The notes beneath the pieces are model-generated. The model worked only from the letters and a program-made list of their open reading frames with translations. It searched no databases and had not been told where the DNA came from. This document shows positions 1 through 64,000 of a DNA stretch of 64,000 nt, in pieces. A program made the translations under genes and the position numbers. How positions within the stretch are numbered: position 1 is the first letter of the stretch; each line of letters begins with the position of its first letter. The stretch covers positions 1-64,000 of the forward strand of contig JAEEHB010000044.1 in NCBI GenBank assembly GCA_016280595.1, written 5' to 3'. Origin of the DNA: Clostridiaceae bacterium (lineage in GTDB: Bacteria; Bacillota; Clostridia; Oscillospirales; Acutalibacteraceae).

Positions 1-282
1 AAATCTGTAATTCTCGGTGAGCCCTACGCCATAAACGGTGAGGGCGGTGTCCGTCTCCTCCCTGCCGAGTTCTTTATAAGCGGATGCGCTGAATTCGTAT
101 TCATATGAGGGATAATCTTTTACCGATATGCTGTCAATAACTGCCTCTGCGGGCGTATCAAAGAGAATTGCGTTTTCGTCAGGAGTTTCCGTTTCGCTTG
201 GAGCAGTGCTTTCGTCTTTAACGCAGGATGCAAAAGAGAAAAGCAGTAAGACTGCCAAAAGCAGTATCAAGAGTTTTTTCAT
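1..282 (-). CDS. putative lipoprotein, 3' end outside the window
   Basis: The gene reads leftward from an ATG at 282 and runs off the window, so about 94 N-terminal residues are visible. They begin with a basic, strongly hydrophobic signal peptide ending in a lipobox (FASC, Cys at about residue 20), which predicts lipid anchoring on the outer face of the membrane. A Thr/Ser/Glu-rich linker follows. An ACGGAG ribosome site precedes the start, and the gene begins 4 bases after the stop of the upstream secreted-protein gene. It is therefore probably the last visible member of the ECF-sigma operon. I do not recognise the mature domain. Confidence 0.72.
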   Translation of the reverse strand, partial: MKKLLILLLAVLLLFSFASCVKDESTAPSETETPDENAILFDTPAEAVIDSISVKDYPSYEYEFSASAYKELGREETDTALTVYGVGLTENYRF

Positions 283-286
283 ACTG

Positions 287-1555
287 TCACTCCGTTTTAA
301 TTACCTGTGTTTTGGTGTTGTCCTTTGTCAGAATCGGGTCGTCGGCGGAAACCTCGCATACTATCGCCCAGCTTGCCATATCACAGGTGCCCACTTCGGG
401 AATATATCTGTTGATGTAAATCTCGTTTTTGTCTGAATTGATTTTGACTCCCGTGTAATAGTTTGAGCCGCTGCTCTCACTTGTAAATATGACTACAAGC
501 GCGTGATCCCTGAAGAATTCATCATTATATTTTGGGTTAAATACAAACCCGTTGTTTTGGTCGGATTGATTCCCCACAAAAAGAGATTCATACTGCGCCT
601 TGTTTCTGATGAAGACAACCTGCGGATAATCCGCGGATGAATTCCACGAAAGTCTGATATAATGAATTGAGTCATCGGCATATTCCGCGGGCTTTATGTC
701 ATGCTGAGTATAATCCACGGCGGTAACCTTTTCAACTGTTGAGCCGGAGGAATCGGCATAGCTGCGGATAATCTTATTTATCAAGTCTCTGTCCGCTTTG
801 CCGAGCACAATGCTCTTTTCCTCATTGACTTTCCTGATAACCGTATCGGTAACTATACCCGAAGAGAATTCGTAAAGATAACGGTGTGTGCCGATTATAA
901 TTTCATAATCGGGCAGATTGTCATAGGGATCAACTTTGAATTCGTACTCGCCGAATACTTTAACGAGCGCATCGGCATCTTTTGCACTGAGTTTTGCTTT
1001 GCCGCCCGTTATGGGATATTCACATTCGCGTGTGCTCTTAATATAAACCGGTTCGGCATTTTTGGCTTTTGTTGTGCTTTCTTTAACCGTGCTCTCTTCT
1101 TTGTTTTCTTTCTGAACATCGACAATTGTGTTTATCTTTTTATCCGGATTTTGCAATTCGGGAACATACTCTATATTAACGGTATCGTTCTTTTCAATGT
1201 TTCCGTCCGCCGGGATTTCAATGATTTCGCCCGGAAGAATCAGGTCATCGCCTTCAGTGATTTCAACCGAAGCACCGCTCCCGGCCGTGTCGATGACCAC
1301 TCCTCTGACTTCGCTGACGGCGGGGTCGATTTCCATTCCTTCCCAAAGTTCGTCAACGGATTTGAGGCTGTGAGGGAATTTATAAACTTCCTTCTGCGTG
1401 AACATCAGGTTTTTGTAAAACGGTCTGTTCCATTTTACCACCTTATAGGCGAGCGCGCTGTAACTCTTTGTGCCGTCGGCGTAAGTCTTCGGCACGGGAA
1501 TAAACGCGCAGATAACAAGCACAGCCGCGCAGATGATTATTGCTTTTTTCTTCAT
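287..1555 (-). CDS. secreted protein of unknown function
   Basis: A 422-residue protein starting with an MKKKAIIICA-type signal peptide whose cleavage is likely near TYADG. The mature part has a Thr/Lys/Glu-rich linker at about residues 155-175 and two apparent globular halves. I recognise no catalytic motif or family. The ATG at 1555 is preferred over an in-frame GTG at 1564, because that GTG overlaps the AAAGGGTGAG ribosome site. The gene lies 12 bases after the stop of the membrane protein next to the ECF sigma gene and just ahead of the truncated lipoprotein. It is probably part of that regulon and acts at the cell surface; the role is unknown. Confidence 0.7.
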   Translation of the reverse strand: MKKKAIIICAAVLVICAFIPVPKTYADGTKSYSALAYKVVKWNRPFYKNLMFTQKEVYKFPHSLKSVDELWEGMEIDPAVSEVRGVVIDTAGSGASVEITEGDDLILPGEIIEIPADGNIEKNDTVNIEYVPELQNPDKKINTIVDVQKENKEESTVKESTTKAKNAEPVYIKSTRECEYPITGGKAKLSAKDADALVKVFGEYEFKVDPYDNLPDYEIIIGTHRYLYEFSSGIVTDTVIRKVNEEKSIVLGKADRDLINKIIRSYADSSGSTVEKVTAVDYTQHDIKPAEYADDSIHYIRLSWNSSADYPQVVFIRNKAQYESLFVGNQSDQNNGFVFNPKYNDEFFRDHALVVIFTSESSGSNYYTGVKINSDKNEIYINRYIPEVGTCDMASWAIVCEVSADDPILTKDNTKTQVIKTE

Positions 1556-1567
1556 TTCACTCACCCT

Positions 1568-2473
1568 TTATTCGGGAATGTATGCTTTGCTTGTAACTGC
1601 GGTGACATATTCGCCGTTTGCCGGAGTTTGTGCAGTTACCGGAACACTGCCTCCGATAACATATTCTCTTACCGGAGAATAATCGGCTTTCGGATTTATT
1701 ACAACATAGTAATGATTCATTGTCAGCGCGTCGCCCTTATCGTTGAATTTAAGACAGACAGCCACATCATCGGAAACACCTTTGATGGAATAAACATCGG
1801 CAGAAAGAGTTTCTTTCTGTGTTTTATTCTCGCTGACGGCACCGAAGCCTTCCCAGTAACCCGTGACAGTTACCGACCCGATTTTTTCACCGACCTTTTC
1901 TTTTTCAATAACCTTGCCCGGACAGTAATCCTTATATTTACCGCTGTTTATACAGTATGTGTAGTTCATATATACCGCTGTTTCCAAAGCTGCCGCGGTG
2001 GTTGACAGCTTTGTTACGGTCTCTTTCATGACAGGATGCGATGTTGATGCCTCGGGGGTTGCGGCCCCTTTTACGGTTTCTTTTTTATCGGCGTTTGCCG
2101 TTGCTGTTTCAGCCTTGGTTGTACCCGATTCTGCGGTAATCTGTGCCGCCTGCGCTGATTTTGTTTCGCCTGCCTCCGCAGTTTCTTCAGACACGGCGGT
2201 ATAGCCTTCAGGTGTGTAAATGGTCGCAATCTCCTGCGTCAGCAGGTCGGGAGCGGTGTATTCATAACCTGATTCAACAGCGGCTTCGCTCTGTGCGTCG
2301 TAGGCAGAGGGCTGAAGCCTGTCGCGAAGTCCGAAAGCGGATATAACGGCAAGCGCAACGCCCGCCAGGGCAACCGACCCGGTTGTTATATATTTTGTTC
2401 TTTCCTTTTTTCTGCGCATATAACTGTCACGCTCGGCCATTACGCGCTCAAAGGTTTCTTCATAAGTTTTCAT
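1568..2473 (-). CDS. single-pass membrane protein, candidate anti-sigma factor
   Basis: A 301-residue protein with a charged cytoplasmic N-terminus of about 27 residues, one membrane helix (about 28-47), an Ala/Thr/Glu-rich low-complexity stalk (about 70-150) and a C-terminal extracellular domain. The ATG at 2473 fits an AAGGATGG ribosome site; a GTG at 2485 would sit on top of it. The ORF overlaps the ECF sigma gene by 14 bases, which implies translational coupling. Position and topology match those of ECF anti-sigma factors. However, I see no HxxxCxxC zinc anti-sigma motif and the cytoplasmic part is short, so the role is inferred from context only. Confidence 0.62.
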   Translation of the reverse strand: MKTYEETFERVMAERDSYMRRKKERTKYITTGSVALAGVALAVISAFGLRDRLQPSAYDAQSEAAVESGYEYTAPDLLTQEIATIYTPEGYTAVSEETAEAGETKSAQAAQITAESGTTKAETATANADKKETVKGAATPEASTSHPVMKETVTKLSTTAAALETAVYMNYTYCINSGKYKDYCPGKVIEKEKVGEKIGSVTVTGYWEGFGAVSENKTQKETLSADVYSIKGVSDDVAVCLKFNDKGDALTMNHYYVVINPKADYSPVREYVIGGSVPVTAQTPANGEYVTAVTSKAYIPE

Positions 2474-3014
2474 AATCAAAACCATCCTTTTCCAGTTGTG
2501 CTTTGAGAGCCTGCCTCGCCTTATATACGAGATTTTCCGTGGCGTGTATCTTTTTGCCGATAACGGCCGACGCGTCTTTAATACTCATGCCTTCAAAATA
2601 AACGAGCCATAAAATCTGCCTGTATTCCGCTTTGAGTTTGTTCATTGAGCGGTGAAGGGCTATCCTGCGTTCGTTTTTGATTACGATTGCTTCAAGTTCT
2701 GTTTCGTCCTCGAGCATTTCGTATTCTTCGAGCGGCAGAGTGCCTTTTTTCGCCGCCCTGCGCAGGTAATCCTTTGCCGTATTGCCGCCGATGGTATAGA
2801 GCCAGGTCTTGAAAGACGCCTTGCCGTTATACCTCGGGCGCTTGGTAACAAGTTTTATGAAGGTATCCTCCGCAAGGTCTTCCGCCTCGGTGATATTGCA
2901 GACAAAAGAATTGATGTAGAGGATGAGTCCGTCACGGTATTCTCTTATAATTTCGGCGAATGCTTTATCATCACCGGCAAGGAAACGGCGGTAGCTACTT
3001 GCACCGTTATCCAT
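2460..3014 (-). CDS. ECF-type RNA polymerase sigma factor
   Basis: A 184-residue sigma-70 family protein of the usual ECF length. Region 2 occupies about residues 12-80, with the EAEDLAEDTF stretch of region 2.2 and the WLYTIGGN stretch of regions 2.3/2.4. Region 4 occupies about 118-175 and contains a helix-turn-helix (SIKDASAVIGKK, then VYKARQALK). It should direct RNA polymerase to an alternative promoter set in response to an envelope or stress signal. An AGGAGAAGG ribosome site precedes the ATG. Three exported or membrane proteins follow in the same operon, and the first overlaps this gene by 14 bases. I found no convincing autoregulatory promoter upstream. Confidence 0.88.
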   Translation of the reverse strand: MDNGASSYRRFLAGDDKAFAEIIREYRDGLILYINSFVCNITEAEDLAEDTFIKLVTKRPRYNGKASFKTWLYTIGGNTAKDYLRRAAKKGTLPLEEYEMLEDETELEAIVIKNERRIALHRSMNKLKAEYRQILWLVYFEGMSIKDASAVIGKKIHATENLVYKARQALKAQLEKDGFDYENL

Positions 3015-3196
3015 AGACCTTCTCCTTTCCGAAAGAGCGGAACATGGAATGCCCTTTCACTTGTTATACGAAAGTTATGCAAAAACCTCACGGCCTTCAA
3101 ATTAATAATAAAGCCAAAGCGCCGTCATTTCAAGATACAGAATATGAACAAACGCCGCTTTGCACAGGCATATTCTTATCAATAAGGTATATAGTA

Positions 3197-3225
3197 TTGA
3201 CAAAAAAATACATAGGCGTTATAAT
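3197..3225 (+). promoter_or_regulatory. consensus sigma-A promoter for tRNA-Ala
   Basis: TTGACA at 3197-3202 and TATAAT at 3220-3225 with a 17-base spacer match the housekeeping consensus perfectly. The tRNA begins 12 bases further on, so transcription should start almost at the mature 5' end. Confidence 0.9.
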
Positions 3226-3237
3226 AGGCAGGCATCC

Positions 3238-3313
3238 GGGCCCGTAGCTCAGTTGGGAGAGCGTTCGGTTCGCATCCGAGAGGTCGAGGGTTCGAATCCC
3301 TTCGGGTCCACCA
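3238..3313 (+). tRNA. tRNA-Ala, anticodon CGC
   Basis: A 76-base cloverleaf folds cleanly: 7-bp acceptor stem, 4-bp D stem with an 8-base loop, 5-bp anticodon stem with loop TTCGCAT (anticodon CGC at 3271-3273), 5-bp T stem with TTCGAAT, discriminator A and an encoded CCA. The acceptor stem contains the G3:U70 wobble pair, the established identity element for alanyl-tRNA synthetase, so anticodon and identity agree. It reads GCG codons. It is a single-gene unit between its own promoter and terminator. Confidence 0.95.
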
Positions 3314-3353
3314 AACAAAGACAGCACGCTTTTGCGTGCTGTCTTTGTTTTTG
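3314..3353 (+). terminator. intrinsic terminator after tRNA-Ala
   Basis: A perfect 16-bp inverted repeat (3314-3329 with 3334-3349) with a TTTT loop, followed by a T run. It starts directly after the tRNA CCA. Confidence 0.93.
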
Positions 3354-3445
3354 ATTTCTGCAATTATCGAACCCTCCGGTGATATGAGAATGTCAGACGC
3401 AACCGGAGATAACGAAAATTTTTAGAAAATGTTATCTTTAATTGG

Positions 3446-3474
3446 TTGAAAAATGCGCAACTATACTTTACAAT
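3446..3474 (+). promoter_or_regulatory. promoter of the ABC exporter operon
   Basis: TTGAAA (3446-3451), a 17-base spacer and TACAAT (3469-3474) lie 40 bases upstream of the ABC ATPase start. Confidence 0.7.
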
Positions 3475-3513
3475 AATCGTATAAATCATACAAATCGGAA
3501 ACGGAGGAATTAT

Positions 3514-4236
3514 ATGAGCATCGCCGAAATTAAAAATCTCACGAAAGAGTATCCCGGCTTTAAACTGGATGATGTGTCTTTTTCGATTGAAGAGGGTAAA
3601 ATCACGGGTTTCATCGGGCGAAACGGCGCGGGCAAAACCACAACCATAAAATCCATTCTCAACTTCGTGCACCCCGACGGCGGCGAAATCAGTTATTTCG
3701 GTCTTCCGCTCGCGGGCAGCGAATCGGAAATAAAGAAACGCATCGGCTACTCAACGGGGACTGTCAGCTGGTATCCGAGAAAGAAAATCAAAGACATCGT
3801 CGCCGTTGTGAAAAAGTTTTACGAAACGTGGGACGAGGCGGCTTACCGCAAATATCTCGCGCTGTTTGAACTTGACGAAAACAAAACGCCGAAGGAACTT
3901 TCGGAGGGTATGAAGGTTAAATTCAACCTTCTGCTTGCGCTTTCGCACGGCGCTCAGATTCTTATTCTCGATGAGCCGACAAGCGGTCTTGATCCGTTTT
4001 CGAGAGATGAACTGCTCGGCATTTTTACTCAGCTTAAAGAGCAGGGTGTGGCGGTATTCTTCTCGACGCATATTACATCGGATCTTGAAAAATGCGCCGA
4101 CAACATAATCTATATTTCTCACGGCCGGATTGTCTGCGCAATGCCGAAAGACGAGTTTGTCAATGAGTATTCTCAGCAGGGCGAAAGCCTTGAAGATACG
4201 ATACTGCGTATGGAAAGGAGTGCGAAGAATGCGTAA
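3514..4236 (+). CDS. ABC-2 type exporter, ATP-binding protein
   Basis: A 240-residue ATPase with Walker A GRNGAGKTT (about residues 35-43), a degenerate signature (LSEGMK), Walker B LILDEPTSGLDP and the switch histidine in FSTHITSD. This is the EcsA/YtrB-like class that drives small ABC-2 exporters. The ATG at 3514 is chosen because a GGAGG ribosome site precedes it; the longer in-frame ORF begins inside the promoter. The permease gene overlaps its end by 8 bases, and an XRE-AbrB regulator follows. Substrate unknown; peptide, lipid or antibiotic export or sensing are all possible. Confidence 0.88.
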   Translation: MSIAEIKNLTKEYPGFKLDDVSFSIEEGKITGFIGRNGAGKTTTIKSILNFVHPDGGEISYFGLPLAGSESEIKKRIGYSTGTVSWYPRKKIKDIVAVVKKFYETWDEAAYRKYLALFELDENKTPKELSEGMKVKFNLLLALSHGAQILILDEPTSGLDPFSRDELLGIFTQLKEQGVAVFFSTHITSDLEKCADNIIYISHGRIVCAMPKDEFVNEYSQQGESLEDTILRMERSAKNA

Positions 4237-4882
4237 CATTATGCTTAAAGAAATGAAACTCAGCGCGTCGCCGATTTCATATCTGTTTATTCTTTTCGGG
4301 TTTATGTTTTTAATACCCGGTTATCCCGTGCTCTGCGGCGCTTTTTTCACAACGCTCGGTATTTTTCAGGGCTTCCAGTATGCGCGCGAGGCAAATGACA
4401 TAGAGTTTTCCGTTCTTCTGCCTGTAAGCAAAAAAGATACGGTAAAAGGCAAATATCTTTTCGTCTGCTTTATTGAACTTTGCAGTTTTGCGGTTATGAC
4501 AATCTGCACGCTTGTGCGTATGACAGCCCTTTCGGACGCCGCCGTATACACCAAAAACGCGCTGATGAACGCAAATCTTTTCGCGCTCGGAGCGGCTCTG
4601 GTTGTGTTCGGTCTTTTCAACACAATATTTCTCAACGGATTTTTCAAAACGGCATACAAGCAGGGCAAACCGTTTGTGATTTACATTATTGTTGCGTTTC
4701 TCGCAATTACGGTATTTGAGGCTGTGCATCACATTCCGGGCCTTGAAGCGGTAAACGCTTTCGGCTTTGAGCACAGCGGCCTTCAGGTTGCTCTGCTGCT
4801 TGCGGGCGCCGCAATATATACGATTATGACTCTTCTTTCATACAAATCTTCGTGCAGAAGGTTTGAATTAATTGACCTTTAA
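4229..4882 (+). CDS. ABC-2 type exporter, permease protein
   Basis: A 217-residue integral membrane protein with about six hydrophobic segments and an N-terminal MLKEMKLS cytoplasmic helix typical of ABC-2 permeases. The segment SVLLPVSKKDTVKGKYLF resembles the conserved loop of the ABC2_membrane_5 group. Its ATG at 4229 follows a GGAAAGGAG ribosome site inside the ATPase gene, so the two are translationally coupled. It should form the membrane pore for the ATPase just upstream. Substrate not predictable. Confidence 0.82.
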   Translation: MRNIMLKEMKLSASPISYLFILFGFMFLIPGYPVLCGAFFTTLGIFQGFQYAREANDIEFSVLLPVSKKDTVKGKYLFVCFIELCSFAVMTICTLVRMTALSDAAVYTKNALMNANLFALGAALVVFGLFNTIFLNGFFKTAYKQGKPFVIYIIVAFLAITVFEAVHHIPGLEAVNAFGFEHSGLQVALLLAGAAIYTIMTLLSYKSSCRRFELIDL

Positions 4883-4897
4883 GGGAGGGACTTTGAG

Positions 4898-5338
4898 GTG
4901 CTTAAAGATAATCTTGCGGTCCTTCGAAATGTTCACGGATTTTCGCAGGAACAGATTGCGGAAAAAATAGGTATTTCAAGGCAGGCCTACGCCAAATGGG
5001 AAAGCGGAGTCACCGTACCGGATATTGAAAAATGCAGTCTGCTCGCCGGTGTTTACGGCGTGACACTTGACAGCCTGATAAAGGAAACCAAAGTTGAAGG
5101 TATCGGCACGCTTCCCCCTGCCCCTGTCGGCAAAAGCATATGGGGAACAGTTACGGTGAGCGACAGAGGGCAGATAGTAATACCGAAAGATGCCCGTGAT
5201 AAATTCGGCATCAGCGGCGGCACGCGCCTTATTGTCGCCTCAGACGAAGTGGGCATAGCGCTGCTACCGGTGGAAGTATTTGAGGCGGGGCTTAAAAGGT
5301 TCTCGGAACTCGCTCATACGGACGCGGACAAGCAGTAA
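4898..5338 (+). CDS. XRE helix-turn-helix / SpoVT-AbrB fusion regulator
   Basis: A 146-residue protein with two DNA-binding modules. Residues 1-60 are an XRE-type helix-turn-helix (FSQEQIAEKIGISRQAYAKWE). Residues about 82-130 are a SpoVT/AbrB swapped-hairpin domain with the typical VSDRGQIVIPKDAR motif. It starts at GTG 4898 behind a strong AAGGGAGGGA site, 15 bases after the permease stop. Being last in the exporter operon, it probably senses a cue and controls that operon, but no operator is visible to prove this. Either domain alone is common; the pairing in one short chain is less so. Confidence 0.85.
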   Translation: MLKDNLAVLRNVHGFSQEQIAEKIGISRQAYAKWESGVTVPDIEKCSLLAGVYGVTLDSLIKETKVEGIGTLPPAPVGKSIWGTVTVSDRGQIVIPKDARDKFGISGGTRLIVASDEVGIALLPVEVFEAGLKRFSELAHTDADKQ

Positions 5339-5361
5339 AAAGCAAATAATCGCTTTATCAG

Positions 5362-5394
5362 ACAGCGGGCAGAGAGGAAATCTCTGTCCGCTGT
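5362..5394. terminator. hairpin between convergent genes, weak terminator
   Basis: An inverted repeat of about 14 bp (ACAGCGGGCAGAGA pairing with TCTCTGTCCGCTGT) sits between the regulator stop and the stop of the opposing small gene. No clear T run follows on either strand, so termination activity is uncertain. Confidence 0.45.
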
Positions 5395-5561
5395 TACAGG
5401 TCTTTGCCGATGCCCCAGAAAAGGGAAATAAGCAGATACCCTACCCAGAGCGGCCAGATAAGCGCAAGCCAGCAGGCGGTGCGCCACTCGCCGTATGATA
5501 TCACTCCGAGCACAATAAAGATGATGAAACCGATTATGAGATAATAAGGTAAAAACTCCAT
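5394..5561 (-). CDS. small membrane protein, unknown
   Basis: A 55-residue protein made almost wholly of two hydrophobic helices (about residues 4-21 and 29-48) separated by a short GEWRTAC loop, so it should be an integral membrane hairpin. The ATG at 5561 is preferred over an upstream one because GGAGGAGG lies at ideal distance. It is monocistronic as far as I can see, convergent with the regulator gene. Family and function not recognised. Confidence 0.6.
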   Translation of the reverse strand: MEFLPYYLIIGFIIFIVLGVISYGEWRTACWLALIWPLWVGYLLISLFWGIGKDL

Positions 5562-5689
5562 ATAAACGCCTCCTCCGCGCATACGGGATTTCTTTTTTCT
5601 TTTATATTATCTCAGGTATTCTGTCCGAAAATCCTCCCTCATTTTCAGCTGTGCGGCTATGTGAAAAATGTATAGTTATTAAAAATAAC

Positions 5690-5718
5690 TTGCAAAAAAG
5701 CACAATATATGGTATAAT
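5690..5718 (+). promoter_or_regulatory. promoter of the haemolysin III gene
   Basis: TTGCAA (5690-5695), a 17-base spacer and TATAAT (5713-5718). The start codon lies about 120 bases downstream, leaving a long 5' leader. Confidence 0.72.
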
Positions 5719-5844
5719 TCTCAAAATTTTATAAGTTACTGCAACATTTTTCTATTTTGCTCACACTTATAGTCAGTAAAGCGATGCGGTCCGGATAACC
5801 GCTGCGCGGATAATTGCTCACAAAAATTAAAGGATGGTGTGATT
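5719..5844 (+). promoter_or_regulatory. long 5' leader with stem-loop
   Basis: About 120 bases separate the promoter from the start codon. They contain a hairpin at about 5778-5804 (GCGATGCGGT paired with ACCGCTGCGC around a two-base internal loop). I cannot match it to a named riboswitch class. It may control the downstream membrane protein or simply be an untranslated leader. Confidence 0.35.
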
Positions 5845-6534
5845 TTGAGCAGAACAAAGATTGATGACAGAAAACTGCCCCGCTACACAAAAGGCGAAGA
5901 AATCTTTAACTCCGTAAGCCATATTGTCGGCAGCGGATTCGGGCTTGTGGTGCTGATTCTGTGCACCGTTTTTTCCGCCCTTCACAAAAACTGGTGGGGG
6001 CTTTTCAGCGGCATATTCTACGGCCTGATGATGGTGTTTCTCTATACCGTTTCAAGCGTTTATCACGGCGTAAAAAGAGGCAGGATGAAGAAAATCCTGC
6101 AGGTGGTTGACCACTGCTCCATTTTTGCCCTGATAGTAGGCACATACGCGCCTGTGCTGAGCACCGGTATGAGAGAATATAACCCGAGACTCACTCTTAT
6201 AATCACTATGCTCGTAACGGCAGGCACGATAATCGGAGTTGTCTTTACCGCGATTGATTTTCACAAATATGTTGTAATCTCCTACGCGAGTTACTTTGTA
6301 ATCGGCTGGAGTATGCTTTTCTCAATACGCGAGGTATATAAGGCATTCGGCAACGAATTTGTATTCTGGCTTGTGCTCGGCGGCATAATCTACACACTCG
6401 GCATGATATTCTTCGGCCTGAGCGCAAAGAACCCCAAGAAACACGAATACTGCCACAGCATTTTCCACCTGTTCATAGTCGCGGGCAGTGTGCTTCAGTT
6501 TGTGGGAATATTCAGATTCTGCATCTGCAGATAA
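5845..6534 (+). CDS. haemolysin III / PAQR family membrane protein
   Basis: A 229-residue protein with seven predicted membrane helices. It has the family's conserved metal-site residues: EEIFNSVSHI near the N-terminus, SSVYHG, the aspartate in QVVDHC and the C-terminal HSIFH pair. This is the bacterial YqfA/HlyIII branch of the PAQR superfamily, whose biochemical role is unsettled (membrane stress or lipid homeostasis; haemolysin activity only for the namesake). The TTG at 5845 is chosen because AGGATGG lies about 7 bases upstream; a GTG at 5839 is in frame but too close. It has its own promoter and a terminator, so it is monocistronic. Confidence 0.88.
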   Translation: MSRTKIDDRKLPRYTKGEEIFNSVSHIVGSGFGLVVLILCTVFSALHKNWWGLFSGIFYGLMMVFLYTVSSVYHGVKRGRMKKILQVVDHCSIFALIVGTYAPVLSTGMREYNPRLTLIITMLVTAGTIIGVVFTAIDFHKYVVISYASYFVIGWSMLFSIREVYKAFGNEFVFWLVLGGIIYTLGMIFFGLSAKNPKKHEYCHSIFHLFIVAGSVLQFVGIFRFCICR

Positions 6535-6549
6535 AATCAAATAATAATT

Positions 6550-6585
6550 AACGGGCTCCGCCTTTCGGCAGAGCCCGTTTTTTTT
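6550..6585. terminator. terminator between convergent genes
   Basis: Stem AACGGGCTC (6550-6558) pairs with GAGCCCGTT (6571-6579) around an inner GCC/GGC hairpin, followed on the plus strand by a run of eight Ts. It ends the haemolysin III transcript and may also serve the opposing hydrolase gene. Confidence 0.85.
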
Positions 6586-6594
6586 GCTGCGTTT

Positions 6595-8019
6595 TTATTC
6601 GTGCTGATTTGTGTCGGGGACTATTTCGCCGGTGCTCTCATCATAATAAAGGAATCTCGGATATTCCTCAAAGGTGTCAACGGTCGCCTGGCCGTCATAG
6701 TAAAGAAGCACTTTGATGAAGTGATCAAGGCTGCTGCCGAGATTTGCGTGAAGATAATTTCTCACAAACCAGGTCTGCTCCTGATAGGCGCAGGTGGAGG
6801 CGTCAACCGTTTTATCGGGTGAAATGAACTCGGGTGAAACGCCCGCGATATATTCATCACTCAGGGTTTCGCCGTACTGCGCGGCGGTTGCTCCCATAGA
6901 GGCATATTTAAGGTCTACGGTGTTGTCGCCCGCGTTTTTCCACGAGGGAGTGAGGAAAAGAGAGCAGTAGCCGTAACGCGCTATGACATAGAAGTTTGAA
7001 GTGCTGTTAATCTGCTCGATTGTCTCCGCTTTATACGGGCGGATGCGGGTGTTGTAATCATCGATGCCCGCTCTCAGGTTGCTTCTGTCAACTCCGTCAT
7101 CCTTATAAACTTCGTTGAAAACATAGTTGTACGCTTCGTCGATTTTATCATCGGGAATCATTGCCCAAATGCTGTACCATCTGCCGAAGAGAGGAAGAAT
7201 GCCGGTAGCGAGTTTGTTCATACCGATATTGTCAATCATATAGTTGACAAGGTCACAGGCGGCTCCGGTGATACCGGTTTTGAGCAGCACCTGCATGAGG
7301 GTGTTGAGCAGTTTTTCTTTATCGTTATAATCGAAAGCCGCTTTGAGGTATTCGGTGAGCGCTTCCGGGTCAAAACGCATCTGACCGGTCATCAGTTCGC
7401 CATTGTAGGTTTCGCCGAAAACGGCGGTTGAGTTGAACGCCCAGCTTCTGACTTTGCTTGTGCCGTAAAGCCTCGCGTAGGTGGTGCATACCACGCCGCC
7501 GTAACTGTGGCACTCGAGGACAACCTGCCTGCAGCCGGAGCACTCAAGCACATAGTTGATGAAATCATTGAGGTCGGCGGCGGTGTCAATGGGATTTAAG
7601 CGCCAGTCATAAACAAACGAAAGTTCGGAATCTTTTTTGATATCCTCCGGTGCGGGGTACTCCCATCTGACGCCCGATGTATTGTCAAGTTCGCCGTTTT
7701 CACTCAGGAAAATGGGGCTGAACATATCGGTGACTACCGGGATAAGTTCATCGGCGAATTTCTGCCAGTTGTGAGTGAAAAGGAATTTGCCGATAATCGG
7801 CAGACTCTCTTTAACTGCCTCTTTTATTCTGTCTCCCGAAGGGGGCCAGGCAAGCTCTGAATCGGGATCGGAGGGGTCAACATAAATATCGGAGCCCATA
7901 AACCCGTGAACGAAAATATAGGGGCAGTCGGCACTGTATTCGACGGCATAAGCGGCAACGCTCAGCACTCCGCCGAAAGCAAGCGCGAGGGTAAGAATAA
8001 CTGCGCAAAGTTTCTTCAT
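6595..8019 (-). CDS. secreted alpha/beta hydrolase, LCAT-like
   Basis: A 474-residue protein with a cleavable signal peptide (MKKLCAVILT... to about AAYAV), then an oxyanion-region FVHGFMGSD, a YDWRLNP stretch typical of the lecithin:cholesterol acyltransferase-like lipase group, and a nucleophile elbow CHSYGG. The family elbow is GxSxG; the first glycine is Cys here. A late DHF may supply the catalytic histidine. It probably hydrolyses an ester outside the cell, with substrate unknown. The ATG at 8019 follows AAGGAGAG; an earlier in-frame start would lie inside the promoter. Monocistronic. Confidence 0.75.
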   Translation of the reverse strand: MKKLCAVILTLALAFGGVLSVAAYAVEYSADCPYIFVHGFMGSDIYVDPSDPDSELAWPPSGDRIKEAVKESLPIIGKFLFTHNWQKFADELIPVVTDMFSPIFLSENGELDNTSGVRWEYPAPEDIKKDSELSFVYDWRLNPIDTAADLNDFINYVLECSGCRQVVLECHSYGGVVCTTYARLYGTSKVRSWAFNSTAVFGETYNGELMTGQMRFDPEALTEYLKAAFDYNDKEKLLNTLMQVLLKTGITGAACDLVNYMIDNIGMNKLATGILPLFGRWYSIWAMIPDDKIDEAYNYVFNEVYKDDGVDRSNLRAGIDDYNTRIRPYKAETIEQINSTSNFYVIARYGYCSLFLTPSWKNAGDNTVDLKYASMGATAAQYGETLSDEYIAGVSPEFISPDKTVDASTCAYQEQTWFVRNYLHANLGSSLDHFIKVLLYYDGQATVDTFEEYPRFLYYDESTGEIVPDTNQHE

Positions 8020-8042
8020 AGTATTCACTCTCCTTGTGAAAC

Positions 8043-8071
8043 ATTTTAACACGGGCAGGCTATACAGTCAA
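8043..8071 (-). promoter_or_regulatory. promoter of the secreted hydrolase
   Basis: On the minus strand TTGACT (8071-8066), a 17-base spacer and TAAAAT (8048-8043) precede the hydrolase start by about 23 bases. Confidence 0.78.
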
Positions 8072-8144
8072 CCGCAATAATTAATAAGAAATACATACCT
8101 GCTTTTATTAAATATAAAAATTAACAAATTATTTAAAAAAAGTG

Positions 8145-8173
8145 TTTAAATTCATCCTGTTCTATGATATACT
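8145..8173 (+). promoter_or_regulatory. promoter of the DUF512-der-ruv gene run
   Basis: TTTAAA (8145-8150), a 17-base spacer ending in TGA and TATACT (8168-8173), i.e. an extended -10 (TGATATACT). It stands about 45 bases upstream of the first of 17 closely spaced genes. Confidence 0.65.
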
Positions 8174-8217
8174 TTATTCTAAATGTAGTATGGGGAAGTA
8201 TAGGCAGGTGAAAGTGT

Positions 8218-9525
8218 ATGTCCGTAAAAATAGCCTCTGTTTCGCAGGAAAGTAAATGTTATAAAAAGGGCATACGCCCCGGCGATATGCTTCTTACGAT
8301 TAACGGCAACGAAATAAAAGATATTCTCGATTACCGTTTTTACATTACGGAAAGAAAAGTGAAAGCGGAGTTTCAGAAGCAGGACGGCGGCAGAAAGTCC
8401 GTAACAATCCGCAAGGATCAGATGGACGATATAGGGCTCGATTTCGAAACCTATCTTATGGACAGACAGCGTGCCTGCAAAAACAAATGCATCTTCTGCT
8501 TTGTGGACCAATTGCCCGAGGGCATGAGAGACAGCCTCTACTTCAAGGATGACGATGACAGGCTTTCATTTCTTTTCGGCAACTATGTCACACTGACAAA
8601 CCTCGACGAAGAGGAAGTGGCAAGGCTGATAAAAATGAAAATCAGCCCGATAAACATTTCGGTGCATACAATGAATCCCGCTCTGAGAGTAAAGATGATG
8701 CACAACCCCCATTCGGGCGAATGCCTCAGATACATTAAGGACTTTGCGGACGCAGGGCTTACAATCAACGCGCAGCTCGTGCTCTGCCCCGGAATAAACG
8801 ACGGCAAAGAACTTGTGTACTCGCTCGAAAAACTGTTTGAATACTACCCCTCAATGGGCAGCATAGCCTGCGTGCCCGTAGGGCTCACAAAGCACAGGGA
8901 CGGCCTGTGTCCGCTCAAAGGATATGACGCAAAGACCGCGGGCGAGGTAATAGATACCATTGACGAGGAAAACAGAAAATTCAAAAAGAAGCACGGCGTT
9001 AAAATCGCCTTCGCCTCCGATGAGTTTTACATCATAGCAGGCAGGGATATTCCCCCGGCGGAATACTACGACGATTTTCCGCAGCTTGACAACGGCGTGG
9101 GAATGTGGGCTCTGCTCAAATCGGAATTTGAAGAAGCACTTGAGAATCACCCGCCCCGTGCAATAAGCAGAAAGGTGACGCTTGTTACAGGCGCGGCGGC
9201 ATATCCGCTGATGAAGGAACTGTGCCCGCTTGCGGAGGAAAAATTTGACGGGCTCGAAGTAAATGTGGTTGAAATCAAAAATCACCTTTTCGGCGAAAGC
9301 GTTACGGTATCCGGTCTTATTTCGGGCAAGGACATTTACGAAACGGTCAAAGATATGGACCTGGGCGAAGAACTGATAATACCTCCCAACTGCCTCAGAA
9401 GTGAGGGAGATATGTTCATAGACAGTATGACAACGGAAGAACTGAGCGATTTGCTCAAAGTAAGGATAAAGCAGAACAAGAGCAGCGGAGCAGACCTGCT
9501 CGACGCTCTTACAGGAGAAAATTAG
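8218..9525 (+). CDS. DUF512 radical SAM / PDZ protein
   Basis: A 435-residue protein with an N-terminal PDZ-like segment (about residues 3-65, GIRPGDMLLTINGNEI), a radical SAM-type cysteine cluster CKNKCIFC at about 87-94, and a C-terminal DUF512 domain. Members are annotated as putative Fe-S oxidoreductases of unknown reaction. In many Firmicutes the gene sits directly upstream of der, as here (9-base gap), which suggests a ribosome- or translation-related role, although that is inference. AGGTGAAAG precedes the ATG at 8218. It is the first gene of the long run. Confidence 0.88.
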   Translation: MSVKIASVSQESKCYKKGIRPGDMLLTINGNEIKDILDYRFYITERKVKAEFQKQDGGRKSVTIRKDQMDDIGLDFETYLMDRQRACKNKCIFCFVDQLPEGMRDSLYFKDDDDRLSFLFGNYVTLTNLDEEEVARLIKMKISPINISVHTMNPALRVKMMHNPHSGECLRYIKDFADAGLTINAQLVLCPGINDGKELVYSLEKLFEYYPSMGSIACVPVGLTKHRDGLCPLKGYDAKTAGEVIDTIDEENRKFKKKHGVKIAFASDEFYIIAGRDIPPAEYYDDFPQLDNGVGMWALLKSEFEEALENHPPRAISRKVTLVTGAAAYPLMKELCPLAEEKFDGLEVNVVEIKNHLFGESVTVSGLISGKDIYETVKDMDLGEELIIPPNCLRSEGDMFIDSMTTEELSDLLKVRIKQNKSSGADLLDALTGEN

Positions 9526-9534
9526 GAGGAAAGT

Positions 9535-10863
9535 ATGGCAGGTGTTGTTGCCATAGTAGGCAGGCCGAATGTAGGCAAATCAACATTGTTTAACAAACTC
9601 ACCGGAGTGAGGAAAGCAATAGTTGACGATACGCCCGGCGTTACAAGAGACAGAATATACGGCGACTGCGAGTGGCTCGGGCACAGATTTGCCCTGATTG
9701 ACACCGGCGGTATAGAGCCGGAGAGCGAAGATATAATACTCAAGCAGATGAAGCGGCAGGCACAGCTTGCCATAGACTCGGCGGATGTAACCGTGCTTGT
9801 TACAGATATACGCTCCGGCGTGGTGGCAACGGATATGGAAGTTGCCTCAATGCTGCGAAAGAGCGGAAAACCCGTGATACTCGCGGTGAACAAATGCGAT
9901 TCCATAGGCGAATTACCGCCCGATTTTTACGAGTTTTACAATCTCGGGCTCGGCGAACCGTTTGCGATATCATCAGTTCACGGCCACGGCACGGGAGATA
10001 TGCTCGATGAAATAATCAAGTATCTGCCCGAAGAAGCGGAAGACGGCGAAGACGAGGATGAATACATCAAGGTAGCTGTGATAGGCAAGCCGAATGTCGG
10101 CAAGTCCTCGCTCGTAAACGCTGTGCTCGGCGAAAACAGAATGATAGTATCCGATATTGCGGGCACCACGAGAGACGCCACGGACTCTGTGCTTGAAAAC
10201 GAGCACGGCAAATTCGTATTCATCGATACGGCAGGCCTCAGGCGCAAGAGCAAGGTGTATGACCAGATTGAGAAATACTCTGTCATCAGAGCCAAGATGG
10301 CGGTTGAAAGAGCGCAGGTGTGCGTGATTATGATTGACGCCACCGAGGGCTTCACCGAGCAGGATTCAAAGGTGGCGGGCATTGCTCACGAAATGGGCAA
10401 GGGCTGTATAATCGCCGTAAACAAATGGGACGCCGTTGAAAAAGACGGAAAGACTATGGACAGAGAGAGAAAGAAACTTATGGAGGATTTCTCCTTTATG
10501 TCCTACGCCCCGATTATATTCATCTCTGCAAAAGAGGGGCTCAGGCTCGACCGTCTGTTTGAACTTATCAAATTTGTGGACACTCAGAATGCGATGAGAA
10601 TTTCCACCGGCAAACTCAACGATGTGCTCGCGGACGCCACCGCGAGAGTACAGCCGCCCTCGGATAAGGGACGCAGGCTGAAAATCTACTATATGACGCA
10701 GGCATCCACGAGACCCCCGACATTTGTCTGCTTCGTAAACAGCGCGGAACTTTTCCACTACAGTTATCAGAGATATATTGACAACCGCATAAGAGAAGTA
10801 TTCGGCCTTGAGGGCACGCCCACAAGGATGGTAATAAGAGAAAGAGAGACAAAGAAGAAATGA
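9535..10863 (+). CDS. der: ribosome biogenesis GTPase Der
   Basis: A 442-residue double GTPase (also EngA) needed for 50S subunit maturation in the cytoplasm. Two full G domains are visible: GRPNVGKST, DTGGIE and NKCD in the first; GKPNVGKSS, DTAGLR and NKWD in the second. A C-terminal KH-like domain (about 350-440) follows. Length is normal. An AGGAGG site lies before the ATG, and the gene overlaps ruvC by 4 bases. Confidence 0.97.
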   Translation: MAGVVAIVGRPNVGKSTLFNKLTGVRKAIVDDTPGVTRDRIYGDCEWLGHRFALIDTGGIEPESEDIILKQMKRQAQLAIDSADVTVLVTDIRSGVVATDMEVASMLRKSGKPVILAVNKCDSIGELPPDFYEFYNLGLGEPFAISSVHGHGTGDMLDEIIKYLPEEAEDGEDEDEYIKVAVIGKPNVGKSSLVNAVLGENRMIVSDIAGTTRDATDSVLENEHGKFVFIDTAGLRRKSKVYDQIEKYSVIRAKMAVERAQVCVIMIDATEGFTEQDSKVAGIAHEMGKGCIIAVNKWDAVEKDGKTMDRERKKLMEDFSFMSYAPIIFISAKEGLRLDRLFELIKFVDTQNAMRISTGKLNDVLADATARVQPPSDKGRRLKIYYMTQASTRPPTFVCFVNSAELFHYSYQRYIDNRIREVFGLEGTPTRMVIRERETKKK

Positions 10864-11354
10864 TTGTTCTCGGCATTGACCCCGGCTACGCGATAGTAGG
10901 CACGGGCGTGGTGCAGCAGGTAAACAACAAATTCAAAATGCTGTATTACGGCGCGATACTCACCGAGGCGCATACGCCCTTTAACTTGAGAATAGAGAAA
11001 ATATTCGACGAAGCCGACGCGCTTATAAAAACATATAAGCCCGATGCAGTCGCTATGGAGAAACTGTATTTCAACACAAACCAGAAGACGGCAATCGATG
11101 TGGCGCAGGCAAGGGGCGCGCTGATACTCGCGGCGCAGAAAAACAGAGTGCCGATTTACGAATACACTCCCCTGCAGGTAAAGATGAGTGTTGTGGGCTA
11201 CGGCAGGGCGGAAAAGAAGCAGGTGCAGGAAATGACAAAGGTCCTGCTCGGCCTCGATAAGATACCCAAGCCCGATGATGCCGCAGACGCTCTCGCTCTG
11301 GCAATCTGCCACTGCCACAGCGCAGGCTCAATCTTAGGCAAACTTAACGGATAA
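10860..11354 (+). CDS. ruvC: Holliday junction resolvase RuvC
   Basis: A 164-residue endonuclease that cuts four-way junctions made by RuvAB during recombinational repair. The acidic catalytic residues are in place: Asp in GIDPG at the N-terminus, Glu in AMEKLYF (about residue 67) and the C-terminal DDAADALA. It overlaps der by 4 bases (ATGA) and leads directly into ruvA and ruvB, giving the whole resolvasome in one block. Confidence 0.96.
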   Translation: MIVLGIDPGYAIVGTGVVQQVNNKFKMLYYGAILTEAHTPFNLRIEKIFDEADALIKTYKPDAVAMEKLYFNTNQKTAIDVAQARGALILAAQKNRVPIYEYTPLQVKMSVVGYGRAEKKQVQEMTKVLLGLDKIPKPDDAADALALAICHCHSAGSILGKLNG

Positions 11355-11378
11355 AACATTTCACGGAAAGGGAACAGT

Positions 11379-11987
11379 ATGTTTTACAGTCTGACAGGAA
11401 AAGTAGTATATACGGACGAATCAACAATCGCCGTTGAATGCTCCGGCGTTGCATTCAGCCTCACCGCAAGCGCCAACACACTCAGAAAGTGCGGAGAAAC
11501 AGGTTCGGTGCAGACCCTTTACACCTATCTCAGCGTAAGGGAAGACGCCCTTGATCTTTTCGGCTTTGCCGACAAGAGCGAACTTGACTGCTTCAAGATG
11601 CTCATAGGCATCACCGGAGTAGGCCCCAAGGCGGCGATAGCAATTCTCTCCGCTCTAACACCCGATGCTCTCGCACTCGCTGTTGCGAGCGAAGACGCAA
11701 AGGCGATAACAGCCGCCCAGGGTATAGGCGGCAAGATTGCGGGCAGGATAGTGCTTGAACTCAAAGGCAAGATTGACACGCTCCCGCTTTCGGGTGACAC
11801 TACAGGCAAAGTGGCGGACATCAAGAAGTCCGGCATAACTTACGCGGGTGAAGAGGCGGTCAACGCCCTTGTTTCGCTCGGCTTTTCGCGCACCGAAGCG
11901 GGTGTTGCGGTAGGCAAACTCGACGGCAATCTTTCAACGGAAGAAATGATTAAGCGCGCGCTCACTATGCTCGCCGGTAAAATGTAA
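11379..11987 (+). CDS. ruvA: Holliday junction DNA helicase subunit RuvA
   Basis: A 202-residue protein that binds the junction and loads RuvB. It shows the N-terminal OB fold (about 1-63), the two helix-hairpin-helix motifs ([16 protein letters not shown] and [16 protein letters not shown]) and the C-terminal domain III that touches RuvB (about 150-202). Length is usual. Preceded by GGAAAGGGA at proper spacing, 24 bases after ruvC and 11 before ruvB. Confidence 0.96.
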
Positions 11988-11998
11988 GGAGAAGAAGT

Positions 11999-13030
11999 AT
12001 GGATATGGATTTTGAAAACCGGTTTGTGGACGCGCAGTACTCCGCCGCCGACGATAACGATATAGAACTTTCCCTTCGCCCGAAAGTGCTTGACGAATAC
12101 ATCGGGCAGGAGAAGGTAAAAGAAAACCTTTCGGTTTACATACAGGCGGCAAAGCAGAGAAACGAGCCGCTTGACCACGTTTTGCTTTACGGCCCTCCGG
12201 GTCTGGGCAAAACCACGCTCGCGGGCATTATCGCAAATGAAATGGGCGTTAATTTCAGAGTGACGAGCGGCCCCGCCATTGAGAAACCCGGCGACCTTGC
12301 GGCTCTGCTGACAAATCTCAGCGAGGGCGATGTGCTCTTCATTGACGAAATTCACCGTCTTTCAAGAGCAGTTGAAGAAGTGCTTTACCCCGCTATGGAA
12401 GACAATGAACTTGATATTATCATAGGCAAAGGCCCTTCCGCCCGTTCAATAAGGCTTGAACTGCAGAAGTTCACGCTCGTGGGCGCAACCACCAGAGCGG
12501 GTCAGCTTTCAGCCCCGCTGCGTGACAGATTCGGTATGATATTCCGCCTTGATATGTACACACCCGAAGAACTGTCAAGGATAGTGAACAGATCAGCAGG
12601 CATACTCGAAATGGACATCGACCCCGAAGGCGCAATGGAAATCGCCTCACGCTCAAGAGGCACTCCGAGAATTGCAAACAGATTTCTCAAAAGGACGAGA
12701 GACTTCGCACAGATTGTGGGCGACGGCAAGATAACGAAAGAAATCGCCGACATTGCTCTTGCAAAAATGGAAGTTGACAAAATCGGTCTTGACGCGATTG
12801 ACCGCCTCATACTCACCACAATGATAAAGAACTACAATGGCGGTCCCGTAGGTCTTGAAACGATTGCCGCCGCAATAGGCGAAGAATCAATCACGATAGA
12901 AGATGTATACGAGCCCTTCCTTCTTCAGGCGGGTTTCATTTCAAGAACTCCGAGGGGCAGATGCGTCACCCCCGCCGGCTACGCTCACCTGGGCATACCT
13001 ATGCCCGGTCAGCAGAAGATGGATGTATGA
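11999..13030 (+). CDS. ruvB: Holliday junction branch migration motor RuvB
   Basis: A 343-residue AAA+ helicase that drives branch migration with RuvA. Visible motifs are Walker [10 protein letters not shown], Walker B FIDEIHRL, sensor 1 GATTRAG, the arginine-finger region (RDRFG) and the C-terminal winged helix (about 260-335, SRTPRGR). AAGGAG precedes the ATG. It closes the ruvCAB set. Confidence 0.97.
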
Positions 13031-13048
13031 TTCAAGAGGTTTAACCGT

Positions 13049-13921
13049 ATGAGAACTGCAGGTCTTTGGAAAGACTATGAACTTATTGACTGCTCCGACG
13101 GAAGCAGGCTTGAGCGCTGGAACGATATTATACTTATCCGCCCCGACCCTCAGGTTATATGGAAAACTCCGAAAGAGCATCCTCTGTGGAATAATCCGCA
13201 CGCGGTTTATCACCGCTCAAATTCGGGCGGCGGCAGCTGGGAAATATGTAAAAAAATGCCCGATGTATGGAAGGTCGGCTACGGTGAACTTATGTTCAAC
13301 ATAAAGGCGATGGGCTTCAAGCATACGGGGCTTTTCCCCGAGCAGGCGGTTAACTGGGATATGACCGCAGATATAATCAGGAACGCCGGAAGACCGGTAA
13401 GCGTGCTCAACCTGTTTGCATACACGGGCGCTGCGAGCGTTGCCGCTCTCAAAGCGGGCGCGAGCGTTACTCATGTTGACGCGTCAAAAGGTATGACGCA
13501 GTGGGCAAAAGAAAACGCCGCGTCAAGCGGTGTGGCTGACAGACCGGTGCGCTGGCTGGTTGACGACTGCCTTAAATTCGTGCTCAGGGAGCAGCGCAGA
13601 GGCAATAAATACGACATCATCATTATGGACCCGCCGTCATACGGCAGAGGGCCGGGCGGAGAAGTGTGGAAACTCGAAAACGAAATTCACTCTTTCGTGA
13701 GCGAATGCGTTTCAATCCTTTCGGATAATCCGATAATGATGCTCATAAACTCCTACACAACGGGGCTCTCCCCTTCCGTTATGGAGTATATTCTCGGCGA
13801 AACCGTGCAGAAGAAATTCGGCGGAACAACCGAGAGCGATGAAATAGGCCTGCCCGTTTCATCAAAACCCGGCAGGGTGCTTCCTTGCGGAGCAAGTGCA
13901 ATATGGAGAAACAAAGGATAA
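13049..13921 (+). CDS. class I SAM-dependent methyltransferase, RlmI/RlmK-like
   Basis: A 290-residue methyltransferase. The SAM-binding core begins at about residue 117 (VLNLFAYTGAASVAALKAGA), with an acidic loop (HVDASKGM), an Asp-rich middle strand and the catalytic DPPSYGRG at about 194-201. The arrangement matches the COG1092 rRNA cytosine methyltransferase-like group (RlmI type). This form lacks an obvious PUA domain; instead it has an N-terminal beta-rich region of about 110 residues. Probably an rRNA or nucleic-acid methylase; exact target not assignable. It sits 18 bases after ruvB and 4 before ecfA1. Confidence 0.82.
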   Translation: MRTAGLWKDYELIDCSDGSRLERWNDIILIRPDPQVIWKTPKEHPLWNNPHAVYHRSNSGGGSWEICKKMPDVWKVGYGELMFNIKAMGFKHTGLFPEQAVNWDMTADIIRNAGRPVSVLNLFAYTGAASVAALKAGASVTHVDASKGMTQWAKENAASSGVADRPVRWLVDDCLKFVLREQRRGNKYDIIIMDPPSYGRGPGGEVWKLENEIHSFVSECVSILSDNPIMMLINSYTTGLSPSVMEYILGETVQKKFGGTTESDEIGLPVSSKPGRVLPCGASAIWRNKG

Positions 13922-13925
13922 TCAG

Positions 13926-14771
13926 ATGCAGGAAAAACTGATTGAAGTAAAAAATCTGACTTATGTCTATGAGTCCGACGACCCGGAAACAAAACCGGTG
14001 ACCGCGCTCAGAGACATTAATCTTGACATATACAAGGGCGAATTCGTCGCGGTGCTCGGCCACAACGGATGCGGCAAGAGCACGCTCGCGAAACTCTGCA
14101 ACGCCATTTACGAGCCTACCGAAGGCAGTGTAACCGTAAAAGGCATCCCCTCGGGCACCGAAGAGGACGGCGACAGAATCAGGCGTATAGTCGGTATGGT
14201 TTTTCAGAATCCCGACAATCAGATTGTCGCAACGATTGTGGAAGACGATGTCGCTTTCGGCCCCGAAAATCTCGGCGTTGAGCCGAAGGAAATCCGCCGC
14301 AGAGTTGACGAAGCGCTCAAGAGCGTGAATATGTATGACCTTCGCGAAAGAGAGCCGCACAAACTTTCCGGCGGGCAGAAGCAGAGAGTTGCGATAGCGG
14401 GAGTTATCGCAATGCAGACGGAGTGCATCATTTTTGACGAGCCTACCGCCATGCTCGACCCTTCGGGCCGCCGCGAAGTGATGCAGGCAATTCAGCGTCT
14501 CAACAAAGAAATGGGCATAACCATAGTGCTCATAACGCACTTTATGGACGAGGCTGTAAAAGCGGACAGGGTTGTTGTGATGGACAAGGGCAGTATCATT
14601 ACCGAAGCAACCCCGAAAGAGGTCTTCTCGCAGGTTGACCTGCTCAGAAGCCACGGTCTCGACGTACCTCAGTCAACAGAACTCTGCCACGACCTCGGTC
14701 TCGGTGAAGGAGTAACAAGCACAGAGGAATGTGTTGATAAAATCTGTGCTCTGCTGGGAGGTGCGAAATGA
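13926..14771 (+). CDS. ecfA1: ECF transporter ATPase EcfA1
   Basis: A 281-residue ABC ATPase of the energy-coupling-factor module that powers vitamin and metal S-components. Walker A GHNGCGKST is at about 45-53, signature LSGGQKQR, Walker B IIFDEPTAMLDP and switch histidine in LITHFMDEA. The ATG at 13926 follows AAAGGA; longer starts overlap the methyltransferase. It overlaps ecfA2 by 4 bases, and the order A1-A2-T-truA is the usual Firmicutes one. No S-component gene is in the window, as expected for a shared (group II) module. Confidence 0.94.
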   Translation: MQEKLIEVKNLTYVYESDDPETKPVTALRDINLDIYKGEFVAVLGHNGCGKSTLAKLCNAIYEPTEGSVTVKGIPSGTEEDGDRIRRIVGMVFQNPDNQIVATIVEDDVAFGPENLGVEPKEIRRRVDEALKSVNMYDLREREPHKLSGGQKQRVAIAGVIAMQTECIIFDEPTAMLDPSGRREVMQAIQRLNKEMGITIVLITHFMDEAVKADRVVVMDKGSIITEATPKEVFSQVDLLRSHGLDVPQSTELCHDLGLGEGVTSTEECVDKICALLGGAK

Positions 14772-15634
14772 ACTGCGCGATTGAAATCAGAAATCTCAGC
14801 CATCTTTACTCCCCCGGCACTCCGAGTCAGGTGACCGCGCTCAAGGATATAAACCTCAGAATAGGGCACGGCGAAATCCTCGGAATAATCGGACACACGG
14901 GCTCCGGCAAGAGCACGCTCATATCGCATTTCAACGGTCTGCTCAAGCCGAGCAGCGGCACCGTGCTTGTTGACGGCGAAGATATACACAAAGACAAGGA
15001 GACCCTGCGCTCTTCCCGGTTCAAAGTGGGGCTCTGCTTCCAGTATCCAGAGTATCAGTTATTCGAGGAAACCGTTTTCAAGGATATTGCTTTCGGGCCT
15101 AAAAATATGAAACTCTCCGACGACGAAATAAAGCAGAGAGTTTTAAGAGCTGCTCAGTACACGGGCGTGCCTGAGGAGATGCTTGAAAAATCCCCCTTCG
15201 ACCTCTCGGGCGGCGAAAAGCGCAGAGTTGCCATAGCGGGCGTTATGGCAATGGAGCCGCAGGTGCTTGTGTTTGACGAGCCGGCGGCGGGACTTGACCC
15301 CTCGGGGCGCAAGGCGCTGATAAATCTCATAAAAGATTACCATAAGAAAACCGGCTGCACGGTGATAGTTGTCTCCCACTCAATGGAAGATATCGCACGC
15401 CTTGCAGACAGGCTCATAGTAATAAACGGCGGCACAATAGCAATGGACGGCTCTCTTCACGATGTCTTTTCCCGCAGTGAAGAACTTGCCGGAATGGGGC
15501 TTGACGTGCCCGAAGTTACCAAAATCTTTGCTCAGATAAGAGAGCGCGGCTTTGACGTGCCTCTTGATGTTTATTCGGTGGAATACGCCGAAAAAACCAT
15601 TCTTTCAATGCTGGAAGGAGGTAATGTTCAATGA
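14768..15634 (+). CDS. ecfA2: ECF transporter ATPase EcfA2
   Basis: A 288-residue partner ATPase to EcfA1. Walker A GHTGSGKST, signature LSGGEKRR, Walker B VFDEPAAGLDP and VSHSMED are all intact. The two ATPases form a heterodimer under EcfT. A GGAGG site lies in the end of ecfA1, the coding regions overlap by 4 bases, and it overlaps ecfT by 4 bases, so the three subunits are translationally coupled. Confidence 0.94.
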   Translation: MNCAIEIRNLSHLYSPGTPSQVTALKDINLRIGHGEILGIIGHTGSGKSTLISHFNGLLKPSSGTVLVDGEDIHKDKETLRSSRFKVGLCFQYPEYQLFEETVFKDIAFGPKNMKLSDDEIKQRVLRAAQYTGVPEEMLEKSPFDLSGGEKRRVAIAGVMAMEPQVLVFDEPAAGLDPSGRKALINLIKDYHKKTGCTVIVVSHSMEDIARLADRLIVINGGTIAMDGSLHDVFSRSEELAGMGLDVPEVTKIFAQIRERGFDVPLDVYSVEYAEKTILSMLEGGNVQ

Positions 15635-16446
15635 TTAGCGACATCACCTTCGGTCAGTATTACCCCGCAAAATCCGTGCTTCACAAGGCGGACCCGAGAA
15701 TAAAACTCCTGCTCACATTTCTGATGATTGTTTTCCTGTTTGTGTGCAAGAATTTCTTTTCGCTCGCCGTTATGGTTTTTGTCACCGTGCTCGCGACAGT
15801 ATTTTCGGGCGTGCCGTTCAAGGTGATACTCAAGAGCATAAGGCCCGTGCTTGTGATACTGATATTCACCACATTTCTCAACATTTTTTATACCAAAGGC
15901 GGTACGGTCTATTTTGAATTCTGGAAATTCTCCGTTACCGAAAAAGGTATAAACAACGCGGTATTCACCGTGATACGCATAATCACCCTGGTTGTGCTCA
16001 GTTCACTTTTAACATACACAACCACCCCGACGGACCTCACAACAGGTCTTGAGCGTCTGCTCTCCCCTCTCAATCTGATTCATATCAAGGTGCATACCCT
16101 TGCGATGATGATGACACTCGCGCTCAGATTCATCCCGACTCTGATTGAGGAGACGGAGAGAATAATGAACGCGCAGAAAGCAAGAGGCGCTGACCTTGAA
16201 ACGGGCAGCCTCATTCAGAGGGCGAAAGCGCTCATCCCGATATTCGTGCCTCTGATGGTCTCTTCCTTCAGAAGGGCGTATGAACTTGCCTTTGCAATGA
16301 CCTGCCGCTGCTATACGGGCGGAGAGGGGCGCACAAGGATGAAGCAGATGAAACTCTCGGCGAGAGATTTTGTACTGCTCGCCCTGTGCCTTATCGCCTG
16401 CGCGGGAGTTATTGTACTCAACATATTTTTCGAGCCTGTGATTTAA
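15631..16446 (+). CDS. ecfT: ECF transporter transmembrane protein EcfT
   Basis: A 271-residue integral membrane protein with about six helices. It has the cytoplasmic coupling helices that touch the two ATPases, with basic motifs QKARGAD and MTCRCYTGG standing for the two conserved Ala-Arg-Gly-type sites. It joins EcfA1/A2 to exchangeable substrate-binding S-components. AGGAGG is placed in the end of ecfA2. Confidence 0.94.
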   Translation: MISDITFGQYYPAKSVLHKADPRIKLLLTFLMIVFLFVCKNFFSLAVMVFVTVLATVFSGVPFKVILKSIRPVLVILIFTTFLNIFYTKGGTVYFEFWKFSVTEKGINNAVFTVIRIITLVVLSSLLTYTTTPTDLTTGLERLLSPLNLIHIKVHTLAMMMTLALRFIPTLIEETERIMNAQKARGADLETGSLIQRAKALIPIFVPLMVSSFRRAYELAFAMTCRCYTGGEGRTRMKQMKLSARDFVLLALCLIACAGVIVLNIFFEPVI

Positions 16447-16462
16447 GGCGGAAAGAAATGAA

Positions 16463-17206
16463 ATGCGAAACGTTTTGCTCACCATAAGTTTTGACGGCAC
16501 CGCCTACCACGGCTGGCAGGTGCAGGAAAACGGAATAACCGTTCAGCAGACTCTGCAGGACGCCTGGCAGAAGATTAACGGCACGCGTGACAATGTAACC
16601 GGCTGCTCGCGCACCGACTCGGGCGTACACGCGCTCAGATACTGCTGTAACATACGCACCGAAAGCACCAAAGCCTGCGATGATCTGGTTTATTCGCTCA
16701 ACGCGGTGCTCCCGGATGACATAGCCGTGCTCGACTGCAGAGAGGTCAGCCCCGATTTCCACGCGAGATATGACTGCACATCAAAGGAATACATCTACCG
16801 CATAAGAAACTCCGCGGTGAAGGATGCTTTTGATTACAGATATTCGCTCAGGGTAACCTACCCGCTTGACGCGGAATTTCTCGACAGGCAGGCAAAGCAG
16901 TTTATCGGCGAGCACGATTTCAGCGCATTCTGCGCCTCGGGCAGCAGTGTGAGCGATACTGTCAGAAATGTGACAAGCGCCGAAGTAACAAGAAACGGCG
17001 ACCTTATCACTTTCAGGGTTGAGGCAAACGGATTTCTTTACAATATGGTCAGAATAATGGCCGGTACTCTGCTGGGCATCGCCTCGGGCAAAATACCCGC
17101 AGATACCATTCCCGATATAATCGAATCCCGGGACAGAGGCAGAGCGGGAGTGACCGCAAAACCTCACGGACTGTTTCTCAGCAATGTAAAATACGAAAAG
17201 GAGTGA
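16463..17206 (+). CDS. truA: tRNA pseudouridine(38-40) synthase TruA
   Basis: A 247-residue enzyme that makes pseudouridine at positions 38-40 of tRNA anticodon arms. The catalytic aspartate is in CSRTDSGVHA (about residue 53), and the TruA-specific GxxFLYNMVRIMAGTLL-like region is near 195-212. Length is normal. It stands 16 bases after ecfT, a common Firmicutes linkage. Confidence 0.95.
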   Translation: MRNVLLTISFDGTAYHGWQVQENGITVQQTLQDAWQKINGTRDNVTGCSRTDSGVHALRYCCNIRTESTKACDDLVYSLNAVLPDDIAVLDCREVSPDFHARYDCTSKEYIYRIRNSAVKDAFDYRYSLRVTYPLDAEFLDRQAKQFIGEHDFSAFCASGSSVSDTVRNVTSAEVTRNGDLITFRVEANGFLYNMVRIMAGTLLGIASGKIPADTIPDIIESRDRGRAGVTAKPHGLFLSNVKYEKE

Positions 17207-17210
17207 GAAT

Positions 17211-18389
17211 GTGCCTGCGGATAACAAACCTACAGTTGATTTCAACAAAGCCAAACAGAAGGCACTTACAAAGAAAATACTCAGAAAACTGAGAATACCG
17301 ATTGCGATTCTCTGTGTTCTTCTCATAATCTGCATTTCACTTGCCGCCGCGGGCGAAACACGCAGGTCAAACCTTGCGGACTCTTTCAGGGCGATCCCCG
17401 CCTCATTCGGCGAGAGCCGCGGCTATCCGTATAACTCGGGCGACCTCTCAATGAGCAAGGTGCTTCTTGTGGGCGACAAGCCGATGACCGTGACGGAAAC
17501 GGGAGTGAAAGTGCTTTCGCAGGATGCGGATGAACTGCTCAGCCTGCACCTTGACTGGTCAGATACCAAAGCGGTGTCTTATAACGGCAGGGCGGTTGTG
17601 TTCAGCAACACCTCCGGCAAATACTATCTCATCAGCCGCACAAAAGTGCTCGCAACGCTCAATGAGGAAGGCACAATCGTGACCGCCTGCCTTGCGAAAA
17701 ACGGCAGTGTCGCGAGTTCTTCAACCACCGACAGCGTTCAGAGCGTTTTGAAAGTATACAACACACGGCAGGCTCTTGAGTTTCAGCTCAACTGCGACCG
17801 CGATTATGTCTCCTCTCTTTCGCTTTCGCCAAACGGCAAAAAGGTGCTCATTTCTTCCGTAAATGCCGAAAACGCGAAACTGTATTCAACTGTTTCGCTA
17901 TACAACGTCAAAAAGACTCAGCCGAAATTCGAGGTTAAGATTGACGGCACGGCGGTGCTTAAAACCGTATACGCATCCGCAAACAAATTTGTCGCTATAG
18001 GCGACAACAAAACGGTGATACTCAACGCCAAAGGCAAAACGGTCAGTGAAATCACATACGCGGATAATGCGCTTTTCGCCGTTGACAGCGACACTCAAGG
18101 CAACACAATGCTCTGCTACAAGGAATTCGGCGGCTCAAAGATAAAGGTTGTCACAATTCCCTCCTCGGGAAAGAGAACTCACGAATTTGAGATTGACTAC
18201 ACACCGTCGTCATTCGATTTCCGCAACAGCAGAATCGCCGCTTCTCTCGGCTCGGGCGTAACAGTATATACGCTCTCGGGAAATGTGAGAGAGGAATATG
18301 AATGCGCCAATAATGTCAGCACCGTGCTGATAGGAGGCAACGGCATCTTCACGCTTGAGACGGGCTCGGTCTGTAAATACAGGAATTGA
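17211..18389 (+). CDS. membrane-anchored DUF5711-like beta-propeller protein
   Basis: A 392-residue protein with a basic cytoplasmic N-terminus (about 1-27), one membrane helix (IPIAILCVLLIICISLAAA) and a large outside domain made of repeating short beta strands, consistent with a WD40/PQQ-type propeller. This matches the DUF5711 group of Clostridia, whose function is unknown. GTG start at 17211 behind AAAGGAGTGAG. Its stop overlaps the start of the CvpA-like gene (TGATG), so the two may act together at the membrane. Confidence 0.72.
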   Translation: MPADNKPTVDFNKAKQKALTKKILRKLRIPIAILCVLLIICISLAAAGETRRSNLADSFRAIPASFGESRGYPYNSGDLSMSKVLLVGDKPMTVTETGVKVLSQDADELLSLHLDWSDTKAVSYNGRAVVFSNTSGKYYLISRTKVLATLNEEGTIVTACLAKNGSVASSSTTDSVQSVLKVYNTRQALEFQLNCDRDYVSSLSLSPNGKKVLISSVNAENAKLYSTVSLYNVKKTQPKFEVKIDGTAVLKTVYASANKFVAIGDNKTVILNAKGKTVSEITYADNALFAVDSDTQGNTMLCYKEFGGSKIKVVTIPSSGKRTHEFEIDYTPSSFDFRNSRIAASLGSGVTVYTLSGNVREEYECANNVSTVLIGGNGIFTLETGSVCKYRN

Positions 18390-19069
18390 TGCTTATGGAA
18401 TATCTGCCTTACATACTTGACGCCCTTATTATCATACTTCCCCTGCTCGCGGTGGTTGAAGGCCTGATAAAAGGCTTTACCGGCCTTGTGCTTCCGTTTG
18501 CACTGGTTGTGGGTATGGTAATACTCGCCAGGCTGTACGCCGGGCCTATGGCGCAGCACATAACCGAAAACTTCATACACGATGCGGCATCGGAAAGGCT
18601 TTCGTCCTTTCTTTCGGATAAACTTTCGGAAGGCTCGCTCACTCTTTCGCAGGCCCTCCCCTCCTTTGCGTCGGAATTCATTTCATCCGCCGGCTATTCG
18701 CCCGATTCGCTGATAAGCGAGCAGGCAATTCCGCAGTTATCAGAAAGCATTATAACCGCCGCCCAGCCCGCAATAATAATCCCCGCGGTCACGGCAGGCA
18801 TATATATCTGCTTTTATCTGATTGCGAAAATACTCGGCGTTATTCTCGTCAAACCGGCAGACGCAATAGCAAAACTGCCGATTCTCAAACAGGTCAATAA
18901 AACTCTCGGCTTTGTCGCAGGCATTCTTCTCGGAGGAATACGCTGCATTGTCCTTGCGGCGGCAACGTCAGTTGTGATTTCATTTGCGCCGGAAAGCGCG
19001 TTTGCTTCTGCCGTGAGTAAAACAAAAATATTATCCCTGCTTGCGCAGGAAATAATCAACCTTTTCTGA
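18389..19069 (+). CDS. CvpA-like membrane protein
   Basis: A 226-residue protein with an N-terminal pair of membrane helices, a hydrophilic outside loop (about 60-120) and further helices, matching the CvpA family (colicin V production; in Gram-positives of unknown role, perhaps envelope homeostasis). The start is uncertain: TTG 18386, ATG 18389 and ATG 18395 are in frame. ATG 18389 is chosen because it overlaps the preceding stop. It stands 16 bases ahead of pgsA. Confidence 0.75.
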   Translation: MLMEYLPYILDALIIILPLLAVVEGLIKGFTGLVLPFALVVGMVILARLYAGPMAQHITENFIHDAASERLSSFLSDKLSEGSLTLSQALPSFASEFISSAGYSPDSLISEQAIPQLSESIITAAQPAIIIPAVTAGIYICFYLIAKILGVILVKPADAIAKLPILKQVNKTLGFVAGILLGGIRCIVLAAATSVVISFAPESAFASAVSKTKILSLLAQEIINLF

Positions 19070-19085
19070 AGGGAGAAATGCAAAA

Positions 19086-19748
19086 ATGAAAAAAATACTC
19101 AAAGAATACTTTACCGGAGCACTTACCGTGCCCAACCTGCTCTCATTTCTGAGAATAGTCATGGTGCCGATTTTCGCGGTGTTGTTTATGAAAGGCGAAT
19201 ACGCCTGGAGCATATTCGTGCTTGCTCTTTCGGGTCTGAGCGATTTCTTTGACGGAAAAATCGCAAGAAGATTCAACCAGGTCAGTGCTCTCGGCAAAAC
19301 CCTTGACCCCATTGCCGACAAACTTACACAGATTACAATCGCCATCGTGCTTTACATCACATTCGCAAAAGCCGAAGACAAACTCGTCAGGGCTTTCAGC
19401 TGGATTTTCCTCGTATTCCTTATCAAGGAAGCAGTGATGGTGGTAGGCGGTGCGATAATGATTGCAATCGGCCTCAAACCCGGCGCCGCCGAAATGCCCG
19501 GCAAGGTGGCAACCTTCGCCTTCTATGTGATTATGATTCTCATAATCGCTTTCGGACCGGAAATCGGAATTTTCAGAAACGTGTTTATGATTCCCGGCGT
19601 ACTTATGATTATACTTATCGCAATCAGCGCGATTTTAACCCTTGTTGCTTTCTGCAGTTATATTCCCGGCGTTGCTCAGCAGCTCAGAGATAAAAAAGCC
19701 GGCAAACTTGACGAAGCGGAAGCAGCGGAAGAAGAGGATGCACAATGA
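19086..19748 (+). CDS. pgsA: CDP-diacylglycerol-glycerol-3-phosphate 3-phosphatidyltransferase
   Basis: A 220-residue membrane enzyme that makes phosphatidylglycerol phosphate, the committed step to anionic phospholipids. The CDP-alcohol phosphotransferase signature DG-x2-AR-x8-G-x3-D-x3-D is fully present at about residues 59-81 (DGKIAR ... GKTLDPIAD). About five membrane helices; acidic C-terminal tail. GGGAGAAATG precedes the ATG. It overlaps the ClpE-like gene by 4 bases. Confidence 0.95.
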   Translation: MKKILKEYFTGALTVPNLLSFLRIVMVPIFAVLFMKGEYAWSIFVLALSGLSDFFDGKIARRFNQVSALGKTLDPIADKLTQITIAIVLYITFAKAEDKLVRAFSWIFLVFLIKEAVMVVGGAIMIAIGLKPGAAEMPGKVATFAFYVIMILIIAFGPEIGIFRNVFMIPGVLMIILIAISAILTLVAFCSYIPGVAQQLRDKKAGKLDEAEAAEEEDAQ

Positions 19749-22027
19749 AACAGGTTCTTTGCTCAAAATGCAAAAAACGCCCTGCGATGTTTTTCATGAC
19801 AAAAGTCGAGGGCGAAAAGGCCACGCAGGAGGGGCTTTGCCTCAAATGCGCCATGGACCTCAACATAGGTCCGATAAAGCAGATTATCCAGTCTATGGGT
19901 ATATCGGAAGATGAATTTGACGAAGTGAGCGAACAGTTCACCGAGATGTTTGAAAACGGAAGTTTCGAACCGGGCGGAGCGGGCACCATGCCCTTTATGC
20001 AGAATTTCAGCGCAATGTCCGGCGCGGGTGATGAAAATCAACCCGAGAGCGGCGAGAAAGAAAAGAAGCGCCGCACCGCAAAGAAAGAAAAAGAAGACTC
20101 CGACAAAAAGAGAAAATACCTTTCTCAGTTCTGCACCGACCTCACCGCAAAGGCGAGAGAGGGCAAAATTGACAGAATTATAGGCAGAGAAAACGAGATT
20201 TACCGCTCCATACAGATTCTGTGCAGGCGCAGTAAAAACAATCCCTGCCTCATAGGCGAGCCGGGCGTGGGCAAAACCGCGATTGCGGAGGGCCTTGCCC
20301 TGCGTATAGCGAGCGGAGATGTGCCTGCCAAAATCGCCGACAAAGAGATACAGATGCTTGATATTGCCGCTCTTGTTGCGGGCACGCAGTTCAGAGGGCA
20401 GTTTGAAAGCCGTATCAAGGGGCTGATTGAGGAGATCAAGGCTCAGGGCAACATCATTCTTTTCATTGACGAGGTGCATCAGCTTGTGGGCGCGGGCGAG
20501 AGCGAAGGCTCAATGAACGCCGCCAACATACTCAAGCCCTCGCTCTCAAGAGGAGAAATCCAGATTATCGGCGCCACCACATTTACCGAATACAGAAAGT
20601 ATATCGAGAAAGACGCCGCCCTTGAGCGCAGACTTCAGCCCGTTACCGTGGAGGAGCCCTCGATTGAGCAGACCGCGGAAATGCTCGCGGGCGTGAAGGG
20701 CTACTATGAGAGTTACCACAAGGTAAGGGTGAACGACTCACTCATACTCAAAGCGGTACAGCTCAGCGAAAGATATATAAACGACAGATTCCTGCCCGAC
20801 AAGGCAATTGACCTGCTCGACGAAGCGTGCACCTGCGCAAACCTCAGAAACAAAAACATAAGTCTGTTTGAGATTGCGCAGAATGAACTTGAGGAACTCA
20901 GGCAGGAGGAAGCCCGCCTTATGGACAGCGAGGCCGAGGGCGAGGCGGATTACGAGGAGATTGCGAAACTCAAGACCGAAATCCTGCAGAAAGAAGAAGA
21001 TGTCAAAAAACTTGAGGAACTCGCAAACGATAACTATGTGACGGAGGAGGACCTCGCGAAGGTTATTCAGCTGTGGACGGGCATCCCCGCGAGCAAGGTT
21101 ATCGAGAGCGACCTGAGACGTCTCAAAGAGATGGAAGCAAACCTCAAGGCACATCTGATAGGCCAGGACGAAGCGGTTGACCTTGTGTGCGCCGCTATCA
21201 GAAGAAACAGAGTGCAGATTAATCCGCGCCGCAGACCCGCGTCATTTATCTTTGTAGGTCCCACGGGCGTAGGCAAAACGGAACTTGTGAAACTGCTCGC
21301 GAAAGAACTGTTTGAAACACCCGAAACGCTTATAAGACTCGATATGAGCGAGTTTATGGAAAAGCATTCCGTTTCAAGAATTATCGGCTCTCCCCCGGGA
21401 TATGTCGGCTATGATGAAGCGGGTCAGCTGACCGAAAAGGTGAGGCGCAAGCCCTACTCAGTGGTGCTGTTTGACGAAATAGAAAAAGCGCATCCGGACG
21501 TGATGAACATACTGCTCCAGATACTCGACGAAGGCAAAATCACCGACGCTCAGGGCAGACACGTAAGTTTTGAAAACACGGTCATCATTATGACCTCCAA
21601 CGCGGGCTCCGACAGAGCGAGCGGCGCTCTCGGCTTCGGCAAAACGAAAAACGAGGCATCAAAAGAGAGAAGTATGAAGGCGCTCACCGAATTCCTCAGA
21701 CCGGAATTTATCGGCAGAGTTGACGAAGTGGTTGTATTCAACGACCTGACCAAAGATGACTATGAAAAAATTGCCGCCCTTCTGCTGGGTGAACTTGTCG
21801 ATCCGCTTGCGGATAAGGGCATCAAATTCACCTGGGACGATAAGGCGACTGCCGCCATCGCGGAACTTTCGGCGGACGGTACAAGGGGCGCGAGAGACCT
21901 GCGCTCCTGCATAAGGAAGAAAGTTGAGGATGTGATTACAGGCAAGATGGTTGAGAGCGTTGACTCCCCCGTCAAGTCCGTATCCGTCACAGCCAAAGGC
22001 AACGAAATAATTTGTAATTTTAAATAA
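19745..22027 (+). CDS. clpE: Clp ATPase, ClpE-like
   Basis: A 760-residue AAA+ unfoldase that would feed ClpP. It begins with a zinc-binding module (CSKC at 6-9 and CLKC near 33-36) instead of the Clp-N repeats found in ClpC/ClpA, the hallmark of ClpE. Two AAA+ domains follow: Walker [10 protein letters not shown] near 170 and GPTGVGKTE near 505. Between them is a coiled-coil middle region rich in Glu/Lys. A poly-basic/acidic linker (about 95-120) separates zinc finger and first AAA+ domain. It overlaps pgsA by 4 bases, so it lacks an obvious own promoter or CtsR-type operator. clpE is the best fit; clpC-like naming is the alternative. Confidence 0.88.
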
Positions 22028-22039
22028 GGAGTAGAGAGT

Positions 22040-24064
22040 ATGGCACGATTTCTGTTTTCCGCATTTGCGGACGAGGCATCCGGCAATATTTCCGAGCAGA
22101 TAGCCGCCTGTAAAAAGAACGGCATCGACTACATTGAGCTGAGAAACTGCGACGGCAAAAACATTTCGGATTTCACCATCGAAGAAGCGAAAGCGCTTAA
22201 GGCAAGGCTTGACGAGGGCGGAATCAAGGTATCTTCAATCGGCTCTCACTACGGCAAGATTGAGATTACAGACGATTTTGCTCCCCACTTTGAGGCGTTC
22301 AAAAACACTGTTGAAGTGGCTAAAATTCTTGATGCGAAATACATCAGGATGTTCAGTTTCTATTTCCTCAACGGCGAGAGTTTTGAAGAATATCACGACG
22401 AGGTTTTCGCGCGTATGAGCGCAATGGTAGACTACGCTAACGAAAACGGCGTGCTCTGCTGCCACGAAAACGAGAGAGGCATCTACGGAGATACTCCCGA
22501 AAGAGCCCTCGAGATAGCGGAATACTTCGGCGACAGAATCGGCAATATTTTCGACCCCGCAAACTATATAATCAACGGCAATCCCACTAAGCCCGGCTTT
22601 GACGCGCTGAAAGACAAAATCACCTATATGCACATAAAAGACGCCATCGCTGCAACTCAGACGGTTGTGCCCGCGGGCGAGGGCGAGGGCGAACTCGAAT
22701 ACATACTCAAAGAACTCGACAAGAAAGACGGCGTGTATTTCCTCTCGGTTGAACCTCACCTTAAGGTGTTTGACGGGCTCAAGTCGCTTGAGGTGAGCGA
22801 TGAACTCGCTCTCAAAATGGATGAGAAGTATTCATACCCCGACAATAACGCGTCTTTTGCCGCCGCCTGCTCGGCAATTCATTCACTGATTGAAAAGAAA
22901 GTGCAGCCTGTAAGGCTCGGCGTTATCGGCACAGGCAATATGGGTTCATCCCATATCAAATCTTATGCCAACGGCTCTCACTCCGGTCTCAGGCTTACAG
23001 CCTGTGCGGACATCGTGCCCGAAAGAGCGGACAAAATGAAAGAGTATGTTCCCGGCATCAAGGTCTTCTACACTGCGGAAGAACTGATTGACAGCGGCGA
23101 AGTTGACGCCGTTATCATAGCCACTCCCCACTATTCGCACTCCCCCATCGCTCAGTACGCTTTTTCAAAAGGCATCCACGTAATGACGGAGAAACCCGCC
23201 GGTGTTTACACAAAGCAGGTAAGAGAAATGAACGAAGCCGCCGCGAAGAGCGGACTTGTGTTCGGCATTATGTATAATCAGCGCACAAACTGCGTTTACA
23301 GGAAACTCAGGGAAATCGTCAGGAGCGGTGAACTCGGCGAAATCAGAAGAGTAAGCTGGATTATCACCGACTGGTACCGCACTCAGGCTTATTATAACAG
23401 CGGCGGATGGCGTGCCACCTGGGCAGGCGAAGGCGGCGGAGTGCTGCTCAACCAGTGCCCGCACAACCTGGACCTGTGGCAGTGGATATGCGGTATGCCC
23501 TGCAAGATAAGAGCGGTTGTTCACGAAGGAAAGTGGCACAATATAGAAGTTGAAGACGATGTTACCATTTACGCCGAGTACCCCAACGGCGCTACCGGCA
23601 CGTTTATCACTTCAACAGGCGACTGCCCCGGCACCAACAGGCTTGAAATCACGCTTGACGGCGGCAAGATTATCTGCGATAACGGCTCAAAACTTTCCCT
23701 CTACCGCCTCAAAGGAAGATTATCCGACCACATTATGAATTCACCCGAAGGTTTCGGCAAACTTGAAGGCGAGTGGGAAGAGGTAGAGACCGACGGCAGA
23801 AACAGACAGCACGTTGAAGTCGTTTCGAAATTCGCATCTGCGATTACAAACGGCACCGAACTCGTTGCACGCGGCGAAGAAGGCATAAACGGACTTAATA
23901 TTTCCAACGCCGCTCACCTTTCATCCTGGCTCGGCAAAGAAATCACCCTGCCGGTTGACGAGGATCTGTATTACTCAATGCTGCAGGAGAAAATCAAGGC
24001 CGGCAACGCGGAAAAAGAAACCGTTACCGGCGCAGTTCAGGGAGATATGTCATCCACATTCTGA
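22040..24064 (+). CDS. fusion: TIM-barrel isomerase/lyase-like domain + Gfo/Idh/MocA dehydrogenase
   Basis: A 674-residue bifunctional chain. Residues 1-260 form a xylose-isomerase-like TIM barrel (AP-endonuclease family 2) with the metal set E143, D172, H198 and E238. Residues from about 291 are a Gfo/Idh/MocA oxidoreductase: nucleotide loop GTGNMG (297-302), EKP motif at 384-386, catalytic HNLD histidine and the C-terminal beta sheet. No frameshift separates the halves and the linker is short. The first half could isomerise or beta-eliminate a keto sugar and the second could oxidise a sugar with NAD(P). Two further redox genes follow at 12- and 4-base distances. Substrate unknown; inositol or 3-oxo-glycoside chemistry are the main ideas. 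Confidence 0.85.
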   Translation: MARFLFSAFADEASGNISEQIAACKKNGIDYIELRNCDGKNISDFTIEEAKALKARLDEGGIKVSSIGSHYGKIEITDDFAPHFEAFKNTVEVAKILDAKYIRMFSFYFLNGESFEEYHDEVFARMSAMVDYANENGVLCCHENERGIYGDTPERALEIAEYFGDRIGNIFDPANYIINGNPTKPGFDALKDKITYMHIKDAIAATQTVVPAGEGEGELEYILKELDKKDGVYFLSVEPHLKVFDGLKSLEVSDELALKMDEKYSYPDNNASFAAACSAIHSLIEKKVQPVRLGVIGTGNMGSSHIKSYANGSHSGLRLTACADIVPERADKMKEYVPGIKVFYTAEELIDSGEVDAVIIATPHYSHSPIAQYAFSKGIHVMTEKPAGVYTKQVREMNEAAAKSGLVFGIMYNQRTNCVYRKLREIVRSGELGEIRRVSWIITDWYRTQAYYNSGGWRATWAGEGGGVLLNQCPHNLDLWQWICGMPCKIRAVVHEGKWHNIEVEDDVTIYAEYPNGATGTFITSTGDCPGTNRLEITLDGGKIICDNGSKLSLYRLKGRLSDHIMNSPEGFGKLEGEWEEVETDGRNRQHVEVVSKFASAITNGTELVARGEEGINGLNISNAAHLSSWLGKEITLPVDEDLYYSMLQEKIKAGNAEKETVTGAVQGDMSSTF

Positions 24065-24076
24065 CGGAGTTGAAAT

Positions 24077-25084
24077 ATGAAAGTTGCTGTTACAGGCTGC
24101 GGTAATGTTTCCGTAAACCATTTTGACGCCCTAGCGGAAATACCGGGCGCCGAGATAGTTGCCGCAGTTGATATAAAACGGGAACGCGCCGAAAAATACG
24201 CAAAGATAACAGGCGCAAAAGCATACACCGATTATGATGAAATGCTCAGAACCGAAAAGCCCGATGTGGTGCATATAGCCACCCCTCACTGGCTCCATAC
24301 GCCTATGGCGGTAAAGGCTCTTGACAGCGGGGCGCACGTTTTTCTCGAAAAACCCTGCTCGGTAACGAGCGAAGAAGCGGATGCCCTCGCAAAAGCGCAG
24401 AGCAGAAGCGGAAAACAGGTTGCAGTCTGTTTTCAGAACCGCTACAACGATTCATCCGTAAAGATGAAAGAATTGATTGAGGGCGGCACTCTCGGCGGCA
24501 TAAAATCAATACGCGCATTCATCACTTGGGACAGAGGCGCGGATTACTATTCCGACGATTGGCACGGCACGCTTGACAAAGAGTGCGGCGGCGTGCTTAT
24601 TAATCAGGCGATACACACGGTTGACCTCATAGGTTTTGTTGCAGGCCCCTGCCGCAGTGTAACCGCGCACGTTTTCAACGATCATCTCAAAAATGTGATT
24701 GAGGTTGAAGACACGGGCTATATGCTTATGGACCTTGAATGCGGAGCCCGCGCTCTGCTGCTCGCGACCACAGCGTTTTCGGAGAATTCACCTGTTATGC
24801 TCGAAGTAAATCTCGATGACGCCATGCTCCGCCTTGAAGGCGAACTTCTTTACAAGATAAGCCGCGACGGGCAGACTGAAATTCTGTGCATCATAAGTAA
24901 CGAAGAATTCAGCGGCAAGAATTACTGGGGTCACGGGCACAAGGCGATAATCCGCGATTTTTATGACTGCCTTGCAACCGGCAGAAAATTTTCAATAGAC
25001 GCTTACGAGGGCGGAAAAGCGCTCAAAACAGTAGTTGCAGCATATAAATCATCCGAAAATAACAGCACGGAGGTAATAATATGA
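24077..25084 (+). CDS. Gfo/Idh/MocA family oxidoreductase
   Basis: A 335-residue NAD(P)-dependent sugar or polyol dehydrogenase. The N-terminal Rossmann fold starts with VTGCGNVS, the EKP motif is in FLEKPCS (about 93-99) and the catalytic histidine in LINQAIHTVDL (about 180). Length is standard. AGTTGAAATATG precedes the start, which lies 12 bases after the fusion gene, and the gene overlaps the SDR gene by 4 bases. The presence of a second Gfo/Idh enzyme next to a fused one suggests oxidation and re-reduction at different sugar positions, but this is inference. Confidence 0.88.
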   Translation: MKVAVTGCGNVSVNHFDALAEIPGAEIVAAVDIKRERAEKYAKITGAKAYTDYDEMLRTEKPDVVHIATPHWLHTPMAVKALDSGAHVFLEKPCSVTSEEADALAKAQSRSGKQVAVCFQNRYNDSSVKMKELIEGGTLGGIKSIRAFITWDRGADYYSDDWHGTLDKECGGVLINQAIHTVDLIGFVAGPCRSVTAHVFNDHLKNVIEVEDTGYMLMDLECGARALLLATTAFSENSPVMLEVNLDDAMLRLEGELLYKISRDGQTEILCIISNEEFSGKNYWGHGHKAIIRDFYDCLATGRKFSIDAYEGGKALKTVVAAYKSSENNSTEVII

Positions 25085-25929
25085 CACACGAAAACTTAAA
25101 AGGCAGAGTAGCGGTAATCACCGGCGGCGGCGGAGTGCTTTGCAGCGGATTTGCGAAAGTGCTCGCAGGTCTCGGAGTCAAGACGGCTGTGCTTGACCTG
25201 AGAGAAGAAGCGGCTGCCGAAGTGGTAAACGAAATCAACGCAAACGGCGGCACGGCAATTGCCGTAGGCTGTAATGTGCTCGAAATGGAAAGCCTTGAAA
25301 AGGCAAGGCAGAAAATCAATGCCGAACTCGGCCCCTGCGATATACTTATAAACGGTGCGGGCGGCAACAACCCCAAGGGCACAACCAGCAAGGATATATT
25401 TGAGGAAGGCGACCTTGAGAATAAGATTGAGGGCGTAAAAACCTTTTTCGACCTCGACCCGAGCGGAATACAGTTTGTATTCAATCTCAATATTCTCGGC
25501 ACACTGCTCACCACACAGTGTTTCGCAAAAGATATGATAGGCAGGCAGAACACCTGCATTATCAACATTTCCTCAATGAACGCCTTCTGCCCGCTCACAA
25601 GAATACCCGCCTACTCGGCGGCAAAAGCGGGTGTGTCAAACTTCACTCAGTGGCTTGCCGTTCATTTTGCCGAGGCGGGCATCAGAGTAAACGCGATTGC
25701 CCCCGGCTTTTTCGCTACAAACCAGAATCATTCGCTCCTCTTCAATGAAGACGGCTCTCTCACTCCCCGCTCCGAGAAGATTATTTCTCACACCCCGATG
25801 CGCCGTTTCGGCGTGCCGGAAGACCTGAGCGGAGCGCTCGCCTTCTTCTGCGATGAAACCTACTCCGGCTTCATCACGGGCGTTATACTGCCGATAGACG
25901 GCGGATTCAACGCTTACTCGGGCGTGTGA
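25081..25929 (+). CDS. SDR oxidoreductase, D-mannonate oxidoreductase-like
   Basis: A 282-residue short-chain dehydrogenase. Cofactor loop TGGGGVLCSG (about 14-23), NGAGG at about 90, and the catalytic Ser-Tyr-Lys set in ISSM and YSAAK. The unusual GGGGVLC loop and the insertion around DIFEEGDLENKIEGV are typical of the SDR-type D-mannonate (fructuronate) oxidoreductases known as UxuB/YjmF in Bacillus. No uxuA or uxaC is in the window, so a broader keto-sugar reductase role is equally possible. GGAGG lies in the end of the preceding gene. Last gene of the 17-gene run. Confidence 0.8.
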   Translation: MTHENLKGRVAVITGGGGVLCSGFAKVLAGLGVKTAVLDLREEAAAEVVNEINANGGTAIAVGCNVLEMESLEKARQKINAELGPCDILINGAGGNNPKGTTSKDIFEEGDLENKIEGVKTFFDLDPSGIQFVFNLNILGTLLTTQCFAKDMIGRQNTCIINISSMNAFCPLTRIPAYSAAKAGVSNFTQWLAVHFAEAGIRVNAIAPGFFATNQNHSLLFNEDGSLTPRSEKIISHTPMRRFGVPEDLSGALAFFCDETYSGFITGVILPIDGGFNAYSGV

Positions 25930-25947
25930 TAAAACTTACAACAGCAA

Positions 25948-25984
25948 AAGGACTGCAGTTAAACCTGCAGTCCTTCTTTTTATG
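25948..25984. terminator. bidirectional terminator
   Basis: AAGGACTGCAG (25948-25958) pairs with CTGCAGTCCTT (25965-25975) around TTAAAC, followed by a T-rich tract on plus and TTTTG on minus. It separates the converging SDR and small membrane protein genes. Confidence 0.88.
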
Positions 25985-25996
25985 TCTTTTTATGGT

Positions 25997-26194
25997 TTAC
26001 ATTTTATCTGTGAATGCCAGAATCAGGGCAATCAATATGACGAGTACGGCTGTCAGCGCGATGAAACATCCGCAGCCGGAGCCCGGTCCTTTCTGAGGAG
26101 AGCCGCCTTTTTTCGGCTTTTTCCCTCCCGCAGGCGGGTCATCGCCGTTGAGGACATAGTCATAATGCTCCCACTCTATGAAATCGTCGTTCAT
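25997..26194 (-). CDS. small tail-anchored membrane protein, unknown
   Basis: A 65-residue protein with an acidic N-terminus, a Gly/Pro/Lys-rich middle (KKPKKGGSPQKGPGSG) and one C-terminal membrane helix (about 44-62). It starts 1 base after the stop of the aconitase X small-subunit gene with no ribosome site of its own, so it depends on translational coupling. That makes it likely to be a real co-expressed gene. Not recognised otherwise. Confidence 0.6.
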   Translation of the reverse strand: MNDDFIEWEHYDYVLNGDDPPAGGKKPKKGGSPQKGPGSGCGCFIALTAVLVILIALILAFTDKM

Positions 26195-26195
26195 A

Positions 26196-26636
26196 TCAGC
26201 CAGCGCTCACGGTGCCGTCTTGTGATACTTTGATTGTCATTCCGTCCTTCACATAGTCAAGGAATTCCTGCCCGAGACAGTCAACGGTAACTATGGGTGA
26301 ATCGGTCCATACGGCGGCAAGCACTGCGCCTGCGGCTGCAAGGGAATCGATATGCTCCGAGAAAAGCAGACACTTGGGCGCTTTGCCGAGGTCGGCGGCG
26401 CAGTAGAGCACCATACCGCCCGTGGTGGAGCCTATGGTCTGAGGCAGGCAGATTGCTTTGCCGAGCATTGATTTCTTATATAAATCGGGGTTGTTCTGGT
26501 CGCCGCATTTCACTTCTTTATCGCCGAACTGAAGGGCGTTCTGGAAGGAGGCAAGCGTGTTGAGTCCGCCGTGTGATACAAGGGCTTCTGCCGTGCATTC
26601 GCCCGCAACAACGGGGCGTCCTTTGAATTCTCTCAT
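26196..26636 (-). CDS. aconitase X swivel-domain subunit (DUF126)
   Basis: A 146-residue small subunit of a two-chain aconitase X. The DUF126 hallmark is the stretch LPQTIGSTTGGMVLY with GKAICLP before it. It forms the swivel domain over the [Fe-S] active site of the large subunit, whose stop is 1 base upstream of this start. Known members are cis-3-hydroxy-L-proline dehydratase (bacteria) and mevalonate-5-phosphate dehydratase (archaea). The substrate here cannot be read from sequence alone. Confidence 0.88.
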   Translation of the reverse strand: MREFKGRPVVAGECTAEALVSHGGLNTLASFQNALQFGDKEVKCGDQNNPDLYKKSMLGKAICLPQTIGSTTGGMVLYCAADLGKAPKCLLFSEHIDSLAAAGAVLAAVWTDSPIVTVDCLGQEFLDYVKDGMTIKVSQDGTVSAG

Positions 26637-26637
26637 C

Positions 26638-27912
26638 TTATTTTACCTCCTTTGTGATTATATCCAGAATCTCATCGCTTCTGTAATAACGCGAGGTAGT
26701 GTAAGTTCTGAGTTTGTTGGAGTTGGTTATAACCGCCTTTTTCTTGCACAGGGGGTTGTTCATATACATAAGCGGGCAGATGTAACTGAGAATTACGCCT
26801 GCGTCCTTGAGTTTTTTCGCATAGGGAGTTTTGTTGAACTCTTCGCAAACTGCGGGGGCGGCGGTGAAGACGGTGGGCACGGAAACCTTTGTTCTGCCGT
26901 TCTTTTTGAGAGCCTCTGTCACATTGTCGGTCCACTCTTTGAGCTGTGCCATTGAAAGATGCGGACAGCCGACGAAGCAGAGTTTGGGAGAAGCGTTAAT
27001 ATCTTTCCACATAATCGGGTAGTTATCCTGAACTCTCTGAAGTTCGTCATCGTCAATCACATAGACTTTTGCTCCCTCGGCAACAAGGCTTTCGCCGAGT
27101 TCTTTAGCTTCGGGAGTGAGACCGTCAATGTGATAAAGGCCGACCGCGCCGTTTGATGCCGTAGCTGCGCCGAAGTCCTTGAGATACGCTTTCACATCAT
27201 CGGTAAGTTCAGTGCCGAGCCATTCGCCCATACCTTTGATATAAGGCACATCCTCCATAACCTTCATACCGATTGCGGAGCCGAGAATCTGCGCTTCGGG
27301 TTTCTTTGTGGTTTTTACTTCAATAATCCAGGTCGCTTTTCTGCCCTCGTCGGTAAGCAGACCGAAGTAAGGCACGAAACCTGCGATTGAGCCGAAAAGT
27401 TCAATGATGCCGCTGTTTCTGTTGCAGCGCGCGCCGAGCACGGAGTTTGCGTAAACAACAGCCGAAGACTCCGCCCAGGAGAGGTAATCGCCCTTCTTCG
27501 GAATATTGCCTACCTCGTCCATATAGCAGGTGCAGGTGTAGGAATCGCTGTCAATCAGGCCGAGTTTTGCAAGCTGGCTGTCGTAACTGTCCTGCATAGA
27601 ATACATAAACTTGTTGAAGACCAGTTTTTCAAGGAAATTCGCGGGAACATTGGGGTCGATGGGTTTCGGGTCAACCGAAAACTTCTGCTTTGAAAATGCG
27701 CCGCCCTCGATAAGCTGATCCATAAGGTTATAGACGGGTTTCATAACCTTGAGGCCGAAACTTGTAACGAGGTGACCCTTTGTGCTCGTGACGGGCACCA
27801 TTTTCTCCGCGCCGAATGCATCTCCGTATAGCACAAGAGTCTGCATTACCTTTGCCATTGTTTCGCCTTTGGAGCCGCCGAGTATATCCTGCTGCTCCTG
27901 AGTGAGAGTCAT
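26638..27912 (-). CDS. aconitase X catalytic subunit (DUF521)
   Basis: A 424-residue catalytic subunit of aconitase X, a hydro-lyase with an iron-sulphur centre. The N-terminus LTQEQQDILGGSKGE, the CTCYMDEVGNIP region and the C-terminal CPLMYMNNPLCKK contribute the expected cysteines. Start choice is open: ATG 27912 matches the family N-terminus, but AAAGGA lies too far upstream and would better serve TTG 27924 or GTG 27933. It is followed immediately by the small subunit and preceded by trkH at about 40 bases, so it is part of the phosphoesterase-MFS-trk operon. Confidence 0.87.
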   Translation of the reverse strand: MTLTQEQQDILGGSKGETMAKVMQTLVLYGDAFGAEKMVPVTSTKGHLVTSFGLKVMKPVYNLMDQLIEGGAFSKQKFSVDPKPIDPNVPANFLEKLVFNKFMYSMQDSYDSQLAKLGLIDSDSYTCTCYMDEVGNIPKKGDYLSWAESSAVVYANSVLGARCNRNSGIIELFGSIAGFVPYFGLLTDEGRKATWIIEVKTTKKPEAQILGSAIGMKVMEDVPYIKGMGEWLGTELTDDVKAYLKDFGAATASNGAVGLYHIDGLTPEAKELGESLVAEGAKVYVIDDDELQRVQDNYPIMWKDINASPKLCFVGCPHLSMAQLKEWTDNVTEALKKNGRTKVSVPTVFTAAPAVCEEFNKTPYAKKLKDAGVILSYICPLMYMNNPLCKKKAVITNSNKLRTYTTSRYYRSDEILDIITKEVK

Positions 27913-27951
27913 TTTGTAATCCAAGCAGAACACATCCTTTCAGATTTATTG

Positions 27952-29406
27952 TTAAGCGTACTTACGCGGGATTATGTATTTGGAGAAAATCATAAACATC
28001 GGTATGAGTTCAAGCCTGCCCGCGAGCATATCGAAAGTGAGCACGAGTTTGGACAGGTCCGAAAGCGCGGCGAAATTGCCGTAAGGCCCTATTTCGCTGA
28101 AGGCGGGACCGACGTTGTTGATACAGGTAATAACTGAGGTCATAGAAGTTATCATATCGTGGCCGTCAATAGCGATTATAAACACGGATATGAATATCAC
28201 GATAACATAGATAACGAGGAAATTGACAACGCCCGTTACAAGGTCCTCTTCAACCGGTTTGCCGTCCATCTTTACGCCTTCAATTCTGCCTGGATTGAAC
28301 GCCTTTTTGATGGCTCTTTTTGCGCTTTTAACGAGGATGGCGACTCTTGAAATCTTGAGGCCGCCGCCCGTGGAGCCCGCGCAGGCACCCAGGAACATAA
28401 GCAGCAAAAGGATAATCCTCGCGAGCGTAGGCCAGGAATCGAAGTCCGTGGTGGTGAAACCGGTGGTTGAAATAATTGACGAAACCTGGAAAAACGCAAG
28501 GCGCAGCGAATGGCCGAAATGATGGCGCGTAACGGTAAGTTCGAGAGTGATGATGAGGGTTGCGGCAAAAATCGTGCCGAGATACCAGCGAAGTTCCTCA
28601 TCCTTAATCGCGTGGCGTATATGCCCCTTGAGGCTGATATAATAAAGGTTGAAGTTTACGCCGTAAAGCACCATAAAGACTGCAATCACAACCTCGCAGT
28701 AAGGGTTGTGATAGCCTTCAATGCTGTTGTTGAGCACGCTGAAGCCGCCCGTGCCCGCAGTGGCAAACGCGGTGCATATACTGTCAAACAGAGGCATCTT
28801 GCCGGCAAAGAGTAAGATGATGAGCACTAGAGTCATGCCGATATAAATGGCATAAAGTATTCTCGCGGATGCCCTCAGGCGCGAAACGAGTTTGCCGACG
28901 CTCGGGCCGGGCACTTCGGCTCTCATTATGTGCATTGCCGAGCCTTCCGTTTTGGGCAGGATGGCAATTGCGAAAACGAGGATTCCCATACCGCCTATGA
29001 AGTGTGTGAAACTTCTCCAGAAGAGAATACTTTTGGGAAGCGGCTCAATAGCGGTGAGTATGGTTGAGCCGGTGGTTGTAAAGCCCGAAACGGTTTCGAA
29101 AAACGCGTTTATGTAATTGGGCACCGCTCCGCTGATAACAAACGGAAGCGCTCCGAAAGCGGACATAAACAGCCAGGTAAGAGCAACAAGCATATAGCCG
29201 TCTCTCGCGTAAATACTTTCTTTCTCCGGCTTTTTTATTTTCATCAGTCCGCCTGCCGCGCCGAGCAGCGCCATAGTTATGAGAAACGAGAGCGCCGTTC
29301 TGAAGCCTTCCCTGAACACGACCGATACCATGACGGGCAGTACAAGGAGCACCGCTTCAAGCAGCAGAATCGAACCGAGCACATTGTATATTTTTCTGTA
29401 ATTCAA
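27952..29406 (-). CDS. trkH: Trk-type potassium uptake membrane subunit TrkH
   Basis: A 484-residue K+ channel-like transporter with four repeats of the M1-P-M2 fold. Selectivity-filter segments with the expected glycines can be seen (TTTGSTI, GTGGFS, TTTGFTT, NNVGPA), each in a pore loop. It takes up K+ in complex with the TrkA ring encoded 30 bases upstream. The start is TTG at 29406 behind AGGTGATC. The window holds a second, Ktr-type system at 39574-41631. Confidence 0.92.
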   Translation of the reverse strand: MNYRKIYNVLGSILLLEAVLLVLPVMVSVVFREGFRTALSFLITMALLGAAGGLMKIKKPEKESIYARDGYMLVALTWLFMSAFGALPFVISGAVPNYINAFFETVSGFTTTGSTILTAIEPLPKSILFWRSFTHFIGGMGILVFAIAILPKTEGSAMHIMRAEVPGPSVGKLVSRLRASARILYAIYIGMTLVLIILLFAGKMPLFDSICTAFATAGTGGFSVLNNSIEGYHNPYCEVVIAVFMVLYGVNFNLYYISLKGHIRHAIKDEELRWYLGTIFAATLIITLELTVTRHHFGHSLRLAFFQVSSIISTTGFTTTDFDSWPTLARIILLLLMFLGACAGSTGGGLKISRVAILVKSAKRAIKKAFNPGRIEGVKMDGKPVEEDLVTGVVNFLVIYVIVIFISVFIIAIDGHDMITSMTSVITCINNVGPAFSEIGPYGNFAALSDLSKLVLTFDMLAGRLELIPMFMIFSKYIIPRKYA

Positions 29407-29436
29407 ATCAGATCACCTGTTACCGGTCTGAAATTA

Positions 29437-30792
29437 TCAGACGAAAATATCGTTGAGGCTTGTCAGAGTTCTGTCCGCAGTGACGGCTATAACGCTGTCA
29501 TTGGGCATTATGAAATCATCGCCGTCGGGGAATATAATCTTGCTTTTTCTGATAATCGCGACTATGAGCAGATTGGAATGAATCTTAAGCGATTTGAAGG
29601 GGATGTTTTCATATTTGAACCCTGCGGGAACGGAGAATTCCGCCGCTTCAACCTTTCCGCCGACAAGGCGGTAAAGAGCGTTAATCTGCGACTGGTCTTC
29701 GGAATTCTGCAGAGCCCTGACATATCTTGTAACAAGGGATGAAGCAACAAGCTGAGGCGAGATGACCGTTTCAAGTCCGATATCCGTGATGATGGAGTAG
29801 GAATGCCTGTCAACCTTCGTGATAACCTTTTTCACGTTTTTGGAATAGGCGTACATTGAAACGATGATGTTTTCCTCATCAATGCCCGTAAGGGCTACGA
29901 GGGCATCCTGGTTTTCAAGGTTCTGCTCGTCAAGCACATCCTGATCGGTGCCGTCGCCGTGAATAACGGTGACATCGTCAAGTGTTTCGGAAAGAACCCT
30001 GCACCTTGCCTCGTTTGATTCAATCAGTTTTATGTTTCTGCCGGTCTGTGAAAGAAGGCGTGAAAGGTAAAGCCCTATTCTGCCTCCGCCGACAATCATA
30101 ACGTCGTTGATTTTGTTTTTGTAAACTCCGATTGCTCTCATGAAAGCGGTCAGCTCGGAGCGCGTGCCGGTGATGCTGATGGAATCATTTGCCTGAATTT
30201 CCGTATCACCGGAGGGGATTATTATTTCTCCGCTTCTCTGGATAGCGCAGATGAGCACCTTCTGCTTGAATTTCTTTCTGATATCAACTATGGCGGTGCT
30301 GCACAGAGGGTTATCCTCGTGAACGACTATCCTCGCTATTTCAACCTTGCCGCCGGCAAAGGAGTCAACATTTGCCGCCGACGGGAAACGGATAATTCTC
30401 GATATTTCGTTGGCAACCTCATACTCGGGGTTGACTACAAGGCTGATGCCTATTTTCTCACGCAGGAAATCTATCTGGTTGTAATAATCCGGGTTTCTCA
30501 CTCTGGCAACGGTATGCTCCGTGCCGAGCTGTTTCGCGAACATACAGCAGAGAATATTCATCTCATCTGATGAAGTGCTCGCGATAATGAGGTTGGCTTT
30601 TTTTGCGCCCGCCTCTTCAAGCACTTCAACGCTTACGCAGTTGCCGCAGATACCCATAACATCGTATGTGTCAACCACGGATGTAACCTTGGCGCTGTTA
30701 AGGTCAACCGCCACCACATCGTGGCCTTCCTTTGCAAGCTGGGCAGTGAGCGTAACGCCGAGTTTACCCTGCCCCACAACGATTATATTCAT
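29437..30792 (-). CDS. trkA: Trk system potassium uptake regulatory protein TrkA
   Basis: A 451-residue cytoplasmic gating subunit with two RCK units. Each has a Rossmann loop (GQGKLG near residue 7; GGGRIG near 227) and a trailing RCK_C domain, the last ending in NDSVIAVTADR. It binds NAD(H)/ATP-type nucleotides and opens TrkH. AAAGGA is before the ATG. It lies between the MFS gene (21-base gap) and trkH. Confidence 0.93.
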   Translation of the reverse strand: MNIIVVGQGKLGVTLTAQLAKEGHDVVAVDLNSAKVTSVVDTYDVMGICGNCVSVEVLEEAGAKKANLIIASTSSDEMNILCCMFAKQLGTEHTVARVRNPDYYNQIDFLREKIGISLVVNPEYEVANEISRIIRFPSAANVDSFAGGKVEIARIVVHEDNPLCSTAIVDIRKKFKQKVLICAIQRSGEIIIPSGDTEIQANDSISITGTRSELTAFMRAIGVYKNKINDVMIVGGGRIGLYLSRLLSQTGRNIKLIESNEARCRVLSETLDDVTVIHGDGTDQDVLDEQNLENQDALVALTGIDEENIIVSMYAYSKNVKKVITKVDRHSYSIITDIGLETVISPQLVASSLVTRYVRALQNSEDQSQINALYRLVGGKVEAAEFSVPAGFKYENIPFKSLKIHSNLLIVAIIRKSKIIFPDGDDFIMPNDSVIAVTADRTLTSLNDIFV

Positions 30793-30813
30793 CGAACGGT
30801 TTTCCTTTCGCTG

Positions 30814-32181
30814 TTATTCTTCCGTTTTGTCAGCCTGTTCAAGGGCTTTTCTTTCGCTCTCAACTCTTTTCCATTCGCCTATGAGCGGAATAAGAGGAAC
30901 AAACACAAGAAGCGCAACAATCGCCGCGCCGAGGAAGATGTGCGGAGGCGGCACGTTGACCGTCTCGGCATAATCGTTGATATAAGTCTTGACGGCAAAA
31001 CTTTCGGTGATTCTCGAGCCGATTGCGGGGCCGATAATCATCGGGAACATAACGCAGAATATCATTCTCACGCCCTGCAGAGCGCCCGCTTTATCTTCGG
31101 GAGTAAAGTCACGCACTGCCGCCGAGAGCATAATCATCATAAGGCCGTAGCCGGCAAGGAATACGACCGCAAAGATTGCGAATGTGGCAAGGTTGCGGGC
31201 AAAGTAAACCGCTATAAGACCGACAACGAGGAAAAGGACTGAAGGCACAGAGAATTTCGCCTTGCCGTGCTTATCCATCATAGCGCCCATAATAACCGCG
31301 CCCGCAATAACTCCGCCGATAATCAGCACAGCCGCAATCGCGAGGCCGGGAGTAATCTGCAGATTGCCGAAATCAAGACCTATCTGATGCTGAACATAGA
31401 TGAAAAGATAGGGGAAGAAAACCTGCACCGCAACGCTGTAAATGCAAAGGCAGGCGAGCGAGAGGTAAAGGCCTCTGTTGCTCTTTATGACAGACGGGCG
31501 GAATCCGTAAATAAGGTCTGCCCAGAAGTTGGTTTCCTTCTTTTCGCCGGAGCGGGAATCTTTTACTGTGAAAAGGCCTATGATACCGCAGACCGACACG
31601 AGGATGCCGAGCCCTATGAAGCAGGCAGGGTATCCGAATGAACTTGCGCACACGCCGAAAGCGACGGTGACTATCACCATGGCGAGCACGGGCAGGGTCG
31701 CGAGCACGCCCTCTGTCCTCGCTCTGTTTTTCTCGGAGGTGATATCGGTAATCCAGGCGTTGAAAGCGGCGTCGTTACTTGTGGAGCCCATAAAGGTCAT
31801 AACGCAGTCCATAATTATTACTATGGAAACCGTGGCCGCGAGAGCCTGCGCCGCTTCAATGTGAAGGATTTTTCCTACATTTTCTCTTGAAATGAGGGCA
31901 AACGCCATAACGGTGATACCCCATAAAATATATCCGCCGCAAAGGAAAACTTTTCTTCTGTTGAGTTTGTCACTGAGTGTACCCATAAGCAGCGTAGCGA
32001 TAACGGCAACAACGGAAGATGCCGCAACCATGTGGGAAATGTCCTTTGAGGTGCCGCCTATCTGGTTGAAAAGGAAGGTGTTGAAGTAGTTGTTTTCAAC
32101 CGCCCAGGCCACCTGGCCCATAAAGCCGAAAAGAACCACATTGAACATCAGCCTTCCGCCGAGTTTATCACTTTTTCCCAT
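30814..32181 (-). CDS. MFS transporter
   Basis: A 455-residue carrier with twelve predicted helices. The inter-helix motif between TM2 and TM3 (GTLSDKLNRRKV) and its second-half copy (MGAMMDKHGKAKF) are clear. N-terminal text (VAWAVENNYFNTF) resembles the SLC45/sugar-carrier branch, so a sugar or glycoside is a reasonable but unproven substrate. The ATG at 32181 fits GCAGGAGG; an upstream in-frame start does not. It begins 4 bases after the phosphoesterase stop. Confidence 0.85.
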   Translation of the reverse strand: MGKSDKLGGRLMFNVVLFGFMGQVAWAVENNYFNTFLFNQIGGTSKDISHMVAASSVVAVIATLLMGTLSDKLNRRKVFLCGGYILWGITVMAFALISRENVGKILHIEAAQALAATVSIVIIMDCVMTFMGSTSNDAAFNAWITDITSEKNRARTEGVLATLPVLAMVIVTVAFGVCASSFGYPACFIGLGILVSVCGIIGLFTVKDSRSGEKKETNFWADLIYGFRPSVIKSNRGLYLSLACLCIYSVAVQVFFPYLFIYVQHQIGLDFGNLQITPGLAIAAVLIIGGVIAGAVIMGAMMDKHGKAKFSVPSVLFLVVGLIAVYFARNLATFAIFAVVFLAGYGLMMIMLSAAVRDFTPEDKAGALQGVRMIFCVMFPMIIGPAIGSRITESFAVKTYINDYAETVNVPPPHIFLGAAIVALLVFVPLIPLIGEWKRVESERKALEQADKTEE

Positions 32182-32185
32182 CAGA

Positions 32186-33301
32186 TTAACCTCCTGCAAA
32201 AATGTGATGAATTATTACAGCCGCAGCCGCAATCACGGCCGCCGCGCCTGCAACGCGGGCGCAGAAATGAAGAGCCATACTCTGCCTGTCGTTTATAGTC
32301 CTGAAAACGGGGCCGAGACTTTCGCTCTTTAAACCGAATTCCTTGAAGTGCTTGAGCACCTGCCTGAATGTGCCGGGCGAATCTTCACTCAGTTCAACAT
32401 ATCTCACACAGGAGCGGCAACCGTCGGTATAAGCCCTGAAGCCCGCCGTCTTATGCTGAGCAAGGAAGATGCCGTCAACATATCCCGAAAAATCATTGAG
32501 GTGGTCGTGCCCGAAAAACGCGGCTTTTACTCCCCCTGTCTTTTTCCAGCTTTCAAACTGACCGTTGTTTACATCCGGCGAGCAGGGGCCTTCGCCCACA
32601 TAACCCTCGGTGCCTTTCGCTCCGACATATCTTATGCCAGAGAGTGTATTATGCCCCTTGACGCTTACGGGGTATTCCCATATTTTCGCCTTTCTGAGAA
32701 GTCTGTATTCCTCGGGCACGGGCGTATGCTGGAAAATGTAGGAGGGAAGCACTTTTCCCGCCTTTTCATTAAGTGAATTATATGTGTTTTCAAACCACTC
32801 TATCTGGTCGGTGTGAACGAAATCATATTTTGAAACGGATTGGTCCTCGTGAAGGTTGTTGGAATCAAGAAACCAGAGTACAGCCTCGGGCTCACTGCCG
32901 TCACGCGAGTAAAGCACTTCGTAATAATCCGCCTTACCCTCGACTCCGTCGCTTCTCATATTTACAAGCGGCAGGCTTTCGTAAGCGGCGATTACCGCTT
33001 CGTCAACCCCTGCGTCGTGCTCGTGGTTGCCCATAATCGCATAGACGGGGATGCCTCTTGACACGGCGGGAGCGCAAAGGTCTGCAAGCCCCTGCCTGAA
33101 AGCCTCCGGGTCCTCAGCGCAAAGGCCGGTGCCGAAGTTGTCGCCGAGCAACACACATATATCGGGTCTGAATTCATCGAGCGCGGCATTCATAAGTTTC
33201 TGCATATCGCTGAATTTCGGGTTGGTTTTATAGTCGCGTTTCTCATGCAGGTCCCCGAAAAGGAGCATACCGAATTTTCCGTTTTCGTTGAATCTGAGCA
33301 T
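32186..33301 (-). CDS. calcineurin-like metallophosphoesterase with C-terminal membrane anchor
   Basis: A 371-residue phosphoesterase. Metal-site motifs appear in order: DLH (17-19), GDN, GNHEH, FQH and GHDH, all canonical. No signal peptide is present, but a hydrophobic helix ends the chain (about 340-362), so the catalytic domain probably faces the cytoplasm at the membrane. The ATG at 33301 follows GGGAGGTGA. It heads the operon leading to the MFS, trk and aconitase X genes. A paralogue with the same layout lies at 47009-48121. Confidence 0.83.
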   Translation of the reverse strand: MLRFNENGKFGMLLFGDLHEKRDYKTNPKFSDMQKLMNAALDEFRPDICVLLGDNFGTGLCAEDPEAFRQGLADLCAPAVSRGIPVYAIMGNHEHDAGVDEAVIAAYESLPLVNMRSDGVEGKADYYEVLYSRDGSEPEAVLWFLDSNNLHEDQSVSKYDFVHTDQIEWFENTYNSLNEKAGKVLPSYIFQHTPVPEEYRLLRKAKIWEYPVSVKGHNTLSGIRYVGAKGTEGYVGEGPCSPDVNNGQFESWKKTGGVKAAFFGHDHLNDFSGYVDGIFLAQHKTAGFRAYTDGCRSCVRYVELSEDSPGTFRQVLKHFKEFGLKSESLGPVFRTINDRQSMALHFCARVAGAAAVIAAAAVIIHHIFAGG

Positions 33302-33337
33302 CCGTTCACCTCCCGCAGACAACAATCTTTCTATTGT

Positions 33338-33365
33338 ATTATATCATACGCGCGCATAATTGCAA
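33338..33365 (-). promoter_or_regulatory. promoter of the phosphoesterase-MFS-trk-acnX operon
   Basis: On the minus strand TTGCAA (33365-33360), a 16-base spacer with an extended TGA, and TATAAT (33343-33338). It is about 37 bases from the phosphoesterase start and divergent from the GH30 promoter. Confidence 0.65.
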
Positions 33366-33388
33366 TATAAATATATTTTTATTGCTTC

Positions 33389-33417
33389 TTGTAAAGTGAG
33401 GGTGTGTATGGTAAGAT
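33389..33417 (+). promoter_or_regulatory. probable promoter of the GH30 operon
   Basis: TTGTAA (33389-33394), 17 bases, then TAAGAT (33412-33417), about 50 bases ahead of the glycosidase start. The match is moderate. Confidence 0.45.
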
Positions 33418-33466
33418 AACATTGAGCGGGCAGTTTTTTATTATGCCCGCAGAAGGAATTGTTGAT

Positions 33467-34876
33467 ATGTTAAAATTTATCTGCATAATTCTCTCATTTT
33501 TTCAAGTGGGGCTATTCAATCTCGTATCCCTGGGCAAAACTCAGACAATCGGGGTGAACAGGTATATGGAATATCAGACATCCGAAGGTTTCGGCACCTC
33601 CTCCGCCTGGTGGAGTCAGACAATCAAAGATGAAGAAACGGCGCGTGAAATTGCCCGCCTGCTCTACGATAAGGAAACAGGACTCGGGCTTAATATCTAC
33701 CGCTACAACATAGGCGGCGGAGAGGCGGACAACCCCGACTGCCGTATATGGGATGTAACAAGGCGCACCGAAAGTTTCCTTTACCTTGACGAAAGCGACG
33801 GGCAGTGGAAATACGATTTCACCCGTGACGCAAACGCCGTGAGGATGATGAAACTCGCGGTTGAATACGGTGCGGACGAAGTGGTGCTTTTCTGCAACTC
33901 TCCCCACTATTCAATGACTGCGAGCGGCCACGCGTCCGGCGGGCTCGAAAAGCAGGTGAATAATCTGCCTGAAGAAAACTACCAAGCGTTTGTGGATTAT
34001 GTGCTTACGATTGCCGACCATTTCGTTGAGGAGGGAATCCCGGTAAAATACATCTCCCCCATCAACGAGCCGCAGTGGGACTGGGGCGGAGAATGGGTAG
34101 GGCAGGAAGGCTGTCACTACGATGTTGACGAGTGCATAAAACTGCTTGAACTCTTTGCCGTGACCATGCAGGAAAGAAACTGCCCTTACGGCCTGAGCGG
34201 ACCCGAAAGCGGGCAGCTGACATGGGAACACTACGAGTATGTCGATAAATTCATGCAGAGCGAAATCCTGAGAAACTACTGCGATCACTTCGCCGGTCAC
34301 AGTTACTGGATGGATTATAATTACGACGGCAAAAAAGCCTTCGGCGAAAAGATGAAAAACGAATATCCCGATATGAAATTCGAGATGACGGAATGGTGCG
34401 AACTGCCTCTTGAAATTGACAGCACAACCATTGACAGCGGACTGCGTATGGCAAACATCATCAATCAGGATTTATGCTTTATGGGCGCTTCGTCCTGGTC
34501 GGGCTGGACTGCCGTTAACGGCGACGGCCTTATGGAAATAAAAGACGGGAATCTCGTCATCTACAACCGCTACTACGCATATATGCACTACTCCCGTTTC
34601 ATCGAAAAAGGGATGAAACGCGTTGACGTTATGGACAGCAAAGAATACACCGACATCGCCTCGCTCGCGTATAAGGGTAACGGCAAAACGGTGATAGTGC
34701 TTGTAAACAACGCGCAGGATGACATAAAACTCAATTTCACGGGCGCTTACGGAAAATACGAAGTGTATCAGACCGATGCGTCTCATAACTGTGAAAAGGT
34801 CAAGGAAGGATTATTATTCACGGGAACAACAATTCCCGCAAGAAGCATACAGACAATAACGGTGACAGGAGGATAA
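33467..34876 (+). CDS. glycoside hydrolase family 30 enzyme
   Basis: A 469-residue retaining glycosidase with the (beta/alpha)8 barrel followed by a C-terminal beta domain (about 385-469). The acid/base Glu is E201 in SPINEPQW, and the nucleophile is probably E309 in FEMTEWCE. The WW and GLGLNIYRYNIGGG text near the start is typical of GH30 endo-beta-1,6-galactanase- or xylanase-like members. A hydrophobic N-terminus (about 4-22) acts as signal or anchor, so it works outside the cell. The ATG at 33467 follows AAGGA. A Gfo/Idh dehydrogenase follows after 4 bases, suggesting that the released sugar is oxidised next. Confidence 0.85.
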   Translation: MLKFICIILSFFQVGLFNLVSLGKTQTIGVNRYMEYQTSEGFGTSSAWWSQTIKDEETAREIARLLYDKETGLGLNIYRYNIGGGEADNPDCRIWDVTRRTESFLYLDESDGQWKYDFTRDANAVRMMKLAVEYGADEVVLFCNSPHYSMTASGHASGGLEKQVNNLPEENYQAFVDYVLTIADHFVEEGIPVKYISPINEPQWDWGGEWVGQEGCHYDVDECIKLLELFAVTMQERNCPYGLSGPESGQLTWEHYEYVDKFMQSEILRNYCDHFAGHSYWMDYNYDGKKAFGEKMKNEYPDMKFEMTEWCELPLEIDSTTIDSGLRMANIINQDLCFMGASSWSGWTAVNGDGLMEIKDGNLVIYNRYYAYMHYSRFIEKGMKRVDVMDSKEYTDIASLAYKGNGKTVIVLVNNAQDDIKLNFTGAYGKYEVYQTDASHNCEKVKEGLLFTGTTIPARSIQTITVTGG

Positions 34877-34880
34877 AAAA

Positions 34881-35942
34881 ATGGCGGAAAAATACAGAGT
34901 AGGTTTAATCGGCTGCGGCGGAATAGCAAAAGGCGCGCACATCCCCTCTTACAAACTCGAAAGCAGAGCCGAAATAGTCGCGGTATGCGATATCAAAAAG
35001 GAAAGAGCGGAATTTGTGAGAAAAGCATTTTTCAGAAACGCCGCCGTGTATGAAGACTACAAAGAACTGCTCAAAGACGAGAGCATTGATTATGTTGACA
35101 TCTGCACCCCCAACTATATGCACTCGATTATCGCTGTTGACGCGCTCAACGCGGGCAAGCACGTGCTCTGCGAAAAGCCCGACGCGATAAATGTTGAAGA
35201 GGCTCTCAAAATGAAAGAGGCCGCCGAGAGAAACGGCAAAAAACTGATGGTAATCAGAAACAACCGCTATATGGACACCTCCAAAAAAGTCAAGGAAATG
35301 GCAGACAGCGGTTTCTTCGGTGAGTTTTATGCGGGACGCTGCGGCTGGATAAGACGCAGGGGCATACCCGGCAAAGGCGGCTGGTTTACCACCAAGGCGC
35401 AGTCCGGCGGCGGACCGCTGATTGACCTCGGAGTGCATATGATAGACCTCGCAATCTGGTTTATGGGCAACCCGAAACCCGTTGCGGTTACGGGCAACAC
35501 CTTTTCAAAATTTGCCGATGCCGAAGAAATGGACTCCCCCGAATCAAAATTCGGTGATAAGGTTGAGGGCGGCACATTTGATGTTGAGGACCTTGCGATA
35601 GGCGCAATCAGGTTTGAAAACGGCGCGGTGCTGCAGATTGAGTTTTCCTGGGCATCCAACATAAAGAAGGAAACAAGGTTTGTTGAACTCAGAGGCGACA
35701 AGGGCGGCCTGAGCTGGAACGGCGGCAAAGCGGAAGTTTACTATGAGAAAGACGGCAAACAGAAGAACGAAAAAATCAAGGGCAACCCCGCGAAACTGCC
35801 CCACAGAGTAAACATAGGCCACTTTATAGATGTGCTCGGCGGAGCGAAACCCGTATTCGTGCCAGAGCAGGGAATTGATATGATTAAGATTCTCTGCGCT
35901 ATGTATGAATCTGCCGAAACGGGCAAAGAAGTACTGCTCTGA
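34881..35942 (+). CDS. Gfo/Idh/MocA family oxidoreductase
   Basis: A 353-residue NAD(P)-dependent dehydrogenase: nucleotide loop GCGGIAKGAH (about 10-19), CEKPDA at about 96-101, and catalytic histidine in DLGVHMIDLA (about 180). Basic RRRG and TKA segments follow the Rossmann domain. It is expressed with GH30 (4-base gap) and precedes an RluA-type gene by 3 bases. It is the third Gfo/Idh domain in the window and probably acts on a sugar or sugar-lactone derived from the glycosidase product, which is inference. Confidence 0.87.
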   Translation: MAEKYRVGLIGCGGIAKGAHIPSYKLESRAEIVAVCDIKKERAEFVRKAFFRNAAVYEDYKELLKDESIDYVDICTPNYMHSIIAVDALNAGKHVLCEKPDAINVEEALKMKEAAERNGKKLMVIRNNRYMDTSKKVKEMADSGFFGEFYAGRCGWIRRRGIPGKGGWFTTKAQSGGGPLIDLGVHMIDLAIWFMGNPKPVAVTGNTFSKFADAEEMDSPESKFGDKVEGGTFDVEDLAIGAIRFENGAVLQIEFSWASNIKKETRFVELRGDKGGLSWNGGKAEVYYEKDGKQKNEKIKGNPAKLPHRVNIGHFIDVLGGAKPVFVPEQGIDMIKILCAMYESAETGKEVLL

Positions 35943-35945
35943 TTT

Positions 35946-36851
35946 ATGCCGAGAGTTATAAACTACACTATCCCGGATGAACATTCCGGGATAAAAATAT
36001 TTACTTTTCTCAAATACAGAAAAGGCTTTTCCACCAAACTGATACGCACGCTCAAGAATACGCCCGGCGGCATAATTCTCAACGGAAGCGACGCGCGCAC
36101 GATTGATTTTCTGAAAAGCGGCGATATCCTGAATGTCACCATACCGGACACTTCCGGAGCGATTGAACCGAGCGGCGAAAAACTTGATATCATCTATGAA
36201 GACGATGATATCATCGTGATAAACAAATCACCGTATATGGCAATGCATCCCACCCACAATCATCAGGGCGATACGCTCGCAAACGCACTCGCCGCCCACC
36301 TTGAAAGTGAAGGAAAAGGCTGTGTATTCAGAGCGGTCGGCAGGCTCGACAAAGGCACGGCGGGCATAGTTGTCTGCGCGCTCAATCCCCTCTCCGCCTG
36401 CAAACTCAGCGGAAAAGTGAAAAAGACTTACTATGCCGTTGTGAAAGGCGTGCCCGAGGACAGCGGTACGGCTGATGTGCCGATTTACAGGCCGGACCCC
36501 GGCAAAACGCTCAGAGCGTGCTCATACGAGCTCGGCAAAGAGACGGCAGTCACACACTGGCAAGTGATTGAAAAGCGCGAAACCTGCTCGCTGATTAAAC
36601 TCAGGCTTGAAACGGGCAGAACACATCAGATAAGGGTGCATATGGCTTACACCGGGCATCCGCTCGCGGGCGACAATATGTACGGCGACTTTATGAACGA
36701 AATCGGGCATCAGATGCTTTTCTGCGGCGAGTGTGAATTCGAGCACCCCGTCACGGGCAAAGCGATGCACTTCACGGCAAAACCGCCTGAGGAATTTGAA
36801 GCACTCGGGTTTACGGATTTTATGCATAAAAATACAGTTATTCAAATCTAA
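35946..36851 (+). CDS. RluA-family pseudouridine synthase
   Basis: A 301-residue RNA pseudouridine synthase with an N-terminal S4-like domain (about 10-70) and the catalytic aspartate in GRLDKGTAG at about 136-144. The usual family text is HRLDxxTSG, so this copy has Gly and Ala substitutions beside the essential Asp. RTHQIRVHM and GDNMYG are intact. Target is likely 23S rRNA or tRNA uridine; not assignable. It is last in the GH30 operon, 3 bases after the dehydrogenase. Confidence 0.88.
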   Translation: MPRVINYTIPDEHSGIKIFTFLKYRKGFSTKLIRTLKNTPGGIILNGSDARTIDFLKSGDILNVTIPDTSGAIEPSGEKLDIIYEDDDIIVINKSPYMAMHPTHNHQGDTLANALAAHLESEGKGCVFRAVGRLDKGTAGIVVCALNPLSACKLSGKVKKTYYAVVKGVPEDSGTADVPIYRPDPGKTLRACSYELGKETAVTHWQVIEKRETCSLIKLRLETGRTHQIRVHMAYTGHPLAGDNMYGDFMNEIGHQMLFCGECEFEHPVTGKAMHFTAKPPEEFEALGFTDFMHKNTVIQI

Positions 36852-36852
36852 C

Positions 36853-36881
36853 TTGACTTTATTCTTTTATAAATGTATAAT
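36853..36881 (+). promoter_or_regulatory. promoter of the amino-acid ABC importer
   Basis: TTGACT (36853-36858), a 17-base spacer and TATAAT (36876-36881), starting 1 base after the stop of the RluA-type gene and about 54 bases upstream of the binding-protein start. Confidence 0.85.
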
Positions 36882-36934
36882 ATGCAAGTATTTTAATTAA
36901 ACGGGTTTATCCCAAATTAATACGGAGGTCAATT

Positions 36935-37780
36935 ATGAAAAAATCAATCAGAATTATCGCAGTAATTGCCGCTCTTATCCTTGCTCTCGGCTGTCTTGCT
37001 GCCTGCGGCGGCAAAGCCGATAACGGCACAACAGCAAACGGCAATTCCGAAAGTGCTGCCGAAGCGAAACTTACGGCTACCGACGGCGTTCTTGTAATGG
37101 CGACCAACGCTTCATTCCCGCCCTATGAGTTTGTCGGAGACGACGGCGCTTATGCAGGAATAGATGTTGAAATCGCAGGTCTTATCGCCGAGAAACTCGG
37201 CCTTAAACTTGAAATCCAGGACGTTGAGTTCGGTTCAATAATCGGCGGTGTTCAGTCCGGCAAGTTTGATATGGGTATGGCCGGTATGACCGTTACAGAC
37301 GAAAGAAAAGAGAGCGTCAATTTCTCAGAAACCTATGCTATCGGCGTGCAGTCCATAATCGTTAAGGAAGGCAGCGATATCAAGAGTTTTGATGATTTCT
37401 TCAATGCAGACGGCAGTGTGAAAGATATCATGATAGGTGTTCAGCAGGATACCACAGGCGATATCTACTGCTCAGATACAGTTGAAAACGGCGGCGTAGG
37501 CGAAGAGCACGTAACTCAGTTCAAAACCGGCAACGATGCAGTTCAGGCGCTTGTTGCAGGAAAAGTTGACGCTGTTATTATCGACAACGAGCCCGCCAAG
37601 TCCTATGTATCTGTAAACGAAGGACTGACTATTCTTGAAACCGCATATACTGAAGAAGAATATGCAATCTGTGTTTCAAAGAGCAACACCGCTTTGCTCG
37701 ACGGCATCAACGATGCTCTCGCATCACTCAAAGCCGAAGGCAAGATTGACGAGATAGTCGGTAAATATATTACAAAATAA
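36935..37780 (+). CDS. amino-acid ABC transporter substrate-binding lipoprotein
   Basis: A 281-residue extracytoplasmic solute receptor. A signal peptide ends in lipobox LAAC (Cys24), then a short Asn/Gly/Ser linker, then a type 2 periplasmic-binding fold of the polar amino-acid family (NASFPPYEFVGDDG, GMAGMTVTDERKE). ACGGAGG precedes the ATG. It belongs with the permease and ATPase downstream; a hairpin after its stop probably keeps its level above theirs. Ligand not certain. Confidence 0.9.
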   Translation: MKKSIRIIAVIAALILALGCLAACGGKADNGTTANGNSESAAEAKLTATDGVLVMATNASFPPYEFVGDDGAYAGIDVEIAGLIAEKLGLKLEIQDVEFGSIIGGVQSGKFDMGMAGMTVTDERKESVNFSETYAIGVQSIIVKEGSDIKSFDDFFNADGSVKDIMIGVQQDTTGDIYCSDTVENGGVGEEHVTQFKTGNDAVQALVAGKVDAVIIDNEPAKSYVSVNEGLTILETAYTEEEYAICVSKSNTALLDGINDALASLKAEGKIDEIVGKYITK

Positions 37781-37799
37781 AAAGCAGATATAATACTGT

Positions 37800-37836
37800 G
37801 AAGCGGATGACTATCCGTCATCCGCTTCATTATTTT
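37800..37836 (+). terminator. intra-operon hairpin after the binding protein
   Basis: GAAGCGGATGA (37800-37810) pairs with TCATCCGCTTC (37818-37828) around CTATCCG, followed by ATTATTTT. A partial terminator here would lower permease and ATPase expression relative to the binding protein. Confidence 0.7.
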
Positions 37837-37850
37837 GAGGAGACTCTTTT

Positions 37851-38585
37851 ATGAAAGAATGGTTTGCCGATCTCGCCGATCAGTTCAGGCTGAACTTTAT
37901 TACCGGTGACAGATGGACCTGGCTGCTTGACGGCTTCAAAATGACGCTGGTCATCACTTTCTTTGCCACTCTGCTCGGCATAGCAATCGGCGTTGTGATT
38001 GCCACAATCCGCTCAAGTTACGATAAAAACAAAGAATCAATGAAGAAGAAAGGCGGTTTCGGCTATCGCCTGCTGTCTTTTCTGAACAGTATTTGCGGCC
38101 TGTACCTTACGGTTATCCGCGGAACTCCGGTTGTTGTTCAGCTGCTTATAATGTATTTCATTATTTTTGCTTCTTCCACAAACAGCACCATGGTTGCCGT
38201 AATATCGTTCGGAATCAACTCCGGCGCCTATGTTGCGGAGATTTTCCGCGGCGGTATTATGAGCGTTGACAAAGGTCAGTTTGAAGCGGGCAGAAGTCTC
38301 GGATTCAATTATATCCAGACAATGATATATATTGTTATTCCGCAGATGTTCAAAATCGTACTGCCGATGCTGTGCAACGAGTTTATTGTGCTGATTAAAG
38401 AAACATCAATCGCAGGTTACGTAGGAATACGCGATCTTACCAAAGCCGGCGACCTTATCCGCGGGCGCACATTTTCCGCTTTTATGCCGCTGATTGCTGT
38501 GGCGCTTATATATCTTGCGGTTGTGATAATATTCACAAAACTCGTAAAACGGCTGGAGAGGAGGCTGCGTAACAGTGAACACTGA
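37851..38585 (+). CDS. amino-acid ABC transporter permease
   Basis: A 244-residue His/Glu/Gln-type permease with about five membrane helices. The cytoplasmic EAA motif ([21 protein letters not shown] region, about 143-165) docks on the ATPase. A lysine-rich insert ([13 protein letters not shown], about 57-70) is in the first cytoplasmic loop. Preceded by GAGGAG; overlaps the ATPase gene by 11 bases. Confidence 0.9.
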
Positions 38586-39525
38586 TAAAAACGCGCTCGT
38601 CAGAGTTGACGGCCTCCATAAATACTTCGGCGATAACAAAGTGCTGCGCGGTATCACCGCCGAAATCGACAAAGGCGAAGTGGTTGTGGTTATAGGCCCT
38701 TCCGGCTCGGGCAAAAGCACTTTCCTGCGCTGCCTGAATCTGCTCGAAATGCCCACTTACGGCGAAGTATGGCTCGAAAACAAACTCGTTACCCCGGTTG
38801 ATCCCTATCTTCACGAAGATGTAATGGAATTATCCAAAACATATCAGAAACTGTATGCTCAGTATAAGCAGGAGCATCCCGGTGAAAGTGAAGAAAGCAT
38901 AAAGGAAGCACTTATTCACAGGATAAAAGAAGAAGACCTTCTGCATGAAAAGCACGAGGGCAAGGCGTATAAATCGCTTATGAAAAAGATTTATGATGAG
39001 AATTATGTCAACATAAATCTTGCCCGTCAGAAAATCGGTATGGTTTTCCAGCAGTTCAATCTTTTTGAAAACCTCAATGTTATGGATAATATCATCCTCG
39101 CTCCCATGAAACTTCTCAAAATGAGCAAAGAGGATGCGACAAAGAAAGCGGAAGACCTGCTAAAAAGAATCGGACTTTCCGACAAGGCGAATTCATATCC
39201 CGTTCAGCTTTCGGGAGGTCAGAAGCAGAGAATAGCGATAGTCCGCGCTCTCGCGATGGACCCTGATGTGCTTCTTTTTGATGAGCCCACATCCGCCCTT
39301 GACCCGGAAATGGTCGGCGAAGTGCTCGATGTTATGAAGGAACTCGCAAAATCCGGCATGACAATGGTTGTGGTAACTCACGAAATGGGCTTTGCAAAGG
39401 AAGTTGCCTCCCGCGTGATTTTCATTGACGAAGGAATAATCAAAGAAGAGAATACGCCGGATGAGTTTTTCGGCAATCCGCAAAATCCCCGTCTCAGAGA
39501 TTTCCTTTCAAAAGTATTAATCTGA
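38575..39525 (+). CDS. amino-acid ABC transporter ATP-binding protein with extra domain
   Basis: A 316-residue GlnQ-type ATPase. Walker [10 protein letters not shown] is at 41-49, Q-loop in [10 protein letters not shown] (about 155-164), signature LSGGQKQR, Walker [13 protein letters not shown], switch VTHEMGF. Unlike the usual 240-250 residues, it has an insert of about 70 residues (about 74-146) between the antiparallel-beta region and the Q-loop; it is rich in Lys/Glu and predicted helical. The reading frame is intact across it. GTG start at 38575 behind GGAGAGGAGG. Forms the importer with the two preceding genes. Confidence 0.9.
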
Positions 39526-39538
39526 TAATACAGAATAA

Positions 39539-39568
39539 AGGACTGCAGGTTTTTAAGCCTGCAGTCCT
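39539..39568. terminator. bidirectional terminator
   Basis: AGGACTGCAGG pairs with CCTGCAGTCCT around TTTTTAAG, flanked by T-rich sequence on the plus side (GATTTTTATT). It lies between the importer ATPase and the converging ktrA gene. Confidence 0.82.
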
Positions 39569-39573
39569 GATTT

Positions 39574-40224
39574 TTATTTAAGTTTTATTATTGTCGCCTT
39601 GTCTGCTATTGCTATGAGTTTCATTGATTTGTCAAGCGGGGCGGCGGGGTCGAAATTCACATTGATTTTATCACCCTGCGCAATAGCGACTATATTTACG
39701 GAATGCTTTTTTCTTATATTCAGGTCGAGTATGCTCTTACCCTCCCACTCGGGTTTCACATCAAGCTCCATAAGAGAAACATTGTCCGATATATCGATAA
39801 GGTCCACAAAGCCTCTGCTGAGCAGGTTTTTGGCAAGCCTTATACCCGAATCATATTCGGGGAAGACGGTTTTGTCCGCCCCCATTTTTTCCATAATCTG
39901 CCTGTGCGTTTCGCTCGAGCATTTCACTATCACATTTTTGACTCCGAGCTCCTTGCACAGCATCACTGCCATAACGCCCGCCTCAAGGCTGGTAGCCATG
40001 GCGATGATTACAACATCTATATCGGCAACGCCGAGCTGACGCAGAGCCTCAATATCGGTAACATCCGCGCACTTCACATAGGGCAGTTTTTCCGCCGCGG
40101 AGTTGACTATCGCTTCGTCAAAATCAACGGCGAGCACCTCTGCTCCGTTTTCAGTCAGTTCTTCCGCAACGGCGCGGCCGTATCTGCCGAGCCCGAAAAC
40201 AGCGTAAGTTTTCTTTGAAGACAT
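39574..40224 (-). CDS. ktrA: Ktr potassium uptake regulatory subunit KtrA
   Basis: A 216-residue single-RCK protein: Rossmann loop FGLGRYGRAV near residue 9, acidic DFDEA at the end of strand 2, and a C-terminal RCK_C domain (about 135-216). It forms the octameric ring that gates KtrB. ATG at 40224 chosen for GGGAGGAAG. Encoded 51 bases after ktrB, last in the asnA operon. Confidence 0.9.
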   Translation of the reverse strand: MSSKKTYAVFGLGRYGRAVAEELTENGAEVLAVDFDEAIVNSAAEKLPYVKCADVTDIEALRQLGVADIDVVIIAMATSLEAGVMAVMLCKELGVKNVIVKCSSETHRQIMEKMGADKTVFPEYDSGIRLAKNLLSRGFVDLIDISDNVSLMELDVKPEWEGKSILDLNIRKKHSVNIVAIAQGDKINVNFDPAAPLDKSMKLIAIADKATIIKLK

Positions 40225-40275
40225 ATTCTTCCTCCCGTAAACTACCGGCAAAACCGGTTTTATGTAAAACTGTGT

Positions 40276-41631
40276 TTATCCTATACTTACTTCTTCAACC
40301 GGACTCTTCACTACCGCCGGCTTGATTTTGCGGTTAAAGGCGACCGCGAGAGAAATAGGCCCTACCCTGCCGAGATACATTGTGGCAATTATAATCGCCT
40401 TGCCTGCCGGGGTGAGAGTGCCCGTGAAGTTTCGGGAAAGACCTACCGTAGCGCAGGCGCTGACGGATTCATAGAGAGCGTCGAGCACATCGCCCTGTGA
40501 AACAGCCGAGAGAAGCGCTCCGGAAATGAAAGCAATCATAAATGACATTGCCGCTACGCCTATCGCTTTTTTCACAGCCTGCTTTGACAGATTTCTGCCG
40601 AAGAGAGTAACCTCGTCTTTCTGTTTCACAGCCGCGAGCGCGCAGGCGAGAATTACCGTGACCGTCACGGTTTTTATGCCGCCCGCAGTGCCTACGGGCG
40701 AGCCGCCGATAAACATCAGCAGCATAGAAATGAGCGCCGTCGGTGCCGTGAGATTTTCCTGAGGTACGGTGGCGAAGCCCGCCGTCCTGGTTGTGACGGA
40801 CTGGAAAAGAGACGCCTGGATTTTTTGCAGGAAAGTCATATTGCCTATGGTCTGCGGGTTGTTGTATTCAAACACAAGCACCGCGAGAGTGCCGGAAACA
40901 ATCAGTATAAAAGTGGTTGAAAGAGCAATCTTGCTGTGAAGGGTAAGGCGTGAGAGAGTTTTCGCGCCCATCGTTTTCACCCTGCCTGCGGCTCTTACAA
41001 TATCAAGCCACACAACGAAACCGATACCGCCCATAATAATCAGAAACATAGTTGTGAAGTTGACAACGGGATTAAGCGCATAATCGCACAGGCTGTTTTC
41101 AGAGATGATATCAAGCCCCGCGTTGCAGAAAGCGGAAACGGAAGTGAATACGGATATCCATATTCCCCTTGCGCCGTATTCGGGAACGAAAACGGTCATA
41201 TAAAGAAGAGCGCCCGCTCCTTCAACGGCAAAGGAAGAGAGAATGACTTTATTTGTAAACTCCATCATACCGTCAAGTGAATTGAGGTTGAAGGAATCCT
41301 GAACAAGCATTCTGTAACCGATACCGAGTTTTTTGCCGGCGGAAATGATAAAGCCGGAAAAAACGGTGATAACTCCGAGACCGCCTATCTGAATAAGCAA
41401 CAGTATCACGCCGTGGCCGAATGTGCTCCACGCGCTGACCGTGGGCATGGTTACAAGGCCCGTAACACACACGCTTGTGGTGGCGGTGAAAAGCGCATCA
41501 AGGTAAGGCACCGGTCTGCCGCTCGCCGAACTAACCGGAAGAGCAAGCAGAACGCTGCCGATGACAATCGCGCCGAAAAAGGCGAGCATTATTATCTGGG
41601 TTGAAGTCAGTTTTAATCTTTTACTTTTCAC
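40276..41631 (-). CDS. ktrB: Ktr potassium uptake membrane subunit KtrB
   Basis: A 451-residue K+ transporter of the TrkH/KtrB superfamily with four M1-P-M2 repeats; pore-loop text includes VCVTGL, CNAGLD, RTAGFA and ATVGLS, each with the filter glycine. In characterised cases KtrAB uptake is Na+-dependent. The start is GTG at 41631, with only a weak upstream purine stretch. It follows mtaB by 14 bases. Confidence 0.9.
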   Translation of the reverse strand: MKSKRLKLTSTQIIMLAFFGAIVIGSVLLALPVSSASGRPVPYLDALFTATTSVCVTGLVTMPTVSAWSTFGHGVILLLIQIGGLGVITVFSGFIISAGKKLGIGYRMLVQDSFNLNSLDGMMEFTNKVILSSFAVEGAGALLYMTVFVPEYGARGIWISVFTSVSAFCNAGLDIISENSLCDYALNPVVNFTTMFLIIMGGIGFVVWLDIVRAAGRVKTMGAKTLSRLTLHSKIALSTTFILIVSGTLAVLVFEYNNPQTIGNMTFLQKIQASLFQSVTTRTAGFATVPQENLTAPTALISMLLMFIGGSPVGTAGGIKTVTVTVILACALAAVKQKDEVTLFGRNLSKQAVKKAIGVAAMSFMIAFISGALLSAVSQGDVLDALYESVSACATVGLSRNFTGTLTPAGKAIIIATMYLGRVGPISLAVAFNRKIKPAVVKSPVEEVSIG

Positions 41632-41645
41632 TTTTGCCGCCGTTC

Positions 41646-42932
41646 TTATATCATTTCACCGGTGCAATAATCTGCGCGCACTCCGGTGATTTTTATTTTT
41701 ACCGGGCCGTTTTCTTCGGGCTGCCTGCCCTCAACAATCACCGGTATGTAGTTTGCCGTGTAGCCCCTGACGCCGTCCGGATGATTTTCTTCGGGGATAA
41801 TCTCGTAAACCTTACCTGCCTGAGAGGCGAGAAACTCCCTGCGGATTGCCTCCGTTTCGTCAATCATAATCTCCGCGCGGCGCTGTTTTTCCTGATTTGA
41901 AATCTGGTCTTCATACTTTGCCGCGGGAGTGCCGGGTCTTCTGGAATAAGGAAACACGTGGACCTTCTCAAAGCGTGTCTTTTTGACAAAATCAAGGGAA
42001 ATGTCAAAGTCGCTCTGGCTTTCGCCCGGGAAGCCGACCATCACATCCGTGGTTATGGTGCAGCCCTCAAAAGTGTTTCTGAGCCTTAAGCACAGGTCTT
42101 CATATTCAACAGTTGTGTATTTGCGGTTCATCTTTTTGAGCGTTTTATCGCAGCCGCTCTGAAGGGAAATATGAAACTGCGGGCAGAATCCCGGAATTCC
42201 GGAGAGCGCCTCTATCATTTCGGGCGTTATGTGGTCGGGCTCAAGTGAGCCGAGCCTCACTCTGAGTACGCCGTCAACCGACGCGGCGGTTTTCACAGCG
42301 TGAGCGAGTCCGTATCCCGTATCTTTGCCGTAGGCGGAGAGGTTGATGCCCACAAGCACAATCTCCCTGAATCCGTTGCCTGCAAGGGCGCTTACTTCGG
42401 CCTTTATTTCTTCAAGAGGTTTTGAGCGCACCCTGCCCCTCGCATAGGGAATAATGCAGTAAGAGCAGAATCTGTCGCATCCGTCTTCTATCTTTACTAT
42501 TGCCCTTGTTCTGTCGGCATAGGAGGTAACGGCACCGCCCGAATACTTTTCGCCGCTTTCGTGAGGCCTTAAATCCACTATCCTCTCGCGGCGGTTGATA
42601 AACTGCATCACATAAGCGTACAGAGCGTCATTGTTTCTGTTTCCGATTACGATATCCGCCTCGGGCAGAAGGTCCGCCGTTTCGGGCGAGGCCTGAGTCA
42701 TACAGCCCGTGAGTACGATAATGCTTCCGGGATGACTGCTCCTGAATCGCCTTACCGCCTGCCTTGTTTTTCTGTCGCTTTCGGCGGTAACGGTGCAGGA
42801 GTTTATCACATACACATCGGCGTCCTCGCGGGAGTCAACGCAGGTGAAGCCGTATTTTTCCATAGCCTGAGCCATGGCGTTTGATTCATATTGATTTACT
42901 TTGCAGCCGAGAGTGTAAAAAGCACACTTCAT
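41646..42932 (-). CDS. mtaB: tRNA t6A37 methylthiotransferase MtaB
   Basis: A 428-residue radical SAM enzyme that adds a methylthio group to t6A37 of tRNAs reading ANN codons. The N-terminal cluster cysteines are in TLGCKVNQ, NSCTVT and TGCMTQ. The radical SAM cluster is CDRFCSYC near 144-151. A TRAM-type domain ends the chain. The LGCKVNQYE start distinguishes MtaB from MiaB and RimO. It shares an operon with asnA and ktrBA without obvious functional link. Confidence 0.94.
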   Translation of the reverse strand: MKCAFYTLGCKVNQYESNAMAQAMEKYGFTCVDSREDADVYVINSCTVTAESDRKTRQAVRRFRSSHPGSIIVLTGCMTQASPETADLLPEADIVIGNRNNDALYAYVMQFINRRERIVDLRPHESGEKYSGGAVTSYADRTRAIVKIEDGCDRFCSYCIIPYARGRVRSKPLEEIKAEVSALAGNGFREIVLVGINLSAYGKDTGYGLAHAVKTAASVDGVLRVRLGSLEPDHITPEMIEALSGIPGFCPQFHISLQSGCDKTLKKMNRKYTTVEYEDLCLRLRNTFEGCTITTDVMVGFPGESQSDFDISLDFVKKTRFEKVHVFPYSRRPGTPAAKYEDQISNQEKQRRAEIMIDETEAIRREFLASQAGKVYEIIPEENHPDGVRGYTANYIPVIVEGRQPEENGPVKIKITGVRADYCTGEMI

Positions 42933-42955
42933 TTCTTTACCGTTCTTTCAGACGG

Positions 42956-43780
42956 TCAAGGCATATAAGGATTGCCGTCAAATTCATAGTCTTCGGGCAT
43001 AACAAAAGGTCTGATGTAATTAATGGTGAAATCTATGCCCCACTGGCCTTTCTTGCCTTTCCAGTAGCCGGAATGAGGCTCGATGGAGAGCATGCCGTCA
43101 TAATCTTTGGTGTAGAGGATATCCATAACGGCTCCCCAGTTTATCTGGTCAAGCCCTGCGGGGGCGTCGTCATATCCGTCGCCGTCAATGTAAAGCACGC
43201 CTTTGATGTGAACATGATAAACCCTGTCGCCCCAGTCGCGCAGTTCTTTGAGATAGTCGCCGCGCCTTGAGAGGCAGTGTGAGGCATCATATTTTATGCC
43301 GAGAGCGGGCAGTGCGGTGTGAATCACGCTCCACGCTCTGTCATTGTAAATGAAATTTGCCCAGTCGCAGTTATAGGTTGCTATCTTCACGCCCTTGTCC
43401 TTTGCGTAATCAAGCAGGGCGGAGAGATAATCTATGGCGATGCGGCAGTTTTCATAAAAGCCCTTGCTTTCGGTGTAGTTTACACCTACGTTGTAAACGG
43501 GGCAGCCGATAATGGCGGCGGCGTCAATCAGGTTTTTATCCGCCTGCAGAGCGGATTCGATAACATTGCCGTTTTCATCGATTCTGTCCATACCCCAGCG
43601 GCCCATTGAGCCTACGGGTATGCCGTATTTATCGCTGTATCCCTTTATCTGCGGGGCTTTGTCAAGGAATTCCTTTGCGTCGTAATTGTGGTTTACGCAA
43701 AATTCGACCGCGTCGAGCCCTTTGCTCTTAACATATTCAAAATGGCCTTCTTCCCAGCCGTTGATTATTCCGAGTTTCAT
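42956..43780 (-). CDS. TIM-barrel sugar isomerase/epimerase-like protein
   Basis: A 274-residue xylose-isomerase-like barrel (AP-endonuclease family 2). Candidate metal ligands are the Asp-His of KYDASHC, the histidines of YHVHIKG and the Glu of LSIEPHSG, which line up with the barrel of the fusion protein at 22040. Such proteins act as isomerases, epimerases or, in some glycoside pathways, beta-eliminating lyases. No partner dehydrogenase adjoins it: neighbours are asnA (15-base gap) and mtaB (23). AAGGAG precedes the ATG. Confidence 0.82.
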   Translation of the reverse strand: MKLGIINGWEEGHFEYVKSKGLDAVEFCVNHNYDAKEFLDKAPQIKGYSDKYGIPVGSMGRWGMDRIDENGNVIESALQADKNLIDAAAIIGCPVYNVGVNYTESKGFYENCRIAIDYLSALLDYAKDKGVKIATYNCDWANFIYNDRAWSVIHTALPALGIKYDASHCLSRRGDYLKELRDWGDRVYHVHIKGVLYIDGDGYDDAPAGLDQINWGAVMDILYTKDYDGMLSIEPHSGYWKGKKGQWGIDFTINYIRPFVMPEDYEFDGNPYMP

Positions 43781-43795
43781 TTTTATTTCTCCTTT

Positions 43796-44809
43796 TTACA
43801 GAAGTTCAACGCCTTTTTCACGGCATTCTTTAATCATACCTTCGGGCCAGAGTGACGCCTGCACTTCGCCGATATGAGCCTTGCGCAGGAAATACATACA
43901 GATTCTGCTCTGACCGATTCCTCCGCCGATTGAATAAGGCAGTCTGCCTTCGAGTATCGCCTTGTGGAAAGGCAGCTGCGCTCTCTCGGGGCAGCCTCTT
44001 TCGTTAAGCTGACGGATGAGTGATTCTTCGTCAACCCTTATGCCCATTGACGAAAGTTCAAACGCTATATCAAGCACGGGGTAATATACAACTATATCGC
44101 CGTTGAGTTCCCAGTCGTCATAATCGGGTGCTCTGCCGTCATGGATTTCGCCGCTCTTGAGTTTGCCGCCGATTTTCATAATGAAAACCGCTTTCTTTTC
44201 GCGGGCAATCCTGTTTTCTCTCTCTTTGGGAGTGAGGTCGGGGTACATATCCTCAAGTTCTTCTGTTGTTACAAAGAATATATCTTTGGGCAGGAAATTA
44301 CGCTCTACAAAAGCGTAATCGTCCGCAATATATCTCTCCGTGTGGCGCAGGGCGGCATAAATCGCCTTTACTGTGTGCCTGAGAGTCTGCTCTGTCCTCT
44401 GCTCTTTGGATATTCTCTTTTCCCAGTCCCACTGATCAACATAAATGGAATGAAGGTTGTCGGTATCTTCATCGCGGCGGATTGCGCTCATATCGGTGTA
44501 GAGGCCTTCGCCCTCTTCAAAGCCGTACTGGCTCAGGGCCATCCTCTTCCACTTGGCAAGCGAATGAACTATTTCCACATCGCCCGAATCAATATCTTTC
44601 ACATCAAATGAAACGGGACGCTCCACGCCGTTTAAGTTATCGTTGAGGCCAGAGCTTTTTTCAACGAAAAGCGGAGCGGAAACCCTTGTAAGATTTAACT
44701 GAATTGCAAGGTCGCGCTCAAAGAAATCCTTGACCTTTTTGATTGCAAGCTGAGTCTGGCGCGGGGTAAGCACGGATTTGTAACCGTCGGGTATAACGAG
44801 GTTGTACAT
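43796..44809 (-). CDS. asnA: aspartate-ammonia ligase
   Basis: A 337-residue ammonia-dependent asparagine synthetase related to class II aminoacyl-tRNA synthetases. Class II-type text is visible: the RVSAPLF and GVERPVSFD opening, DWELNGDI, and the C-terminal motif 3 (GGGIGQSR). It makes asparagine from aspartate, ammonia and ATP. Start ATG at 44809 behind AAGGTGGGA. First gene of a five-gene operon with its own promoter. Confidence 0.95.
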
Positions 44810-44854
44810 AATAATCCCACCTTAGCAAGTGAATTTTTGCAAATAATTAGTTAG

Positions 44855-44883
44855 AGTATAGCATTATGGAAATATGTTTTCAA
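44855..44883 (-). promoter_or_regulatory. promoter of the asnA operon
   Basis: Minus strand TTGAAA (44883-44878), 17-base spacer, TATACT (44860-44855), about 45 bases ahead of asnA. Confidence 0.8.
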
Positions 44884-44926
44884 TAGAAATAATATATTTT
44901 TTTATAAAATGAAACGAAAATAGGGC

Positions 44927-44955
44927 TTGAAATAATAACGAGTTTTTAGTAAAAT
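44927..44955 (+). promoter_or_regulatory. promoter of the zinc-ribbon membrane protein gene
   Basis: TTGAAA (44927-44932), 17-base spacer, TAAAAT (44950-44955). The leader to the start codon at 45035 is about 75 bases. Confidence 0.72.
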
Positions 44956-45034
44956 GATTAGAGGAATACCATTCTCTCCGCCCGGTCCGGCGATACCGCC
45001 GCGCCCGTGCGTTACTCAAAAGGGAGGAAACAGT

Positions 45035-45946
45035 ATGGCTAACTGCCCGAATTGCGGATACAAACTCAAACTTACCGACTGGAAACCCAACTGCCCCAAA
45101 TGCGGCGTAAACCTCAATTACTTCGGCCTTGAAGAAAAGCTGCAGGAAGAAGCGGATGCCGCTGAAGTGGAGCACGCAAAAATCCAGAAAAAGATTGACA
45201 GGCTCAAAGCGTCTTTCGTGGGCTCTCCCGTGACGATTGCGAGAATCTTTCTCTCTGTTATTCCGCTCGGAATGCTTATGCTTCCCCTGTGCTCGGTTTC
45301 ATACAAGGGTCCGTTTTTCGAAGCCGCCGGTGAAAAGGTAAATCTGGTCACCGTTTACAACACAATATCTTCCCTGAATTTTGATGCCCTCAAGACTCTT
45401 ACGGGCTCAGGCCTCGTGGGAAAAGGTTTCACCTGCTATGCGGTTTCAATGATAACCCTGCTGCTCTCCGCAGTGATGCTGATTGTAAGCCTTATCGCTC
45501 TTTGCGCCGCAATGGGCAAAAAGGGAAATGTACGCAACATCACAAACAACTGCGTGTCGATTGCCCTTGCAGTTGTCTCGCTCGTTTCTTTTATCATTTT
45601 CTCAAAGAATATTCACTCCGTATTTCCCGATCTTTTCAGCGCAAAACTCGGTTTCGGAGCAATCCTCTACCTTATCGCTCTGCTTGCGCTGCTCGGTGTG
45701 AACATCTACCTCACGATCAATAAGGTTGAAGTGAAATACAAAGCCTGCGATGTGGGCGGCATACCTGTTGACGAATATCTCGCGGAACTCGAAAACGGCA
45801 CCCCCATTGAAGAACTTCACGAAAGAATGAACGTGATTCTCGCCGAAAGAGAGGCGGCAAGGCTTGAAGAAACCAACCGCAAACTCGCCGAGAAGAAGGC
45901 AAAAGAAGACGAAGAACTCGCAAGAAAAGCAGGTAAAATAAAATAA
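45035..45946 (+). CDS. zinc-ribbon, four-helix membrane protein, unknown
   Basis: A 303-residue protein. Residues 4-24 form a rubredoxin-like zinc ribbon (CPNC ... CPKC). A charged helix follows (about 30-58), then about four membrane helices (about 67-235) and a long Glu/Lys/Arg coiled coil at the C-terminus (about 255-303). AGGGAGG lies before the ATG at 45035; an earlier in-frame ATG at 44954 overlaps the promoter -10 region. The layout suggests a membrane sensor or scaffold with cytoplasmic ends. No known family recognised. Confidence 0.7.
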   Translation: MANCPNCGYKLKLTDWKPNCPKCGVNLNYFGLEEKLQEEADAAEVEHAKIQKKIDRLKASFVGSPVTIARIFLSVIPLGMLMLPLCSVSYKGPFFEAAGEKVNLVTVYNTISSLNFDALKTLTGSGLVGKGFTCYAVSMITLLLSAVMLIVSLIALCAAMGKKGNVRNITNNCVSIALAVVSLVSFIIFSKNIHSVFPDLFSAKLGFGAILYLIALLALLGVNIYLTINKVEVKYKACDVGGIPVDEYLAELENGTPIEELHERMNVILAEREAARLEETNRKLAEKKAKEDEELARKAGKIK

Positions 45947-45952
45947 AAATCA

Positions 45953-45978
45953 AAGCCTGCAGTTTTCTGCAGGCTTAT
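45953..45978 (+). terminator. terminator-like hairpin
   Basis: AAGCCTGCAG pairs with CTGCAGGCTT around TTTT, just after the zinc-ribbon gene, followed by ATAGTTT. The T tract is short, so some read-through into the next gene is likely. Confidence 0.65.
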
Positions 45979-46009
45979 AGTTTACGCTTTACCGGAAGGG
46001 AGAATATAT

Positions 46010-46963
46010 ATGAATAATATAATCACAAAAATCACTTCGATAGCGGCGGTATTCTCAATACTGACAGCATTTATCTGGGGTATATTCTACCCCGATTACG
46101 CCGCGCACTCCGAAAAAGTGACGGACATACCCGGACTGTCGGAGGGCTTCGTGCCGCAGGGCTCGACATATCTTGACGAAGAAGACACCTATCTTATCTG
46201 CGGCTATATGGACGACGACACCTCGTCGAGAATTTATGCCGTAAAAGACGGCGAAACAAGAAAAATCATACTGCAGAGGCAGGACGGAAGTATATACGCG
46301 GGCCACGCGGGAGGCATCACCTGCGCGGGCGATTACATCTATATAAGCAACGCCGAGAAACTCTTTATTCTGAAAAGAAGCGATGTTACTTCGGCGCAGG
46401 ACGGCGGCACCGTTGCTTTTACCGGAAGCGTGCCCGTACCCTGCCGCTCGTCATTCTGCTCGTGCGACGGCGATACGCTGTATGTGGGCGAATATCACGC
46501 CGACGGCTATGAAACAGACGAAAGCCATATTATTAAAACGCCGGACGGCAGTGAGTATCAGGCGCTTGTATTCGGCTACAAAATAAATCCCGACGCAGAA
46601 TTCGGCATCGATATGAGCGCGCCTTGCGCAGCCTGGTCCGTGTGTGACGAGGTGCAGGGCTTTGCCGTATTGCCCGGCGGCAGAGCGGTGCTCTCAACTT
46701 CGGCCGGCTTTAAGAATTCAAAACTGAAAGTCTATGATGTAACTGGAGAGAGCGAGGGCGAATTTGACCTTGACGGCGTTAAAGTGCCTCTCTTTTATCT
46801 TGACTCGGGGCGTTTTGAAAAAGAAATGACGATACCGCGTATGAGCGAGGACCTTGAATGTGTAAACGGAAAAATCCTTGTCGGTTTCGAGGCGGGAGCG
46901 AAGAAATTCGCTTACGGCATAGTGCCGTTTTCCGAGAAGAAAACAGTGCTCGTTGAATTATAA
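46010..46963 (+). CDS. secreted or membrane-anchored beta-propeller-like protein, unknown
   Basis: A 317-residue protein with an N-terminal hydrophobic segment (about 8-28) that could be an uncleaved signal anchor, then a series of beta-strand units (EGFVPQGSTY, GGITCAGDYIYIS, GDTLYVGEY, LECVNGKILVGFEAG) reminiscent of a six- or seven-bladed propeller. Strong GAAGGGAG ribosome site. It probably acts outside the cell. I could not name a family; it does not look like an enzyme with obvious catalytic residues. Confidence 0.65.
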   Translation: MNNIITKITSIAAVFSILTAFIWGIFYPDYAAHSEKVTDIPGLSEGFVPQGSTYLDEEDTYLICGYMDDDTSSRIYAVKDGETRKIILQRQDGSIYAGHAGGITCAGDYIYISNAEKLFILKRSDVTSAQDGGTVAFTGSVPVPCRSSFCSCDGDTLYVGEYHADGYETDESHIIKTPDGSEYQALVFGYKINPDAEFGIDMSAPCAAWSVCDEVQGFAVLPGGRAVLSTSAGFKNSKLKVYDVTGESEGEFDLDGVKVPLFYLDSGRFEKEMTIPRMSEDLECVNGKILVGFEAGAKKFAYGIVPFSEKKTVLVEL

Positions 46964-46973
46964 TAAGCAAATG

Positions 46974-47009
46974 AAAAGCGCAGGATGAATTTTCATCCTG
47001 CGCTTTTTT
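46974..47009. terminator. bidirectional terminator
   Basis: AAAAGCGCAGGATGAA pairs with TTCATCCTGCGCTTTT, forming a 16-bp stem with T runs on both sides; it ends just at the stop of the opposing phosphoesterase gene. Confidence 0.88.
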
Positions 47010-48121
47010 TATCTTTTGAACTTTTTCGAAATGGCTACCAATCCTGCTATGGCGCCCGCCGTGCCGAGCAGAGCGCCCGTTTCCATAAACGCGGTCTTGA
47101 CTCCGGCTACGCTTGCGGGGGCAAACCGCCTGAGGGTGTATGCGAGTTTATCGTCAACCGTGGTACCGCAAAGTTCATAGTAAGTGAGCGTGCGTGTTTC
47201 AAAAGAGCCTTCGGGGCTTATGTCTATGCACCTTACTCCCCTGTTGAGGTCCGGCCCGTAAGCGCTGAAGCCGCAGCTCTGTGTGAAGCCGAGATAGATG
47301 TCTTTATACTTTGAAACATAACTGCACTTGTGGTCGTGCCCTACAAAGAGCGCCTTCACATCTTTCTTTTCGAGGAAGGCGTCAACCTCGCCGGAATTCA
47401 CATATGAACTTGCGGGCGTTTCGCCGAGAAAATCACGCAGGCCGCTGTTGTGCGGGTCAAGGGTGTACCACTTGTATTTGTGAGTGCCGTAGGCTCTTAT
47501 GCCTTTTGTGTCGAGGGGTGAAGTCTGCTTGAGCACATCGAAGAATTCGGGCGTGGGAATATGCTGAAAAGCCATTGAAGGAAGCACGCCGCCGTTTTTC
47601 TCTTCAAATTCGTCGCGGACTTTTCTGTACCACTCAATCTGGTCTTTGCGCAGCATACCGTAGCCGCCGTGACCGTCTTTGGCGTGGGTGTCAAACAGAT
47701 AGATAATGAATCTGTCATCAACCGTGAGATAAAATGTGCCGTCATCGCCGAAATCCGCAGGATCGTTGCAGACAAACGCCGGGCATTTCTTATAAATTTC
47801 CATCTGCTCGGAATTGCTGATGCCGCACTGGTCGTCGTGATTGCCGAAAGTTGCGGTAACGGGGATGCCGCGCGATGCCATAGGCTTGAGTATGCGCGAA
47901 ATCACATCCTCAACTCTTTCGCGCCTGTTCTGACCCATAAGCGTGGGGGAATAGCCCTTGAGCTGGTCTCCGGTGAGCACCACCAGATCGGGCTTTGCTT
48001 CGTCAAGAGCGGCGTTGATGAGCCTGAGGGTGTTGGAACTTACATAGTAAGGCTCCTGTATGTCGGCAATCTGCATAATGCGGAATGTGCCGTTTTTGAA
48101 GTGTAATGCTTTGTTCTGCAT
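47009..48121 (-). CDS. metallophosphoesterase with C-terminal membrane anchor, DxQ variant
   Basis: A 370-residue calcineurin-like phosphoesterase resembling the protein at 32186-33301. Motifs: D20-I-Q22 in place of the usual DxH, then GDQ, GNHDDQ, FQH and GHDH. A hydrophobic tail (about 340-362) followed by KKFKR would anchor it, with no signal peptide. The loss of the first histidine affects one metal position, so activity or metal choice may differ. It starts 19 bases after the PRPP synthetase stop, behind GGAAG. Confidence 0.82.
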   Translation of the reverse strand: MQNKALHFKNGTFRIMQIADIQEPYYVSSNTLRLINAALDEAKPDLVVLTGDQLKGYSPTLMGQNRRERVEDVISRILKPMASRGIPVTATFGNHDDQCGISNSEQMEIYKKCPAFVCNDPADFGDDGTFYLTVDDRFIIYLFDTHAKDGHGGYGMLRKDQIEWYRKVRDEFEEKNGGVLPSMAFQHIPTPEFFDVLKQTSPLDTKGIRAYGTHKYKWYTLDPHNSGLRDFLGETPASSYVNSGEVDAFLEKKDVKALFVGHDHKCSYVSKYKDIYLGFTQSCGFSAYGPDLNRGVRCIDISPEGSFETRTLTYYELCGTTVDDKLAYTLRRFAPASVAGVKTAFMETGALLGTAGAIAGLVAISKKFKR

Positions 48122-48140
48122 AAATACTTCCGTTTATATT

Positions 48141-49304
48141 TTATTTCGCGAGAGGGCCGAGGCCGTATTCGGCAAGTTTTGTATAAATCCTGTCTTTGGG
48201 GTCAAGCAGGCTGCTCAGGGATTCATCGTGGTTTACGGTGTCAATGATATATGCGCAGTATTTGCTCATATCAACATTTACATACCAGGGCCTTGCGAGA
48301 AGTTCGGGTGAATTGTAAACAAGGTTGGTGGTGAACACCTTGTCGAATGCACCCGCCTCGTATGCCTTGTCAAATGAATCGAGGCCGTTGCAGAAGAGGC
48401 CGAAAGAGGAATACATAAAGATTCTGCCTGCGCCTGCGGCTTTGAGTTTTTCGGCAACTTCAATCATTGAGCCGCCGGATGAAATCATATCGTCAATTAT
48501 GATACAGTCTTTGCCGCCTATGCTGTCACCGAGGAACTGGTGGGCAACGATGGGGTTGCTGCCGTTAACAACTTTCGAATAATCGCGTCTCTTATAAAAA
48601 GCGCCGAGTTCAACGCCGAGCACGTTTGCGAGGTAGATACATCTGTTCATGCCGCCCTCGTCGGGGGATACTATCATAAGGTGGTCGTGATCAATAATAA
48701 GACCGTCAACGCTTTTGAGGAGCGCTTTTATGAATTGATATGAGGGCTGAACGCTCTCAAAGCCTTTGTTGGGTATGGCGTTCTGCACTCTCGGGTCGTG
48801 AGCGTCGAAAGTGATGATGTTTTCAACATCGTACTGATAGCAGAGTTCGCGGAGCATCTCTGCACAGTCAAGGGATTCGCGCCTGGTGCGCTTGTGCTGC
48901 CTGCCCTCATAGAGCATGGGCATAAGCACGCTGATTCTTTTTGCCTTGCCTTCGATTGCGCTCAGGGCTCTCTTTAAGTTTGCGTAATGGTCGTCGGGGC
49001 TCATCATTTGCTCTTTACCGTACATTGGATAAGTTACGCCCCAGTTGAAGGGATCGCAGAGCACGAAAATGTCGTAGCCTCTGACACTGTCGTTGATAAC
49101 ACATTTGCCTTCGCCCGAACCGAATCTGACGAATTCGGCATTGATGATGTAACTTTCTCTGACATAGGCGTCAAAATGGTCGTTTTCTCTCTCAAGTCTG
49201 GATCTGAGAAGATAGTAATCAATCCTCTTTGCCATCTCCTCACAGCCTGTGAGCGGAAGAATACCGAGTTTGCCGATAGGTTCGGTTTTGAATTGCGGAT
49301 CCAT
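48141..49304 (-). CDS. prs: ribose-phosphate pyrophosphokinase, long divergent type
   Basis: A 387-residue PRPP synthetase-like protein. Two phosphoribosyl-type domains are visible, with the PRPP-binding loop IIDDMISSGGSM at about 265-276 (canonical text is DDxIDTAGT) and the flexible-loop region YEGRQHKRTRRES. Classic Prs is about 315 residues; this belongs to a longer clostridial type with an N-terminal addition. It would make PRPP for nucleotides, His, Trp and NAD. GGGGGT precedes the ATG. Co-transcribed with the phosphoesterase downstream. Confidence 0.85.
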   Translation of the reverse strand: MDPQFKTEPIGKLGILPLTGCEEMAKRIDYYLLRSRLERENDHFDAYVRESYIINAEFVRFGSGEGKCVINDSVRGYDIFVLCDPFNWGVTYPMYGKEQMMSPDDHYANLKRALSAIEGKAKRISVLMPMLYEGRQHKRTRRESLDCAEMLRELCYQYDVENIITFDAHDPRVQNAIPNKGFESVQPSYQFIKALLKSVDGLIIDHDHLMIVSPDEGGMNRCIYLANVLGVELGAFYKRRDYSKVVNGSNPIVAHQFLGDSIGGKDCIIIDDMISSGGSMIEVAEKLKAAGAGRIFMYSSFGLFCNGLDSFDKAYEAGAFDKVFTTNLVYNSPELLARPWYVNVDMSKYCAYIIDTVNHDESLSSLLDPKDRIYTKLAEYGLGPLAK

Positions 49305-49559
49305 AATAAAATACCCCCATGATTTTCCGGGAAATTTGCCTTTTTCCCTTGCCGCGCGGCGTTGTTTTGCCCCGCCGTGCGGTATTGCCTTTTTTCACAC
49401 ATATACATTATATAGTATTTCTATCTGAAATAAAAGCACAAAATACTGTTTTCGGGTAAAAAATTTTTATCTTATTTTTTGTGTAATTTGTTCATTATAA
49501 ACAACAGGAGCGCCGGCAGGTAACTGCTCACCCGCCGGCGCGTTTTACATTATGCGGTT
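49305..49559. other. intergenic region between mscS and prs
   Basis: About 255 bases with no gene. On the minus strand a TATAAT-like -10 sits about 115 bases upstream of prs (near 49408), with only a weak -35. A GC-rich hairpin near 49510-49542 (GCGCCGGC ... GCCGGCGC) lies just after mscS and may end its transcript, although it lacks a strong T run. Confidence 0.4.
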
Positions 49560-50408
49560 TTATTTCTTATCGGGAATAATATGGACATCAAGCTGGTTAT
49601 AGGGAATCGCGACGCCGCCCTTGTCAAACTCCACTTTTACGGACTCCTGCATATAGTAAAACACTTTCCAGTAATCCGAGGGTGAGCACCATACCTGGCA
49701 GGCGAGATTTATGCTGCTTGTGCCGTGCTCGCATACGGCGATTACCGGCTCGGGCTTTTCTCTGATAAGTTCATTGTTCTTTGCAACTTCTCTGAGCACC
49801 TGCTTCGCCTTTTCGATATCCGCTTCATAGGAAATGGCGTAAACGAGGTCTATCCTGCGCAGTTTTTCGGCGGTGTAGTTTATGAGATTTGCGCTTGTGA
49901 TATTGGAATTCGGCACAATCACGCGGCGGTTGTCAAGTGTGACAAGCACGGTATACATAAGCCTTATTTCCCTTACATTGCCGCTGACCGTGCCTATATC
50001 AATAAAGTCGCCGCTGCGGAAAGGATGGTTGAGCAGAATCTGCACTCCGCTGGCAAACTGGCTGATGCTCGACTGCAGGCCGAGACCTGCGGTAACACCG
50101 CCTGCGGCAAGGGCCGCCACAAACGAATTTATATTGACTCCGAGCGTTGAAAAAGCGGAGAGAATAAAGATCAGTCTTAAAATCGATACGACTATAGTCC
50201 TTATGAAAGCGTGGATTGAGGGGTCCGCTTTCTTCTTTTTGAGCGCCTTCACGACGAGTTTGCCGATGAGGTCCGAAATCAGGAAGCCGATAAGGATTAT
50301 CACGAGCGCCGCAATAACAAGAGGTATCTTTGAAATTACAAGCGCTTTTATTCCTTCATAGTCGCCCGCTTTGATGAGCGAAGCAAGGTCAAGAGTATAA
50401 AACTGCAC
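49560..50408 (-). CDS. mscS: small-conductance mechanosensitive channel, MscS family
   Basis: A 282-residue channel that releases solutes under hypo-osmotic shock. It has three membrane helices (about 30-50, 70-90, 95-120); the last carries the Ala/Gly pattern of the MscS pore (ALAAGGVTAGLGLQSS). The cytoplasmic beta domain follows (PFRSGDFIDIG, IVPNSNI). The GTG at 50408 with AGAGGTGA is chosen; the longer in-frame ORF spans the promoter. Divergent from the V-ATPase operon. Confidence 0.93.
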   Translation of the reverse strand: MQFYTLDLASLIKAGDYEGIKALVISKIPLVIAALVIILIGFLISDLIGKLVVKALKKKKADPSIHAFIRTIVVSILRLIFILSAFSTLGVNINSFVAALAAGGVTAGLGLQSSISQFASGVQILLNHPFRSGDFIDIGTVSGNVREIRLMYTVLVTLDNRRVIVPNSNITSANLINYTAEKLRRIDLVYAISYEADIEKAKQVLREVAKNNELIREKPEPVIAVCEHGTSSINLACQVWCSPSDYWKVFYYMQESVKVEFDKGGVAIPYNQLDVHIIPDKK

Positions 50409-50445
50409 GCGGTTTTCACCTCTTCTGTTAAGATGATTTGATTTT

Positions 50446-50474
50446 ATATTACACGCTTTTCGTTTCTTTGGCAA
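50446..50474 (-). promoter_or_regulatory. promoter of mscS
   Basis: Minus strand TTGCCA (50474-50469), 17-base spacer, TAATAT (50451-50446). Confidence 0.72.
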
Positions 50475-50523
50475 TAGCGGGCAAAATATTTTTGCGAGAG
50501 GCAGAAATATTGCCGAAAAAATA

Positions 50524-50552
50524 TTGAAATATCTTGTATAATTATATATAAT
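50524..50552 (+). promoter_or_regulatory. promoter of the V-ATPase operon
   Basis: TTGAAA (50524-50529), 17-base spacer, TATAAT (50547-50552), about 42 bases ahead of the first subunit gene. Confidence 0.85.
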
Positions 50553-50593
50553 AAGTGAGATATACCCGGATTCATCCGAAAGGAGGTTCATCA

Positions 50594-50911
50594 ATGGCAT
50601 CAGAACTTGTCAACTCGGTTATCGAAGCCGAGAAGAAAGGCGCACAGGCTGTTAAAGAAGCAGGCGAAAAAGCCGACGCTCTCAGAGCCGAAGCCGCCGA
50701 AAAGGCAAAGCAGATTATCGAAGACAAAAAAGCCGGCGCTCTTTCGTCCGCGCGTCAGATTGCCGATGAAGCAAAGGCGGAAGCGCAGCAGATTGCTCAG
50801 CAGGCATCCGAAGAGGCAAAACTGCAGGCAAAAAGCGTTGCCGGCGAAACCGCGCAGAAAAAAGCCGAAGCCGTGAAAGCGGTGAAAGAGGCAGTCACTG
50901 GCAGTAAATAA
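50594..50911 (+). CDS. V-type ATP synthase subunit G/H (peripheral stalk)
   Basis: A 105-residue, almost entirely helical protein with a long coiled coil rich in Ala, Glu, Lys and Gln. It matches the archaeal/bacterial subunit H (AhaH, eukaryotic G) that pairs with subunit E in the peripheral stalk. GAAAGGAGG precedes the ATG at 50594. First gene of the nine-gene operon. Confidence 0.85.
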   Translation: MASELVNSVIEAEKKGAQAVKEAGEKADALRAEAAEKAKQIIEDKKAGALSSARQIADEAKAEAQQIAQQASEEAKLQAKSVAGETAQKKAEAVKAVKEAVTGSK

Positions 50912-50957
50912 GTAATAATATCCCCTTTTTATATTTTTCAGCAAAGGAGGTGTTTTC

Positions 50958-53475
<2,518 letters not shown>

Positions 53476-53493
53476 TTGAGAGGACAGATATAA

Positions 53494-54084
53494 ATGACAG
53501 GTCTTGACAAAATTATCGGCAGAATAAATGCGGATACAGAGTCGGAATGTGAGGCTGTTATACAGGCGGCACAGAAGAAATGCGAAGCGATAATCGCCGA
53601 AGGCGAAAAAGAAGCGGAAAAGGTATCCGCCGATATTCTTGCCGCGGCAAAGCGCGAAGCGGAAAAGACTGTTGAAATCGCTCAGAGCGGCGCCGCGCAG
53701 ATTATGAAGCAGGGTCTTCTCAAGGCGAAGGTTGACGTTATCTCCGAGGTGCTTTCCGAGGCGCTCGATGAACTTAAAAACCTGCCCGCGGAAGAATACT
53801 TTGACACCGTTGTCAAAATCGCTTCCGATAACTGCGCGCCCGGCGAGTGCAAAGCGAAACTGAGCGAAAAAGACAGAAGCAGAATGCCCGCCGGCTTTGA
53901 GGAGAAACTCGTTTCCGCCCTCTCGGCAAAAGGTGCCGTGTGCACCCTTTCCGGCGAAAGCGCGGCAATTGAAAGCGGAATTCTGCTCGACTACGGCGAT
54001 ATAGCGGTTAACTGCTCTTTTGAAGCGATTATGGAAGAAAACGCCGATGAGTATAAAGCCATCATAAGCAAAATATTGTTTTAG
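53494..54084 (+). CDS. ntpE: V-type ATP synthase subunit E
   Basis: A 196-residue peripheral-stalk subunit with an N-terminal coiled coil rich in Ala/Glu/Lys (about 12-100) and a compact C-terminal domain that binds the A3B3 head. It pairs with the G/H subunit at the start of the operon. Eighteen bases after ntpK. Confidence 0.9.
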   Translation: MTGLDKIIGRINADTESECEAVIQAAQKKCEAIIAEGEKEAEKVSADILAAAKREAEKTVEIAQSGAAQIMKQGLLKAKVDVISEVLSEALDELKNLPAEEYFDTVVKIASDNCAPGECKAKLSEKDRSRMPAGFEEKLVSALSAKGAVCTLSGESAAIESGILLDYGDIAVNCSFEAIMEENADEYKAIISKILF

Positions 54085-54097
54085 GCGGTGAAAGTAA

Positions 54098-55057
54098 ATG
54101 CGAGAAACTGAATATGCCTTTGCCGTTGCCAGGGTAAGGGCAAACGAGCCCGCACTGCTCACCGAAGACGATATCGGTCTGCTGATTTCCGCCGAAAACG
54201 AACAGTCCGCCCTGAGAATCCTTGCGGACAGAGGCTGGGATGAACCCGCTGACGGCAAAGATATATTTGACCTGCAGGCTGCAAAAGCCTGGGATATGAT
54301 TGAGCGCAGCGTGCCCGACCCCGCCCTGCTTGAAGCGATGGTTATCGGCAACGACTTTTTCAATGTGAAGGCGGCGATAAAAGCCGTATTCTCCGACATT
54401 GACCCGCAGGAATATATGGCTTCGCCCTGCCTGTGTGACACAAAGACGGTTATCAAAGCGGTGACCGAAAACGATTTTTCACTTTTGCCCGACTATCTTG
54501 CGGAATATGCCGACACTGCCTATCACCGCATCTCCGGCGGAGAAAGCGGCCAGAGCGCCGAAATGATACTCGACAAGGCAAGTCTTGAAAAGCGGCTCGC
54601 CCTCGCTGAAAAATCGGAGTGCCCGCTTCTGACTGACATTGTGAAACTCGGCGCGGTGCTCTCGGATATAAAGATAGCCAAAAGATGCGCGCACACCGGC
54701 AAGAAGCGTGAAACCGCGCTCGAATCAATGTGCCCGGTGGAAGGGCTTGATATTGAAGCCCTTGTCCGTGCCGCATACGAAGGCAAAGAAATCAGAGAAA
54801 TCATAGCCGACGCGGGCTTCACGGAAATCGCGCCTCTTGCAGACGGTGATTTCAGCGCGCTCGAAATGAAGTGCGACAACCTCATTACCGAAATGATAAA
54901 GAAGGCAAAGTATGACGCTTTCGGGCCCGACCCCGTTGTGGCGTATTACTATGCAAAACTCGCCGAAATAAAGAATGTGAGAATCATCCTTTCGGCAAAA
55001 GCGGCGGGCGTGCCCACCGAAACGATAAAAGAGAGAGTGAGGAGCGTATATGTATAA
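54098..55057 (+). CDS. ntpC: V-type ATP synthase subunit C
   Basis: A 319-residue helical socket protein (subunit d homologue) that joins the central stalk to the K ring. The family pattern of three repeated helical units is visible, including MVIGNDFFNVKAAIKA and the C-terminal DPVVAYYYAKLAEIKNVR. GGCGGTGAAAG precedes the ATG; overlaps ntpF by 8 bases. Confidence 0.92.
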   Translation: MRETEYAFAVARVRANEPALLTEDDIGLLISAENEQSALRILADRGWDEPADGKDIFDLQAAKAWDMIERSVPDPALLEAMVIGNDFFNVKAAIKAVFSDIDPQEYMASPCLCDTKTVIKAVTENDFSLLPDYLAEYADTAYHRISGGESGQSAEMILDKASLEKRLALAEKSECPLLTDIVKLGAVLSDIKIAKRCAHTGKKRETALESMCPVEGLDIEALVRAAYEGKEIREIIADAGFTEIAPLADGDFSALEMKCDNLITEMIKKAKYDAFGPDPVVAYYYAKLAEIKNVRIILSAKAAGVPTETIKERVRSVYV

Positions 55058-55361
55058 GATTGCCGCTATGGGCGATAAAGACAGTATATACGGTTTTGCT
55101 TCGCTCGGAATAAATATCTTCCCCGTAGACAATCCCGCGCAGGGAATAAAGATACTCAGAAAACTCGCCGAGGCCGAATACGCCGTTATCTATATAACGG
55201 AGAGGCTCACAAGCGAAATGAAAGATGAAATCGCACGCTATGATTCAAAACCCCTGCCCGCAATCATACCCGTGCCCGGTATCAGAGACAATACGGGCAT
55301 AGGGCTTGACAACGTAAGCAAATTCGTTGAAAAAGCGGTAGGCAGCGATATTCTTTCATAA
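55050..55361 (+). CDS. ntpF: V-type ATP synthase subunit F
   Basis: A 103-residue central-stalk subunit with a CheY-like fold. It shows the typical AAMGDKDSIYGFASLGI opening and the PVPGIRDNTGIG region near 72-84. It couples rotation of the D subunit to the head. Begins inside the end of ntpC. In E. hirae the equivalent gene is named ntpG, so naming varies. Confidence 0.92.
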   Translation: MYKIAAMGDKDSIYGFASLGINIFPVDNPAQGIKILRKLAEAEYAVIYITERLTSEMKDEIARYDSKPLPAIIPVPGIRDNTGIGLDNVSKFVEKAVGSDILS

Positions 55362-55402
55362 AGGCGTTTCCCAAATTAACAAAACGAAAGGTATGATTCA
55401 CT

Positions 55403-57175
55403 ATGAGTACCGGTGTTATAACCAAGATTGCCGGACCTCTTGTTGTTGCAAGCGGAATGCGCGACGCAAACATGTATGACGTGGTGCGTGTAAGCGACTC
55501 AAGACTTATCGGCGAAATAATAGAAATGCACGGAGACAGAGCCTCAATTCAGGTTTACGAAGAGACCTCCGGCATAAAGACCGGCGAGCCCGTTGAATCC
55601 ACGGAAGAGCCCCTGAGCGTTGAACTCGGGCCCGGCCTCATCGAGGGTATATTCGACGGCATACAGCGTCCGCTCAACAAGATAGTTGAAATCGCGGGCA
55701 ACAACCTCACAAGAGGCGTTGAAGTGCCTGCGCTTGACAGAAACAAGGTGTGGCATTTCGTGCCCTGCGTTGAGCCCGGCGCAAAACTCACCGGAGGAGA
55801 CATTATCGGCACCGTACAGGAAACCGATATAGTCGTTCACAAGATTATGCTCTCCCCTGTTCTTTCGGGCACGGTAAAGGAAATTGCCGAGGGCGATTAC
55901 ACCATTACCGATAAAATCGGCATGCTCGAAATAGACGGCGGCGGAGAATATGAACTCACCCTCATGCAGAAATGGCCCGTAAGAAAGGGCAGACCTTATG
56001 CGAAAAAGATTTCTCCCGACGTGCCCCTGATTACCGGTCAGAGAGTTGTTGACGCTCTCTTCCCGATAGCGAAGGGCGGCGTTGCGGCTATCCCCGGTCC
56101 CTTCGGCTCGGGCAAAACAGTCACTCAGCATCAGCTCGCAAAATGGGCCGAGGCGGATATAGTGGTATATATCGGCTGCGGCGAGCGCGGAAACGAGATG
56201 ACCGACGTTCTCAACGAGTTCCCCGAACTTATTGACCCGCACACGGGCAAATCCCTTATGGAGCGCACCGTGCTGATAGCCAACACCTCCGATATGCCCG
56301 TTGCCGCGCGTGAAGCCTCCATTTACACGGGTATCACGATTGCGGAGTATTTCCGTGATATGGGCTACTCGGTAGCGCTTATGGCGGACTCCACTTCAAG
56401 ATGGGCGGAGGCTCTTCGTGAAATGTCCGGCAGACTTGAAGAGATGCCCGGCGAAGAAGGCTACCCCGCATACCTCGGCTCCCGTCTTGCACAGTTTTAC
56501 GAGAGAGCGGGCAGAGTTATTTCGCTTGGCTCGGACGCGCGCGAGGGCGCCCTCTCGGTAATAGGCGCTGTTTCGCCTCCCGGCGGCGATATTTCGGAGC
56601 CCGTTTCACAGGCAACCCTTCGTATAGTAAAGGTATTCTGGGGCCTTGACTCCAACCTTGCATACAAGCGCCACTTCCCCGCAATCAACTGGCTTACAAG
56701 TTATTCAAACTATGCCGACTCACTCGGCAAATGGTTCAATGAAAACGTAAACGAAGAGTGGACAACACTCAGAGGCAGAATTATGGCTCTGCTTTCCGAC
56801 GAGGCATCGCTTGATGAAATCGTGAAACTCGTCGGTATGGACGCTCTTTCACCCGGCGACAGGCTCAAGATGGAAGCCGCAAGGTCAATCCGTGAGGACT
56901 TCCTTCATCAGCTTGCTTTCCACGAGATTGACACATACACCTCGCTCAACAAGCAGTACCGTATGATGAAACTCGTTATCAACTACTACGATCAGTCGCT
57001 TGAAGCGCTTGCCGCAGGCGCAGGCATTGAGGAAATAGTTGCCCTGCCCGTGCGTGAATCAATAGGCAGATTCAAGTATGTTCACGAAGAAGATGTTGAT
57101 AAGGAATACGCCGCAGTTTGCACCGAACTTGACTCTCAGATTAAACTCGCCTGCGCGAGAAAGGAGGACTATTGA
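55403..57175 (+). CDS. ntpA: V-type ATP synthase catalytic subunit A
   Basis: A 590-residue catalytic subunit. Walker [10 protein letters not shown] is near residue 232, the catalytic glutamate in GCGERGNEM near 257, and the [12 protein letters not shown] segment near 328. The extra non-homologous region (about 110-200) that marks A over B subunits is present. It hydrolyses or makes ATP at three sites in the A3B3 head. Its stop overlaps the start of ntpB by 1 base. Confidence 0.97.
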
Positions 57176-58548
57176 TGCCTAAAGAATACAGAACTATTCA
57201 GGAAGTAGCCGGTCCTCTTATGCTCGTGCGCGATGTTGAAGGCGTTGCATACAACGAACTCGGCGAGATTGAACTTGAAAACGGCGAAAAGAGACGCTGC
57301 CGCGTGCTTGAAGTAAACGGCTCAAACGCTCTTGTACAACTGTTTGAAAACTCAACCGGTATCAACCTTGAAAACAGCACGGTCAGATTCACCGGCCGGC
57401 AGATGGAACTCGGTCTCTCGCTCGATATGCTCGGCAGAGTTTTTGACGGACTCGGCAGACCCATTGACGGCGGTCCCGAAATCATACCCGAAAAGAGAGC
57501 GGATGTTAACGGCGTGCCGATTAACCCCGCCGCGAGAAGTTACCCGCAGGAGTTCATCCAGACCGGCGTTTCCGCCATTGACGGACTGAACACTCTTGTA
57601 AGAGGTCAGAAACTTCCCATCTTCTCAATGTCCGGTCTTCCCCACGCTAACCTTGCCGCACAGATTGCAAGGCAGGCGAAGGTAAGAGGCAATGACGAGC
57701 AGTTTGCCGTTGTGTTTGCCGCTATGGGTATCACGTTTGAAGAATCCGACTATTTTGTACAGTCGTTCCGCTCAACGGGCGCTCTCGAAAGAACGGTAAT
57801 GTTTTCTAACCTTGCTAACGACCCCGCTATTGAAAGAATAGCGACACCCAAGATGGCGCTCACCGCCGCTGAGTACCTTGCGTTTGACAAGGGAATGCAC
57901 GTGCTCGTTATTCTTACCGATATCACAAACTACGCCGACGCTCTGCGTGAAGTTTCCGCGGCGCGTAAAGAGGTGCCCGGCAGACGCGGCTACCCCGGCT
58001 ATATGTATACCGACCTTGCCTCCATCTATGAAAGAGCGGGCAGGCAGAAAGGCAAAGAGGGCAGTATCACAATGATACCCATCCTCACAATGCCCGAGGA
58101 TGACAAGACTCATCCCATTCCCGACCTTACGGGCTACATCACCGAAGGTCAGATTATACTTGACCGTGAACTTTACAGAAAAGGCATCAATCCGCCCATC
58201 AACGTGCTCCCCTCCCTCTCCCGTCTTAAAGATAAGGGTATTGGTGAAGGCAAAACGAGAGCCGACCATTCCAACACGATGAACCAGCTTTTCTCCGCTT
58301 ATGCGAGAGGCAAGGACGCGAAGGAACTTATGGTCGTGCTCGGCGAGGCGGCACTTACGGAGATGGATAAACTCTATGCAAAGTTTGCCGACGAATTTGA
58401 AAAGATTTATGTTTCACAGGGATTCAACACCGACCGTGACATAGAGGAAACTCTTGACATCGGCTGGCGTCTGCTCTCAATCCTGCCCAGAAGCGAACTC
58501 AAGAGAATCAGCGATGAATTCCTTGACAGATACTACGGCAAGGTTTAA
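57175..58548 (+). CDS. ntpB: V-type ATP synthase non-catalytic subunit B
   Basis: A 457-residue regulatory subunit. The region that holds the P-loop in A reads SGLPHAN here, i.e. no Walker A lysine, as expected. [29 protein letters not shown]-type text (residues about 246-275) and [11 protein letters not shown] are typical. ATG at 57175 overlaps the ntpA stop, with AAAGGAGG 10 bases before. Confidence 0.97.
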
Positions 58549-58562
58549 CGGAGTGTGATTTT

Positions 58563-59213
58563 ATGGCAGTATTGAATGTAAACCCCACCCGTATGGAGCT
58601 TACGAACTTAAAGCGTAAACTCGTTACGGCCCGCAGGGGACATAAACTGCTCAAAGACAAGCGCGATGAACTGATGCGCCGCTTTCTTGATATGGTGCGC
58701 GAAAACAAGGCGCTGAGAATAGAAGTTGAAGAAGGCATCAAAGAAGCAAACATCGCGATGAGCGTTGCGAGATGCGTGATGAGCGACAAAGCCCTCGATG
58801 TGGCGCTGATGCTCCCGACGCAGGAGATGCAGATTGAAGTGAGCGAAAAGAATGTGATGAGCGTGCTCATACCCGAGTTTGATGTAAAATTCAAAACGGC
58901 AAATGAAAACGACATCTATTCCTACGGCTTCGCGGAAACTTCAGGCGACCTTGACACTGCGGTAAAGGCGCTCTCGGATATTATGCCGAAGATGATACGC
59001 CTGGCGGAAATCGAAAAATCCTGCCGCCTTATGGCGGACGAAATCGAGAAAACACGCCGCAGAGTAAACGCCCTTGAGCACGTTATGATTCCCCAGTATG
59101 AGGAAACCATCAAGTATATAACAATGAAACTTGACGAAAACGAAAGGAGCACCACAACAAGACTAATGAAAGTCAAGGATATGATGCTCGCCCAGGCACA
59201 TAATTATAATTGA
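58563..59213 (+). CDS. ntpD: V-type ATP synthase subunit D
   Basis: A 216-residue central rotor shaft, a long antiparallel coiled coil. The family start NVNPTRMELTNLKRKL and the C-terminal RRVNALEHVMIPQYEETIKYI are clear. Last gene of the operon; a strong terminator starts 2 bases after its stop. Confidence 0.95.
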   Translation: MAVLNVNPTRMELTNLKRKLVTARRGHKLLKDKRDELMRRFLDMVRENKALRIEVEEGIKEANIAMSVARCVMSDKALDVALMLPTQEMQIEVSEKNVMSVLIPEFDVKFKTANENDIYSYGFAETSGDLDTAVKALSDIMPKMIRLAEIEKSCRLMADEIEKTRRRVNALEHVMIPQYEETIKYITMKLDENERSTTTRLMKVKDMMLAQAHNYN

Positions 59214-59214
59214 T

Positions 59215-59246
59215 AAAAAAGCAGTCCCTTCGGGGACTGCTTTTTT
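59215..59246 (+). terminator. terminator of the V-ATPase operon
   Basis: GCAGTCCC TTCG GGGACTGC with flanking A6 and T6 that extend the stem: an ideal intrinsic terminator. Confidence 0.95.
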
Positions 59247-59582
59247 AATTCGCAATTCGAAATGCGCAATGAAGGGGCGCAAGGCGTCAATAGTATTATG
59301 CTCACGCATATCCTGTAAAGCGGGCGGATGATATCCGGTCTCACCTGTCGGTTCGGTCGGTGCTTTCGCTTCGCGAAGGTGTCCACCGGACACCCGCACC
59401 CCTACGGGGTAGCCGTCTATAAGAAAACAATTATTAATCTTGCTAACTGAGTGGCACTTAGGGAGGGAACAGAAAAGGATGAAAACAACGCATTTATGAG
59501 CGAAGACAGTACTAAAGTACGGCGAGCGAATAAAGGCGTTGAGAAAAGACAAAACAATTATTCCTTATAAAAACCATATTGA
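59247..59582. other. structured intergenic stretch, no gene
   Basis: About 335 bases without a credible ORF. It contains GGTGTCC-ACC-GGACACC (59378-59394), a CCCC/GGGG hairpin near 59400, and a long imperfect inverted repeat (about 59487-59540: AACGCATTTATGAGCG against CGAGCGAATAAAGGCGTT) enclosing GTACTAAAGTAC. The start has a palindrome-like AATTCGCAATTCGAAATGCGCAAT. It may be a decayed mobile-element remnant, a dispersed repeat or a structured RNA; sequence alone does not decide. Confidence 0.45.
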
Positions 59583-59620
59583 ACAAAGAAAAGAAGTGCG
59601 AGCCTGAAACCCGCACTTCC
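59583..59620 (-). terminator. terminator of cysE-cysS
   Basis: On the minus strand GAAGTGCG pairs with CGCACTTC around an 11-base loop, followed by TTTTCTTTG, about 50 bases after the cysS stop. Confidence 0.75.
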
Positions 59621-59667
59621 GTTAAACTATTGTCTTTTCGTTTTTCGCCTTTTATGTCCCGACCGGA

Positions 59668-61059
59668 TTATCCTCTATGCCATTTGACGCCCTGGGGCGT
59701 ATCTTCCAGGATGATGCCCATAGCCTTGAGCTCATCCCTTATCCTGTCCGCCTCAGCCCAGTTCTTATCCTTACGCGCCTGAGTCCTTGCCTCGATGAGA
59801 GCGTCAATCTCCGCGTCGCTCTTCTCTTCTTTTCTGTTATACACAAGGCCGAGCACTCCGGTGAGAGTGTCAAACACTTTTGCGGCGTATTCAACCGTCT
59901 GCCTGCTCTGACCTTTGCCGAGCACGTTTGTATTAATGTCTCTTACAAGATCAAACACGGCGGCGATGCCGTCAGCGGTGTTGAGGTCGTCGTCAAGGGC
60001 GGTGTTGAACTGCTCAATTCTCTTGTCGAGCATCGCTTTAACTTCAGCGCTCTCTTCACCTTCGGAAGCGTTTTTCAGTTCAAAATCGATATTGTCACGG
60101 CAGTTGTAAAGCCTTGTGAGAGCGGCCTTGCACTGCTCTATGATTTCCACGCTGTAGTTGATGGGGCTTCTGTATGAGGATGAAATAAGCAGATATCTTA
60201 TCGGCTCGTAGCCGTATTTCTCCGCAACCTCGCGCACGGTGAAGAAATTGCCGAGCGACTTTGACATTTTTACATTGTCAACGTTGATGTAGCCGTTGTG
60301 CATCCAGTAATTGGCAAAGGGTTTGCCCGTGAAGCACTCGCTCTGCGCGATTTCGTTTTCGTGATGCGGGAATATGAGGTCAAGACCGCCGCAGTGAATG
60401 TCAATGCTTTCGCCGAGATATCTGATATTCATCGCGGAGCACTCGATGTGCCAGCCGGGTCTGCCCTTGCCCCAGGGTGAATCCCAGTAGGGCTCTCCGG
60501 GCTTTGCGCTCTTCCAGAGGGCGAAATCCATCGGGTCTTTCTTTATGTCTCCGACCATAATTCTCGCGCCTGCCTCAAGGTCCTCAAGAGGCTGATGTGA
60601 GAGTTTGCCGTATTCGGGGAAAGTCTTGGTGCTGAAATAAACATCGCCGTTTACTTCGTATGCGTGACCGTTTTCGATAAGTCCGCTGACGATTTCTATA
60701 ATCTTGTCAATATTCTCGGTAGCGAGCGGATGAATTGTGGCGGGCTTGAAGTTGAGCCCTTTCGCGTCAACCCAGAATTCCTCAATATACTTTTTGCTGA
60801 TTGTTTCGTAATCGGTGCCTTCCTCGTTTGCGCGCCTGATGATTTTATCATCGATATCGGTGAAATTCTGAACAAAGGTAACATCGTAGCCTCTGTACTC
60901 AAAATATCTTCTGAGCACGTCGAAAACACACAGAGGTCTGGCGTTGCCGATATGGATGTAGTTGTAAACCGTGGGGCCGCAGGCATAGATTTTTACCTTG
61001 CCCTCTTCAACGGGAACAAATTCCTGCTTTTCGCGTGTAAGCGTGTTGAATATTTTCAT
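59668..61059 (-). CDS. cysS: cysteinyl-tRNA synthetase
   Basis: A 463-residue class I aminoacyl-tRNA synthetase. [16 protein letters not shown] carries the first zinc cysteine and the HIGH-type motif; zinc ligands continue in ECSAMN and [15 protein letters not shown] is the KMSKS loop. Length normal. ATG at 61059 follows AAGGAGAG; a longer in-frame start would overlap cysE. It lies 1 base after the cysE stop under the same T-box leader, so charging and synthesis of cysteine are co-regulated. Confidence 0.97.
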
Positions 61060-61060
61060 A

Positions 61061-61708
61061 TTATTTCTCTCCTTGCATTGAGGCAATTGTGTTTTTCAGT
61101 TCGGCGATTTCGCCCTCGAGCCTGTCTATCTCCTGCTGTACGGGGTCGGGAATATGAACCCAGTCAAGTTCGTCTATTCTCTCGCCGTTTACCTTTATAA
61201 CCTTTGCGGGCACGCCTACAGCGGTGCAGTCCGCGGGTATATCGCTGAGCACAACCGCGCCTGCGGCGATTTTGGTGTTATCGCCGATTGTGACGCTGCC
61301 GAGCACTTTTGCGCCCGCGCCGACCATAACGCCGTTGCCGAGTGTGGGATGTCTTTTGCCCGTTTCCTTGCCTGTACCGCCGAGCGTTACGCCCTGATAC
61401 AAAAGCACATCGTCGCCGATAATGGTGGTTTCGCCTATCACGACACCCGTGCCGTGGTCAATGAAAAATCGTCTGCCTATCTTTGCGGCGGGATGGATTT
61501 CAACGCCCGTCTTTCTTGAACAGCGCTGTGATACCCAGCGGCCGAGAAATTTAAGGCCGTGAGTGTAATAGAAATGCGCTCTTCTGTAATAGCGGATTGC
61601 CTTGAGGCCTGGATACAGAAAAAGAATCTGCATCACGCTTGTAGCGGCGGGGTCTCTCGCCTTGACGCAGGCGATATCCTCTTTTATCATGCTGAATAAT
61701 CTGAACAT
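61061..61708 (-). CDS. cysE: serine O-acetyltransferase
   Basis: A 215-residue enzyme that makes O-acetylserine, the cysteine precursor. The C-terminal half is a left-handed beta-helix of hexapeptide repeats; the catalytic histidine is in DHGTGVVIGET (about residue 89) with HPTLGNG further on. GGAGGATTT precedes the ATG. First gene after the T-box leader, followed by cysS. Confidence 0.95.
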   Translation of the reverse strand: MFRLFSMIKEDIACVKARDPAATSVMQILFLYPGLKAIRYYRRAHFYYTHGLKFLGRWVSQRCSRKTGVEIHPAAKIGRRFFIDHGTGVVIGETTIIGDDVLLYQGVTLGGTGKETGKRHPTLGNGVMVGAGAKVLGSVTIGDNTKIAAGAVVLSDIPADCTAVGVPAKVIKVNGERIDELDWVHIPDPVQQEIDRLEGEIAELKNTIASMQGEK

Positions 61709-61711
61709 AAA

Positions 61712-61964
61712 TCCTCCGGAAAATATAAAAACTCCGCAGTCCCGAAAGACTACGGAGGCGTATTACGCGGTTCCACTCCTGTTTATAACTTATGGGTTAA
61801 ACCCGGCTTTAACGCAGCCTTACGCGCGGGAATACTCTCGTGATTTCCTCCCGCGGGCCGCCAGACGCACTTCATAACCACTCCGATAAGGGCAATCGCA
61901 GCATTTATGCCCCTCTCTGATACCATTGCGGAAACTACTCTTCCCGGCCGTTGCCTTGAATATT
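61712..61964 (-). promoter_or_regulatory. T-box leader for cysteine
   Basis: On the minus strand the 3' part reads AGGAGTGGAACCGCG (61780-61766), the conserved T-box, followed by a terminator stem CTCCGTAGTC/GACTGCGGAG (61757-61732) and a T-rich run. In stem I a TGC triplet (61869-61867) after GAAG occupies the specifier position, consistent with tRNA-Cys. Uncharged tRNA-Cys would stabilise the antiterminator and switch on cysE-cysS. The T-box, terminator and genes agree; the exact specifier loop would need folding. Confidence 0.9.
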
Positions 61965-61970
61965 GCGGTA

Positions 61971-61999
61971 ATTATAGTTTATTTATACAGAAATGTCAA
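61971..61999 (-). promoter_or_regulatory. promoter of the T-box cysE-cysS operon
   Basis: Minus strand TTGACA (61999-61994), 17-base spacer, TATAAT (61976-61971): perfect consensus. The -35 box covers the stop codon of rimO. Confidence 0.92.
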
Positions 62000-63324
62000 G
62001 AGTTGATGTCTCTGCCTATCAGATCGTAATCATTGACGCCTATCACGATAACATCGGCAAAATCGCCGGGGTTATATGACCTGTCGGTCGTGAAAGCGAT
62101 ATTACCGTCGATTTCGGGGGCATCCATATAGGTCCTGCCGGTGTAACTGTCGGTGTAGCCGTCATAACTCTCAACGAGCACTCTGTAGGTTTTGCCGATT
62201 TTTTCCTCATTTTTAAGGGTGACGATTTCAAGCTGGTCAGCCATAATGATATCGCCTCTGCGCCCTTTGACTTCCTCGTCAACCTGCTCGTCCATATCAA
62301 AGGCGGGCGTACCCTCCTGGGGCGAGAATGAGAAACAGCCGAGACGGTCAAACTCGATTTCGTTTACAAACTCGGCAAGGTTTTCAAATTCCTCTTCGCC
62401 TTCACCCGGGAAGCCGACCATAACCGTGGTGCGTATGGCGGCGTCGGGCATAGCCTCCCTTATTCTGCGGATAGTGTCTCTTATAAGTGCGGAGTCGCCG
62501 TGGCGGTTCATACGCGCGAGCACCTTGTCATCCGCGTGCTGAACGGGAAGGTCGATATAATGAAGAATCTTGGGCTGATTTTTCATAACCTCAAGCAGTT
62601 CGTCGGTGACCTTGTCGGGGTAGCAGTAGAGAAGCCTTATCCACTCTATGCCGTCAACTTCGCAAAGTCTTTCAAGCAGTTCGGGCAGTTTCAGCTCACC
62701 GTAGCGGTCAATGCCGTAGGCGGTGGTATCCTGCGCGATAACCACAAGTTCTTTTGTGCCTGCTTCGGCAAGCTGCCTTGTTTCCTCCACGAGCATATCC
62801 ATATCCGCGCTGCGGTAATCGCCGCGGATTCCGGGTATGGCGCAGTAGGCACAGCGGTTTGAACATCCGTCCGCTATTTTGAGATAAGCCCAGTATTCGG
62901 GTGTTGTGAGAAGGCGCTCTCCGCAAAGCGGAAGTTCTTCTTTACCGGGAATATCGAGCACTCTTTCGCCCTCAAGCACGCGCATGATTATCTCGGCTAT
63001 CCTGCCGATAGCGCCTATGCCGATAACGGCATCCACCTCGGGAATTTCGGTAAAGATTTCCTCTTTGTATTTTTCGCTAAGGCATCCGCTTACGATAATT
63101 TTGCGTACGGTGCCCTCCTCTTTTAACTGAGCCATATCGAGGATGTTTTCAATCGCCTCTTCCTTAGCCGCGTCAATAAAGCCGCAGGTGTTTACTATCA
63201 CGGCTTCAACGCCCTCATAGCAATCGGCGATTTCAAAAGAGTTGCGGTCAAGGGATGCAAGCATTCTTTCGGCGTCAACCTGGTTTTTGGGGCAGCCGAG
63301 TGAAATCATACCTACTCTTATCAT
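61996..63324 (-). CDS. rimO: ribosomal protein S12 methylthiotransferase RimO
   Basis: A 442-residue radical SAM enzyme that methylthiolates an aspartate of S12. N-terminal cluster cysteines are in SLGCPKNQVD, NTCGFI and SGCLSEK; the radical SAM cluster is CSNRCAYC near 149-156 followed by AIPGIRG. A TRAM domain ends the chain. The SLGCPKN text separates RimO from MiaB and from the MtaB at 41646. It starts 2 bases after recX. Confidence 0.95.
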   Translation of the reverse strand: MIRVGMISLGCPKNQVDAERMLASLDRNSFEIADCYEGVEAVIVNTCGFIDAAKEEAIENILDMAQLKEEGTVRKIIVSGCLSEKYKEEIFTEIPEVDAVIGIGAIGRIAEIIMRVLEGERVLDIPGKEELPLCGERLLTTPEYWAYLKIADGCSNRCAYCAIPGIRGDYRSADMDMLVEETRQLAEAGTKELVVIAQDTTAYGIDRYGELKLPELLERLCEVDGIEWIRLLYCYPDKVTDELLEVMKNQPKILHYIDLPVQHADDKVLARMNRHGDSALIRDTIRRIREAMPDAAIRTTVMVGFPGEGEEEFENLAEFVNEIEFDRLGCFSFSPQEGTPAFDMDEQVDEEVKGRRGDIIMADQLEIVTLKNEEKIGKTYRVLVESYDGYTDSYTGRTYMDAPEIDGNIAFTTDRSYNPGDFADVIVIGVNDYDLIGRDINS

Positions 63325-63326
63325 AC

Positions 63327-63947
63327 TCAGTCATCCTCCCTGTAGATTTCGTTTCTGTCAAGCGCGCTCTTTATATCGGACCAGCCGTAGCCGAGCCGCT
63401 GAAGCGCCGCGACCGTCCTTTTGATGCCTTTTTCGTCCGCAAGGTTTCTTCTGAATTTACCCGCGAGCAGAGCATCAATCTCATCGGCGGGGTTTAATTC
63501 AAGGGCTTCGACAACCTCGTCCGCAAGGGCTCTGTCAACCCCTTTTGCGGCGAGTTCCCTGCGTATGCCCGCCTTGCTCATATGTTTTGAGGAAATAAGC
63601 CTTTGGGCAAAGTTTTCGGCAAAGCGGCGGTCGCTGACATAGCCGTATTCTTCAAGTTTGTCAAGCGCGGCACTCACATATTCCTTTTTGTGACCCTTTG
63701 CCGTAAGTTTCTGAAATAGAGTTCTGCGGCTGTTGTCGCCGTAAGAAAGAATATTGAGCCCGGAAATAAAAGCGCTTCTTGAACCTATGTCAAAAAGAAA
63801 TTTTTCTTCCTCCTCACTTTCCGTAATCTCGGTCATTTTTGAGTAAGGGGAAGAATACCAGTATTCTCCGTCAACGGTGAACTTATAGTCACCGTCAACG
63901 GAGATATGAATTTTATTTCGTTTTCCGGCTGAAGCGGAAATCTTCAT
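63327..63947 (-). CDS. recX: RecA regulator RecX
   Basis: A 206-residue three-helix-repeat protein that modulates RecA filaments. It shows the RecX pattern of tandem helical units (SRRTLFQKLTAKGHKKEYV, RRFAENFAQRLI, GIRRELAAKGVD). An N-terminal beta region of about 50 residues is typical of Firmicutes forms. It begins 3 bases after the stop of the upstream, probably recA, gene. Confidence 0.9.
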   Translation of the reverse strand: MKISASAGKRNKIHISVDGDYKFTVDGEYWYSSPYSKMTEITESEEEEKFLFDIGSRSAFISGLNILSYGDNSRRTLFQKLTAKGHKKEYVSAALDKLEEYGYVSDRRFAENFAQRLISSKHMSKAGIRRELAAKGVDRALADEVVEALELNPADEIDALLAGKFRRNLADEKGIKRTVAALQRLGYGWSDIKSALDRNEIYREDD

Positions 63948-63950
63948 TTA

Positions 63951-64000
63951 TTATTCGTCCTCTTCAACCACTATATCGAGTTTGGCTCTTGCGCCCTTTC
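63951..64000 (-). CDS. C-terminal end of an upstream gene, probably recA
   Basis: Only the last 15 codons and the stop lie in the window, reading GARAKLDIVVEEDE before TAA. An acidic tail and the position directly before recX fit the RecA C-terminus, but so short a piece cannot prove it. Confidence 0.5.
   Translation of the reverse strand, partial: KGARAKLDIVVEEDE

Follow-up and report, generated by a model that had tools for sequence, protein, structure and literature searches.

The window, meaning the whole 64,000-nt stretch of DNA that was analysed, contains a gene whose single stop-free frame opens with ATG and encodes a 674-residue protein with a TIM-barrel metalloenzyme in its N-terminal half and a Gfo/Idh/MocA oxidoreductase in its C-terminal half. 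A second Gfo/Idh gene, here called GFO2, follows after a 12-nt gap. The features of the locus, with the basis for each in brackets, are as follows.

19745..22027, + strand: Clp-type ATPase gene, directly upstream and 12 nt before the fused gene (ORF; a gene of 757-766 aa lies at the same place in loci L009-L013)
22028..22031, + strand: GGAG, Shine-Dalgarno-like, immediately 3' of the Clp gene stop (read in the sequence)
22040..24064, + strand: fused gene, TIM-barrel metalloenzyme plus glucuronide 3-dehydrogenase-like Gfo/Idh, 674 aa (ORF, Pfam, genus-wide conservation)
22040..22903, + strand: N-terminal half (AP_endonuc_2 barrel, residues 1-288), carrying the metal set E143, D172, H198 and E238 together with N144, E145, K200 and H240 (Pfam, residue counts, model)
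22904..24061, + strand: C-terminal half, residues 289-674, Gfo/Idh/MocA dehydrogenase (sequence and Foldseek match to 8tdi)
24077..25084, + strand: GFO2, second Gfo/Idh, 335 aa, candidate 3-keto-glucuronate reductase (ORF, Pfam, NCBIfam)
25081..25929, + strand: UxuB-type SDR of the D-mannonate oxidoreductase family, overlapping GFO2 by 4 nt (NF006132, 433.7 bits against a cut-off of 281)
25948..25975, + strand: terminator-like stem of 11 pairs with a T tail, behind the three genes (consensus scan only)

A promoter scan of the locus returned consensus matches only. A role in anti-phage defence was also considered and set aside, PADLOC having given no match at the locus.

Pfam assigned residues 21-238 of the fused protein to AP_endonuc_2 (E 3.8e-25), 292-409 to GFO_IDH_MocA (E 1.1e-20) and 420-544 to GFO_IDH_MocA_C3 (E 2.2e-27), all above the curated cut-offs, and the oxidoreductase is complete, with a Pfam extent of 292-632. 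An earlier note on this DNA had read the gene as a one-frame fusion of a complete TIM barrel and a complete Gfo/Idh enzyme, with barrel metal ligands at E143, D172, H198 and E238 and with GTGNMG, EKP and the catalytic His in the dehydrogenase. All of these were recovered here, GTGNMG at 297-302, EKP at 384-386 and the His, which is conserved, at 475. It had also given the barrel as residues 1-260; the full barrel stands, while its end point moves to about residue 288, the last helix spanning 269-288. In the predicted full-chain model (mean pLDDT 91.9, pTM 0.89; 92.4 and 0.89 for the barrel alone) the first Rossmann strand (291-296) begins two residues past this helix, so the chain is predicted to contain no added linker, and the pTM of the full chain suggests one fixed arrangement of the two domains.

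Dehydrogenase half and its hexuronate context

In a search of PDB sequences the C-terminal half had one match far ahead of the rest: 8tdi, named 'P2B11 Glucuronide-3-dehydrogenase' (E 3.4e-106; 47% identity over 390 aligned positions), with the next chain at 5.2e-26. Foldseek also placed 8tdi first (E 2.3e-41), followed by WlbA, whose structure was solved with UDP-GlcNAcA, a uronic acid. LgdA, DgpA and IolG, which had earlier been put forward as analogues of the dehydrogenase, gave way to 8tdi as its nearest relative: DgpA reached only E 3.2e-17 and inositol dehydrogenase about 4e-17. The half fell below every curated NCBIfam cut-off, the IolG model scoring 96.1 of 355 bits and that of levoglucosan dehydrogenase (LGDH) 54.3 of 650 bits.

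Residues G297, G299, G302, K385 and H475 are individually conserved in 97% or more of the 88 aligned rows, which include 8tdi. The C-domain motif of Gfo/Idh enzymes usually begins with Asp; here it reads N471-Q-C-P-H475, in which the His is conserved and an Asn (N471) replaces the Asp, as it also does in 8tdi. On these sequence comparisons the C-terminal half is assigned to the P2B11 subfamily, clearly separated from other Gfo/Idh enzymes. We take 8tdi to belong to the pathway of Nasseri et al. (Nature 2024), in which glycosides are cleaved stepwise. Homology and the operon together argue strongly for NAD-dependent C3 oxidation of glucuronides as the reaction of this half, the activity of 8tdi being that given in its PDB name.

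Neighbouring genes were counted across the best 80 of at least 574 relatives, 42 of which are fused, using self-set score thresholds and whatever flank each locus holds, some being cut by contig ends. Among the 42 fused loci, GFO2 was found downstream in 26 and a UxuB-type gene near the fused gene in 27, together with UxuA in 8, a KDG-kinase-like PfkB in 6 and KDPG aldolase in 5; in L029 the order runs fused gene, GFO2, UxuA, UxuB, glycosyltransferase, PfkB kinase and KDPG aldolase. The available flanks of 11 of the 42 hold neither GFO2 nor UxuA nor UxuB: L018 and L073 end within 300 nt downstream, and L025, L038, L040, L043, L044, L056, L039, L042 and L045 extend for 2.4 to 6 kb. Another kind of AP_endonuc_2 barrel occupies the place of the hexuronate neighbours in L039, L042 and L045. 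Where barrel and dehydrogenase are separate genes (26 split loci), GFO2 is present in 8 and UxuA or UxuB in only 2, and none of the 12 loci with the dehydrogenase alone has any of the three, some flanks in both classes being short. The hexuronate neighbourhood thus fades among distant family members, whose substrate may differ. A second P2B11-like dehydrogenase gene was seen in L114.

Elsewhere in the same genome UxaC adjoins an FGGY kinase, and of the 19 genomes of the genus in the sample searched, 18 contain UxaC. UxuA was not found in this genome and scores above cut-off in only 18 of the 45 genomes of the genus, so the hexuronate route is not closed below mannonate. GH67 domains were found in none of the 20 genomes searched, this one included. 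GH2 domains gave four matches in this genome; the organism may therefore also have ordinary glucuronidases, and the fused route need not be its sole source of glucuronate. For the lineage at hand, the predicted context of the fused gene is glucuronate catabolism, in agreement with the relative of its dehydrogenase.

Distribution and history of the fusion

The relatives were collected by scanning a genome collection with both halves as the query, which matched at least 591 stretches, at least 574 of them encoding a relative, and the best 80 were kept. Barrel and dehydrogenase are fused in 42 of these 80, split in 26 and reduced to the dehydrogenase alone in 12, shares that are no census because the query carried both halves. 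Loci were counted as split where the barrel gene immediately precedes the dehydrogenase gene, with both on one strand and a gap of 3-144 nt, start codons being chosen by hand. Within its own genus the fused protein is nearly universal: 43 of 45 genomes (its own counted) match it at E<=1e-60, including all 15 with a completeness of 90% or more and a contamination of 5% or less, and 40 of the 43 matches span residues 1-674 without an internal stop. Across an even sample of the class, scanned with at most three candidates scored per genome, a match at E<=1e-40 was obtained in 129 of 391 genomes. Of the matches listed, only those in this genome and in G098 are full-length and uninterrupted; in at least 16 other genomes the two halves lie in line but are separated by stop codons and so form separate genes.

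Since the fusion appears as a single frame in 42 of the 80 best relatives and is matched in 43 of the 45 genomes of the genus, a chance event or an assembly artefact was ruled out as its source. The same pair is adjacent in many relatives (the 26 split loci of the best 80), and the earlier proposal that a Gfo/Idh enzyme is fused to a partner of the type found in oxidation-elimination-hydration-reduction routes holds up. Pfam, NCBIfam and the literature searched contained no fused family that is well described and has a known substrate, the finding that would have spoken against that proposal, and this literature (key subscription papers lay outside the search) contained no report of a barrel-dehydrogenase single-chain fusion, of its genus-wide presence or of its repeated origin.

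The history of the fusion was examined on a concatenated tree of both halves with 68 rows, which left out L117, L118 and L119, whose dehydrogenases copy those of L049, L068 and L052, and the partial L086, L073, L027 and L036. The fused state costs three changes on this tree. A constraint placing all 41 fused rows in one group was rejected (AU p 0.0004), whereas one grouping the 40 fused rows without L116 (genome G098) was not (AU p 0.26), and the simplest reading of the history is therefore that these neighbouring genes fused on at least two separate occasions. L116 sits on a long branch. Alternatively, there may have been a single fusion followed by later splits. In a quick tree of the dehydrogenase, the 12 dehydrogenase-alone rows nest within the main fused group, which suggests that these relatives lost the barrel later.

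Roles of the fused barrel and of a second, unfused barrel

Residue counts were made on 75 aligned barrel sequences, of which three copy others and three are partial. E143, D172, H198, K200, E238, E145 and H240 are each invariant in all 75, as is the run E143-N144-E145. The His that AtOGE-type enzymes carry two positions beyond the first metal ligand is thus absent, with Glu145 at this position in every row. The His/Glu pair of C-glycoside lyases, mapped by motif and order without superposition, is transposed in the fused barrel as E145 and H240.

A profile of the fused barrel found 18 PDB chains at E<=1, including Art22, AsbF, MJ1311 and IolI. AsbF, a probable 3-DHS dehydratase, scored E 3e-11; 8ro4 (AtHYD, a 2-hydroxy-3-keto-glucal hydratase) matched weakly (E 0.03 with the single sequence and 0.0055 with the profile), ranking below AsbF, Art22, MJ1311, IolI and others. 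The 18 chains included neither 8bvk (AtOGE) nor any C-glycoside lyase chain. The 50 Foldseek matches listed were mostly epimerases or isomerases, with L-xylulose-5-phosphate 3-epimerase the best and with UlaE and tagatose 3-epimerase above AsbF. Their TM-scores are all about 0.7, so the fold does not discriminate the reaction of the barrel. The best NCBIfam model, L-ribulose-5-phosphate 3-epimerase, scored far below its cut-off.

A different barrel, referred to here as barrel 2, came to light in two relatives. At L115 (genome G171), where the dehydrogenase is 66% identical to 8tdi, one strand carries MFS_2, barrel 1 (38% identical to the fused barrel), the dehydrogenase, a GFO2 homologue (34%) and barrel 2, and the other strand carries UxaC, UxuA, UxuB and HAD, so that the two gene sets converge. 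At L116, a separate fusion, barrel 2 is linked as well, in the order fused gene, barrel 2, GFO2, UxuA and UxuB. The best PDB match of barrel 2 is 8bvk (E 8.2e-24 in L116 and 7.9e-18 in L115), which its paper identifies as AtOGE, and it carries the HNH (H-N-H) motif of that enzyme. Among the best 80 relatives, barrel 2 lies in the available flanks of none of the 42 fused loci, as against 7 of the 26 split loci. The genome studied here encodes a homologue on another contig (G000:C43:292-1062, minus strand), 36% identical to barrel 2 of L116, with the HNH motif present and a start 3 nt behind a gene of the GPH-symporter kind. Across the genus, homologues occur in 28 of 45 genomes, compared with 43 that have the fused protein, and in 13 of the 15 more complete genomes; 13 of the 28 are at least 60% identical and 15, which may be paralogues, are 40-45% identical. 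In two genomes of the genus, G002 and G033, the homologue lies beside an extra copy of the dehydrogenase and a GH35 gene, neighbours that tie barrel 2 to the same chemistry, in which it may act with the fused protein.

By its sequence, then, the fused barrel falls in a branch distinct from the AtOGE family. With barrel 2 as the AtOGE relative and the fused barrel in another branch, exclusion leaves a hydratase or a bifunctional lyase for the latter. Exclusion and the weak profile matches together make hydratase our first choice, and a role as eliminase is doubtful. The earlier note had cast this barrel as the beta-eliminating partner of the dehydrogenase; the joined metal barrel survives from that proposal, and an eliminase of the AtOGE type is unlikely, since the other barrel fills that family and the His at +2 is missing here.

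The 8tdi-like dehydrogenase, the GFO2 and UxuB-type genes downstream, and the UxuA, KDG kinase and KDPG aldolase of relatives make it probable that cleavage of a glucuronide proceeds through oxidation, elimination, hydration and reduction. The reading that we favour, with confidence that is evenly balanced, makes the fused protein a bifunctional member of such a stepwise, non-hydrolytic pathway and its barrel the hydratase. The C-terminal half would oxidise C3 of the glucuronide with NAD+ to give a 3-keto-glucuronide, the step for which the case is strong. The glycosidic bond would then be lost by beta-elimination, mainly through the separate AtOGE-like barrel on the other contig or partly without an enzyme. 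The fused barrel, with its metal site (E143/D172/H198/E238) and the invariant E145/H240, would hydrate the resulting 2-hydroxy-3-keto enone to 3-keto-glucuronate, which GFO2 or the fused dehydrogenase would reduce to glucuronate, restoring NAD+. UxaC and the UxuB-type reductase could then feed glucuronate into the hexuronate pathway. With hydratase and dehydrogenase joined, NADH from the first step would be coupled to the final keto product, which would pull the unfavourable oxidation forward.

A different division of labour, possible though on balance unlikely, would make the fused barrel the beta-eliminase, either alone or as eliminase and hydratase in one, the unstable 3-keto-glucuronide being handed from site to site. 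The barrel is the most constant partner of the dehydrogenase, fused or adjacent to it in 68 of the 80 best relatives (loci that a two-half query favours), and the AtOGE-like barrel is unlinked in the flanks of all 42 fused loci and rarer in the genus than the fused protein, so the fused barrel may also carry out elimination. Its metal set E/D/H/K/E equals the ligands of AgCGD2, as given in the available part of PMC8563793, and since bifunctional lyases of the same fold are described in the parts of PMC7676230 (LgdB2) and PMC13273386 (a Bacteroides lyase) at hand, it could perform both steps. This assignment is opposed by the other barrel, which by its 8bvk match and HNH motif belongs to the AtOGE-type family, and by Glu145 in 75 of 75 barrels, where AtOGE and the C-glycoside lyases have His. 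Carried furthest, it would give a candidate one-chain, nearly complete and redox-neutral hydrolysis of glucuronides, in which the barrel eliminates and hydrates with Glu145/His240 as a transposed acid-base pair and the dehydrogenase oxidises the glucuronide and then reduces the 3-keto-glucuronate on the same bound NAD(H), a modular counterpart of GH4-type NAD-dependent glycosidases reached at least twice by fusing the same neighbours; we think this version unlikely, while taking it seriously as a candidate.

We find it improbable that the barrel works on a 3-keto uronic acid as an epimerase or keto-isomerase, with an isomerised uronate as the product and no glycoside cleavage. The best Foldseek match and the best NCBIfam models are indeed 3-epimerases, but the latter score far below cut-off, the 50 TM-scores listed give no discrimination by fold, and L115 and L116 combine a P2B11-type dehydrogenase, a second Gfo/Idh and an AtOGE-like barrel, the make-up of the four-step pathways as described in the available text of PMC10628242 and PMC7676230. 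Least probable by far is a pair of inositol or levoglucosan enzymes (IolE/IolG-like or LgdA/LgdB1-like) that fused through an accident of gene order. IolG and levoglucosan dehydrogenase do appear among the NCBIfam matches of the dehydrogenase half; their scores lie far below the cut-offs, 8tdi is far ahead of inositol dehydrogenase, and several typed neighbours are hexuronate genes, and on these grounds this assignment was rejected.

Comparison with known systems

Non-hydrolytic cleavage of glycosides through 3-keto sugars has been recognised only recently. For the favoured reading, in which the barrel would be the hydratase of such a route, the kind of pathway is already known; what appears to be new is a natural single-chain fusion of barrel and dehydrogenase that is genus-wide and probably of repeated origin. 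A fusion that has probably arisen at least twice shows which pair of steps benefits most from being linked, bears on how organisms handle unstable 3-keto intermediates and the balance of NAD(H), and makes the single-chain protein a subject for tests of channelling and cofactor recycling. It also marks a barrel subfamily with HENE and EPHL motifs and suggests that gut bacteria of ruminants and other animals have a glucuronide route that is not yet annotated.

The closest known protein is P2B11 (8tdi), which belongs to the same subfamily as the C-terminal half and whose 66% identical relative at L115 adjoins homologues of barrel 1 and GFO2 as well as hexuronate genes. Unlike the fused protein, the solved P2B11 chain of 405 residues lacks a barrel, and at L115 the partners are separate genes and the AtOGE-like barrel is linked.

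According to the available parts of PMC10628242 and PMC7676230, elimination and hydration are carried out by two different barrels in four-enzyme pathways of this kind. The A. tumefaciens operon (GlycDH, AtOGE, AtHYD and Gfo; PMC10628242, seen in part), which acts on glucosides by oxidation, elimination, hydration and reduction, shares with our proposal the four-step logic, the two barrels and Gfo/Idh, and the assignment of hydration to the barrel other than AtOGE. It differs in that a flavoenzyme carries out the first oxidation, the proteins are separate and the substrates are glucosides; AtOGE, in which His132-x-His134 is found and the H134A variant lacks activity, resembles our unfused second barrel and not the fused one. 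Likewise, in the part of PMC7676230 available, the levoglucosan pathway (LgdA/LgdB1/LgdB2/LgdC) combines oxidation by a Gfo/Idh enzyme, a barrel eliminase, a barrel hydratase and reduction by a dehydrogenase. Its four proteins are separate, however, its substrate is another one, and our dehydrogenase half is only distantly similar to its own. Its LgdB2 is a bifunctional lyase of this fold, as is the Bacteroides lyase, the H275N variant of which is deficient in hydration (PMC13273386, seen in part).

The C-glycoside lyases DgpB/DgpC, PuCGD and AgCGD2 resemble the fused protein in their TIM barrel, in an E/D/H/K/E metal site matched by order and motif (Glu147, Asp179, His269, Lys271 and Glu305 in AgCGD2; PMC8563793, seen in part) and in having a Gfo/Idh partner, DgpA, which recycles its NADH on 3-oxo-glucose (PMC11239390, likewise seen in part). 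As far as these sources extend, they are heteromeric with a beta-subunit, unlike the single chain described here, and place a His at two positions past the first ligand and a Glu at two past the last (catalytic His149 and supporting Glu307 in AgCGD2), an order that the fused barrel reverses with E145 and H240.

UxuA and stand-alone dehydrogenases

Among 45 genomes of the genus, UxuA was without a match in 26, including one (G042) that is listed as 100% complete; a search of the genome that the window comes from likewise gave no UxuA. In G042, UxaC is present and the UxuB-type gene adjoins the gene for the fused barrel-dehydrogenase (locus L127). Genomes of the genus without a UxuA match may use a mannonate dehydratase other than UxuA.

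The dehydrogenases at loci L075-L085 and L088 stand alone, share about 66% identity with the fused one and are placed inside the fused clade in a quick dehydrogenase tree. Hexuronate genes were looked for in the available flanks of these loci and none were found. The L075 dehydrogenase gene is followed immediately by one for a Listeria-Bacteroides repeat protein; on its 5' side, at a distance of about 5 kb, there is a ParB gene.

Unfused barrels and further Gfo/Idh genes

Two genomes from this genus have a GH35 gene, the gene for the unfused AtOGE-like barrel and an extra, unfused copy of the dehydrogenase (57%) as consecutive genes (L124:3972-7723 and L125:5727-9474). A further locus with an AtOGE-like barrel gene has this neighbor:

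L108:1066-3414, minus strand, gene for a protein of 782 residues that matches GPH/MFS_2 symporters, immediately 5' of the AtOGE-like barrel gene

This match reaches 69 of 231 bits against the NCBIfam cut-off and exceeds the Pfam cut-off, and the protein is far longer than the 437-position model.

Three more Gfo/Idh genes lie near AP_endonuc_2 barrels, unfused, on own-genome contigs C20, C32 and C21 (L105, L106 and L107, respectively), giving the organism several sets of this kind.

Other genes in the window

19745-22027, Clp-type ATPase, immediately 5' of the fused gene
26638-27933, minus strand, aconitase X (AcnX; Pfam E-value 7.2e-96)
33404-35942, XynC-like gene, then a third Gfo/Idh

By NCBIfam scores, the XynC-like gene matches the XynC glucuronoxylanase model weakly (42 of 650 bits), and the third Gfo/Idh scores highest against the levoglucosan dehydrogenase model, with 126 of 650 bits. 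At L009-L013 the fused gene is likewise preceded by a gene of about the same length as that for the Clp-type ATPase. The ATPase itself carries a Cys-rich stretch at its N-terminus, which we take to resemble a McsA-type zinc finger.
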